Shown here one piece after another: positions 1-44,068 of a stretch of 44,068 nucleotides of DNA; position 1 is the first letter of the stretch, and every line of letters starts with the position of its first letter. Below the pieces are notes generated by a model. It ran no database searches and had not been told where the DNA came from. It was given only the letters and a program-made list of their open reading frames with translations. The translations under genes were made by a program, and so were the position numbers. The stretch is from Chitinophagales bacterium (lineage in GTDB: Bacteria; Bacteroidota; Bacteroidia; Chitinophagales; UBA2359): positions 1 through 44,068 of the forward strand of contig JAEUUX010000201.1 of assembly GCA_016787295.1 (NCBI GenBank), given 5' to 3'.

Positions 1-1
1 G

Positions 2-151
2 ACCACAGCACGCCGGACGAATCCACTCGAAAAAGAACACCCTTTTTTGCTGCTTTTTTGGGTGAGCAAAAAAGCAGAATCACCATTTGTCACTTACGAT
101 AATAGCATTTGGAGGAACGGCAAATGGTCGTTAATTGATGTGGCATTTTGA
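2..151 (+). CDS. Possible 3' end of a gene cut by the window edge
   Basis: An open frame runs in from the left edge and stops with TGA at 149-151, giving 49 residues that end in NGKWSLIDVAF. The start lies outside the window. The mix of aromatic, charged and turn residues looks protein-like, but I do not recognise a family. A hairpin (CTGCTTTTTTG at 50-60 against CAAAAAAGCAG at 67-77) lies inside the frame, which weakens the coding case. It could equally be a chance open frame. Confidence 0.3.
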   Translation, partial: TTARRTNPLEKEHPFLLLFWVSKKAESPFVTYDNSIWRNGKWSLIDVAF

Positions 152-486
152 GACGAGTACGTAACATCGTTCATTATCAAATCCGAAAAGTATTTTCAAT
201 TCAGTATAAATTGCTATGGTCTCCAATGTCTTGTTGTGCGGGCATTTTCGTAGTATAGTTTTTAACTCAAAGCAACAATTTCAGCGACAAAGATACGGAT
301 TTTTCTATTTCATTAGCATATCACCTTCTATTTTTTTGATAATATTTGCATGAGGCAAAGATACGGTTTTGGACAATAGCTTGTTCTAAACAGTTGGGGA
401 CTACATTGAGAACATGAGTTCAGACAATAAACTTTGTAGATACACAGTAAAAGGAACTTTGATTTTTGGCATTATAGCACAAAAAA
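152..486. other. AT-rich intergenic stretch with two minus-strand -7-like boxes
   Basis: No convincing gene is seen here. Two copies of TATCTTTG, the Bacteroidota-type -7 box, read on the minus strand at 288-295 and 356-363, both within a shared CCGTATCTTTG context. Neither has a clear TTTG -33 box at the usual distance, and no minus-strand gene follows to the left within the window. Confidence 0.3.
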
Positions 487-520
487 AATCCCCAATTAGC
501 CTAAAAGCCAATTGGGGATT
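487..520 (-). terminator. Rho-independent terminator of the T9SS protein gene
   Basis: AATCCCCAATT (487-497) pairs perfectly with AATTGGGGATT (510-520). On the minus strand the stem is followed by a run of at least eight T (the A-run at 481-488). It lies about 30 bp past the stop codon at 552. Confidence 0.85.
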
Positions 521-551
521 TTGTATTTCAACAACAAAATAGTATCGGTTA

Positions 552-2900
552 CTATTTGGCAATCAATAATTTTTCGTACATTTTGGAGGTGCCGTCATTT
601 AGTTCTACTATATAGTAGCCTTGTGGCAAAGTACTGGTGTCTAAGTTGGCGCTGTTTTCGCCTTGTGTGGCAGCAGTATTTTGTTGCAACACAATTTTGC
701 CTATCATATCCATTATGCGGATATTAACAGTTGTGTTGTTGTCTACATTATAATACAAGGTAACTAAATTGCTGGCAGGATTAGGCAACAAGTTAAATGT
801 TTTGATTACATTATCCCATTCGCCGCTTGTTTTGCCTGCTGCGCCGCAACCGGTAGTAGTAAAGGTAACAGTATTGCTAAAGGCACTTGACGTAACGCCA
901 TCGGAGCAGTTAGCACGTACTTTCCATTCGTAGGTTTTACAAGCCGATATTTGTGAGCTAATATTTTTGGTGGTACCAGTTACAGGTCCAACTGTTGTCC
1001 ATGTTGTAGTACCTACTTTACGACCCAATATGGTATAGTTGGCAGCACCTGCTACGGCACTCCAGCTTAATGTAACAGTTGTAGCGGTTATGTTGGTGCT
1101 TGTTAAGCCACTTGGTACACCAATTGGCGTATTGGTAATCGTTGTTGAGGCGGTAGCTGTACAGCCGTTTCCGCCTGTTACAGTTACGGTATAAGTGCCA
1201 CCAGCTAAGTTGCTAATAGTAGCTGTTGTGCTACCATTGCTCCACAATGCAGTATAAGGCGATACACCTCCAGCAGGATTTGCTTTTACCGAACCACCTG
1301 TATTACAAATAGCATTTACAATATTGCTAAAGGTAATGGTAGGAGCCGTACAACCACCTGCTGTAACGGTAGCTGTTGCTGTAGCCGTACAACCAACGCT
1401 ATTAGTTACCGTAACAGTATAAGTACCAGCCGCAGTAACAGTTGTAGCGGCTGTTGTGGAAGAATTGCTCCAAGCATAAGTTCCACCACCTGCTGCTGTT
1501 AAGGTTGCCGAACCACCAACTAAACTAGTAGAGGCAGGCGTAACAGTAGCCGTAACGGGACCTGGGTTGACGGTGATAGTGATAGGATAGTAAGAACAAG
1601 CAGCGTTCATGGTATATCCTGCAACGGGGTCTGTATAGGTGCCAATGTAGGCAGTAAGCGTAATGGCATTAGCACCGCAATTTGCCAAAACGTTGGCAGG
1701 TATGTTTAGTGTGTTGGTAGTTGAATTGTAAGTACCACCAAAATTAGCGGCATAAGGCAAAGTACTTGCTTCCCAAGCGGCTTTTAGGGTAGTAAAACCT
1801 TGTGCTGCTAAGGTAGAAAAAGCATTATTGACATCTAATACCACAAACAAATCTATGCTACTTAACGAACCTTCGGTGGTGCCAGTAGGCATAGGAACAG
1901 AAAAAGCCGCACCTGAGTTAACCGTAATGGCAGCAGGGCTAAAGCTCGGAATAGTAGAGTTACAAGTAGTAGGTGTTGGCGTTGCCGAAATACAAAAATC
2001 GGCCGGAGGAGCAAAACCAAAACCGTCTACCATTACATAGTAGGTAGCACCTACGGTAAGTCCTGTTGCGGTAAAGGCAGAACGGTAATCGCCGCCTGAA
2101 CTTAGTGCTGCACCATTAATGTCGTCGTTACAAGCACCTGTAACAGCTACTAAACTTGCACAAGTGCCGCTGTATAGTTGTATTTGTGTGTCGGTGCCAG
2201 TCGTTGGGCTACAAGCTGTTGATACATCAATGCTAGCTGATGTGGCAACGAATTTATACCAAACTGGTGCATTAACAGCAGGAGTCGTTTCGCCAAAACA
2301 GGCTGGAACAGTTGTTGGGTCGCCAGTATTGGTGGCAGTAATACCAAACTGGTTTGGATATTGTGTGCCTAAAGTTAAAGTGGTTGCACCCGAACATTGG
2401 TCGTTGGCAGGAGGTGGAGGTGGTGTGTTTACTTCGATACAAAAAGCACCTTTATCGCCCGAAAAACCATCTATCATGATGTAATAAGTGGTGCCGGCTG
2501 TAAGGCTAGCATAAGCATTAGCAACATTGTTTGCCACACCTGTGCTACCACGTAAGCAACCCAGTGCTGTCCATGTAGGAGTAGGGCAAGCGGTGCTTGT
2601 GGTACATAGCACCATCCAAAAACCACCCGCCGACGTACCCGTTGTAGTGGTGGCAGTGGTGGTCATTCTAAACTCTACCAAACCACTTGTAGCAGGGGTA
2701 TACTTAACCCAAGCGGTGTTGTTGGCAGTACTACATGATGGTACGGGGTCGCCGGTTGCCGTAAATGAAGTGGTGTTAGCACATTGTTGAGCACCATCTA
2801 AGGTAATAGCTGGAGCCGAACACGCATCATCGGTGGCTTGTGCAAACGACTGAATTGCTGTTAATAACAGCACGCCTAAAAGTAAAAACGATTTTTTCAT
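552..2900 (-). CDS. Secreted multidomain protein with fibronectin type III and T9SS type A sorting domain
   Basis: This 782-residue exported protein probably ends up on the cell surface or outside the cell. Residues 1-21 are a signal peptide (MKKSFLLLGVLLLTAIQSFAQ region) with cleavage expected after AQ. Two similar Cys-containing beta-sandwich modules follow (about 25-160 and 165-310), each ending in a Tyr-Tyr-x-Met-x-Asp-Gly-Phe segment typical of bacterial pre-peptidase-like (PPC) domains. Thr/Ala/Gly-rich Ig-like repeats come next, then an fn3-like module near 590-685. The last ~75 residues contain NLLPNPASNLVTL, IMDMIGKIV and a final KLLIAK, which together define a T9SS type A sorting domain. 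No catalytic motif was found, so an adhesin or matrix role is an inference. It is monocistronic with its own terminator. The start ATG at 2898-2900 is fixed by the signal peptide. Confidence 0.88.
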   Translation of the reverse strand: MKKSFLLLGVLLLTAIQSFAQATDDACSAPAITLDGAQQCANTTSFTATGDPVPSCSTANNTAWVKYTPATSGLVEFRMTTTATTTTGTSAGGFWMVLCTTSTACPTPTWTALGCLRGSTGVANNVANAYASLTAGTTYYIMIDGFSGDKGAFCIEVNTPPPPPANDQCSGATTLTLGTQYPNQFGITATNTGDPTTVPACFGETTPAVNAPVWYKFVATSASIDVSTACSPTTGTDTQIQLYSGTCASLVAVTGACNDDINGAALSSGGDYRSAFTATGLTVGATYYVMVDGFGFAPPADFCISATPTPTTCNSTIPSFSPAAITVNSGAAFSVPMPTGTTEGSLSSIDLFVVLDVNNAFSTLAAQGFTTLKAAWEASTLPYAANFGGTYNSTTNTLNIPANVLANCGANAITLTAYIGTYTDPVAGYTMNAACSYYPITITVNPGPVTATVTPASTSLVGGSATLTAAGGGTYAWSNSSTTAATTVTAAGTYTVTVTNSVGCTATATATVTAGGCTAPTITFSNIVNAICNTGGSVKANPAGGVSPYTALWSNGSTTATISNLAGGTYTVTVTGGNGCTATASTTITNTPIGVPSGLTSTNITATTVTLSWSAVAGAANYTILGRKVGTTTWTTVGPVTGTTKNISSQISACKTYEWKVRANCSDGVTSSAFSNTVTFTTTGCGAAGKTSGEWDNVIKTFNLLPNPASNLVTLYYNVDNNTTVNIRIMDMIGKIVLQQNTAATQGENSANLDTSTLPQGYYIVELNDGTSKMYEKLLIAK

Positions 2901-3418
2901 AAAAAAGATTAAAAGACAAGAAATTACGAAAATATAAGGTGATTTTTAAAGTTTCAGATGTTATTTAATGCGTGCTGTTTAATGGCACAAAAATACTACT
3001 ATTAAATGACATTAGCTTTATTGAGTAATGTATTTTTACAAAAAAACAAAAATGCCTATTTTTAGACTTACTAATTCGTGTTACACAATCTGTGCTTATA
3101 GTTTTGACAAAACAAAAACATGGGCTTTTTATTAGGGCTTTTTTTGCAAATTAGAGCCAAATAATCAATAAAAAAGGGTTTGGGAGGCAGCAAAAAAGCA
3201 GTTTTGTAGCTATTTTAAACTAGCTTGTTGATAAAAGCGAACAATACTGGTTACTAAAATAATAAAAAAAAACGTAAAAAAAAAGCTCCTTTGTTTGTTG
3301 AGAAATGTTTTCTACAAACTTTGCTCTTTTGTTAGTTGCTTTAGTTATCCCAAAGTTGGGATTTGTTATGAATGTCAGGGTTAAATTTGGGTGTTTTTCG
3401 GAAAAAATTACTGCTATC
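2901..3418. other. AT-rich intergenic region without a gene
   Basis: No credible coding frame is seen. The start holds the untranslated region of the minus-strand T9SS gene, with a possible -7 box (TATATTTT) near 2930-2937. A small hairpin, TCCCAA/TTGGGA, sits at about 3350-3363. Nothing else is recognised. Confidence 0.5.
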
Positions 3419-3475
3419 CAATGAAAATCCCCTCCCTGCGAAGGTTTTAAACTTCGGCGGAGGGGAGTTTCATTG
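3419..3475. repeat. Long interrupted hairpin
   Basis: CAATGAAA, TCCCCTCC and GAAG on the left pair in order with CTTC, GGAGGGGA and TTTCATTG on the right, around a TTTTAAA-type loop. No T-run follows on either strand, so it is not a standard terminator. It may be a repeat or an RNA structure. Confidence 0.6.
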
Positions 3476-3561
3476 ACAACTTATTAAACAAAGACAATTT
3501 TGCTGTAGACCTATTATGATTGTAATAGACAAATATTGTTGTTAATTTATCATATTACTAT

Positions 3562-4014
3562 TGACCTACCAAATTAGTAGGTCGACCTACAAAAAAAGTA
3601 GGTAGTACCTACCAAAATAGTAGGTCGACCTACAAAAAAAGTAGGTAGTACCTACCAAATTAGTAGGTCGACCTAGCAAATTAGTAGGTCGACCTACAAA
3701 AAAAGTAGGTAGTACCTACCAAATTAGTAGGTTGACCTACAAAAAAAGTAGGTACTACCTAGCAAATTAGTAGGTCGACCTACAAAAAAAGTAGGTAGTA
3801 CCTACCAAAATAGTAGGTCGACCTACAAAAAAAGTAGGTAGTACCTACCAAAATAGTAGGTCGACCTACAAAAAAAGTAGGTAGTACCTACCAAATTAGT
3901 AGGTCGACCTACAAAAAAAGTAGGTAGTACCTACCAAATTAGTAGGTTGACCTACCAAATTAGTAGGTCGACCTACAAAAAAAGTAGGTAGTACCTACCA
4001 AATTAGTAGGTCAA
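3562..4014. repeat. Satellite array of alternating nested palindromes (43-bp unit)
   Basis: The repeat unit alternates two perfect palindromes: GTAGGTCGACCTAC (14 bp) and GTAGGTAGTACCTAC (15 nt with a central G). They are separated by AAAAAAA on one side and CAAATTA or CAAAATA on the other. Twelve copies of the first palindrome or its variants start at 3577, 3620, 3663, 3684, 3727, 3770, 3813, 3856, 3899, 3942, 3963 and 4006. The steps are 43 bp except for two of 21 bp, where the second half-unit is missing. Variants such as GTTGAC at 3727 and 3942 and a degenerate last copy show ageing. Sequence between the palindromes is itself repeated, so this is not a CRISPR array. Confidence 0.95.
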
Positions 4015-4162
4015 CATACTATTAAATCTGCTATTCCTATATAGCACAGAAATTAAACTTTATATCTTATTTGCATTATCATTTGGGCAATAGTTTGATA
4101 GCGACATTAAAAAGTGGTTTTAGCTTGCGTTATTGTAAAAAAATGACAAATGCGAAATGATA

Positions 4163-4220
4163 TTTTGATAATAACACGCTGATAACAAGCTTATCAAGGT
4201 GTTATTTGTTATTATCAAAA
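4163..4220. repeat. Two-tier inverted repeat
   Basis: TTTTGATAATAACA (4163-4176) is perfectly complementary to TGTTATTATCAAAA (4207-4220). Inside it, GATAA (4181-4185) pairs with TTATC (4191-4195). It lies within the MITE-like segment. Confidence 0.75.
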
Positions 4221-4263
4221 CAAACCCGATTAGTTGTCAAGCTTACAAGCTCAAAATAATAAA

Positions 4264-4426
4264 AACCCCGAAGGGGTGACACGTTTATAGCTTCAAAATA
4301 ATAGAATAATTAACATAAACCCCGATGGGGGTGACATTATTCGACAAAACATGACATTATTTCACCCCGACGGGGTTTATTTCTATACATCATTCATTTT
4401 TCTATAATCATTTCACCCCGTCGGGG
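4264..4426. repeat. Four ACCCC-GNN-GGGGT palindromes, two per orientation (dispersed family, locus 1)
   Basis: ACCCCGAAGGGGT lies at 4264-4276, ACCCCGATGGGGGT at 4318-4331, ACCCCGACGGGGT at 4363-4375 and ACCCCGTCGGGGT at 4414-4426. The first two read ...GGGGTGACA on the plus strand. The last two are preceded by TTTC and followed by TTTAT, so they are the same motif inverted. Matching pairs occur at 42167-42235 and 43931-43999. Confidence 0.85.
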
Positions 4427-4519
4427 TTTATTTGCCTTAGCATTTTATCGTTATCCTTTTTGCAATACCACTTTTTAATGTCGTTATCTAAGTCCTTGAA
4501 CAAGTTAGAGAACGTAAAC

Positions 4520-4565
4520 GCAACAGCCCCTTCATCTATGGTATCATAGATGAAGGGGCTGTTGC
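4520..4565. repeat. Perfect 21-bp stem hairpin
   Basis: Bases 4520-4540 (GCAACAGCCCCTTCATCTAT then G) are perfectly complementary to 4545-4565, with a four-base GTAT loop. No T-run follows on either strand. It sits between the MITE-like element and the dispersed repeat, downstream of the HMG-CoA reductase gene, and may act as a transcript 3' structure. Confidence 0.8.
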
Positions 4566-4590
4566 AGTATATGTTTGGTGGGCATTGTTT

Positions 4591-4698
4591 GGGTGGCGAA
4601 GCGCGTTAGGGATTGTAGGGGCAGCCGTTAGGCTGGTGCTTGCACCGAAGCGGTAGCGAAGCCCCGCAAAGCCCGACCCCAACGGGGAAACGCCCAAA
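4591..4698 (-). repeat. Dispersed ~110-bp repeat, copy 1
   Basis: Read on the minus strand this begins TTTTGGGCGTTTCCCC, continues through GGTCGGGCTTTGCGGGGCTT and ends CCCTAACGCGCTTCGCCACC. It aligns along its length with copies at 30747-30860 and 41491-41604. It is GC-rich against an AT-rich background and rich in short inverted repeats. Confidence 0.85.
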
Positions 4699-4750
4699 AG
4701 AATTATTTCGAGATATGGGTGACGTTCTACAACTTTTGTTGTTTGATGGT

Positions 4751-6295
4751 TTATCTATTGCGTCCATATTGCTCGTGGCTCGATACCCAGTCTTGTGACG
4801 AAATGGCAGAAGCTAAGGACAATTCGCCTGCCAGCACAACACCTGCTACAATTTCGGCAAATTTGTTGACCTTGCCACGTCCAAAGCAGTCCATCATCTC
4901 CAAACATTCGCGCTGTGTGGCAAGTCCTGTGCCGCCGCCGTAGGATGCGACAATCAAAGACGGAATGGTGATGGAGATATAGAGGTCTTTTTCGGGCGTG
5001 ATTTCGGTATAGATGATGCCTGCCGACGATTCGGATACGTTGGCAACGTCTTGTCCTGTGGCGATGAACATGGCAGTAATGGCGTTGGCAGAATGGAGAC
5101 CGTTGTTGTTGGCACCTGATAGTATAGCGCCAACATTGGCAACGCCTGCATGATAGGCTAATTGTTCGGGTTCGACGCGCATATTTTCTATCAGAATATT
5201 GCGTTTGATGACAATTTCGGCAGTCACCCGTTTGCCGCGTGTTCGCATGATATTGACTTGCGAGGCTTTTTTGTCGGTGGCAAAGTTAGACTCTAAATAG
5301 AAACGTTGGATGGGGTGGTCTTTGTAGGTGTCCAATATCCAGCCACAAGCAGCATAAACAGCTCGTCCTACCATGTTTTGTCCTGCGGCATCGCCTGTTG
5401 CAAAGTTGAAACGGAGGTAGGTGAATTTGTTAGACACAAAAGAGTCTACATAGAGGAACTTTGCAATGCTCGATGTGGCTTCGGCTTCGGCAGCGATTTG
5501 TTGTATGTTGGCATGAACCCACTCTGCAAAATCACGTGCGCCGCGTGCGTCGTCAAACACAAAAACAGGCGCTCGTTGCATGGCATCGCGCATAACCGTA
5601 CATTTGGGACCACCACATAAGTTCAGTAGTTTGATACCCCGATTGTAGGAGGCAACAAGTGTGCCTTCGGTGGTGGCTAATGGAATCAAGAAATCGCCTT
5701 GAGCATGTTCGCCATTGATGGTGATAGGTCCTGCCAAACCAATTGGCACTTGTGCTACCCCTGTTAGGTGTTCGATGTTGCCTTTGGTTTTTTGTGGGTC
5801 AAACGAAAATTGGTAGATATGGTTTGGCTTGGTTTGGGTATATTCTTCTAAGAATCTTTGTCTTTGTTCGATGGCATTGGTACTATAATCGTCGTTATTG
5901 TCGCGCGGGATTTTAACGTTGGGAGAAGGATTGTCGGTGATGGTGTCTTCTACCGAAAAGCTAATTTTGCCAAAAGGTTTGGCTTCACAAGCAATATCTA
6001 TTTCATATTTGCCTGTTGGCAGTGCCATGTCAAGAATGTAGATGGTCAGGACTTTGCGCAAGGGAAAGTCGATGGCATTGGTAGAGGAGATGTGTTGGGC
6101 ATTTTTTAGTTCTCCATCAACTTCAATAAACACTTGGCTAAGGTCGATGGTGTTGCCTGTGATTTTCAAGCCGTGTAGGGCAATAAATTCGCAATCGCTC
6201 AAACGATTTTTGATGGAAAAACTAAGCCCTTGTGGGGTGTTTGTCAAACTACTAAAAGTGTACAAACGCTTAAGTAAAACTTTGGGTATAAACAT
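4751..6295 (-). CDS. Hydroxymethylglutaryl-CoA reductase (mevalonate pathway)
   Basis: The enzyme reduces HMG-CoA to mevalonate with NAD(P)H, feeding isoprenoid synthesis in the cytoplasm. From the ATG at 6293-6295 it is 514 residues. The frame is open further upstream, but an earlier start would run through the AtuA-like gene and adds sequence unlike the family. The catalytic domain spans about 140-514. Visible motifs are NIEHLTGVAQVPIGLAGP (substrate-binding), PLATTEG with catalytic Glu210, GDAAGQNMVG, DKKAS with Lys342, GQD with Asp416, the Gly-rich SYGGGTGLATQ and a C-terminal His507 in SSHEQYGRN. All key residues are present. Residues 1-135 form a beta-rich N-terminal extension that I do not recognise. 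The gene starts 41 bp after the stop of the AtuA-like gene, so the two are probably co-transcribed. Confidence 0.93.
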   Translation of the reverse strand: MFIPKVLLKRLYTFSSLTNTPQGLSFSIKNRLSDCEFIALHGLKITGNTIDLSQVFIEVDGELKNAQHISSTNAIDFPLRKVLTIYILDMALPTGKYEIDIACEAKPFGKISFSVEDTITDNPSPNVKIPRDNNDDYSTNAIEQRQRFLEEYTQTKPNHIYQFSFDPQKTKGNIEHLTGVAQVPIGLAGPITINGEHAQGDFLIPLATTEGTLVASYNRGIKLLNLCGGPKCTVMRDAMQRAPVFVFDDARGARDFAEWVHANIQQIAAEAEATSSIAKFLYVDSFVSNKFTYLRFNFATGDAAGQNMVGRAVYAACGWILDTYKDHPIQRFYLESNFATDKKASQVNIMRTRGKRVTAEIVIKRNILIENMRVEPEQLAYHAGVANVGAILSGANNNGLHSANAITAMFIATGQDVANVSESSAGIIYTEITPEKDLYISITIPSLIVASYGGGTGLATQRECLEMMDCFGRGKVNKFAEIVAGVVLAGELSLASAISSQDWVSSHEQYGRNR

Positions 6296-6336
6296 AGCGG
6301 AACTATTTGGATTTAAGACAAAATGAGCAATAAGGT

Positions 6337-6648
6337 TTAGATATCGAGAGTGAGTCGCAAGAGGTGACTTGAGAAGTTTTTGCCGAGTGTATCCATGCGC
6401 AACGAGCGTGAAGCTCCGCCGTCTAAGGCTTGGTGACAAACAAAGTTGAGCGATTCGATGGTGTCCCACTCATAGCGCACTACTTCGCCTTTGATGAGTT
6501 CGCCAAAGTGTTGCTTCACAAGGTCAGCCGTAAGGTGTTGTTTAATGATAACATAGTCGGCAGGTGTGTTTGCCATAACACCAATGTTGCAAACATCGTT
6601 TTTGTCACCCGACCGTGCAGAGGCAATGTCAATTAAATGGATTGTCAT
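6337..6648 (-). CDS. AtuA-like ferredoxin-fold small protein
   Basis: This 103-residue protein matches the C-terminal domain of AtuA, the protein of acyclic terpene utilisation. It has the ARSGDKNDVCNIGV signature, a PADY/LTADLVKQHFG segment, GEVVRYEW, and a closing LNFVCHQALDGGASRSLRMD block. In Proteobacteria this domain is usually fused to a large DUF1446 N-terminal half. Here it stands alone, as in many Bacteroidota. Its biochemical role is not known. It is the first gene of a probable operon with HMG-CoA reductase, which suggests a link to branched acyl-CoA or isoprenoid metabolism, but that is inference. The ATG at 6646-6648 directly precedes the conserved start TIHLIDIASARSGDK. Confidence 0.85.
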   Translation of the reverse strand: MTIHLIDIASARSGDKNDVCNIGVMANTPADYVIIKQHLTADLVKQHFGELIKGEVVRYEWDTIESLNFVCHQALDGGASRSLRMDTLGKNFSSHLLRLTLDI

Positions 6649-6699
6649 ACGGTATTGTTATTTTTTTAGGCTCAAAATGCAGGGCAAAAGACCCGCGCA

Positions 6700-6707
6700 C
6701 AAAGTTA
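6700..6707 (-). promoter_or_regulatory. Likely -7 box for the AtuA-like/HMG-CoA reductase operon
   Basis: TAACTTTG on the minus strand matches TAnnTTTG and lies 52 bp before the ATG at 6648. No clear -33 TTTG is seen. Confidence 0.45.
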
Positions 6708-6818
6708 CAAAAAATTTAATGGCGTATAGCTATTCTGCGTTTTTTTTGTAAAATTGTTCGATACAATGCGTATTTTGTGGCAGAATAAGCCTTAAAAATG
6801 TTTTTGTGAAAAAGAAGA

Positions 6819-6847
6819 TTGATTTTGCACTAAAAGTAGTACCTTTG
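6819..6847 (+). promoter_or_regulatory. Bacteroidota-type promoter for the murF-alr leader
   Basis: TTG at 6819-6821 is followed after 18 bp by TACCTTTG at 6840-6847, matching the -33/-7 layout of the Bacteroidota primary sigma factor. Transcription would start near 6853, about 250 bp before the murF-alr start codon. Confidence 0.75.
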
Positions 6848-6852
6848 CGACA

Positions 6853-7085
6853 ACAAAAGAAATAGGTATTTTACAAAATATCATTCAATAGAAAAAAAGC
6901 CAAATTTCGCTTCTTTGACATCTATAGCCATTCCAATAAACCCAATAGCTCAAAGATAGATACACAAAACATTGGTTGTTCGAAAGTCAAAAAAGAGACT
7001 TGAGAATATGAACCATTGACACAGTGTCCCCCAAACATGACATACCCACAATTCTTTGGAGAGGGAATTGTGGGTAAATTTTTTA
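6853..7085 (+). ncRNA. Candidate structured leader or small RNA upstream of murF-alr
   Basis: This is about 230 nt without a coding frame, bounded by the promoter at 6819-6847 and the terminator at 7043-7084. An internal imperfect stem joins TGGTT and AAGTC (near 6973-6992) with GACTT and AACCA (near 7003-7019). It could be an independent small RNA or an attenuator in the 5' UTR of murF-alr. I do not recognise a known RNA family. Confidence 0.5.
7043..7084 (+). terminator. Strong terminator hairpin just before the murF-alr start
   Basis: TACCCACAATTC (7043-7054) pairs perfectly with GAATTGTGGGTA (7065-7076) around a 10-nt loop, followed by AATTTTTT. The T-run ends only 20 bp before the ATG at 7104. 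No other murF-alr promoter is visible after it. Confidence 0.85.
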
Positions 7086-7103
7086 ACATCTCGATAATTT
7101 CGT

Positions 7104-9608
7104 ATGACCTATACCATCGAAAACATTGGTACGCTTTTGCAAAACGTCAATAATTGTGTGCAACAACAATTGGCTTTGCCACAACAAACTGTCCAACATC
7201 TTTTATTTGATAGCCGAAAAATTATCTTTCCACAAACAGCCCTGTTTTTTGCTCTTGTCGGACATACCCACGACGGGCATCATTTCGTTATGGAAGCCTA
7301 TCAAACTGGTGTTCGCAATTTTGTGTTGAGCCAAACCTCCGCAACATATTTCGCCTTGCCCGACATTAATATTGTTGTTGTCAAAAACACTTTGCTCGCC
7401 CTTCAGCAAATTGCTGCGCACCATCGCCAACAATTTGATATACCTGTTATTGGGATTACGGGCAGCAATGGCAAAACGGTGGTCAAAGAATGGTTGTTTC
7501 AGACTTTGCGAAAAAATTATTACCTTGTCCGAAGTCCGCAAAGTTATAATTCCCAAATTGGTGTGCCTTTGTCTGTTTGGCAGATGCACCACGAACACCA
7601 ATTAGCTATTTTTGAGGCAGGAATTTCACAACCGCAAGAAATGGCGCGCCTATCTGCCATTATTCGCCCGACCATCGGCATTTTTACCAACATCGGCGAA
7701 GCTCACAGCGAAGGCTTTGTGGATAGACGACAAAAAGTGTGGGAAAAACTGCAATTATTTACCCATTGTCAGTGGCTTATCTATCGCTTAGATTATGGAA
7801 TTATCAACGAATTGTTGCCACAAATCAATCCCAAATGCCAAACTTTGACATGGACATTGCAAGCCGAATTGACAGAAAATTCGCCCGATACACATTTGTT
7901 TGTAGCACAAAAACATACCAATTATACCCGAATTTATAGCCAACACCCACAAACACAAGGCATTGCTTTTGACCTTCCTTTCACCGACGAAGCTGCTATT
8001 GAGAATGCTATCCATTGTTGTTTGGTGATGCACCTTTTGGGCGAAAAACCACAACAAATCAACCACGAACTCAAACATTTACAGCCCATCGCCATGCGTC
8101 TTGAGCAAAAAGCAGCGATTAACCAATGTTTGCTCATCAATGATGCCTACAATGCTGACCTTAATTCGCTGCATATTGCTTTAGATTTTTTGAGTCAACA
8201 AAGCCAAAACACAAATCGCACGCTTATTCTATCAGACATCTTGGAAAGTCGCAAAAATGATTCATTGTTATACCAACAAGTAGCCGAACAGATTCATCAA
8301 CACCACATCACGCGTTTTATTGGTATTGGTGAAAGAATTTTTGCTCATCAACATCTTTTTGCGGACATAAACGCCCAATTTTTTCATACTACCGCCGATT
8401 TTATGGCTGCCAATCTGCATTTTTCGCAAGAAAACATATTGCTCAAAGGCGCGCGTTATTTTGCTTTTGAACAAATAGCGGCTTTATTGGAGCAAAAAAT
8501 CCACACCACGACCCTCGAAATCAACCTCGATGCCATTGCACACAACTTTAAGGTATATCGCCAACACCTGCCGCCCGACACCCAAATTATGGTCATGGTC
8601 AAGGCGTTTGCGTATGGTAGTGGTGCTATAGAAATTGCCAAAATTTTGCAGTTCAACAAAGCCGATTATTTGGCAGTTGCCTATCCGGACGAAGGCATAA
8701 CCCTCCGAAAAGCAGGTATTACGTTGCCCATTATGGTCATGAATCCTGCTCCCACAAGTTTTGCAAGCCTCCAAAAATATCGGCTCGAACCCGAAATTTA
8801 TAGCCTTTCGCATCTGCGAGCGTGGAACAGTTGGGCAAAACAAAACGCCAAACGTTCCCTCCTGCCTATCCACCTAAAATTGGATACAGGTATGCACCGT
8901 TTGGGTATGGAAGCACAAGACCTACCTGAATTATTGGCTTTTTTGCACGAACAAAAACACAGCAAAGTCATCAGTATTTTCACACATTTGGCAGCTACCG
9001 ATGCTCCCGAACATGACCAATTTACGCAACAACAACTCCACCGTTTTGAGCGTATGTATAGCCAAATCACCGAAATTTTGCCCTATCCTGTGGCGCGACA
9101 TGCCTTCAACACAGCAGGTATTTTGCGCTTTGGGCAAAGCTATCCCTACGAATGGGTGCGCTTGGGTTTGGGCTGTTATGGCATTGATGTCACCAACACC
9201 CTACAGCACGAACTCATGACCGTTGGGACATTGAAAACCTATATTGCACAAATCAAAACCGTTTCGCCCGACGAAACAATAGGCTATAACCGAAAAGGAC
9301 AAATCGACAGCGTGAGCCGTATTGCAACGGTTAATATCGGTTATGGCGACGGTTTGAGCCGACAATTGAGCAATGGAATTGGCAAAATGTATGTACATGA
9401 ACAGTTAGCACCCATTATTGGCAATGTGTGTATGGACATGACCATGCTTAATATTAGCCATATTCCTGATGCAAAAGAAGGCGATGAAGTCATTGTTTTT
9501 GGCGAACAATTGCCTGTGCAGCAGTTGGCAAAATGGCAAAATACTATTCCATATGAGATTCTAACCAATATATCGGGACGCGTGCGTAGGGTGTATTTTA
9601 GAGAATAA
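7104..9608 (+). CDS. Bifunctional UDP-MurNAc-tripeptide:D-Ala-D-Ala ligase / alanine racemase
   Basis: This 834-residue fusion makes D-alanine and adds D-Ala-D-Ala to the peptidoglycan precursor, so one polypeptide supplies two cytoplasmic steps of wall synthesis. The MurF half spans about 1-465. It has the P-loop GITGSNGKT (117-125), a central domain with EAGISQPQEM and FTNIGEAH, and NDAYNA (346-351) at the start of the C-terminal ligase domain. The racemase half begins near 470 (TTLEINLDAIAHNF). It carries the PLP lysine Lys500 in VMVKAFAYGSG, GYNRKG with catalytic Tyr728, YGDGLSR and IGNVCMDM. Both halves look intact. The fusion order is the one known from Bacteroidota. The gene has its own promoter and a terminator-like hairpin in its leader. 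Confidence 0.97.
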   Translation: MTYTIENIGTLLQNVNNCVQQQLALPQQTVQHLLFDSRKIIFPQTALFFALVGHTHDGHHFVMEAYQTGVRNFVLSQTSATYFALPDINIVVVKNTLLALQQIAAHHRQQFDIPVIGITGSNGKTVVKEWLFQTLRKNYYLVRSPQSYNSQIGVPLSVWQMHHEHQLAIFEAGISQPQEMARLSAIIRPTIGIFTNIGEAHSEGFVDRRQKVWEKLQLFTHCQWLIYRLDYGIINELLPQINPKCQTLTWTLQAELTENSPDTHLFVAQKHTNYTRIYSQHPQTQGIAFDLPFTDEAAIENAIHCCLVMHLLGEKPQQINHELKHLQPIAMRLEQKAAINQCLLINDAYNADLNSLHIALDFLSQQSQNTNRTLILSDILESRKNDSLLYQQVAEQIHQHHITRFIGIGERIFAHQHLFADINAQFFHTTADFMAANLHFSQENILLKGARYFAFEQIAALLEQKIHTTTLEINLDAIAHNFKVYRQHLPPDTQIMVMVKAFAYGSGAIEIAKILQFNKADYLAVAYPDEGITLRKAGITLPIMVMNPAPTSFASLQKYRLEPEIYSLSHLRAWNSWAKQNAKRSLLPIHLKLDTGMHRLGMEAQDLPELLAFLHEQKHSKVISIFTHLAATDAPEHDQFTQQQLHRFERMYSQITEILPYPVARHAFNTAGILRFGQSYPYEWVRLGLGCYGIDVTNTLQHELMTVGTLKTYIAQIKTVSPDETIGYNRKGQIDSVSRIATVNIGYGDGLSRQLSNGIGKMYVHEQLAPIIGNVCMDMTMLNISHIPDAKEGDEVIVFGEQLPVQQLAKWQNTIPYEILTNISGRVRRVYFRE

Positions 9609-9635
9609 TACAAGGTTAAAGCCTCAAACTACTAT

Positions 9636-9666
9636 GTTGGGCATGGCAAACATGCTGTCTTTTTGA
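9636..9666 (+). terminator. Weak terminator after murF-alr
   Basis: GCATG-GCAAA-CATGC forms a short stem-loop followed by TGTCTTTTT. The stem is only 5-6 bp, so confidence is low. Confidence 0.4.
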
Positions 9667-9785
9667 GCAGATTTTTAACTGTATTGGTCAAGCTATTGCC
9701 CATAAACCCTTTTTTTGCGTCTAATAAACAGCTCGTGCTTAAAAGGCGTACCTTGTGCATTATCTAACACACAAAAAAAACTACT

Positions 9786-11684
9786 ATGTGCGGAATAACA
9801 GGCATTTTTTGCTTTAGCGAACGAGCGGCACAACAGTCATTGCACCAAACAGCGGCGGCACTCCATACCCTTCGTCGTCGTGGTCCCGATAGTGCGGGCA
9901 GTTACCAAACCGAGCAAGTTGCCATTGCACAAGCTCGTCTCGCCATCATAGATACTTCCGATGCTGCCAATCAACCTTTCGCCGACCCAACAGGGCGGTA
10001 CCAAATGGTGTTTAATGGCGAAATTTTTAATTTTCAAGAACTTAAACAGCAACTATCAGCATACGAATATCGCACCCACAGCGACACAGAGGTTTTGCTG
10101 TATGCCTATATTCATTGGGGCGAAAAAATGCTCGAGCGCCTCAACGGTTTTTTCACCATCGCTATTTATGACACCCTGCGACACGAATTGTTTTTGGCGC
10201 GCGACCGCTATGGTGTGAAACCTTTGTTGTTGTATCAAGATGAAGAACGCTTGATTTTTGCCTCCGAAATGAAGGCACTTTTGGCGTTCCAAATCCCCAA
10301 GAAGTTGAACTATGAAAGTTTGGCGCTGTATTTTCAGTTGCACTATATTCCTGCTCCATACAGTATTTTGGAGGGTGTAGTTAAAATGATGCCTGCTACC
10401 TACTGTCGGGTTACTGCCAAAGGTGTGCAGCCTCCGCAAACCTACTACCAAATTCCCGCTGCCTTATCGTCGGTCACGCCCGCGCCTTTGTCTTATGCCG
10501 AAGCCCAACAAGACCTCTATGAATTGTTAGACCAAGCCGTTGCGCGCCGTTTAGTAGCTGATGTGCCTCTGGGGTGTTTTTTGAGTGGAGGCATCGATTC
10601 GTCTATCATCACCGCTTTGGCTGCCCAACGCCATCAACAACTCAATACTTTTTCCATTGGCTTCAAAGACCAAGCTTTTTATGACGAAACACGATTTGCG
10701 CTACAGGTAGCCGAACGATACAAAACCAATCATCATGCTTTTGTTCTCACAACCCAAGACCTTTACGAGCAACTTTATCCCGCCATTGATTATTTAGATG
10801 AACCTTTCGCCGATTCTTCGGCTTTGGCAGTATATATTTTGAGCCAACAAACTGCCCAAAAGGTTAAAGTTGCTTTGTCGGGTGATGGAGCAGATGAGCT
10901 TTTGGCGGGCTATAACAAACATATAGCTGCTTACCGTTTTCAACACCCCAAAATGTTGGAACGAATCGTGGGACTTTTGCAACCTATTTGGCAAAAATTA
11001 CCACAAAATAGGCATTCATTTTGGGGAAATAAGGTGCGCCAATTAGATAAATTTGCACAAATGAGCCAATTTTCGCCCGCTGAAAGATATTGGCGCATGG
11101 CAGTTTGGAATCAACCTGAACAGGTGCAAGAGTTAATGCAACTGCCTCACAATTTTTGGCAAAAGGGCGCTGCTACCTATACCAATAATATGAACGGAAA
11201 AACCCTTAACGAAACACTGTTAACCGATTTTCGTTTGGTCCTGCAAGGCGATATGCTACAAAAAGTGGATAGCATGAGTATGGCAAACAGTTTGGAGGTT
11301 CGAACACCTTTTTTGGACTATACGGTAGTAGATTTTGTTTTTTCTTTACCCGATTATTATAAAATTTCAACACAACGCAGCAAACGGCTATTAGTAGACA
11401 GTTTTAAACACCTATTGCCCACAGATGTCTATAATCGCCCCAAGCATGGCTTCGAAGTGCCATTGGCGCAATGGTTTCGGGCTGAATTACACCAAACTAT
11501 CCATCAAAACTTGCTACAAAAAGATTTCATAAAACAGCAAGGTTTGTTCAATCCTATATTTGTGGAACGCTTATTGCAAAAATTACAAACTAATAATATG
11601 GGAGATACTCCTGTGCATATTTGGGCATTGTTAGTTTTCCAAAATTGGTGGAAGCGCTATTTTTCTGATAGTTATTCCATTTGA
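9786..11684 (+). CDS. asnB: Asparagine synthase (glutamine-hydrolysing)
   Basis: The enzyme transfers the amide nitrogen of glutamine to aspartate or a related carboxylate at the cost of ATP. The protein is 632 residues, normal for the long bacterial AsnB type. Met1 must be removed to expose the nucleophile Cys2 (MCGITGIF). The glutaminase domain has RRGPD and FNGEIFNF. The synthetase domain has the PPi-loop FLSGGIDSS (about 265-273), a LDEPFADSSALA segment and LSGDGADELLAGY. VRTPFLDY and RPKHGFEVPL near the C-terminus complete the family pattern. The long form resembles AsnB-like amidotransferases found in polysaccharide clusters, but there are no such genes nearby, so a plain asparagine synthetase is the best call. 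The start is fixed by Cys2. Confidence 0.94.
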   Translation: MCGITGIFCFSERAAQQSLHQTAAALHTLRRRGPDSAGSYQTEQVAIAQARLAIIDTSDAANQPFADPTGRYQMVFNGEIFNFQELKQQLSAYEYRTHSDTEVLLYAYIHWGEKMLERLNGFFTIAIYDTLRHELFLARDRYGVKPLLLYQDEERLIFASEMKALLAFQIPKKLNYESLALYFQLHYIPAPYSILEGVVKMMPATYCRVTAKGVQPPQTYYQIPAALSSVTPAPLSYAEAQQDLYELLDQAVARRLVADVPLGCFLSGGIDSSIITALAAQRHQQLNTFSIGFKDQAFYDETRFALQVAERYKTNHHAFVLTTQDLYEQLYPAIDYLDEPFADSSALAVYILSQQTAQKVKVALSGDGADELLAGYNKHIAAYRFQHPKMLERIVGLLQPIWQKLPQNRHSFWGNKVRQLDKFAQMSQFSPAERYWRMAVWNQPEQVQELMQLPHNFWQKGAATYTNNMNGKTLNETLLTDFRLVLQGDMLQKVDSMSMANSLEVRTPFLDYTVVDFVFSLPDYYKISTQRSKRLLVDSFKHLLPTDVYNRPKHGFEVPLAQWFRAELHQTIHQNLLQKDFIKQQGLFNPIFVERLLQKLQTNNMGDTPVHIWALLVFQNWWKRYFSDSYSI

Positions 11685-11807
11685 TAAATGCTTGGTTATA
11701 GCTTTTATTATAAGGGACAGCAATTTTTATCATCTCATTTTCATTGTATTTAAAGAAATGGTTGAGTGATTTGTTCCCGATCTAAAACAAGAACACACTT
11801 GTACAAC

Positions 11808-12539
11808 ATGAAATTACGATTACTGTTTTTTATACTAACTTTTTATATATACCCTCCGACAACAACAGCACAAAATGTTGTAAATGATACAGTTGATTCT
11901 ACATGTATTGTGGTAGGGCAGGTCTTACATACGTATGAAAAAACACCTATTGCCCATGCCAAAGTAGCTATATTCAACGAAGTAACAGGACAAATGGGCG
12001 AAATAATAACTGAAAATGAAGGTTTGTATGTTTTCACTTTGCCATGTAGTCATTATTTTATTATCCATGCCACATCACCCGATTCCTTACACAAATCAGA
12101 CTTAATACCTATGTCTACAAACTCGACTAAAAGTATTCAATACAAAAACTTGTGGATAACGCTACCTGTGGACACCAATTTTGTTGCCAACAACGACACT
12201 ACTATTGCTTCCCATAGTCTGCCACCACCGCCACCTGATAATCCTAAGAACCTCCTGCAACACATTAGTTTTAGCGTCGAAATTGGTGTATTTAGTTATA
12301 TCCCCAACCAAGAGTCTTCTTTTATTGCCCCAATAAGAGACGATTTGATGATAGAACCTTTGTCCAATGGAGACTATCGGCTTACTATTGGTGTTTTCAA
12401 TTCGTATGAAAAAATTATTCCTTTTTTAGACCAAGTACGGAAAAAAGGCTACCAAAGCGCTCGAATTATCGCTTATTGGGGGACTTTTTATGTCGATATG
12501 CCAATAGAAGACCTATTGTATTTTATCGAAAAACCGTAA
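11808..12539 (+). CDS. Exported protein with carboxypeptidase-regulatory-like and SPOR-like domains
   Basis: The 243-residue product starts at the ATG at 11808, where a signal peptide begins (MKLRLLFFILTFYI, cleavage near TTAQ). The frame extends upstream, but that would put 14 polar residues before the signal. Residues 30-110 look like a carboxypeptidase D regulatory (Ig-like) domain: STCIVVGQVL, a P-I-A-H-A-K-V turn, and EGLYVFTLPCSHYFIIHA. After a PPPPP linker, residues 160-240 resemble a SPOR domain (YRLTIGVFNSYEKIIPFLDQVRKKGYQSARI), which in other proteins binds denuded peptidoglycan. The SPOR match is degenerate. It lies between asnB and a nucleoside deaminase, with no operon link evident. 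Confidence 0.75.
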   Translation: MKLRLLFFILTFYIYPPTTTAQNVVNDTVDSTCIVVGQVLHTYEKTPIAHAKVAIFNEVTGQMGEIITENEGLYVFTLPCSHYFIIHATSPDSLHKSDLIPMSTNSTKSIQYKNLWITLPVDTNFVANNDTTIASHSLPPPPPDNPKNLLQHISFSVEIGVFSYIPNQESSFIAPIRDDLMIEPLSNGDYRLTIGVFNSYEKIIPFLDQVRKKGYQSARIIAYWGTFYVDMPIEDLLYFIEKP

Positions 12540-12544
12540 CTTTG
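12516..12544 (+). promoter_or_regulatory. Promoter of the deaminase gene, overlapping the upstream stop codon
   Basis: TTG at 12516-12518 is followed after 18 bp by TAACTTTG at 12537-12544. The first three bases of the -7 box are the stop codon of the previous gene. Transcription would begin near 12550, leaving a leader of roughly 10 nt before the ATG at 12559. Confidence 0.7.
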
Positions 12545-12558
12545 CACCCAAAAAAAAC

Positions 12559-13038
12559 ATGGCAACTGACCAACAAAAATTTTTTATGCGCCAAGCCATC
12601 AAACTTGCCCTCGACAATGTGCAAAATGGCAAAGGAGGACCCTTCGGCGCAGTCATCGTCAAAGATGACCAAATCATCGCCAGCGGAGCCAATAGCGTGA
12701 CGCGCACCAATGACCCCACAGCACATGCCGAAGTGATGGCAATTAGGGCAGCATGTGAGCAACTGCAAAGTTTCCAACTTTCCGACTGCGAACTCTATAC
12801 GAGTTGCGAACCTTGCCCCATGTGTTTGGGTGCTATTTATTGGGCGCGCCCCAAAAAAGTTTATTTTGCAGCCACCAAAGTTGATGCTGCTAACATCAAT
12901 TTTGACGACCAATTTATTTATGATGAAATAGCATTACCCCATGCCGACCGCCAAATTCCGTTCGAGCCATTGTTGCAAGACGAAGCAATTGCCGTTTTTG
13001 AGGCATGGACAGACAGCACTCAAAAAGTGCCTTACTAA
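12559..13038 (+). CDS. Nucleoside/guanine deaminase of the cytidine-deaminase superfamily
   Basis: The 159-residue zinc enzyme has the HAE motif (His56, Glu58) and the PCPMC motif (Cys86, Cys89) that bind zinc and the catalytic water. TAHAEVMAIRAAC, TSCEPCPMCLGAIYWARPK, FDDQFIYDEI and a C-terminal EAWT...PY closely match the small guanine deaminases of the Bacillus GuaD type, which convert guanine to xanthine. tRNA adenosine deaminase TadA shares the zinc motifs but lacks the AIYWARPK...FDD pattern. Guanine is therefore the likeliest substrate; other purines or pterins cannot be excluded. It has its own promoter and a strong terminator, so it is monocistronic. Confidence 0.87.
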   Translation: MATDQQKFFMRQAIKLALDNVQNGKGGPFGAVIVKDDQIIASGANSVTRTNDPTAHAEVMAIRAACEQLQSFQLSDCELYTSCEPCPMCLGAIYWARPKKVYFAATKVDAANINFDDQFIYDEIALPHADRQIPFEPLLQDEAIAVFEAWTDSTQKVPY

Positions 13039-13051
13039 GCAATTCCAAAAC

Positions 13052-13092
13052 AAAAAACCTCCATACCTATAATTGGGTATGGAGGTTTTTTT
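13052..13092. terminator. Bidirectional terminator between convergent genes
   Basis: AAAAAACCTCCATACC (13052-13067) pairs perfectly with GGTATGGAGGTTTTTT (13076-13091). T-runs occur on both strands. It serves the deaminase gene (plus) and the small membrane protein gene (minus, stop at 13106). Confidence 0.92.
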
Positions 13093-13105
13093 ATGTCGAT
13101 ACAAT

Positions 13106-13453
13106 TCAATATTTTCTGTTCCAAATAAGGTGTTGAATTACCATTTGGCGAATATCAAAAAGTCGTGTTTCGGCTTGTTTTTCGACCACTATTATTTTAG
13201 GTGGTGGTGCTTGTGGCAGAGGTTCGGGCGCTTTTGTGTCAGGCACCACCTCTTGCACCACTTCGGGTGCTGGACTTGGTGCTGGCGGAGCAATTCCTAA
13301 GTATCTATCCAATGTTTGTTTGATAGTGTGATGGTCTGCCAACATCTCCTCCGCAATGGAAGGGCGCGAACGTCGCGCGGGATGTTCCCAGAAAAACCAC
13401 ACCAAAAAACCGATACCCAACAATAAATACAATAAAACTTCGATCGCAAACAT
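13106..13453 (-). CDS. Small single-pass membrane protein with Pro-rich segment
   Basis: This is a 115-residue protein of unknown function. Residues 2-22 form one hydrophobic helix (EVLLYLLLGIGFLVWFFWE), followed by positive residues (HPARRSRP), suggesting an N-out or signal-anchor topology. Residues 55-90 are rich in Pro and Ala (APPAPSPAP, PLPQAPPPK). The C-terminus returns to a helical, charged segment (RLFDIRQMVIQHLIWNRKY). No family is recognised. It has a Bacteroidota-type promoter upstream and a shared terminator downstream, which supports expression. It lies just downstream of uvrA on the same strand. Confidence 0.7.
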   Translation of the reverse strand: MFAIEVLLYLLLGIGFLVWFFWEHPARRSRPSIAEEMLADHHTIKQTLDRYLGIAPPAPSPAPEVVQEVVPDTKAPEPLPQAPPPKIIVVEKQAETRLFDIRQMVIQHLIWNRKY

Positions 13454-13498
13454 CTATACAAAGATTTTTTGTGTTAGCTATAGTTCGTGGACGGTTTG

Positions 13499-13530
13499 CA
13501 AAGGTACGAAAAAAATAGGACAAAAACAAA
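13499..13530 (-). promoter_or_regulatory. Promoter of the small membrane protein gene
   Basis: On the minus strand TACCTTTG occupies 13506-13499 and TTTG occupies 13530-13527, separated by 20 bp. The leader to the ATG at 13453 is about 40 nt. Confidence 0.65.
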
Positions 13531-13589
13531 TTTTGGGCATAAAAAACGTTTTTTTCAAAATTTATGGATATTGAGCGGATCCATGCCGT

Positions 13590-16358
13590 TTATTTTGCCA
13601 AAGTTTGACGCAAATAATGGGCGGTATAGGAATTTTGGACGTGCAGCAAATCTTCGGGTGTACCTTCAAACACCAAATTGCCGCCTGCCTCGCCACCTTC
13701 GGGACCCAAATCGATGACCCAATCTGCACAACGTACAATGTCTAAATTGTGTTCGACAATAATAATGCTGTGTCCCAATTCTATCAACGCATTAAAGGCT
13801 TTTAGCAATTTGGTGATGTCATTAAAATGCAAACCCGTGCTGGGTTCGTCAAAGATGAACAAAATTGGTTGCGGAGCTTTGCCTTTGGTGAGATAAGAAG
13901 CCAACTTGACGCGTTGAGCCTCCCCACCCGACAAAGTACTGCTCGACTGCCCCAATTTGATATAACCCAAACCCACATCGGACAAAGGCTTCAAGCGGGT
14001 ATAAACGTCTTTTTGGTCAGCAAAAAACAGCAATGCTTCGTCGACCGACAGTTCCAAAACGTCGAAAATGCTATGTTCTTTATAGCTTACTTCCAAAACT
14101 TCGGGCTTAAATCGTTTGCCGTTGCATTCTTCGCACACCAAATGTACATCGCTCAAAAACTGCATTTCTACCAAAATACTACCTTCGCCTTCACATGCCT
14201 CACAACGTCCGCCTTCTACATTGAACGAAAAATGTTTGGGCAAAAAACCGCGCAACTTCGATAAATTTTGGGTGGCATATAGGTCGCGAATCGAGTCGTA
14301 TGCCTTAATATAAGTAACAGGATTTGAGCGCGACGAACGTCCCAAAGGATTTTGGTCAATCAATTCGAGCTTTTTTATTGCTTCCACATCACCCGTCAAG
14401 GCTTTGTGTTGTCCTGCGGGTTCGCCAACTTGTTCTATCTTTCGTTTTAAAGCAGGATACAAAATATTTTTGACCAAAGTGGTTTTGCCGCTACCCGATA
14501 CACCTGTCACCACCGTAATGGTGTTCAAAGGGAAATTGACGCTAATGTTTTTCAAATTGTGTTGTGTTGCTTGTTCTACGCGAATCCATTGTGTTGGTTT
14601 TCGCCGCAAAGCAGGTGTTTCGATGCTTTTTCTGCCCAACAAAAAATCGGCAGTTAGACTTTCGGTGGCGGTTGACAGTTGGTCGGGCGTATTGGCAAAC
14701 ACCACTCTGCCACCACCGATACCTGCCAAAGGACCAATGTCTATCAAAAAATCGGCAGACCGCATCATGGCTTCTTCGTGTTCGACAACCAAAACAGTAT
14801 TGCCCAAGTCGCGCAAGTTTTGCAGCACTTCGATAAGGCGTTGCGTATCACGCGGGTGTAGTCCGATGCTGGGTTCGTCCAAGATATACATAGCGTCGGT
14901 GAGGTTGCTGCCCAAACTTCGGGTAAGGTTGATGCGTTGCGTTTCGCCACCCGACAAGGTCGATGACAAGCGGTTAAGACTCAAATAACCCAAACCCATA
15001 TTGCACATTACTACCAAACGTGTATTGATTTCTACGATAATTCGCTGTGCGATATCCGTTTCGAAAGGCAAAAAGTTAAGTTGGTCAAAAAAAGTGAGCA
15101 GCTCGCTGATGGGCATCACCAACAACTCGCCAATAGATTTCTCGCCGATTTTCACATAATTGACTTCGGGTCGCAAGCGCATACTTTTGCAAGTGCGACA
15201 AGTGGTTTTGCCGCGATATTTTGCCAACAAAACGCGATATTGCACTTTTTCGGCTTGACTTTCCACCATCTTGAAAAAAGAATCTAAACCATCAAAATGC
15301 TTATTGCCTTTCCACAACAAGTTGTATTCTTTAGTGGATAGGTCAGCAATAGGACGGTGAATAGGGAAGTCGAAATGGTGTGCATTTTTCACCAATTCGT
15401 CGCGAAAAGCCTGCATTTTTTCGGTGCGCCAAGGAGCTATGGCATTGTCATAAACTGATAAACTTCGGTCAGGAAACACTAAATTTTCATCTATGTCGAT
15501 GGTTGCTCCAAAACCTTCGCAAGTTGGGCAAGCTCCGAAAGGCGTATTGAAATTAAAAAACTGTTCGTTAGGTTCTTCAAACTTCATGCCGTCTAACTCA
15601 AAGCGGTTAGAAAAATGCTGCATTGCTCCACCAACAACAGCTATGGTACAATCGCCAATACTTTCGTAAAAAGCCGTATTGACCGAGTCGGCGAGGCGAG
15701 TAGGTAGGTCAGTATCGGTATATTGCACCGCAATTCGGTCTATCAGAACCCACCCTTTGGCATCTGCCAAACTTTCACTGTTTGCTTCAATATCCTCTAT
15801 CCGTACAATTTGGTCGTTGATAAAAAGGCGCGAATAACCTTTTTGTAATAATAGTTGCAATTCGGCTTCAATGCTTTTACCCGCATGGGTTTTGAAGGGT
15901 ATAAGCAACAGCAAACGCGTATTGTCGGGCAATGTCAAAATATAATCTACTACATCGCTAACTTCGTGTTTCTGTACTTTGCGTCCTGATATGGGAGAAT
16001 ATGTTTTGCCTAAACGTGCATAAAGTAGACGCAAATAATCATAGATTTCGGTCAATGACCCCACTGTGGAGCGCGAGCTACGTGTCACCACTTTTTGCTC
16101 GATGGCAATGGCAGGACTAATGCCTTTGATGTAGTCGACATTGGGCTTGTTCATGCGCATCAAAAATTGACGGGCATAAGAGGATAAACTTTCTACATAG
16201 CGGCGTTGTCCTTCGGCATAGAGAGTATCGATGGTCAAGGAAGATTTGCCGCTACCCGACACGCCAGTCACAACTACAAATTTATTGCGTGGAATGCTTA
16301 TGTCTATGTTTTGTAAGTTGTGTTCGCGTGCGCCTTTAATAATTATTTCGTTGTACAT
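13590..16358 (-). CDS. uvrA: Excinuclease ABC subunit A
   Basis: UvrA is the DNA-damage sensor of nucleotide excision repair and loads UvrB. The 922-residue protein has two ABC ATPase modules. The first has Walker A GVSGSGKSS (32-40) and signature LSGGETQRINL; the second has GVSGSGKTTLV and LSGGEAQRVKLA with FDEPSTGLH. Zinc-binding Cys pairs are seen at CPTCEGFG, CRTCKSMRLRPE and CEACEGEG...CEECNGKRF. All ATPase motifs are intact and the length is close to the usual 940. It reads alone on the minus strand; uvrB is not in the window. The start ATG at 16356-16358 is followed directly by the conserved IIIKGAREHNL. Confidence 0.97.
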   Translation of the reverse strand: MYNEIIIKGAREHNLQNIDISIPRNKFVVVTGVSGSGKSSLTIDTLYAEGQRRYVESLSSYARQFLMRMNKPNVDYIKGISPAIAIEQKVVTRSSRSTVGSLTEIYDYLRLLYARLGKTYSPISGRKVQKHEVSDVVDYILTLPDNTRLLLLIPFKTHAGKSIEAELQLLLQKGYSRLFINDQIVRIEDIEANSESLADAKGWVLIDRIAVQYTDTDLPTRLADSVNTAFYESIGDCTIAVVGGAMQHFSNRFELDGMKFEEPNEQFFNFNTPFGACPTCEGFGATIDIDENLVFPDRSLSVYDNAIAPWRTEKMQAFRDELVKNAHHFDFPIHRPIADLSTKEYNLLWKGNKHFDGLDSFFKMVESQAEKVQYRVLLAKYRGKTTCRTCKSMRLRPEVNYVKIGEKSIGELLVMPISELLTFFDQLNFLPFETDIAQRIIVEINTRLVVMCNMGLGYLSLNRLSSTLSGGETQRINLTRSLGSNLTDAMYILDEPSIGLHPRDTQRLIEVLQNLRDLGNTVLVVEHEEAMMRSADFLIDIGPLAGIGGGRVVFANTPDQLSTATESLTADFLLGRKSIETPALRRKPTQWIRVEQATQHNLKNISVNFPLNTITVVTGVSGSGKTTLVKNILYPALKRKIEQVGEPAGQHKALTGDVEAIKKLELIDQNPLGRSSRSNPVTYIKAYDSIRDLYATQNLSKLRGFLPKHFSFNVEGGRCEACEGEGSILVEMQFLSDVHLVCEECNGKRFKPEVLEVSYKEHSIFDVLELSVDEALLFFADQKDVYTRLKPLSDVGLGYIKLGQSSSTLSGGEAQRVKLASYLTKGKAPQPILFIFDEPSTGLHFNDITKLLKAFNALIELGHSIIIVEHNLDIVRCADWVIDLGPEGGEAGGNLVFEGTPEDLLHVQNSYTAHYLRQTLAK

Positions 16359-16542
16359 GTTATTTTTTGATGAGGCAATTATGGGCGAGAACTTAGGAAA
16401 CAGTCAAATTTTTGTTGTTGTAAAAAAAAATATGATATTGCGCTATCTATTGTAAGCGATGTATTGTCTGCAACGCACCATTTTCGATAGATAGCGCATC
16501 ATTTAGTTATTGCTTTTAAGTGCAGATGTGTTATGAACGATA

Positions 16543-18705
16543 TTAGGGCATTATCTTCTGAAAACTATGTGTTTCAATAGCCGTATTGCTGCTCGCTCGG
16601 AGGAGATATTGACCTGCTGGCAGGAGATGTAAGGGCAAAACAATGGTGGAGGCATTAGCGCTCAACTGATGGGCAACAATTTTTCGTCCTAACATATCAA
16701 AAACTTCCAAAACAATAGGGTCATTATTGGATTTGGCTCGCTGAATATGTAGTTCGTTGTATGCAGGATTGGGTGTGGGTGGTTGGATAAGCGTTTGGGG
16801 ACTGCTGCTTTGCCAAAAAGTTTGTCCAACATAGCTTTTTTTGCCATCTTTATCGGTTTGGTAGAGTTGATAATAGACCATATCAGCCTGCCAATGCTCG
16901 AAGTCGGCATATTGGTAGGAAGTGGCTGTTTGACTATTGCCTTTGGCAGTGATGTCTTTTTGCCAGAGGAAATTTTTACCGTCGTGGCTGGCATAGAGGC
17001 TAAAGTAGTCGTTGTTGGTTTCGGTTGCGGTTGTCCATTGGATGAGGTTGTGGTCTTTTTGCCCCACGACCTGTAGTTGCAACAGCTCGATGGGCGATGG
17101 TTGGCAGAGGTAGGAGTTTTGGGCAGCTACGGTAAGGTAGTCGGGTAGGATGAGGGCGTTGCTACCTGCGGCATTGGTCACGGTGAGGGACACGTCATAA
17201 ATGCCGGGTGTGGCGTAGCAGATTTGACTTGGGTTTTGGTCGGTGGAAGTGCTGGGGGTGCCACCTTCGAATGTCCATTGCCATTGCGTTGGGTTGTTGG
17301 TGCTTTGGTCAAAGAAGTCTATGCAGGTGTTGGAGCAGATTCGGGTGGTGTCGGTTTGGAGTTGGGGGAGGGGAGACAACAATGTGTTTTCGCATAGTGT
17401 TACCACATTAACGGTAGCAGTAGTTACGATGGTGTTTGGCGTTCCAACGGTACAAAATTCTTGTATTTCGGGAACTAAATTCGCTATAGTAGGATTGAAA
17501 TTTTGCACTATGGGAACAAAAGGAGTCGAATGACATTCGGTAGAACCGTCGGGATAGGTACGAGCGAAAAAGGCTTGGGTGTCGCTGTTGCCAAAGCTTT
17601 CTGTTTGTATTGCCATGACAAAACCACCATCGCTTGTCTCTTGAGCTGTATTGTAGGCACCAAAAATCATATTGTCATTGGCAGTACCACCATAAGTATT
17701 TGCCCAAATTATGTTGCCATTGGCATTTATTTTCATCAGATAAAAATCAGCATTACCGCTTCCATAAGTCTTTGTCCAGCCTTGTACAACAAAATTGCCG
17801 TCTTGGGTAGGTGTTATAATCTCGGAATAATCATCATCTTGCCCGCCATAAGTTTTTGCCCACACAATGCCACCTGTATCATTGATTCGCATAATAAAAA
17901 TATCCCAACCGCCATTACCCCAACCCTGTGTGTGTCCTGTAATCAGGTAATTGTTATTGGCTATTGGCTGAATGGTCAAAATGTTATCCGAATCGTCACC
18001 ACCAGCAATGGTTGACCATAGCATATTACCCGATGAATCTAATTTGCAAACCCCAATGTCATACGAACCTGCTCCATAGCTGGAAAAAGAAATAGCTAAC
18101 ATAAAACTTCCATCAGGGTTTTGACGAATATCCATACAAGTGTCATGTAAACCGCCGCCAATGCTTCGATTCCACTCCAAATTGCCTGTGCTATCAATTT
18201 TCAAGACATAGCCATTATAGTTCACTGAATAATCGAATTGGCTCGAACCTGCAATAGCATAACCACCATCGAGGGTTGGTATTATGACAAAACCTCTATC
18301 AAGAGCGGCATTACCATAAGTTTTTGACCACAAAAGATTACCATTCGCATCGGTTTTGAGCAAGTAAATATCTCTATCACCAGCTCCAAAACTGTGAGTC
18401 ATACCTAAAATAAGTATATCTCCTGTAGCGGTTTCCAATAACATACTTGGATAATCGTTGTCGTCACCGCCGAATAATTTTGTCCAAATTGTCTGTCCTG
18501 TAGGCGTTATTTTCATCAAACCAATATCGCTTGAACCAGCTCCTACCGAAGTAGTCGAAAAACCTATCAAAAAGTTACCATCAGCCAAAACTTTAGTTGT
18601 GTAACCAGCATCTGTGCCGTTGGTGTCAATAAGTTTTTCGAATGATGTTTGCGCCATTAGGTTTGAAGTAATAAAAAGTAAGCAAGAATAAAAAATGTGT
18701 TTCAT
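16543..18705 (-). CDS. Secreted propeller-like protein with PKD and T9SS type A sorting domains
   Basis: The exported protein has 720 residues from the ATG at 18703-18705, chosen because MKHIFYSCLLFITSNLMAQ is a complete signal peptide. About 350 residues of repeats follow, each ~45-50 long with the pattern DGG(Y/F)-(V/A)-G-...-D-(I/F)-(Y/F)-L-x-K-x-(D/N)-x-x-G-N-x-x-W-x-x-(T/S)-(Y/F)-G-G, as in beta-propeller-like bacterial surface proteins. A PKD domain (WQWTFEGGTPSTS...YDVSLTVTNAAG) lies near 455-540. The C-terminus has TPNPAYNELHI, VFDMLGRKI and LPAGQYLLRA, a T9SS type A sorting domain. Function beyond surface display is unknown. It begins 49 bp after the stop of the larger PKD protein gene, so the two probably form an operon. 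Confidence 0.85.
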   Translation of the reverse strand: MKHIFYSCLLFITSNLMAQTSFEKLIDTNGTDAGYTTKVLADGNFLIGFSTTSVGAGSSDIGLMKITPTGQTIWTKLFGGDDNDYPSMLLETATGDILILGMTHSFGAGDRDIYLLKTDANGNLLWSKTYGNAALDRGFVIIPTLDGGYAIAGSSQFDYSVNYNGYVLKIDSTGNLEWNRSIGGGLHDTCMDIRQNPDGSFMLAISFSSYGAGSYDIGVCKLDSSGNMLWSTIAGGDDSDNILTIQPIANNNYLITGHTQGWGNGGWDIFIMRINDTGGIVWAKTYGGQDDDYSEIITPTQDGNFVVQGWTKTYGSGNADFYLMKINANGNIIWANTYGGTANDNMIFGAYNTAQETSDGGFVMAIQTESFGNSDTQAFFARTYPDGSTECHSTPFVPIVQNFNPTIANLVPEIQEFCTVGTPNTIVTTATVNVVTLCENTLLSPLPQLQTDTTRICSNTCIDFFDQSTNNPTQWQWTFEGGTPSTSTDQNPSQICYATPGIYDVSLTVTNAAGSNALILPDYLTVAAQNSYLCQPSPIELLQLQVVGQKDHNLIQWTTATETNNDYFSLYASHDGKNFLWQKDITAKGNSQTATSYQYADFEHWQADMVYYQLYQTDKDGKKSYVGQTFWQSSSPQTLIQPPTPNPAYNELHIQRAKSNNDPIVLEVFDMLGRKIVAHQLSANASTIVLPLHLLPAGQYLLRASSNTAIETHSFQKIMP

Positions 18706-18754
18706 AGTGGGTATTTTAATTGTGAACAAGAATCAAGGTTTAGTTTATGGTTCC

Positions 18755-21667
18755 CTACCTCACCAAACTAACATTCCCCTTAATCGAAAAAGGCGTATCT
18801 AAATAGGTCAAACCTTCGATAAAATAGGCGTATACGCCCATTTCTTGTGGAATACTTTTGTAGGTGCCGTCCCAACCTTGCTCAAAGGCGTTGGTTTCGA
18901 ATATTTTTTGTCCCCAGCGATTATAAATAGAGAAGCGAAGCAAAGATTTGATTCCTTTGGTATAAACTATTCGAAAAATATCGTTTATGTTATCTTCGTT
19001 AGGTGAAAAAGCATTGGGAACTAAAATATCAAATTCGTTGGTGACATAAACAGTAGTAGAGTCGGCGTTGGCACAACCTTTATCGCTTAGGCTCGATAGG
19101 GTATAGGTGGTGGTGTAGAGAGGGGTGGCTGTGGGGTGTTCTATGTTAGGGAAATTCAAAGTGGCGATGGGTGTCCAAGCGATGCTGCCATTGCTACTGC
19201 CCAACAAGATGGCAGTTTCGCCGATGTTTATGGTATGTTCGGGACCTGCGTCCACTATTGGCAAAGGATTGACCGTGACCACAATGGTATCAACGTCCGA
19301 AAAACATTCGTTCGAAACCGTTACCATGTAGGTCGTTGTGCTAAGAGGAGAGGCTGTGGGATTTGCGATATTGGCATTGCTTAAGCTATTGGCAGGAGAC
19401 CAACTGTAAGTCGTGCCGCCACTAACGGATAACTCCACTCCTTCGCCCACACAAATTTCGGAATCACCTTGTCCTATCGCTGCAATAACAGGATTTATTA
19501 CCCGAACAGACAAGGTATCGCTATTATCACAATTTTTGTTGTCAACAGCTTGCAATACAAAAATGGTGCTGGTATCTATGGCAAGAGTAGGGTGTAAGGT
19601 GGTGGTATTGGCATAGCCTCCCGAACTTGTCCATGTGTAATTGCTTACATTGCTCCCCACACTGCCATGCAATTGTGCCAAATCGCCCAAACATAAGAGT
19701 GTATCACCACTAACTTCCACCATAGGTAAAGGATTGACAGTCACTACTACAGCATCGGTGGCAGAGCAACCGTTGGGGTCAGATACGGTGGCGGTATAGG
19801 TGGTGGTGGTGGTCGGAAAAACGGAAGGGGTGCGTGTGTCACCATTCAGGAGACTTTCGGGCGGAGACCATTGGTAAATGAACCAAGGAAAAGCGTCGGA
19901 GCCAGCCAGCACAAGTGTGTCACCTACACAAATTTCGCCTCCCAAACCTGCATCGGCTTCGAAAGGTGGATAGATGTCAAAATTAGCTGCAATGGTGTCT
20001 TTGCAACCTTCGTTTGATGTAACAATCAATGTGGCGGTATAATTACCGGGAGTCATATAAGTGTAACTTGGTGCAGATAAGGTGCTTTGGTCGTTGGGGT
20101 CAGCAGAGTTGCCAAAATCCCACTGCCATTGCGCAACAGTAGCACCTGTGCTAATATCCGAAAAACTGATGGGTTGTTCGGGACATTTCTTTGTCATTAT
20201 AAAATTGGCTGCTGGTACGGGCTTCACGTACACGTCTTTTCGTACTTCGACGGCACAACCTAAATCGGTATAGGCGCGCAGCATGACCGAATAAGTGCCA
20301 CCTACGGCATATAGATGGTCTTGATTTTGTCCGTAGTTACCAGTGCCATCGCCAAAATCCCAATACCAATTATTGACTAGTCCGAAAGTAGTGGTGGATA
20401 GGTCGGTGAATTGCGCGGGTATATAGGCACAATCGGAAATAAAACTGAAATCGGGCGTGAGAGTAGGGTAGAGGTTGAGTTGAATAATGGCAGTATCTGT
20501 ACATTGATTGCCATTGTGGGCGATAAGTGTAATATAATAACGTCCTGAGTCGGGATAGATGTATGAGGGATTCGGGTCTGTTGATACATCGCTGGTGGTG
20601 GACAAATCACCGAAATCCCAAAAATAGGTATCAGCTCCAATACTAATATTGTTGAACTGCACATTGTAGTCGCCACAGTCGGTAATAATAAAATTGCCAT
20701 TCACGTCGATTTGGTCGGTTTGGACGGCTGCCTGAACCACCGAACAAGGCGTGACATTGAACTGAAAATCGCGCCGAACCACATTAATCAATTCGCCATT
20801 TCTATATTCCGACACACAGATTCCTACCACATATTGCCCCACTTGGGTGGGTGTGCCTGTAATTAAACCTGTTTGAGGATCAATGACAATCTGCGGACTT
20901 CCGCCCAAGGGGTTGCCGCCATTGTAGGGCGAAATCCAGTTGACATCTTCGTAAGGTGGTGGTGCAGAGTCGATGAAGTTGTTACAATTGTTTGTACCTC
21001 CATCGATATTACAAATGTTGGGTTCGCCATCGGCACCGGGCTGTGGGCAACCGTCATTGCCGCCAATAACAGGTGAGCAAAATTCATAGACTAAGGAGTC
21101 GCCATCGGCATCGGTAGCGCCCGAATTGACCAACATGGGTACATTGGCACAAATTACTGTGGGTGGAAACTCGTTGAACTGCGCAGAATTGTTGCAGGGT
21201 GCAAGGCTATTGGGAGGAATAGTGGTATAGTAAGTAGAGCCTGTTTGGTCGGGCGAAAAGATATTGACGATGGTGCTGTTGCGGCTGTAGCGTTGATACA
21301 CCAAAGTGTAGCCCGAATTATTATTGGATACATTGATGACAGTATGATATTCGGCTTTTTCGAGACACACATCGGGCAGACTTGAGGCACAAATAATATC
21401 TGGTGGGTCAATGTTTTCTCTATCCTCATAGCATATTGTTCTCTTCACAAAATTATCGTTGTCATTATTGTACACATAGATGTAACCAGGGCTATCAAAA
21501 TCGGCACAATTGACACAATAACAATCGCGGTAAACCACCAATTTAACATCGTATTGGTTGTTACCAATACAATTATAAGTAATCTCTCCGCCCACAATGT
21601 GAAAGGCTTTAGCCTCCTGAACGATACACAATAGTATCCATAATGCAAAAAATAGTGTTTTTTTCAT
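18755..21667 (-). CDS. Large PKD-repeat protein with gliding-motility-associated C-terminal domain
   Basis: The 970-residue surface protein has a signal peptide (KKTLFFALWILLCIVQEAKA) followed by the FHIVGGEITYNC...VYRDC module that opens many Bacteroidota gliding-associated proteins. At least four PKD domains follow between about 305 and 570, recognised by WDFGD or WDFGN with YTATLIVTS-like strands. Ig-like repeats of the form VTVNPLP...G follow to about 870. The last ~90 residues carry LVPNAFSPNEDNINDIF, IYNRWGQKIFE and GVYAYFIEG, the gliding motility-associated C-terminal (CHU_C, T9SS type B) domain. It is probably exported by T9SS and displayed or released, with an adhesive role as an inference. 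It is first gene of the likely operon with the adjacent PKD protein. Confidence 0.9.
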   Translation of the reverse strand: MKKTLFFALWILLCIVQEAKAFHIVGGEITYNCIGNNQYDVKLVVYRDCYCVNCADFDSPGYIYVYNNDNDNFVKRTICYEDRENIDPPDIICASSLPDVCLEKAEYHTVINVSNNNSGYTLVYQRYSRNSTIVNIFSPDQTGSTYYTTIPPNSLAPCNNSAQFNEFPPTVICANVPMLVNSGATDADGDSLVYEFCSPVIGGNDGCPQPGADGEPNICNIDGGTNNCNNFIDSAPPPYEDVNWISPYNGGNPLGGSPQIVIDPQTGLITGTPTQVGQYVVGICVSEYRNGELINVVRRDFQFNVTPCSVVQAAVQTDQIDVNGNFIITDCGDYNVQFNNISIGADTYFWDFGDLSTTSDVSTDPNPSYIYPDSGRYYITLIAHNGNQCTDTAIIQLNLYPTLTPDFSFISDCAYIPAQFTDLSTTTFGLVNNWYWDFGDGTGNYGQNQDHLYAVGGTYSVMLRAYTDLGCAVEVRKDVYVKPVPAANFIMTKKCPEQPISFSDISTGATVAQWQWDFGNSADPNDQSTLSAPSYTYMTPGNYTATLIVTSNEGCKDTIAANFDIYPPFEADAGLGGEICVGDTLVLAGSDAFPWFIYQWSPPESLLNGDTRTPSVFPTTTTTYTATVSDPNGCSATDAVVVTVNPLPMVEVSGDTLLCLGDLAQLHGSVGSNVSNYTWTSSGGYANTTTLHPTLAIDTSTIFVLQAVDNKNCDNSDTLSVRVINPVIAAIGQGDSEICVGEGVELSVSGGTTYSWSPANSLSNANIANPTASPLSTTTYMVTVSNECFSDVDTIVVTVNPLPIVDAGPEHTINIGETAILLGSSNGSIAWTPIATLNFPNIEHPTATPLYTTTYTLSSLSDKGCANADSTTVYVTNEFDILVPNAFSPNEDNINDIFRIVYTKGIKSLLRFSIYNRWGQKIFETNAFEQGWDGTYKSIPQEMGVYAYFIEGLTYLDTPFSIKGNVSLVR

Positions 21668-21831
21668 GTTGAGAGGTATTTAGGTTATAGGATGATGTGT
21701 TGTTTTGACCGATTAGGCATTATAACGTTAAACAAAATAATGTATTGTTTTGTTCCTTATTGACTGTTATTTTGGATCAATGGTTGTATGTGGGTTAAAA
21801 TTAAGTTGCACCATCGCCAAATACCGTTTGC

Positions 21832-22377
21832 CTATGCCTTCCAAATAATTTCTGCTGCACCTAATTCTGCTGCCAATTTTCGTCCCAAGACGAACAAATA
21901 ATCGGACAGTCGGTTGAGATAGCGGATAATAATAGGGTCAACAGTATCTATATCTGCCAAAGCTACAACAAGGCGCTCGCATCGACGACACACACAACGA
22001 GCAATGTGACAAAAAGAAACTGTAGTGTGTCCGCCGGGAAGGATAAAATGGCGCAAAGGAGGCAAATCGGCATCCATTGCGTCTATACTTTGCTCCAATA
22101 AAGTAATATCTGCTTCTTGTACGGCTGGCACATTGATTTTTTCTGCCTTAGCAGGTTCGGTAGCCAAATTAGCTCCAAGGTCAAAAAGGCGGTCTTGAAT
22201 GGTTTTGAGGATTTGACGATGTTGGTCATCGATAGCTTGGTCGCGCAACAAACCGATGTATGCGTTCAGTTCGTCGACGGTGCCATAGCTGTCGATGCGC
22301 AGATGTGCTTTCGAAACCCTTGCGCCACCGAGCAACATGGTAGTGCCTTGGTCTCCTGTTTTGGTATATATTTTCAT
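21832..22377 (-). CDS. PduO-type cob(I)alamin adenosyltransferase
   Basis: The enzyme transfers the adenosyl group of ATP to cob(I)alamin or cob(I)yrinic acid a,c-diamide, making coenzyme B12. The 181-residue product begins at the ATG at 22375-22377 with the conserved MKIYTKTGDQGTT. An earlier in-frame start would overlap the upstream gene and adds 24 unrelated residues. Other family motifs are YGTVDELNAYIGLLR, FDLGANLA, FILPGG, the CRRCERLV helix (usually RRAER) and YLNRLSDYLFVLGR. It starts 25 bp after the stop of the free-methionine-sulfoxide reductase gene and is presumably co-transcribed. No cobalamin riboswitch was recognised upstream. Confidence 0.94.
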   Translation of the reverse strand: MKIYTKTGDQGTTMLLGGARVSKAHLRIDSYGTVDELNAYIGLLRDQAIDDQHRQILKTIQDRLFDLGANLATEPAKAEKINVPAVQEADITLLEQSIDAMDADLPPLRHFILPGGHTTVSFCHIARCVCRRCERLVVALADIDTVDPIIIRYLNRLSDYLFVLGRKLAAELGAAEIIWKA

Positions 22378-22402
22378 GAGGGAATAATACAGGTATGTAA
22401 AA

Positions 22403-22915
22403 TTAAGTTGATAAAGATGTTGGCAAATAAGTTCCATGTTTATCGACAAGCAAAGTCACGATTTGCTCCAAATAATGGGCATCAGTATTATCAAAGGTGT
22501 TCAGTTCGGTGCTATCTATGTCCAACACCCAAAGGCATTGCCTGTCTGCAACAGCAGGCACAACTATTTCGGATTTCGATAAACTACTACAAGCGATATG
22601 TCCTTCAAACTGTTCTACGTCGGGTACGACGAAGGTGGTCAAATGCTGGGCGGCGGCACCACAAACGCCTTTACCCCAAGCAATGCGGGTGCAAGCTACC
22701 GTGCCTTGAAACGGTCCCAAGACCAACTCCTGCCCACGCGCTACATAGAAACCTACCCAAAAGAAATCGAACACTTGTCGCAAGGCTGCGGCAGTATTGG
22801 CAAAATTGGCTATCCAATCTGTTTCGTGTTCGATAAGGGCGGCAAGTTGCGGCAATAGAGATTCGTATTGTTCGGCTTTGGTCATAGCCATTGGGTTGCC
22901 ATGGATTTCGTGCAT
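22403..22915 (-). CDS. Free methionine-(R)-sulfoxide reductase (GAF-domain fRMsr)
   Basis: The enzyme reduces free Met-R-sulfoxide, an oxidative-damage product, in the cytoplasm. The 170-residue protein from the ATG at 22913-22915 is one GAF domain closely resembling E. coli YebR. It has WVGFYV, LVLGPFQGTVAC, GKGVCG, GHIACSS, SEIVVP and LDIDS. All three catalytic or resolving cysteines are present (Cys75, Cys85, Cys109). An upstream in-frame TTG exists at 22933 but is less likely. It is the first gene of a two-gene operon with the cobalamin adenosyltransferase. Confidence 0.93.
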   Translation of the reverse strand: MHEIHGNPMAMTKAEQYESLLPQLAALIEHETDWIANFANTAAALRQVFDFFWVGFYVARGQELVLGPFQGTVACTRIAWGKGVCGAAAQHLTTFVVPDVEQFEGHIACSSLSKSEIVVPAVADRQCLWVLDIDSTELNTFDNTDAHYLEQIVTLLVDKHGTYLPTSLST

Positions 22916-22982
22916 TTTTATAACTTTGGTCAATAATTTTTTAGAAAGATAGAGTTCTTATCCAAAGAGGTTAAGCATTATG

Positions 22983-23014
22983 CAAAGGTAAACATTATTA
23001 GACAGATTGCCAAA
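22983..23014 (-). promoter_or_regulatory. Promoter of the fRMsr/adenosyltransferase operon
   Basis: On the minus strand TTTG (23014-23011) and TACCTTTG (22990-22983) are 20 bp apart. The expected start is near 22977, about 60 nt before the ATG at 22915. Confidence 0.75.
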
Positions 23015-23290
23015 ACAAAGATTTAGAAAAGCTAAAAAAGTAAAAATTATTTTTTTTCTTTGATTTTTATGCAACTTGTAGTGAGCAATATTCGTATAGG
23101 GCAACGCAAGAAAAACGGTGGCTATAAAAATCGCCGTAAGTGCTTGGTTATCAAGGTTTTATACTATTAGCATAAACCATATATGAGTTATACAAAAAGT
23201 TGATGTACTTTTAGTTTGGGTATAATTGTGGAATTAACTGCTATATTGTCGGTCCATAATCATCAAGTAGAAAAAAAAAATGACAAAAAG

Positions 23291-23322
23291 TTTGGTAAAG
23301 CGAAGTATTTGTCATAATTTTG
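23291..23322 (+). promoter_or_regulatory. Promoter for an intergenic small RNA
   Basis: TTTG at 23291-23294 and TAATTTTG at 23315-23322 are 20 bp apart, the same layout as the operon promoter nearby on the other strand. Expected transcript start is near 23329. Confidence 0.65.
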
Positions 23323-23328
23323 TCATAA

Positions 23329-23591
23329 AATAACAGTAATCTTTTGATAACTTAGATAACTTTTTGGTAGTGATACCATTTTTTAATTGCCCACAGAACA
23401 GAAGTAGGGGCGTATTAACTTGCTGTTAAACATAGGCTCCTATTTTGTCTTACCCTTTTCCCTACTTTCTGTTTCTGTCGCTTATCTTTTGAGAAGAAAA
23501 TTTATTCAAAAAATATTGCATTGCGGAGTGAATATTGCTTTTTAACTCTAACCACCGGTGAGCAGCGGAAACTCGTCGGTGGTATTTTTTT
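23329..23591 (+). ncRNA. Candidate structured small RNA (~260 nt), family unknown
   Basis: A promoter and a strong terminator bound a non-coding segment with four stem-loops in order. The first is TGGTA/TACCA at 23365-23378. The second is a long stem of ACAGAACAGAAGTAGGG (23393-23409) against CCCTACTTTCTGTTTCTGT (23460-23478), enclosing two small hairpins (TTAAC/GTTAA and ATAGG/CCTAT). The third is a stem of 23512-23522 with 23527-23536 (AATATT...CATT / AGTG AATATT, GCGG loop). The fourth is the terminator. It lacks the tmRNA, RNase P and SRP signatures I know, and it is not a simple 6S rod. Orphan in an 830-bp gene-free interval. Confidence 0.6.
23551..23591 (+). terminator. Strong terminator of the intergenic RNA
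   Basis: ACCACCG (23551-23557) pairs with CGGTGGT (23577-23583). Inside, GAG pairs with CTC across a symmetric GT/GT internal loop. A seven-T run follows at 23585-23591. Confidence 0.85.
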
Positions 23592-23743
23592 GCCTGATTA
23601 GAAAACCCACACAACAAGCATTTGGCATGAAAAACAACGGAATATAGCAAAGTTTAGGATAAATTGGGCATAATGAGTATTTTTAGTCCAAAAAGCCTTA
23701 CCTTTACCACCGTTTTTTTGTTGGTCAAAAATTTTCTCCCAAT

Positions 23744-24031
23744 ATGTTTTTTCTTCTTTTATTACCGTATGCGTTAGTACCTTTACTAACTGCTTTTTTG
23801 TTGCGCCAAAAAAAATTATCTAACATTTTGTATACCTACCTCTTGTCGTTTGCTTTTATATTGGTATATACTTTGTTGGCGCAAAAAATATGTTATAGTT
23901 ATTATGATGAACAATGGCTCACACCACAACGCAAACAAGTGTTTGAATTTTTGAACAACTTTGTTGCTCCTTGTATGATGATGGGGTTTCAGGCAGGAGC
24001 CAACTATCTGATGGTTCGCCAATACTATTAG
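23744..24031 (+). CDS. Small membrane protein, hypothetical
   Basis: The 95-residue protein has a hydrophobic helix at 2-20 (FFLLLLPYALVPLLTAFLL), RQKK, and a second at about 27-47 (LYTYLLSFAFILVYTLLA). A third, weaker one lies near 73-88 (VAPCMMMGFQAGANYLMV). Positive RQKK between helices fits an inside loop. No family is recognised. A TACCTTTA box at 23699-23706 lies 38 bp upstream. Its stop codon overlaps the stop of the convergent AEC transporter gene by two bases, so no terminator separates them. Confidence 0.65.
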   Translation: MFFLLLLPYALVPLLTAFLLRQKKLSNILYTYLLSFAFILVYTLLAQKICYSYYDEQWLTPQRKQVFEFLNNFVAPCMMMGFQAGANYLMVRQYY

Positions 24032-24933
24032 CCCAAGACTGTGTGCCACAATAGTACTGTCCCAATAGCAGCAATAATACCCACACCGACTGCTAAGTTG
24101 GCTAAGGTTGGGTTGAGGTCATAGTCCGATGCCAATATGGCGGCTGTGACCATCGGCGGCGTGGCAGCCTCAATAACACTAACTTTGCTAACCAAGCTAC
24201 TTTGCCCAAGCCACAACACATACAGAACATAGATGACGGCAGGTGCAAGCAATAGTTTGTAGCCCAAACAGATGACTAAGGCTTTGAGGTCGCCCGAAGC
24301 CAACTCGAAGCGCAATTGTAAACCCACCGACACCAACGACAAAATGGATACCGTTGACCCAATGCGCTCAAGAGCATCTAAGACGTAGGGTGGAAAATTG
24401 ACATTGAACAAGTTGAGCAACAAGCACAAAAGAAACACCACAAAAGGCGGAAAACGTACAATGCGTTGTCCAATTAATGACCAATTAGGTGATCCCGACG
24501 AAAACCATGCAGCCACAGCAATGCCCATGATGGACACCACCACAAACGAACCCGAAAGGTCTAAAACAATGGCTTTTTCTAAACCTTCCTTGCCATAGAG
24601 TGCCTCCACCAACGGAAAACCAACAAAAGCAGTATTGCCTAAACCTCCTACCAATAGCATAGCCCCAAAAGTGGAACGGTTAAACATACCCAAACGGTAT
24701 AACATACCCAAAAATAGTGCTGCCCCACCAAAGACTATCCAACTAACCGCCGTAAGCAACAAGGTTTCGGTCTTGAACTCGATGAAAGGTATGTAGCGCA
24801 GTGTGAGGGCAGGTAGTGAAATATAAAATACAAACAAATTAAGTACATGAGCAGCATTGGTCGGGAAAACTTGATAGCGACGCAACAAAATACCCGATAG
24901 TAAACAAACAAATAACAATAATAATTGTGGCAT
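24028..24933 (-). CDS. AEC (auxin efflux carrier) family transporter
   Basis: The 301-residue inner-membrane protein has about ten hydrophobic helices arranged as two inverted five-helix bundles, as usual for the AEC/PIN family. Landmarks are MPQLLLLFVCLLSGILLRR at the start, NLFVFYISLPALTL (family helix 2), GLGNTAFVGFPLVEALYG with the conserved Asn and Pro, and EAATPPMVTAAILASDYD near the end. Substrates in bacteria are mostly organic acids, but the substrate here is unknown. The ATG at 24931-24933 is preferred over an in-frame TTG at 24963. It stands alone on the minus strand. Confidence 0.88.
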   Translation of the reverse strand: MPQLLLLFVCLLSGILLRRYQVFPTNAAHVLNLFVFYISLPALTLRYIPFIEFKTETLLLTAVSWIVFGGAALFLGMLYRLGMFNRSTFGAMLLVGGLGNTAFVGFPLVEALYGKEGLEKAIVLDLSGSFVVVSIMGIAVAAWFSSGSPNWSLIGQRIVRFPPFVVFLLCLLLNLFNVNFPPYVLDALERIGSTVSILSLVSVGLQLRFELASGDLKALVICLGYKLLLAPAVIYVLYVLWLGQSSLVSKVSVIEAATPPMVTAAILASDYDLNPTLANLAVGVGIIAAIGTVLLWHTVLG

Positions 24934-25101
24934 AATAGATAATAGTTGATAAAAAACTCCCAAAAGTAGTACTTTTTACGCTTTTGTGGGTCAAAATAAG
25001 ACAAGTTTTGTCAAAAATTAACTAATTTTCTCAATAAAACTCAAAATATTTAGCAGCTATCACAAGTTTATAGTTGTTTGGAAATAAAAAAGCCCAAAAA
25101 T

Positions 25102-25143
25102 AAATTCTCCGCCAAAAGATATTTTTCTTTTGACGGAGAATTT
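25102..25143 (-). terminator. Probable terminator of the helical-repeat protein gene
   Basis: AAATTCTCCG and CAAAAG pair with CTTTTG and CGGAGAATTT, with one mismatch between blocks. It lies about 60 bp past the stop at 25201. The T-run on the minus side is broken, so efficiency is uncertain. Confidence 0.6.
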
Positions 25144-25200
25144 GCTTTGGTTTAAATAGATACAAAATATGCAACAAAAAACAGTATTTTTTGTGTTTGA

Positions 25201-26730
25201 TTATACCAGCAGACCTATACGTTCTTTTTGTTCAATTTTTACGGCTACAAATGTTTTTTGTTCTGCTTTGGCTTTTGCCCATGACAGCAAATCGAAAAAA
25301 TCAAAAATAGGCGATGGTGTTTTTTGAGCATCTAAATTCTTGAGTTCTTCATATAATTCTCCATACAATATCAACAACTCTTTGTTAGAGGTGGTTTTGA
25401 TGGCTTTATTAAAAAACGCAAACATTTTTGCTTCTGGTTCGCCCAGTGAGTTTTGATTATTTAGATAGCGGCGAGCTGTTCTAATTTTAGACTCTAATAA
25501 TTGATAATGCCTCAGTTCGAAATGAAGCACTAAGTCGAACATTAAAACAACATTGTACATATCACCACGCAAATTACTACTTTCTTCTTGCAAAATTTCA
25601 TTGGCATAATCCAAAGCTATTTTGTATTCTCCTTTGATAAGCAGTAAATAACACGACTGTAATAACAAAACTGTGCGTTGCATATCGCTTACACGCACTT
25701 CTTTGTTGATAAACAACTTGCCCGCTTCTTTGGCTAAAGTGGCAGCTTTTTCAAAATCACAGTATACCAAGTATTTTTGCAACAAAACATTGTATTTGAT
25801 AAATCGCCAACGCGACTCTTCGTGTTTGGTTTGCAATTCAAATTTTTCAAAATACTCATAGTTTCGGTCAAAATCTTGGAATTTATAAGTTGCTATACAA
25901 GCCAATAATAGACTATGCAAACGACTCAATAAAAACAAAGGGGTATAACCCAAAATTTTGGGGTTGGCAAATATCAAATCTACTTGCAACTGTGAATATA
26001 AATGATATTCTTCGTCATTACCAGTCATCTGATAATAGCGATATTGAATACTATACAAATAATTCAAAGACGTAATTGTGGTAGCGCGTTGTGGATCTTG
26101 CAATAATGGATTTTGGTGAAGTTTTTCTATCTCCTGAATAATTTCAGCTTGATTGAGCGTGCCAAATTGCAAAACAAAACATGTAACCATGTAATACAAC
26201 TGTTTATAGTCATGAATTTCTTGCAATTTACGCCACACTTCTTTGTTTTCATCTACTAATTTTCTGATTTTTCGCACTTGTTCTTGTACATTATTTAGCA
26301 GATGTATCATTTTTATTTCTAACTCAAGGGCGCGTGAGTACAAATAGAAATCTTCTAAATCATTAGCGCGTTTTTTCAATTTATCTACAATGCGTTTAGC
26401 TTGTTCAATAAGGTGTTTATCATACAACACTTCGGCTTGCCTCAATTGTTTATACAAATCGTGTTGTGGACTTTTCTCGTCATGAAACGAAATCAGTTCG
26501 TCAAGAATAAAATTATATAAATAATTCTTGGTAACTGCAAATTTGTTTTTGTCCAACTTTAGGAAGTTGACTAACGCATTTTCGTCATACGTTTGCTGTT
26601 CATTGATAGCATCGTATAATTTTAGATAATTGTTTTCGTCACCTCTAACATGTTGCGAAGCATGGATACGCAAATAGCGCTTTTCTGTTTTAGACAATGA
26701 CTGGATAAGTTGAAAGAGTTGATCTACCAT
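25201..26730 (-). CDS. Alpha-helical (TPR-like) protein of unknown function
   Basis: The 509-residue cytoplasmic protein has no signal peptide. It is almost entirely alpha-helical, with paired amphipathic helices of about 35 residues suggesting a TPR-like superhelix (for example KYLVYCDFEKAATLAKEAGKL and YLLLIKGEYKIALDYANEIL, quoted in parts). The N-terminal LFQLIQSLSKTEKRYLRI looks like a conserved opening seen in Bacteroidota hypothetical proteins of this size, but I do not know a function. Charged coiled stretches occur near 110-170. It has its own -7 box and terminator and no operon partner. Confidence 0.8.
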   Translation of the reverse strand: MVDQLFQLIQSLSKTEKRYLRIHASQHVRGDENNYLKLYDAINEQQTYDENALVNFLKLDKNKFAVTKNYLYNFILDELISFHDEKSPQHDLYKQLRQAEVLYDKHLIEQAKRIVDKLKKRANDLEDFYLYSRALELEIKMIHLLNNVQEQVRKIRKLVDENKEVWRKLQEIHDYKQLYYMVTCFVLQFGTLNQAEIIQEIEKLHQNPLLQDPQRATTITSLNYLYSIQYRYYQMTGNDEEYHLYSQLQVDLIFANPKILGYTPLFLLSRLHSLLLACIATYKFQDFDRNYEYFEKFELQTKHEESRWRFIKYNVLLQKYLVYCDFEKAATLAKEAGKLFINKEVRVSDMQRTVLLLQSCYLLLIKGEYKIALDYANEILQEESSNLRGDMYNVVLMFDLVLHFELRHYQLLESKIRTARRYLNNQNSLGEPEAKMFAFFNKAIKTTSNKELLILYGELYEELKNLDAQKTPSPIFDFFDLLSWAKAKAEQKTFVAVKIEQKERIGLLV

Positions 26731-26823
26731 AATTCAGAAAAATAAAATGAGGATGTATATTAATTAGTAAAAAAGATATAAAAAATAAGTCTACTACCAA
26801 GCAGTCCGTCTCAAAAATAACAC

Positions 26824-26831
26824 CAAAGGTA
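26824..26831 (-). promoter_or_regulatory. -7 box for the helical-repeat protein gene
   Basis: TACCTTTG on the minus strand, 94 bp before the ATG at 26730. A TTTG lies at 26858-26855, 23 bp further upstream, slightly longer than the usual spacing. Confidence 0.55.
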
Positions 26832-26985
26832 CGGAAATTATTGCAATTGACATACAAATGGCATATTTTTTTTTCGTGGCTTGATATTTTTCTATTTTGA
26901 GACAAATCTTTTATCCATCTTTATCAATTTCTGGGAACAAATTGATAGGCGATGTTGTTATATATCTAAGTATTACTAAACAATA

Positions 26986-28464
26986 ATGTGTATGACTCTG
27001 CAATTTAAAACCCAGATCAAGCCGAACAATTCTATCTACGGCTCTTCTCTTAGTTTGATGACCGACCTCTACCAACTCACTATGGCTGCAGCCTATTTTG
27101 GGCAGCAGATGCACGAGCGGGAAGCGGTTTTCTCGCTTTATTTCCGTAAAGCCCCTTTCGGCGGCAAATATGCCATTGTAGCAGGTCTGGAAACTGCCAT
27201 TCAGTACCTACAAAATCTTTCTTTTACAGAAAACGACATCTTGTACTTGAAAACCCTTACCGACGGAGCGGGCAGCCGATTATTTAGTGATTATTTTTTG
27301 CGCTACCTCTCCAATTTCAAATTTACTTGTGACATAGATGCTATTCCCGAAGGTACTGTTGTATTTCCTAATCAGCCTTTGGTGCGAGTCGAAGGTGGTC
27401 TGTTGGCGGCACAATTGGTCGAAACAGCCTTGCTCAACATCATTAATTTCCAAACCCTCATTGCTACCAAAGCAGCTCATATTGTCCAAGCAGCGCAAGG
27501 TGACGATGTTGTAGAGTTTGGTTTGCGTCGCGCACAAGGCGTTGATGGTGGTTTCTCTGCAAGCCGAGCAGCCTACATCGGCGGTTGTGTGGCTACTTCT
27601 AACGTGTTGGCAGGCAAAAAATTGGGTATCCCAGTCAAGGGAACACATGCGCATAGTTGGGTGATGTGTTTCGATAACGAACTAAGCGCCTTTAGAGCTT
27701 ATGCCAAAGAAATGCCTAATAATTGTATTTTTTTAGTCGACACCTACGACACCCTTGAAGGAGTGAAAAATGCTATTATCGTCGGCAAAGAATTGGAGAA
27801 AAAAAATCAACGTCTAATAGGAATCAGATTAGATTCTGGCGAATTGGCAACTCTTAGCATCGAAGCCCGAAAATTATTGGACGAAGCAGGTTTTCACCAT
27901 ACAAAAATTATTGCCAGCAACGATTTAGATGCTGATAGCATTATAGGATTAAAAAAAGAAGGTGCAAGAATAGATACTTGGGGCGTTGGTACCAATTTGG
28001 TCACTGGTGGCGAACAATCTGCTTTGGGTGGTGTGTATAAACTAAGTGCCTTGAAAACCCACAACAAACATTGGCAAGACAAAATTAAACTCTCCGAGAA
28101 TAGCTCCAAAACATCTATACCGGGTTGTTTGCAGGTGCGCCGTTTTTTCAATTCTGCTACCCAAAAATACGAAGGCGACATGATTTATGATGTATCTAGC
28201 CCACAAATAGACCGAACCGATATCATACACACTTTTGACGGCAGAATTATTGACCAACCCAACGATTTTGGCAGCAATGACTTACTAGAACCTATATTCA
28301 GGCACGGAAATTTAGTATATGAACAGCCTAAATTGAGCAAAATCCAAGAATACACTCGAGAACAATTGTCACTCTTCCAACCAATTCTTGCTAATTATCC
28401 TGTTGGTTTAGAGCAAAATTTATACCAAAAACGCAAAACAATGATAGAACAACACAAAAAATAA
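26986..28464 (+). CDS. pncB: Nicotinate phosphoribosyltransferase
   Basis: The enzyme joins nicotinate and PRPP (with ATP hydrolysis) to form nicotinate mononucleotide for NAD salvage. The 492-residue length suits the longer bacterial NAPRT type. Motifs include SLMTDLYQLTMAAAYF, RKAPFGGKYAIVAGLE, EFGLRRAQGVDGGFSASRA, the active-site KGTHAHSWVM, GIRLDSGELATLS, ASNDLDADSI and the phosphate-binding WGVGTNLVTGG. All are intact. The ATG at 26986 or the in-frame ATG two codons later may be the start; nothing decides it. It is monocistronic. Confidence 0.94.
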   Translation: MCMTLQFKTQIKPNNSIYGSSLSLMTDLYQLTMAAAYFGQQMHEREAVFSLYFRKAPFGGKYAIVAGLETAIQYLQNLSFTENDILYLKTLTDGAGSRLFSDYFLRYLSNFKFTCDIDAIPEGTVVFPNQPLVRVEGGLLAAQLVETALLNIINFQTLIATKAAHIVQAAQGDDVVEFGLRRAQGVDGGFSASRAAYIGGCVATSNVLAGKKLGIPVKGTHAHSWVMCFDNELSAFRAYAKEMPNNCIFLVDTYDTLEGVKNAIIVGKELEKKNQRLIGIRLDSGELATLSIEARKLLDEAGFHHTKIIASNDLDADSIIGLKKEGARIDTWGVGTNLVTGGEQSALGGVYKLSALKTHNKHWQDKIKLSENSSKTSIPGCLQVRRFFNSATQKYEGDMIYDVSSPQIDRTDIIHTFDGRIIDQPNDFGSNDLLEPIFRHGNLVYEQPKLSKIQEYTREQLSLFQPILANYPVGLEQNLYQKRKTMIEQHKK

Positions 28465-28479
28465 ATTAATATTACAGCA

Positions 28480-28542
28480 AACCAGCAAATTATTCTTACC
28501 TTTGTGTGTGAAAAACATGCAGATAAGAAAAATTTGCTGGTT
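28480..28542. repeat. Long inverted repeat overlapping a TACCTTTG box
   Basis: AACCAGCAAATTATTCTTA (28480-28498) and TAAGAAAAATTTGCTGGTT (28524-28542) are complementary at 18 of 19 positions, with a 25-nt spacer. A plus-strand TACCTTTG (28497-28504) straddles the left arm and spacer. The site lies between the convergent pncB and DUF4783 genes. Confidence 0.7.
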
Positions 28543-28578
28543 ATTTGTTATGAGCGAAAAGGTAAATAGCGATTTTCA

Positions 28579-28956
28579 TTATTCAATATCAATTTGTTCA
28601 ATACCATTGTTGCGCAACGACACCGTAACACGGTACGAACCTTTGGTCGTAACCAACGTGCCAATCAAAAATTGTGACCCATTGGGTGCCGTTCCGTTGT
28701 GTTTGATAGTAAAACTCCGAGCGGTTTCGGCACTAAAAAAATTTGTTAACATCACCACCGAACCCGACTTGTCTTCGCCATCACCCAAAGGCGTACTCAC
28801 GCCCATATCAGCCGAAAAATAGCTACTAAGCACAGCAATATTGCCCGTTTGAAAGCCATTTTTGACCGTATTCACTAAATTTTGTGCCTGAATAGCAAAA
28901 GCAATTGCTACCCAAAAGAAAAGAAATACCGATATACGAAAAATAAATTGTTTCAT
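28579..28956 (-). CDS. DUF4783 domain protein (secreted)
   Basis: The 125-residue protein has a signal peptide (MKQFIFRISVFLFFWVAIAF, cleavage near AIQAQ). The mature part has LVNTVKNGFQTGNIAVLSSYF, a KSGSVVMLTNFFSAE segment and FLIGTLVTTKGSYRVTVSLR. This is the pattern of the DUF4783 family, an NTF2-like fold restricted to Bacteroidota. Its function is unknown. It is a single gene facing pncB. The ATG at 28954-28956 is set by the signal peptide. Confidence 0.85.
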   Translation of the reverse strand: MKQFIFRISVFLFFWVAIAFAIQAQNLVNTVKNGFQTGNIAVLSSYFSADMGVSTPLGDGEDKSGSVVMLTNFFSAETARSFTIKHNGTAPNGSQFLIGTLVTTKGSYRVTVSLRNNGIEQIDIE

Positions 28957-29161
28957 AACTCAACAAAATTAATAGGTAAAAAAATGCGTAAGGTGCTACT
29001 TAGGATAACATACTACTCTTTTAGACGCAAAAAAATAAAAGCGTTTAAAAACCCATATCAACTTGACTATTTTACAAAACCTTTTTGTGCAATCATTGCT
29101 TCCACAACCAAACGCTAAAGACCTCGCAATTATTGTATAGCACCTCAAAAAAAACAATACC

Positions 29162-30694
29162 ATGCTAAAAAACGACAAAGTAATGCTCATTATTCTCGAT
29201 GGATGGGGCATCAATCACAATCCTGCTATAAGCGCTATTGAGTATGCACAAACGCCTTACATGGATAGTTTGTTGCGCACCTACCCCAACAACACCCTCA
29301 TCACCCACAGCGAAATGGTGGGTTTGCCTGATGGACAAATGGGAAACTCCGAAGTAGGACACCTCAACATTGGAGCAGGGCGCATCGTCTACCAAGAGCT
29401 TTTGCGCATCAATAGAGCGTTTAGCCAAAAAACCATCGACCATAATGCCACACTTTTGGCAGCCTTGCAATATGCCCAAACACACCAAAAAGCCGTTCAT
29501 CTCTTGGGTTTGGTCTCCGATGGCGGTGTGCATTCCCACATCAACCACCTCAAAGGTTTGTGTGATATTTGCGAACAACACCAACTGCCCCAAGTCTATA
29601 TCCACGCCATTATGGACGGGCGCGACACCGACCCCAAAGCAGGTATACAATACCTACAAAATGTGCAACAACACATCGCCCACCAAAAGGCAAAAATAGC
29701 CTCCGTTTGCGGACGCTACTATGCTATGGACAGAGACAAACGCTGGGAACGCATACAATTGGCATACGACCTATATACCAAAGGTAAAGGAAAACCCACC
29801 ACCGACCCCATAGCCACTATCCAAGAATCCTATGACAGTAATATAACCGACGAATTTATACTGCCTATTGTTTGCACACAAGCAGACGGAAAAGCCCTTG
29901 CCACCATTCAGCCCGATGATGTGGTGATTTGTTTCAATTTCAGGACAGACCGTTGTCGCCAAATTACACGCGTTCTCACCCAAACAGATATGCCACAATA
30001 CAACATGCACACCCTCCCACTATACTATGTCACCATGACCAACTATGACGATACCTTCAAAAATATCCACATCATTTTTGATAGTGACAACCTCAAAAAC
30101 ACTTTGGGCGAAGTATTGGAACAACACCAAAAACGCCAAATTCGCATTGCAGAAACAGAAAAATATCCCCACGTCACCTTCTTTTTTTCGGGCGGACGCG
30201 AACAACCTTTTGAGGGAGAAACGCGCCTAATGGCTAACTCCCCCAAAGTTGCCACCTACGACCTACAACCTCAAATGAGCGCTCCCGAAGTAACCCAACT
30301 TATCCGTGATGCCCTATCCCAGCGCCAAGCCGATTTTGTGTGCCTCAACTTTGCCAATACCGACATGGTAGGACACACAGGCGTGTTTAGTGCAGCCGTA
30401 AAAGCCGCCGAAACCGTCGACGAATGCCTCCAAAAAGTTGTTGAAACAGCATTGTTTAATGGCTATGTGTCCATCGTCATCGCCGACCATGGCAATGCCG
30501 ACACCATGATAAATCCCGATGGCACACCCAATACTGCCCACACCATGAATCCCGTACCAATAGTGGTTGTTGCACCACAACACAACTACAGTGTACTTTC
30601 GGGTGGCAAATTGGCAGATATTGCACCCACCATTTTGCACATCATGGATATTCCTGTGCCCTCCGAAATGACAGGACAGAATTTGGTGGTGTAG
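29162..30694 (+). CDS. gpmI: 2,3-bisphosphoglycerate-independent phosphoglycerate mutase
   Basis: The enzyme interconverts 3- and 2-phosphoglycerate in glycolysis using two Mn(II) ions. The 510-residue length is typical. The metal-binding LIILDGWG (Asp13) opens the protein, and the phosphoserine nucleophile is Ser63 in GQMGNSEVGHLNIGAGR. The phosphotransfer domain has SDGGVHSH, HAIMDGRDTDPKAG, CGRYYAMDRDKRWER and FNFRTDR. The C-terminal metal site shows NFANTDMVGHTG, ADHGNAD and THAHT-equivalent TAHTMNPVP. Everything is intact. It stands alone, followed by a copy of the dispersed repeat. Confidence 0.97.
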   Translation: MLKNDKVMLIILDGWGINHNPAISAIEYAQTPYMDSLLRTYPNNTLITHSEMVGLPDGQMGNSEVGHLNIGAGRIVYQELLRINRAFSQKTIDHNATLLAALQYAQTHQKAVHLLGLVSDGGVHSHINHLKGLCDICEQHQLPQVYIHAIMDGRDTDPKAGIQYLQNVQQHIAHQKAKIASVCGRYYAMDRDKRWERIQLAYDLYTKGKGKPTTDPIATIQESYDSNITDEFILPIVCTQADGKALATIQPDDVVICFNFRTDRCRQITRVLTQTDMPQYNMHTLPLYYVTMTNYDDTFKNIHIIFDSDNLKNTLGEVLEQHQKRQIRIAETEKYPHVTFFFSGGREQPFEGETRLMANSPKVATYDLQPQMSAPEVTQLIRDALSQRQADFVCLNFANTDMVGHTGVFSAAVKAAETVDECLQKVVETALFNGYVSIVIADHGNADTMINPDGTPNTAHTMNPVPIVVVAPQHNYSVLSGGKLADIAPTILHIMDIPVPSEMTGQNLVV

Positions 30695-30746
30695 TTTTGC
30701 CAATAATGCTTGGTTTGCAAGTAGAATTTCTCAAAGTAATATTATA

Positions 30747-30860
30747 TTTTGGGCGTTCCCTGACGGTCGGGCTTTACAGGGCTTCGCTGCCGCTACGGTG
30801 CTTCGCAAGCTACGCACTGGCTAACGCCACCCTTACAATCCCTAACGCGCTTCGCCATTC
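30747..30860 (+). repeat. Dispersed ~110-bp repeat, copy 2
   Basis: It begins TTTTGGGCGTTCCC, passes through GGTCGGGCTTTACAGGGCTT and GCTACGCACTGGCTAACGCC, and ends CCCTAACGCGCTTCGCCATT. It is the same family as 4591-4698 (inverted) and 41491-41604. It starts 53 bp after the gpmI stop. No gene is seen in the rest of 30695-31005 except the terminator at 30941-30978. Confidence 0.88.
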
Positions 30861-30940
30861 GAACAACAGACCGCATCAAAACAGCTATTTCTGTCTTTGA
30901 AACGATAGCAACATCTATATGCCACGCACCCCCCAAAAAA

Positions 30941-30978
30941 ATAACCCCCTCGAAGCACAACTGCTTCGAGGGGGTTAT
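30941..30978 (-). terminator. Terminator of the metalloprotease gene
   Basis: ATAACCCCCTCGAAGCA (30941-30957) pairs perfectly with TGCTTCGAGGGGGTTAT (30962-30978) with a four-base loop. A six-A run just before it becomes a T-run on the minus strand. Confidence 0.92.
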
Positions 30979-31005
30979 CTGTTTAACGTTATAATGCAGA
31001 TAAAA

Positions 31006-33198
31006 CTATTTCACCACCACCAAACGGCTTTGTTGGCGAGAAATACCATTGTCAACTTGCACCAAATAGTAACCATTCACCAAACTATTAAGATTCAAAC
31101 CAATTTGATTATTACCTTCTGTGGCAGTTACTTGCTCGCTCAAAACGATGCGTCCCATCAAGTCAAACACCTGAACAGTCACATCTTGTTCTTGTTCGCT
31201 CACAAAACTAACACTTGCTTTATCAGTAGCAGGATTTGGAGATACATTAATAGGCGATAAAGGAGCAAGCGTACCAATGTATCGGAAACTAGCACTTTGG
31301 GTTTGTATCGTCAAAGTATATGGGTCTGTTGTGCTGGCAGCACCATTGTAGCTCGTCACACCCACATAATACGTACCTGCGGAAGTGGCATTATAGGTAA
31401 TTTGTTCGTCGGTAGTACCCGAATTTTCTGATACCGTATAATAATTACCACGCATCAAATAGAGTTCATAGTCGGCAGGAAGGCTGGTGAGCGAAACGCG
31501 CACTTTGGGAGCAGAGGCTGTTGTGGTAAAGACATACCAATCTTGTCCTCCTGTGCAAATATAGCGGTCTATGCTCACATTGTTGCCGATGGGTGTTGCA
31601 GCACTTGCAGATTCATTAGGCTCATCGGTGTTGCAGTCGGCTGTACCTGTGCTTGCAGCAGTTGTAGTAAAATTGCTACCATTAACAGTCGAGCTACCAC
31701 CACCACTACAAATCGTTTGCACTCTCCAATTATAGGTGGTCGATGCCGAAAGCCCGGTTAAGTTGAGGCTATTGCTGGAAGCGCTCACCGTTGTCCAAGT
31801 CGTAGCCGTGCTTGTTTTGTATTGCACACTATAGCTGGTAGCACCACTAACAGCCGACCAACCTAAAGTAGCACTATTGGCAGTGATATTAGAAACTGCC
31901 AAGCCGCTGGGTGCTGCGCAAGTTGTTCCACCTGAAGCAAGAGTCGTGAAATTGCTACCCGTCGCTACGGTGCTTGTACCACTTGAGCAAGTTGTTTGTA
32001 CTCTCCAATTATAGGTAGTAGAAGCCGCCAAACCTGTCAAACTGACGCTATTGCTGGTGGCAGTTAGGCTTGTCCAAGTAGTAGCGGCATTGGTTTTGTA
32101 TTGTACGGTGTAGCTGGTAGCACCGCTAACCGCTGTCCAGCTAAGAGTAGCACTGCTACTTGTGATATTAGCTGTTGCCAAACCTGTTGGAGTTGTACAA
32201 GTTGTTCCACCACTTGGAGCTACACAACCGTTAGATGTTGCCAAACTTGCTCTGGCTCCACCTGTAGTCAAAACAGCTCTCATGCGCGTTTTTTGTCCAG
32301 AGGAAAACATATACATACAAGCATCATCGGTATAATCCATGTAGTTCATGGTCATTTCGCGTGGCTGACCACTACAAGTACTATAGTGTGGTTGAGAAGG
32401 ACAACCATAATTAGACGTATTGTGTGTGGGCGTATCACTCACCAAGTCACTGCCACAATTAGCATCGCCCCAAATGTGGCGCAAATTCAACCAGTGACCA
32501 ACTTCGTGTGTAGCCGTGCGTCCGCGTCCAAACGAACCACCTTGAGCAGGATTAATCAAGCTATTAGACCCAACTGTATAGTAAGCTACCACAACGCCGT
32601 CTTTGCTGGCAGTACCACCGGGGAAAGTGGCATATCCCAAAATACCTCCGCCAATATTGGTTACCCAAATATTGAGATATTTACTTCTGTCCCAAATAGT
32701 TGCAGGTTTAATGGTATTGTCGATATAGCTGGTGGTGGGCGAAGCCTGTCCATAGTTATAGCGATTAATGCCAGTTGTAGCATTGCCGCTTGGGTCGCGT
32801 TGTGCCAAACAAAACTCAACTTCCACATCGGCTGCCACGCTCGCAAACACGCTTGGGATATTTGCTGCATCACTATTGAGTTTGCGATAATCTAAGTTCA
32901 ATTGTGCAATTTGAGCTTGAATATAGTTGCTACTGATATTCTCACTCGACCCAACGGCATCGCCATTGTGAATCACATGGAACACTACAGGAATAGTAAT
33001 GACTGCACGTTCGTCTTGGCTGTGTTCATGATGCGCCACATAAGCCGCCGTATGGACTTCAATGGCATCTAAACGGTTTTGATAATCGGGATCTTCCAAC
33101 AATTGTTGTTGAAGAACTTCCATAGAGGCACACGTGCGCTGCGCAGATGTGTTTAAAAAAGGCAGTGAAATTAGCAGAAAAAACAGTAAATTTTTCAT
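31006..33198 (-). CDS. Secreted M43-type zinc metalloprotease with fn3, PPC and T9SS sorting domains
   Basis: This is a probable extracellular endopeptidase of 730 residues from the ATG at 33196-33198, where a signal peptide begins (MKNLLFFLLISLPFLNTSAQ). An in-frame start upstream would add 14 residues before it. The catalytic domain spans about 60-315 and carries the zinc site HEVGHWLNLRH (231-241). This is HExxHxxxxxH with a Met-turn region MNYMD (284-288), as in pappalysin/M43 proteases. Cys pairs (NCGSD, YGCPSQ, STCSGQ) suggest disulfides. Two very similar fn3 domains follow (about 335-430 and 435-525), then a PPC-like domain (DWYVFTTTA...YYVGVTSY) and a T9SS type A sorting domain (NVSPNPATDKASV, VFDLMGRIV, NGYYLVQV). 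The catalytic residues are intact. Its substrate is unknown. Confidence 0.92.
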   Translation of the reverse strand: MKNLLFFLLISLPFLNTSAQRTCASMEVLQQQLLEDPDYQNRLDAIEVHTAAYVAHHEHSQDERAVITIPVVFHVIHNGDAVGSSENISSNYIQAQIAQLNLDYRKLNSDAANIPSVFASVAADVEVEFCLAQRDPSGNATTGINRYNYGQASPTTSYIDNTIKPATIWDRSKYLNIWVTNIGGGILGYATFPGGTASKDGVVVAYYTVGSNSLINPAQGGSFGRGRTATHEVGHWLNLRHIWGDANCGSDLVSDTPTHNTSNYGCPSQPHYSTCSGQPREMTMNYMDYTDDACMYMFSSGQKTRMRAVLTTGGARASLATSNGCVAPSGGTTCTTPTGLATANITSSSATLSWTAVSGATSYTVQYKTNAATTWTSLTATSNSVSLTGLAASTTYNWRVQTTCSSGTSTVATGSNFTTLASGGTTCAAPSGLAVSNITANSATLGWSAVSGATSYSVQYKTSTATTWTTVSASSNSLNLTGLSASTTYNWRVQTICSGGGSSTVNGSNFTTTAASTGTADCNTDEPNESASAATPIGNNVSIDRYICTGGQDWYVFTTTASAPKVRVSLTSLPADYELYLMRGNYYTVSENSGTTDEQITYNATSAGTYYVGVTSYNGAASTTDPYTLTIQTQSASFRYIGTLAPLSPINVSPNPATDKASVSFVSEQEQDVTVQVFDLMGRIVLSEQVTATEGNNQIGLNLNSLVNGYYLVQVDNGISRQQSRLVVVK

Positions 33199-33240
33199 AG
33201 TTAACGATTTTGACATAAAACTTATAAATAGATTGGTCAT

Positions 33241-33768
33241 ATTTTTCTACAAAAAAGCAAAATATTTTGGGAGCAGTCGGTTATCATAGCATAACAAGCG
33301 TTTTTCTGCTGCAAAGATAGTGGTAAGCATACTATTTTGTTCGTTTTTCGTTAATTTTTAGGTCATTTTTTTGTCATTTTTTATTTTTTGCCAATTAATA
33401 GGGAATTTTAAGCGTTTTTTGCCCCATACACTATTCTTTTATTGACAAAACAATACAAAATAGATAAACTCACAATATCTTTTATTCTCCGATTTGGGGC
33501 GTATCCCTAAAACCGTTGGACAGGAAAAAAACAAAAATAACGCTAATATGGTAGCAAAATAATGCTATTTGACCTGATATTGCCAATATTATGCCACTAA
33601 CTGTCTAATGGAAATAACTGTTTTGGGGAACATACCCGATTTTGTTAATTGCTTTTTATTAAAAAGACAAAAAACTTGAGGTAAAATAAGCGCTATTCAA
33701 AGAAAAATTGTACCTTTGTCTCTTGAAAACGCATCTATCATCTACCCCAAAAAAATTATTTCTCCAAC
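33241..33768. other. Gene-free divergent intergenic region with promoters
   Basis: No coding frame is seen. A minus-strand TATCTTTG (33312-33319) probably serves the metalloprotease gene, about 115 bp from its ATG. A plus-strand TACCTTTG (33711-33718) serves the delta' gene. The middle is AT-rich with no recognised structure. Confidence 0.55.
33711..33718 (+). promoter_or_regulatory. -7 box for the DNA polymerase III delta' gene
   Basis: TACCTTTG lies 50 bp before the GTG start at 33769. The -33 region is not a clear TTTG. Confidence 0.6.
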
Positions 33769-34869
33769 GTGCAATTTAAACAAATCATTGGTCAAACCAA
33801 CACCAAACGCTATCTGATGGAAAGCGCCCAACACGACCACATTAGTCATGCACAATTGTTTTTGGGCAACGAAGGCTGTGGGGCATTATCCTTAGCCTTA
33901 GCATTTGCACAATATGTCAACTGCTCCAATCGCCAAACCGATGATTCTTGCGGACGGTGTAGTAATTGTAAAAAATCACAAAAACTCATTCATCCCGACA
34001 TCCACTATTGTTATCCGACCATTGGAAGCAAAGCCAAAAGTACCGATTTGCTGACCGAATGGCGCGAAGCCGTGCTGAAAAATCCATATATGAATGTTTT
34101 TCAATGGCTACAACACCTCAAAGCCGATAACAAACAAGGCAACATCACCGCCGAAGAATGCGAAGATATTATCAGAAAACTTTCGTTTACTACCTACGAA
34201 GCTCCTTACAAAATTTTGTTGCTATGGATGCCAGAATATTTGGGCAAAGAAGGCAACCGTTTATTAAAAATCATCGAAGAACCACCTCCCAATACTTTAT
34301 TTTTATTGGTAGCCGAAAATGCCAACTTGGTGTTGAACACAATATTGTCGCGCACCCAACTCTTGCGCATTCCACGCATATCCGAAACCGAAATACAAGA
34401 ATATTTACAAGAAAAATTTGGCTTAAATCCCAATTTTGCTCAACAGATCGCTATCTTGTCCGAAGGCAACTATAACGAAGCCCTCAACCTAATGGCAAAT
34501 GCCAACCACGATAACCAACAACTTTTGGTACGTTGGCTCACTATTTTGGTAGAAAAACAAACCCAAAACTTGCCCGCTTTGGTAGATCAATTAGCCGAAA
34601 TGGGGCGCGAAGCCCAAAAGCATTTTTTGCGATACAGCCTACACTTTTTGCGCCAATGTCTCCTAAAACAACACCTGCCACAACACCATTTGGCAATCAG
34701 CACTCCCGAAAAAGAACTCGCACAGCAGTTGCTGCAAAATAACCAACGGTCGCAATTTGAGTTGTTGTACCAACTTATTAACGACTCTTTCTACCACATC
34801 GAGCGAAATGCCAATCCACGCATTTTGTTTTTTAATTTGAGCATCAAAGTAGGTGATAATTTGAAATAA
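33769..34869 (+). CDS. holB: DNA polymerase III subunit delta' (clamp loader)
   Basis: The product is the 366-residue delta' subunit of the clamp loader, which loads the sliding clamp at replication forks. The start is GTG at 33769, right before the conserved QFKQIIGQ. The AAA+ nucleotide site reads GNEGCGALSLA (33-43): the Walker A lysine is missing, as expected for non-ATP-binding delta'. A four-Cys zinc module is visible (Cys52, Cys61, Cys64, Cys67). AYKILLLW-like sensor strands, EGNRLLKIIEEPPPNTLFLL and SRTQLLRIPR follow. The missing P-loop lysine distinguishes it from DnaX. It is a single gene facing the GNAT gene. Confidence 0.92.
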   Translation: MQFKQIIGQTNTKRYLMESAQHDHISHAQLFLGNEGCGALSLALAFAQYVNCSNRQTDDSCGRCSNCKKSQKLIHPDIHYCYPTIGSKAKSTDLLTEWREAVLKNPYMNVFQWLQHLKADNKQGNITAEECEDIIRKLSFTTYEAPYKILLLWMPEYLGKEGNRLLKIIEEPPPNTLFLLVAENANLVLNTILSRTQLLRIPRISETEIQEYLQEKFGLNPNFAQQIAILSEGNYNEALNLMANANHDNQQLLVRWLTILVEKQTQNLPALVDQLAEMGREAQKHFLRYSLHFLRQCLLKQHLPQHHLAISTPEKELAQQLLQNNQRSQFELLYQLINDSFYHIERNANPRILFFNLSIKVGDNLK

Positions 34870-34944
34870 GGTTATATCCAACCGTTTTGTGCGTTTATGT
34901 AGATTACTTTGGGAAATAGAATTTCTCATTTATGTCACAAGCAC

Positions 34945-35496
34945 CTACCATTCCCAACCTACAATATGCCAAGACTCCGCAGGCGTATCGTAGCGATGCC
35001 AAGTAGAGAAACCGACTTTCTCATGCGCCCGCAACGAGCGCCGATTTCTGTCCGCAATTTCGGTGACAATATAGCGATACAAAGGCGAATAATACTGTTG
35101 ATAAGCAACATACATGCCCTCAAAAACACCGCGCCCGCGCACCGCCTCTGCCACGCACACCTGCCCACAAACAATATAGCGCTGACTACCCAATGTTTGA
35201 CCATTGACCATTAAAGAATCGAAAATATCAAACATCTGTACCAAAACGGCTATTTCTTGCCGAAAATCGGGCAACATAGCAATATTATAACCCACCACTT
35301 GCTCTCCCATTTTGGCGATAATACTCGGCGCACTGCGGTGCATTTTTTGCAACTGTTCGAGGGTGTGTTCTACTGTCACAAAACCCTGTGAGGCAATTTG
35401 GTCGGAACTAAGGTGCCGCGCCAAATTTTGCTGTTGCAGCACCAAAATTTGCTCCAAATCCGCCTCATTTTGTACCAACGAAAATTTAATTTCCAT
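34945..35496 (-). CDS. GNAT-family N-acetyltransferase
   Basis: The 183-residue protein has the GNAT fold. A strand (RYIVCGQVCVAE, 107-117) leads to the acetyl-CoA pyrophosphate loop VRGRGVFEGMY (119-129). A second conserved block, TEIADRNRRSLRAHEKVGF (145-163), is typical of GNAT motif B. The N-terminal FSLVQNEADLEQILVLQQQNL fits an acceptor-binding helix. The acceptor is unknown. Start ATG at 35494-35496. It is divergent from deoC across only 26 bp. Confidence 0.85.
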   Translation of the reverse strand: MEIKFSLVQNEADLEQILVLQQQNLARHLSSDQIASQGFVTVEHTLEQLQKMHRSAPSIIAKMGEQVVGYNIAMLPDFRQEIAVLVQMFDIFDSLMVNGQTLGSQRYIVCGQVCVAEAVRGRGVFEGMYVAYQQYYSPLYRYIVTEIADRNRRSLRAHEKVGFSTWHRYDTPAESWHIVGWEW

Positions 35497-35522
35497 ATAT
35501 TAACGTTAAAATAAATAACACT
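35497..35522. promoter_or_regulatory. 26-bp divergent spacer with TTAACGTTAA palindrome
   Basis: The whole gap between two divergent start codons is 26 bp. It contains the perfect 10-bp palindrome TTAACGTTAA at 35500-35509. Neither direction has a full TTTG/TAnnTTTG promoter in the gap, so promoters must reach into the opposite coding sequence or be unusual. Confidence 0.4.
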
Positions 35523-36368
35523 ATGGCACGAAAAAAAAATTTAGCCTCCTATATCGACCATACCTTGCTGAAACCAGATGCCACACAAACAGATATTGAC
35601 CGCCTGTGTGACGAAGCAGCCGCTTTCAATTTTGCTGCTGTTTGTATCCCTCCCTCTTATGTGAGCCACGCCGCCGAACGTTTGAAAGGCAAAAAGGTGG
35701 CTATTGCTACCGTTGTAGGTTTTCCGTTAGGCTATAGTACCACCAACTCCAAATTGGTAGAAACAAAAAAAGCCTGCAAAGACGGTGCCACAGAAATAGA
35801 CATGGTTATCAACTTGACTTGGGTGCGAAACCAAGAATGGAACAAAATAGGCAAAGAAATCAAAAAAATAGCCAAATATACCCATAGTCGCAAAGCCCTA
35901 TTGAAAGTTATCATCGAAACCGCCCTGCTCACCGAAGACGATATAATAAAACTGTGTGATATTTGCGCCAATGCCAAAGCCGATTATGTAAAAACGTCCA
36001 CAGGTTTTAATGGCAGTGGAGCAACCGTTGAAATTGTAACACTTATGCGAAAAATCCTGCCACTAAATGTCAAAATCAAAGCATCGGGAGGCATACGTTC
36101 CTATGAAACAGCTCGCGATTTAGTCAATGCAGGTGCCGACCGTTTGGGAAGTTCATCAAGTGCCGACCTCATGGCTGCCAAAATTGTAGAAGCCGCTACG
36201 AGCAGCAAAAGTACAAAGAAAAAAACAAGCCGCCAAACAAAAAATACCACAAAAAACACCCCAGCAAAAAACAATAGCGAGCCACAAGCACCTAAAACGC
36301 GCAGAAGAACGAAAAAAACAACCGAAACAAACAATTCAACAACCAACAACGAATCCAAAGAAGTATAA
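35523..36368 (+). CDS. deoC: Deoxyribose-phosphate aldolase with a basic C-terminal tail
   Basis: The enzyme splits 2-deoxyribose 5-phosphate into glyceraldehyde 3-phosphate and acetaldehyde in deoxynucleoside breakdown. The catalytic TIM barrel covers about 1-224: YIDHTLLKPDAT at the start, EIDMVINL with Asp93, KTSTGF with the Schiff-base Lys157 and IKASGGIRS with Lys186. All active-site residues are present. Beyond residue 224 is a 57-residue low-complexity tail rich in Lys, Thr, Asn and Arg (KSTKKKTSRQTKN, TRRRTKKTTETNN). The usual enzyme is about 220 residues, so this is an add-on. The nucleotide sequence reads smoothly into it, so it is not an obvious frameshift. No other deoxynucleoside genes are adjacent. 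Confidence 0.94.
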   Translation: MARKKNLASYIDHTLLKPDATQTDIDRLCDEAAAFNFAAVCIPPSYVSHAAERLKGKKVAIATVVGFPLGYSTTNSKLVETKKACKDGATEIDMVINLTWVRNQEWNKIGKEIKKIAKYTHSRKALLKVIIETALLTEDDIIKLCDICANAKADYVKTSTGFNGSGATVEIVTLMRKILPLNVKIKASGGIRSYETARDLVNAGADRLGSSSSADLMAAKIVEAATSSKSTKKKTSRQTKNTTKNTPAKNNSEPQAPKTRRRTKKTTETNNSTTNNESKEV

Positions 36369-36390
36369 AAAATCGCCTTCTGCCAATTGC

Positions 36391-36427
36391 ATAAGCCGCC
36401 TATAGAACATCGCTATAGACGGCTTAT
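36391..36427. terminator. Bidirectional terminator between deoC and the lytic transglycosylase
   Basis: ATAAGCCG and TATAG pair with CTATAG and CGGCTTAT around an AACATCG loop. It lies between two convergent stop codons (36368 and 36436). The T-runs are short. Confidence 0.7.
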
Positions 36428-36435
36428 TGTGCAAT

Positions 36436-37113
36436 TCACCACCATGTTGTAGATTTTTTAGTGACAAAATACGCAGTTGGATAAATTCGACGCAAAAATT
36501 GGTCTATATCTTGCACCATAACGCGTCCATCTTTGTTTTCGTCCAAACCCATATTCATCACATAATTCTCGTCGGGTTTGGCATACAAAGTATAACAAAA
36601 ATCTTCTCCAATAGCATCAGGATACAAGATACCCAAATACAAATCTGTCAGAGATTGGTATTCGCCGCGCACCTTTTGCACTTCAGCTAAATACTTATAC
36701 ACCAAATCCATTTGCTCAACATGATTCATGTTTTGCAATTTTTGCGGTGTTGTTCCCAAAGACTTGAGAGTAGCGGGCATAAATTGTATTAACCCCAAGG
36801 CACTACTACCTTTGTGGTTGCGAGCAGAGGCATCGAAGCGCGATTCTGCATACATCACAGCCATTAGCCATTCACTAGGAATATCCAAACGCTTGCTAAC
36901 AGCTATCACTTTTTGTTCAAAACCTGCCACATCATACACATAGCGTGTAGCCTCGTCCAACAAATAAAGCTGACTTGAACGCGGCTTTGGAATACCCATC
37001 ACTTGGCTACTCCAACGAAAAGTAATGTAGTTGCTCAACAAAAACAAACCAAACAACAAAGAAATGGTTTTATAGTTGAGCGAAAAATTTGGAAATGCTC
37101 CGATTCGTTTCAT
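36436..37113 (-). CDS. Membrane-anchored lytic transglycosylase (SLT domain) with EF-hand-like loop
   Basis: The protein cleaves peptidoglycan glycan strands. It has 225 residues from the ATG at 37111-37113 (MKRIGAFPNF). A farther in-frame start would add 18 residues. Residues 16-30 form an uncleaved signal anchor (ISLLFGLFLLSNYITF). The SLT domain spans about 62-180, with catalytic Glu90 in MAVMYAESRFDASA and ALGLIQFMPAT, then a LGILYPDA segment. Residues 191-202 (DENKDGRVMVQD) match an EF-hand or dockerin-type calcium loop (D-x-N-x-D-G-x-x-x-x-x-D), which is unusual in this family. It is likely active in the periplasm on the inner-membrane side. Confidence 0.87.
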   Translation of the reverse strand: MKRIGAFPNFSLNYKTISLLFGLFLLSNYITFRWSSQVMGIPKPRSSQLYLLDEATRYVYDVAGFEQKVIAVSKRLDIPSEWLMAVMYAESRFDASARNHKGSSALGLIQFMPATLKSLGTTPQKLQNMNHVEQMDLVYKYLAEVQKVRGEYQSLTDLYLGILYPDAIGEDFCYTLYAKPDENYVMNMGLDENKDGRVMVQDIDQFLRRIYPTAYFVTKKSTTWW

Positions 37114-37153
37114 ACCTAACAATTTGAGAAAAAAATTAAAAAAAGATTCGCCG

Positions 37154-37161
37154 CAAAGATA
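37154..37161 (-). promoter_or_regulatory. -7 box of the lytic transglycosylase gene
   Basis: TATCTTTG on the minus strand, about 41 bp before the ATG at 37113. Its upstream half overlaps the edge of the long inverted repeat at 37168-37231. Confidence 0.6.
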
Positions 37162-37167
37162 CAGCAA

Positions 37168-37231
37168 TTTTTTAGCAATTTACTAATTTTGAGCTATTTT
37201 TTTTAATAAAATTTAGTAAATTGCTAAAAAA
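37168..37231. repeat. Perfect 19-bp inverted repeat in the divergent promoter region
   Basis: TTTTTTAGCAATTTACTAA (37168-37186) is the exact reverse complement of TTAGTAAATTGCTAAAAAA (37213-37231), spacer 26 nt. It lies between the divergent lytic transglycosylase and tatA genes, directly upstream of the transglycosylase -7 box. Confidence 0.85.
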
Positions 37232-37331
37232 TAGGCAAGTTGGCTTCGCTAACCCCCCGTTTTTGCTAAAAAACAGAAACTATGAACAACAAAAATCACC
37301 AACAAAAACTCAAAAAACCATTTTTTTTCTG

Positions 37332-37339
37332 TACCTTTG
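37332..37339 (+). promoter_or_regulatory. -7 box of tatA
   Basis: TACCTTTG lies 65 bp before the tatA ATG. The -33 position is A/T-rich without a clear TTTG. Confidence 0.6.
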
Positions 37340-37404
37340 CACCGAGAAATGCCAAAAGCTATTTGGCGTACTTATTTTTTTTCATTCTATAAAACCAATA
37401 TATC

Positions 37405-37590
37405 ATGGGTCTACCAGGCGGTTCTGAATGGATTATCATTTTCTTAGTAGCACTATTGCTTTTTGGCGGCAAAAAAATTCCCGAATTAGCACGTGGTATT
37501 GGACGCGGTATTAGAGAATTTAATGATGCACGCAGCAGTATACAAAAAGAAATTGAATCAGGCGGCAAAGAAGGAGAAGACAAAAAATAA
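37405..37590 (+). CDS. tatA: Twin-arginine translocase subunit TatA/TatE
   Basis: This is a pore-forming component of the Tat system for folded proteins. The 61-residue protein has a short N-terminal transmembrane helix (SEWIIIFLVALLLFG), the FGGKKIPELARGIG hinge and amphipathic helix (the FGxxKLPxLxRxxG family pattern), and a charged Lys/Glu tail. The length is at the small end of the family. tatC is not in the window. A promoter is visible upstream and a terminator at about 37684-37737. Confidence 0.94.
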   Translation: MGLPGGSEWIIIFLVALLLFGGKKIPELARGIGRGIREFNDARSSIQKEIESGGKEGEDKK

Positions 37591-37683
37591 ACTCCAAAAC
37601 AACTGCCAAAATGAATAAAGAGACCATACAAAAACAATGATGCGAAAAATACCTCTTTCATGCCTATTTGTATATGGACTCTA

Positions 37684-37737
37684 TGCAAAAAACCAAATCC
37701 GACTATCTTATTATCAAAGGTAGCCAGGTTTGGTTTT
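37684..37737 (+). terminator. Terminator downstream of tatA
   Basis: AAAAAACCAAATCC...CTATCTT pairs, with G-U pairs, with AAGGTAG...GGTTTGGTTTTT around an ATTATC loop. A T-run closes the plus-strand arm. It is about 95 bp past the tatA stop. The intervening 37591-37683 shows no gene. Confidence 0.7.
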
Positions 37738-37925
37738 TGTCGTTATATGACACGCTTAGACACAATTTGCTCACCAAAATCATAGCACCCAACGAAATGA
37801 AATAACATCTCCCAACAAAAACAATTCAAACACTACTATTTCCATTCCAACAAAAAACATTTACCACATCGCCAACTCCTCCCCAAAACCCCAACAACAA
37901 TAAACACATATCCATAACAAACACC
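37738..37925. other. Gene-free A/C-rich lead-in to the patatin-like gene
   Basis: No frame or recognised promoter box is seen. From here the plus strand becomes strongly A/C-rich and G-poor, a bias that continues to the window end. Confidence 0.4.
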
Positions 37926-40232
37926 ATGAAACAACTATCCACCCTATACAAAACCTTTCCCATACAACTATTACTCTTACATTTCAAAAAAAACAAATCA
38001 CTCCTTATATGGTGGTTATTATTGCTTGGCATCATCACTTTTGCCATAGCAGGAGGGTATGGAGGAGGCTACCTATTCCTCGACCCCGAATACCGCGAAA
38101 AAGTCAGTTTCTGGAGTTTCTTTTGGGTAGGCTTAGGATTTGGATTTTTTTTCATGGCTTGGAACATCGCCACATACCTCACCAACGCCTTCCGTTTTCC
38201 TTTCCTCGCAACCCTCAATGCCCCACTATATTGCTTCTGCATCAACAACAGCCTAATTCCCATCTTATTCCTCTCCACCTATTTCGTTGCACTTGTCCGA
38301 CTACAATACTACTTTGAGTGGAGAAACATAACTACCATCATCACATACATCATTGGTTTTGCAGCAGGATTTGCCACACTCATCGCACTAACAGCCATCT
38401 ATTTCCACTTCACCAACAAAGACATTGCTGCCATCATTGCACACATCAAATACAGACCATTACCCAAAACACGCATCGGCAGAAAAAAAAGACAACCATC
38501 ACAACTTAGCCAACTCGAACAACGCTTAGAAAACACCATTGTACATCGTTGGGAACAAATAGAACACTACGCCAAAGCAATAAACATCTCATATTACATC
38601 AATAACCAATTCCAAATCAAAGTAGCACGACCCGCAGAACACTATCCCGAAACAGTCCTACAGGCAGTATTTCGCCAGCACCACATCAACGCCTTTGTCA
38701 TTCAGCTCATCAGCCTTTTAGCACTATTAGCCCTAAGCCTACAAATAGACAACCCCTATCTACAAATTCCCGCCGCAACAAGCACTTTTTTGGTCTTATC
38801 CTTAGCAATGACCATTGTTGCAGCTTTTTCCTATTGGTTCACCGAATGGCGAACCGCCGTATTGGTTCTAATGTTCCTAACCGTCGACTATTCAACCACT
38901 TACAAATGGTATCAATACGACACCCCCGCCTATGGAATAGACTATACCACAACACCACAACCATACAACCTCACAACAATAACCCGAATCCACACAGCCG
39001 AACAAACCCAAAAAGACCAACAAAACACACTCGAAATACTCGAAAAATGGAAGCAAAAAGCCAAAGCCCAACAGCACAAACAAAAGCCAACAATGATACT
39101 ACTACATTGCAGCGGCGGCGGACACTTAGCCAACAGATGGGCATTCCTTGCCATACAGCAAGCAGACAGCGCCCTAAATGGACAACTCATGCCCGCAACA
39201 GTCCTTATTAGCGGCGCATCGGGCGGCATGATTGGAGCAACCTATGCACGCGAATACTACTACCAACAACTAACCCAAAAAATACCCAATTGGCACAACC
39301 CACACTATGCCGAACAACTCTCCGAAGACCTATTCAACCCCATCGCATTCACACTTGTCACCAACGACATCTTTTACCCACTACAATACACCACAATAGG
39401 ACAACACAAATACGTCAAAAACCGAGCAATGGCATTTGAAAACCGACTCCACCAAATGACCGACTCCCTACTCTACAACAAAACACTCGCCGACTACCAA
39501 CCATTAGAAAAAAACGCCATAATACCACTACTAATATTCTCACCAACCATCACCAACGACAATCGCCGACTATACATCTCAACACAAGGAGTATCATACC
39601 TCATCAATCCACCACAAAAGTACACACTCGACAACCCATACAACGAACCCGACGGAATAGACTTCCAACTATACTTCAAAGACCACACACCAGACCAACT
39701 CCGAATCACAAGCGCCATACGAATGAGCGCAACCTACCCCTTCGTCCTACCTGCCACAGTCCTACCCACAGAACCCAAAATACAAATCATGGATGCAGGA
39801 TTCATCGACAACTTTGGCTTCCAAACCAGCGAAAAATTCCTATCCATCTTTGCCGATTGGATAAACAAAAACATCGACCAAGTCATTATGATACGCATAG
39901 CAGGACAAGAAAAAGTAGAACAAAACCCAACATACACACCCGAATCCCTAACCAAACAACTAATCAGACCATTCACCGTTTTTATGTCAGGAAACATACA
40001 AGAATACACCGCCGACCGAGCCCTAATAAACCTAAACCAGCTATTACAAGGAAAAATAAAATTCATTAACTTCGAATACGAACCCCAAAAACAAGCCGCA
40101 AGAGCCTCCATGAGCTACCACCTCACCCAACGCGAAAAACAAGAAATAGCAGCCACATTCCACAACAAAACAAACCAACAAAACCTACAAAAACTAAAAA
40201 ACCTACTCAACACACCAAACAACACTAAATAA
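37926..40232 (+). CDS. Membrane protein with C-terminal patatin-like phospholipase domain
   Basis: This 768-residue protein is a predicted lipid acyl hydrolase. Hydrophobic helices lie near 27-50, 61-85, 108-125, 137-160, 256-272 and 286-320, so the N-terminal ~340 residues are membrane-embedded. After a charged linker (about 355-388) comes the patatin-like domain. It has an oxyanion-hole-like HCSGGGHLANRW (394-405), the nucleophile elbow SGASGG with Ser432, and DAGFIDNFG with the catalytic Asp at about 623 (the usual D-G-G/A). The Ser-Asp dyad is intact. The substrate is unknown. Codons favour A or C at third positions far more than the upstream genes do. Confidence 0.82.
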   Translation: MKQLSTLYKTFPIQLLLLHFKKNKSLLIWWLLLLGIITFAIAGGYGGGYLFLDPEYREKVSFWSFFWVGLGFGFFFMAWNIATYLTNAFRFPFLATLNAPLYCFCINNSLIPILFLSTYFVALVRLQYYFEWRNITTIITYIIGFAAGFATLIALTAIYFHFTNKDIAAIIAHIKYRPLPKTRIGRKKRQPSQLSQLEQRLENTIVHRWEQIEHYAKAINISYYINNQFQIKVARPAEHYPETVLQAVFRQHHINAFVIQLISLLALLALSLQIDNPYLQIPAATSTFLVLSLAMTIVAAFSYWFTEWRTAVLVLMFLTVDYSTTYKWYQYDTPAYGIDYTTTPQPYNLTTITRIHTAEQTQKDQQNTLEILEKWKQKAKAQQHKQKPTMILLHCSGGGHLANRWAFLAIQQADSALNGQLMPATVLISGASGGMIGATYAREYYYQQLTQKIPNWHNPHYAEQLSEDLFNPIAFTLVTNDIFYPLQYTTIGQHKYVKNRAMAFENRLHQMTDSLLYNKTLADYQPLEKNAIIPLLIFSPTITNDNRRLYISTQGVSYLINPPQKYTLDNPYNEPDGIDFQLYFKDHTPDQLRITSAIRMSATYPFVLPATVLPTEPKIQIMDAGFIDNFGFQTSEKFLSIFADWINKNIDQVIMIRIAGQEKVEQNPTYTPESLTKQLIRPFTVFMSGNIQEYTADRALINLNQLLQGKIKFINFEYEPQKQAARASMSYHLTQREKQEIAATFHNKTNQQNLQKLKNLLNTPNNTK

Positions 40233-40360
40233 CAAACCTCAAAAAAACAAGCATCACACTCATTAACCAGCAACAATCAACCAGTAATAATTCCCCCATC
40301 AACCAGTAACAATTAATAACTAACAATTAAAAACCCCAACCTCTCCCAATTCACAAAAAA

Positions 40361-40394
40361 AAGCCGCCGATAGGAACATACCTATCGGCGGCTT
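40361..40394. terminator. Bidirectional terminator between the patatin-like and SDR genes
   Basis: AAGCCGCCGATAGG (40361-40374) pairs perfectly with CCTATCGGCGGCTT (40381-40394) around AACATA. An A-run (40353-40362) precedes it, giving a T-run on the minus strand. It mainly serves the minus-strand SDR gene. Confidence 0.88.
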
Positions 40395-40441
40395 CACACA
40401 TTATACACAGCATAACCCAAAAAACAACAAAACAACAAGCC

Positions 40442-41425
40442 CTACACAACCCGCGAATCAGCCAAAAACTCCTGACAAACCCGCTTAATACTCAACTGAA
40501 CAGGGCGAAACTCATAACCCAACAAATCAGCAACCTTCTGACTACTATAATAAGACCGTTTTTGTGCCTGACGAGCAGTTTCACGCGTCAACAAAGCCTT
40601 CTTACCCGTCAAACGACTTCGCACAGCCTCCAAACGCCATGCCAACTCACCCAAAATAGGAGCAGCACGCCACACAGGAGCCGAAACACCCAGCTCCGAA
40701 GCAACCATACCAAAAAATTCCTGATAACTCAAATTAGCAGCATTCAAAATAAACCGCTCATTACTAATCGGGCGTTCCATCAACAACTGCATCACCTCCA
40801 CAACATCTAACACATCTACAAAACCAGTACCACCACTCGGATAAAACCGCAAACCATCTGCCACTCTTTGAATAAGACGCGGAGAACCATGCCGCCAATC
40901 ACCCCTACCAAGCACCACAGACGGATTAACAATCACCGCCTCAAGACCTTCCTCAATACCACGCCACACTTCCCGTTCCGCCAACATCTTACTCTTAGCA
41001 TAATGCGTCACACCAGCACCATTACCCCACGAACTACTTTCCGTCATAATAGGCAGCACACCCTTACGACCCAAAGCCGCAATAGAACTCACATGAAGCA
41101 ACTTCCGAACACCCGCTTCCAGAGCCATATTCACCACATTAGCAGTCCCCTGAACATTAGCCTGTTGCAACAGCTCCACATCAGCAGGACTATACGACAC
41201 CAAAGCCGCACAATGATACACCTCCTCAATCCCCTGCATCGCTTCATAAAGCGACTGCGGCTCCAACAAATCCGCACCCACCCATTCAATACTATCAACA
41301 ACACCACCAAGAAACCTACGGTCACTACCAGCACGATAAATAGCCCGAACAGCCTTCTTACGCCCAACCAACTGCTGCAACAGATGAGACCCCACCAAAC
41401 CAGTACCACCAGTAACTAAAATCAT
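40442..41425 (-). CDS. NAD(P)-dependent epimerase/dehydratase, extended SDR family
   Basis: This 327-residue oxidoreductase is of the dihydroflavonol-reductase-like extended SDR type. The nucleotide-binding VTGGTGLVGSHL (4-15) is followed by ADLLEP, a HCAALVSYSP segment, Ser113-Ser114 in LLHVSSIAALG, and the catalytic Tyr142-x-x-x-Lys146 in HYAKSK. NPSVVLGRGDWR and YPSGGTGFVDVLDVVE match the substrate-side region. The substrate cannot be told from sequence; sugars, sterols and aldehydes are all possible. Its minus-strand coding sequence is T/G-rich at third positions, mirroring the local plus-strand A/C bias. Confidence 0.9.
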   Translation of the reverse strand: MILVTGGTGLVGSHLLQQLVGRKKAVRAIYRAGSDRRFLGGVVDSIEWVGADLLEPQSLYEAMQGIEEVYHCAALVSYSPADVELLQQANVQGTANVVNMALEAGVRKLLHVSSIAALGRKGVLPIMTESSSWGNGAGVTHYAKSKMLAEREVWRGIEEGLEAVIVNPSVVLGRGDWRHGSPRLIQRVADGLRFYPSGGTGFVDVLDVVEVMQLLMERPISNERFILNAANLSYQEFFGMVASELGVSAPVWRAAPILGELAWRLEAVRSRLTGKKALLTRETARQAQKRSYYSSQKVADLLGYEFRPVQLSIKRVCQEFLADSRVV

Positions 41426-41490
41426 AAAAAAATTAGAAGTTTAAAAATTATAAAATACACCCAACTCCAAAAACATTTATTAGCACATCT

Positions 41491-41604
41491 TTGGGCGTTC
41501 CCATGCGGGTCGGGCTGCTACGGGCTTCGCTACGCTACGGTGCTTCGACAAGCTACGCACTGGCTAACGCCACCCTACGCATCCCTAACGCGCTTCGCCA
41601 CTCC
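41491..41604 (+). repeat. Dispersed ~110-bp repeat, copy 3
   Basis: It begins TTGGGCGTTCCC, contains GGGTCGGGCTGCTACGGGCT, CAAGCTACGCACTGGCTAAC and ends CCCTAACGCGCTTCGCCACT. It is the same family as 4591-4698 and 30747-30860. It lies 66 bp upstream of the SDR start codon. Confidence 0.88.
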
Positions 41605-41716
41605 AAAAAATAACCCCAAAACAACCATTCAAACACACCCCACAATACCCCACAACCAACAAAATCCCAAAGCCCACTAATAGTAAAACAAACAACAAAA
41701 CAACAACCCCCATCAC

Positions 41717-42136
41717 CAAGTACACACAGCCATTCGACAAGTACACACAGCCATTCGACAAGTACACACAACCATTCGACAAGTACACACAACCATTCGA
41801 CAAGTACACACAGCCATTCGACAAGTACACACAGCCATTCACCAAGTACACACAACCATTCGACAAGTACACACAACCATTCGACAAGTACACACAGCCA
41901 TTCGACAAGTACACACAGCCATTCGACAAGTACACACAGTCATTCGACAAGTACACACAACCATTCGACAAGTACACACAACCATTCGACAAGTACACAC
42001 AGGCATTCGACAAGTACACACAGGCATTCGACAAGTACACACAGGCATTCGACAAGTACACACAACCATTCGACAAGTACACACAACCATTCGACAAGTA
42101 CACACAGCCATTCACCAAGTACACACAGCCATTAAC
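41717..42136. repeat. 21-bp minisatellite, 20 copies
   Basis: Twenty head-to-tail 21-bp units start at 41717 and step by exactly 21 to 42116. Each unit is CAAGTACACACA followed by RSCATTCGA, with most variation at two bases (AGCC, AACC, AGGC or AGTC) and in CGAC against CACC. Because 21 is a multiple of 3, the minus strand stays open in more than one frame, giving artefactual Cys-Val-Tyr-Leu-Ser-Asn-Gly repeats. The last copy runs into a TTAACAA microrepeat. Confidence 0.97.
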
Positions 42137-42159
42137 AATTAACAATTAACAATTAACAA
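42132..42159. repeat. TTAACAA 7-bp microrepeat
   Basis: Four tandem copies of TTAACAA follow directly on the minisatellite. Related ATTAACM tracts occur at 42341-42373, and a looser one lies near 40301-40330. Confidence 0.9.
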
Positions 42160-42166
42160 TTGAAAA

Positions 42167-42235
42167 ACCCCGAAGAGGTGACAAGTTTATAGCAAAACGC
42201 AGCAACAATATATTTAACATAAACCCCGAAGGGGT
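42167..42235. repeat. Paired palindromes of the ACCCC-GAA-GGGGT family (locus 2)
   Basis: ACCCCGAAGAGGT (42167-42179, one arm mismatch) and ACCCCGAAGGGGT (42223-42235) lie 56 bp apart. Between them are GTGACAAGTTTATAGC and TTAACATAA, matching locus 1 (4264-4331) and locus 3 (43931-43999). Confidence 0.85.
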
Positions 42236-42340
42236 GACATAATTCAAGAAACAGCAAGAATAACAAAACACACCCCCAAAATCCCCCAAAACATTAAAAA
42301 CCAAAAACAAAACATAATTCCACTCAAAACCACCCCGTTT

Positions 42341-42373
42341 ATTAACCATTAACAATTAACCATTAACAATTAA
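42341..42373. repeat. ATTAACM 7-bp microrepeat
   Basis: Alternating ATTAACC and ATTAACA units, four in all plus a partial, end right before the stop codon of the symporter gene at 42377. Confidence 0.85.
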
Positions 42374-42376
42374 AAA

Positions 42377-43855
42377 TCAAACCACCTCTTTCCTTTCATT
42401 CAGCAACGACAGCAACAACAAACCCAAAAAAGTAATAGCACCATTAATAATCAGCAATGCAAAACCAATCTGAAAGCCATGTTTAGACATATAAACATTC
42501 AAAAAGTAGCACAAAACCGGCGAAACAACACACACCAACGGCACAAAACGGTCAATAGGGCGAAAACCCTTCAACAAAAAACCAAAACTATACAAACCCA
42601 ACAAAGGCCCGTATGTATAACCCGCCAAACGGAAAATTTCATTAATAACAGCCTCATTATTAATCTCCTTAAACAAAAGCACCACCAACAAAAGCACCAC
42701 ACTAAAACCGATATGAACCCAATAGCGCGTGCGTTGCAACTGCTGCGGAGGCACATTTTGGCGTTTTTCAAAATTCAGAAAATCAATACAAAAAGAAGTC
42801 GTTAGCGACGTAATAGCAGAGTCAGCACTTGCGTAACATGCCGCAGTCAACCCAATCAAAAAGAACACCCCAATATAAGTAGGAAAATACTCAAAAGCCA
42901 AAGTAGGAAACAACAAATCAGTACGAGCAGGAAGAACAATACCTTTTGCGTTAGCATACAAATAAAGCATAGCACCGAGGCTAAGAAACAAAAAAATCAC
43001 CACAAAATAAACCCCACTAAACACAAACATATTCAACTGAGCCTCCCCAATGTTTTTGCAACTATTATTTTTTTGCATCAAATCCTGGTCTAAGCCCGTC
43101 ATAGTAATAGCAATAAATACCCCACTCAAAAACTGCTTCCAAAAATAATTATTCTTCTGCCAATCCCAGAAAAAAACTTGAGAATATTGACTATCTTGGA
43201 TATTTCGCCACATATCACCAACACCCCAACCAAGCTCACTACCCATCCCATAAGTGATACTAATAACCGAAAGCAACATAAACGTCGTCTGCACAGTATC
43301 AGTCCATATAATCGACTTAATACCACCACGAATAGTATAAAGCCAAATCATAAAAAGCATACTTAAGGCATTATAAAAGAAAGGAACACCCAAAGGATCA
43401 AACAAAAAACGCTGCAACACCAACGCAACCAAATAAAGCCGAAACGCAGACCCAATAGTGCGCGACAACAAAAAATAACCCGCTCCCGTCTTATACGAAA
43501 ACACCCCAAAACGCTGCTCAAGATAAGTATAAATAGACGTTAACTGCATCGCATAATAAGTAGGCATCAGCACCAAAGCCACAACAGCATAACCCACCAA
43601 ATAACCCATTGCCAATTGCAGATAAGAAAAAGCCGTATTAACATTATTAGGGTCGCCAACAGCACCCGGAACCGAAATAAACGTAACACCCGACAGCGAA
43701 GCACCAATCATACCAAAAGCCACCACATACCACGGCGACTTTTTATGACCAATAAAAAACGCAGCATTACTAGCATCGCGACTAGTATAAATAGCAACCG
43801 CCAACAACACAGCAAAATAACACAGCATAACGCTGAGAATAAACATAGGAGTCAT
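42377..43855 (-). CDS. Sodium:solute symporter (SSS family)
   Basis: The inner-membrane transporter has 492 residues from the ATG at 43853-43855 (MTPMFILSVML). An in-frame start 17 codons earlier is possible but unneeded. About 13 hydrophobic helices are seen. Family landmarks are DASNAAFFIGHKKSPWYVVAFGMIGASLSGVTFISVPG (quoted only as a region, residues ~28-65), a TIRGGIKSIIWTDTVQ segment, the GLDQDLMQKN loop, GLTAACYASADSAITSLTTSF (region near 340-360) and RLAGYTYGPLLGLYSFG. The overall layout fits the sodium/glucose-proline-sialic acid group. The cargo is unknown. No neighbouring catabolic gene gives a clue. Codon use follows the local A/C-plus-strand bias. Confidence 0.92.
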   Translation of the reverse strand: MTPMFILSVMLCYFAVLLAVAIYTSRDASNAAFFIGHKKSPWYVVAFGMIGASLSGVTFISVPGAVGDPNNVNTAFSYLQLAMGYLVGYAVVALVLMPTYYAMQLTSIYTYLEQRFGVFSYKTGAGYFLLSRTIGSAFRLYLVALVLQRFLFDPLGVPFFYNALSMLFMIWLYTIRGGIKSIIWTDTVQTTFMLLSVISITYGMGSELGWGVGDMWRNIQDSQYSQVFFWDWQKNNYFWKQFLSGVFIAITMTGLDQDLMQKNNSCKNIGEAQLNMFVFSGVYFVVIFLFLSLGAMLYLYANAKGIVLPARTDLLFPTLAFEYFPTYIGVFFLIGLTAACYASADSAITSLTTSFCIDFLNFEKRQNVPPQQLQRTRYWVHIGFSVVLLLVVLLFKEINNEAVINEIFRLAGYTYGPLLGLYSFGFLLKGFRPIDRFVPLVCVVSPVLCYFLNVYMSKHGFQIGFALLIINGAITFLGLLLLSLLNERKEVV

Positions 43856-43930
43856 ATAAAAAAAAGAATTTAAAATATCATAAACAATAAACAAACACCA
43901 AACCAAAACAACAATTCACCCCACCAAAAA

Positions 43931-43999
43931 ACCCCGAAGGGGTGAAAAGTTTGTAACAAACCCCCGCAACAAAACACTTAACATAAACCTCGAAGAGGT
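43931..43999. repeat. Paired palindromes of the ACCCC-GAA-GGGGT family (locus 3)
   Basis: ACCCCGAAGGGGT (43931-43943) and ACCTCGAAGAGGT (43987-43999) are 56 bp apart. The second keeps a perfect stem through a paired change (C to T with G to A). The flanking GTGACATAATTCAAGAAACA is shared with locus 2, where it follows 42235. Confidence 0.88.
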
Positions 44000-44068
44000 G
44001 ACATAATTCAAGAAACAACAAGGATAACAAAAAACACCCCCCAAATCCTTGAAAACTCTAAAAAACAA

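Follow-up and report, generated by a model that had tools for sequence, protein, structure and literature searches.

A candidate intergenic small RNA with its own predicted promoter and terminator in a Chitinophagales bacterium

Positions 23291-23591 of a 44,068-nucleotide stretch of DNA from a Chitinophagales bacterium (the window, meaning the whole stretch analysed) carry on the plus strand a compact candidate unit consisting of TTTG, 20 nt, TAATTTTG, about 225 nt, a 12-bp hairpin, an A and seven T. An initial annotation had put it forward as an orphan small RNA, and the predicted promoter, the terminator, the ATG-free body and the empty Rfam searches are all consistent with a stand-alone unit that matches no known family. 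Since the terminator is an orphan and no ATG lies between it and the promoter, a discrete plus-strand transcript of about 265 nt (23327-23591), ATG-free and reaching from promoter to terminator, is likely from this arrangement. That the transcript is an ordinary, lineage-specific intergenic small RNA (sRNA), standing alone and acting by base pairing in trans, is given about an even chance. The unit possesses the predicted housekeeping-type promoter, orphan intrinsic terminator and lack of coding potential by which intergenic sRNAs, a class and not a homology family, are recognized in sequence. If transcribed, it would be one more lineage-specific sRNA gene of the Bacteroidota and leave the general picture unchanged; the open-access literature searched yielded no small-RNA study for this part of the Bacteroidota.

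Promoter, terminator and coding potential

The interval is gene-free as proposed, ORFs of at least 80 aa being absent from 22934-23743, and the promoter described earlier is exact to the letter, with TTTG at 23291-23294, a 20-nt spacer and TAATTTTG at 23315-23322. The promoter (23291-23322, plus strand) thus has its TTTG at -33 and TAATTTTG at -7; the transcription start is predicted near 23327 because the available part of PMC9723704 places the Flavobacterium psychrophilum promoter element TAnnTTTG at -12 to -5. From this sequence match the candidate promoter is predicted to be of the Bacteroidota housekeeping form. The full promoter pattern occurs 5 times in the window against 2.37 expected, at least 5 being reached in 9 of 100 shuffles, and is by itself within the chance level. 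Of the other four matches, two precede same-strand ORFs by about 46 and 50 nt, and the remaining two fall inside ORFs of the opposite strand. A divergent promoter, TTTG-N20-TACCTTTG, is predicted on the minus strand at 22983-23014, with the GAF-domain ORF 22403-22933(-) beginning about 50 nt downstream of it. Spanning the -7 box of the candidate is the direct repeat TTTGTCA-N4-TTTGTCA (23308-23325, plus strand), and this TTTGTCATAATTTTGTCA may mark a regulator site or extend the promoter. When up to 2 mismatches are allowed, the repeat pattern has 25 matches in the own genome versus 3 for a reversed control; an ORF of at least 100 aa begins 101-231 nt downstream at 5 of the 25 loci, and several others adjoin repeat arrays. 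On contigs C8, C34 and C274 of the own genome, arrays of a repeat of about 40 bp like GAAGAAACACCCCTGAAGTTTTTCTTTAGACCCCTTTCTCTC adjoin copies of TTTGTCATTATTTTGTC (loci L052, L053, L055, L056, L070 and L071, some of which overlap).

The intrinsic terminator (23551-23591, plus strand) comprises arms at 23551-23562 and 23572-23583 that form a 12-bp stem, a 9-nt loop, an A and a T run at 23585-23591, and no same-strand gene precedes it. Its earlier description as a perfect stem with seven T holds for the 12 pairs and the seven T, although two of the pairs are G-U. Stems of at least 11 pairs with at least 7 GC pairs before a T run were found in none of 20 shuffled windows, while looser terminator-like hairpins averaged 3.8 per shuffled window; the candidate terminator is beyond chance. 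A standard terminator scan returned 0 sites here, as it permits loops of 3-8 nt only. Terminator-like sites in the window make up 11 rows, of which 6 lie 17-61 nt past the stop of a same-strand ORF, 1 is the mirror of one of those 6, and 2 are weak and within ORFs. The last two are the candidate, which has no plus-strand gene before it, and 7043-7076, a 15-bp hairpin followed by AATTTTTTA on the coding strand, 28 nt ahead of ORF 7104-9608(+), where an attenuator or a leftover terminator is possible.

The body of the unit lies in an ATG-free span, 23281-23626, bounded by an ATG at 23280 and the next at 23627. Dinucleotide shuffles contain 3.1 ATG on average and none in 2.2% of cases; ATG is likewise absent from 7.4% of the 263-nt stretches on the plus strand of the window, a figure counted against the sRNA reading. 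A peptide gene was considered and rejected, as the coding score of the internal 41-aa ORF starting with TTG was equalled or exceeded by 225 of 1000 shuffles and that of a 62-aa minus-strand ORF was similarly shuffle-like (246 of 1000). The adjoining minus-strand operon had been called cobalamin-related, and it does include a cobalamin adenosyltransferase (PF01923, E 7.8e-63). Two neighbouring proteins carry CHU_C and Por_Secre_tail domains, and among named relatives of the GAF protein the best, 60% identical, comes from a Cytophagales metagenome-assembled genome, both in keeping with a Bacteroidota host.

Fold and searches for relatives

Two of the structural elements proposed for the RNA recur in its predicted fold. 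The long-range stem of 17 bp pairs 23393-23409 with 23460-23478, with two single-base bulges on the 3' side, in both the minimum free energy (MFE) and the centroid structure, and forms a long hairpin (23393-23478, plus strand) whose apical part, 23410-23459, holds two weak hairpins. The small hairpin TGGTA-GTGA-TACCA (23365-23378, plus strand) agrees with the fold and with the letters, TGGTA at 23365-23369 pairing with TACCA at 23374-23378. The stem assigned to 23512-23536 did not hold up: its letters are AATATT/AATATT, and the MFE structure instead pairs 23489-23507 with 23526-23545 in an A/U-rich second stem (23489-23545, plus strand).

The whole candidate has an MFE of -62.2 kcal/mol and a z-score of -2.60, with 2 of 200 shuffles equal or better; without the terminator the z-score is -2.15, and 24 of 1000 shuffles fold equally well. 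The long hairpin alone reaches z -3.61 with 0 of 200 shuffles matching it, a hairpin chosen after inspection, for which the best local 96-nt fold, matched by 3 of 300 shuffles, is the fairer test. Among 148 stretches of 265 nt sampled along the window with 16 shuffles each, 13 have z-scores of -2.6 or lower (the hairpin arrays at 3601-4466 account for 4 of them and the surroundings of a terminator at 40360-40395 for 2) and 16 have -2.15 or lower. Since so many stretches do as well, and since a GC-corrected energy scan of 110 nt places the candidate about 1.2 standard deviations below the fit, folding adds little to the case. The statement that the structure is more ordered than AT-rich spacer should show is therefore borne out in comparison with shuffles, which the candidate beats moderately, but not in comparison with the window, where 16 of 148 stretches reach -2.15; structure beyond spacer expectation is weakly suggested by these models. 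The available text of PMC8250186 carries the same general caution about folds of single sequences.

Elsewhere in the window, the strongest sampled fold (z about -17) belongs to an intergenic tandem array of palindromes of about 21 bp like GACCTACnAAAnnAGTAGGTC at 3563-4019. Beside it, at 4260-4570, several hairpins of the type CCCCGaCGGGG and one long palindrome at about 4526-4565 can be seen by eye, and 41717-42133 contains about 20 copies of the 21-bp repeat CAAGTACACACAGCCATTCGA with 95% matches.

The RNA had been called unassigned, and no known family matched it in any search run. The Rfam check proposed for it returned no match in the window that reaches the gathering score; snR47, mir-1270, AfaR and mir-1262, which appeared at E 3.8-9.7 for 22920-23760, were rejected as far below their cut-offs. 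The Rfam models of tmRNA, RNase P RNA, SRP RNA and the cobalamin riboswitch were likewise unmatched, in line with the earlier remark that their hallmarks are lacking, and ARAGORN found no tmRNA in the window. The proposed collection of homologous intergenic regions came to nothing, as no search yielded a homologue. In a DNA search of 60 genomes, in which up to 12 first-look candidates were scored per genome and no second genome of the same genus was included, matches at E<=0.01 occurred in 14, the own genome counted, and outside it covered at most 43 of 310 bases. Model R1, which represents the candidate hairpin alone and scores 138.4 bits against itself, matched 8 of 40 genomes at E<=5, again with the own genome counted; the best match elsewhere has 20.5 bits (E 0.24), and the other R1 matches are taken as chance. 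Conservation of the candidate is not disproved by these null searches. A second copy in the own genome was rejected, the only similarity being 33 bp of promoter-like sequence on contig C163, as was a mobile element, for which there was a single 44-base, 84% match on an E. coli plasmid (E 6e-3) and none in phages; an exact 27-base piece had no match in viral contigs.

Additionally, the neighbourhood of the GAF protein was compared between genomes. The protein is found in 18 of 20 genomes of the family, at 19 loci with flanks of up to 1.5 kb, among which the adenosyltransferase, a 95-aa ORF and a transporter lie beside the GAF gene in the own genome only; ORF 25201-26730, also used as a synteny query, is beyond the 1.5-kb flank and hence uninformative. 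A scan of GTDB contigs for the GAF protein yielded 20 loci, of which the closest is 60% identical, with no candidate-like match better than E 0.46 in their flanks and no match to the adenosyltransferase, the 95-aa ORF, the transporter or ORF 25201-26730. Past the GAF-protein gene of some relatives lie two or three successive elements, each a box of about 28 nt (GTAARTnTTTTTCATAATWAGTTTTGGTT) followed by a hairpin whose arms vary between elements and partly between genomes. Three elements are present in L043 (2030-2960, genome G012) and L046 (1838-2490, G019), and two in L042 (2061-2377, G002) and L041 (G017), both of which end at or near the second. The box resembles the candidate promoter, and the elements, which have no Rfam match at E<=1 in L043 and L046 and none in viral contigs, may be promoter-hairpin units or repeats.

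Alternative readings and the 6S-like RNA of related genomes

The main rival explanation, although unlikely, is that the unit is the leader of the ORF of 95 aa at 23744-24031 (plus strand), hydrophobic by eye and a possible regulated gene, with the terminator serving as an attenuator that would switch transcription of the ORF on or off. On one strand, the promoter is indeed followed by leader, terminator and ORF in turn, a likeness to transcription attenuators and terminator riboswitches. The ORF is likely to be coding, judging from its codon use: its score is 0.145 per codon, reached by 0 of 1000 shuffles, and the five other frames are negative, on a scale that is imperfect because 2 of 17 long training ORFs are negative as well. 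It has no Pfam family and no clear homologue in 40 genomes, where the matches besides its own were 2 weak ones with internal stops. Nor does the ORF have a convincing promoter of its own, although a TACCTTTA box at 23699-23706 (plus strand) could serve it as a -7 box, a pattern seen 3 times against 0.9 expected and so at chance level. Pairing between 23473-23486 and 23557-23570 would be an alternative to both the terminator and the long stem, but it was rejected as an antiterminator, since about 19% of shuffles pair equally well (191 of 1000 when the body was shuffled and 193 of 1000 when the arm was). The candidate further differs from known attenuators in lacking a significant antiterminator, a known aptamer and any match to a known riboswitch or leader family, and in the gap of about 152-153 nt between terminator and ORF. 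The more specific proposal of an undescribed cis-regulatory attenuator, in which the long stem would sense a ligand or protein and control the membrane-protein-like ORF, is very improbable.

Somewhat less unlikely than the leader, though still doubtful, is the reading that a chance promoter happens to precede a terminator in AT-rich spacer and that the region is at most weakly transcribed, with no selected function. It fits the promoter pattern being within chance when taken by itself, a fold unremarkable for the window and the lack of detected conservation in the genome searches; it has difficulty with a terminator well beyond shuffles that has no other gene to serve, and with a promoter whose box and spacing are exact. 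Since the long stem with its open loop recalls 6S RNA, that identity was tested explicitly. A strongly diverged 6S RNA of the own genome, sequestering RNA polymerase, would account for a long stem around a large AU-rich loop, and no 6S RNA was found elsewhere in the own genome, while 13 of 20 family genomes match a 6S-like model. With model R3 (filters off) the candidate reaches no more than 5.0 bits, against 53-165 bits for 19 relatives with model R2, which has no window match close to the candidate; 23327-23591 lacks the bubble-closing helix as well as the GCGGGCC and GGAUUA boxes, and no Rfam 6S family is among the matches up to E 10 for 22920-23760. A 6S RNA elsewhere may have escaped the own-genome scans, in which 74 of 418 and 150 of 1010 first-look candidates were scored. 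Like 6S RNA (RF00013, 6S-Flavo RF01685, Bacteroidales-1 RF01693), the candidate has an open, AU-rich region enclosed by a long stem; 6S RNA is built from a closing helix, a central bubble and a long apical rod, whereas the candidate has a basal 17-bp stem and a branched apical loop. The 6S identity is thus highly improbable, and the stand-alone sRNA is the preferred reading.

The 6S families themselves gave little at their own thresholds. RF00013, which matches 5 of 14 control genomes, had no match at E<=1 among 40 genomes, RF01685 matched 1 of 60 relatives and 3 of 119 genomes of the class at E<=0.001, never the own genome and never reaching its cut-off, and RF01693 matched 19 of 40 at E<=1, the own genome not among them and 0 above cut-off. 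Following up the RF01693 matches below threshold revealed a conserved RNA in the relatives (loci L119-L137, models R2 and R3, alignment A4). Model R2 was built on six loci. At E<=0.01 it has matches in 20 of 40 genomes, including the 13 of 20 in the family; the matched genomes of the 40 include the six source genomes and one weak match (G026, E 0.0096). In the alignment of 19 copies, both partners vary in 21 of 26 pairs, and 91.7% of cells are paired, compared with 76.9% for column shuffles and 35.6-55.2% for slid structures, figures biased in favour of pairing because the alignment was fitted to the structure. The RNA consists of a closing helix, a bubble and a rod, most copies carry GCGGGCC and GGAUUA, and it resembles RF01693 (Rfam label '6S-Bacteroidales RNA suggested'), against which its best score is 42.1 bits for a cut-off of 60; in G035 the sub-threshold RF01685 match and the R2 match are the same place. 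By these features it is probably a 6S-like housekeeping RNA below the Rfam cut-offs. In the own genome, 98% complete in 296 contigs, the same scans of first-look candidates found no 6S RNA, the best score being 17 bits (E 8), and such an RNA may be absent, diverged, hidden in an assembly gap or overlooked. The 6S-like RNA is possibly the more useful by-product, as standard annotation misses a probable housekeeping RNA. In the open-access literature searched, PMC2864571 was the one paper pairing 6S RNA with Bacteroidales-1, and no paper paired 6S RNA with Cytophagales.

Proposed action and comparison with known small RNAs

As an sRNA, the candidate would be transcribed by RNA polymerase with the housekeeping sigma factor from near 23327, through about 265 nt without ATG, to the orphan terminator. 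Its unpaired 5' part or apical loop may then pair in trans with the start regions of mRNAs, while the long stem and terminator would shield the RNA ends. Transcription, stability, mode of action and targets are predictions throughout, the trans base-pairing mode by analogy with the class, since GibS acts in this way in Bacteroides according to the portion of PMC7366714 available. Target pairing against the 25 gene starts of the window gave no significant result, the best z-score being -2.88 among 75 comparisons.

For Bacteroides thetaiotaomicron, the available part of PMC7366714 describes 11 intergenic candidates probed on northern blots; 9 were verified, and 8 of these have both a start site and a terminator. 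The candidate resembles GibS of that species (PMC7366714) and the Rfp RNAs of F. psychrophilum (PMC9723704), as far as the available portions of these papers describe them, in being intergenic, short and lineage-limited, with a promoter and intrinsic terminator of its own and no evident coding potential, features that for the candidate are predicted from sequence. GibS, as presented in the same portion of PMC7366714, is 145 nt long and largely unstructured with a conserved 5' seed, whereas the candidate would be about 265 nt long and contain a 17-bp stem.
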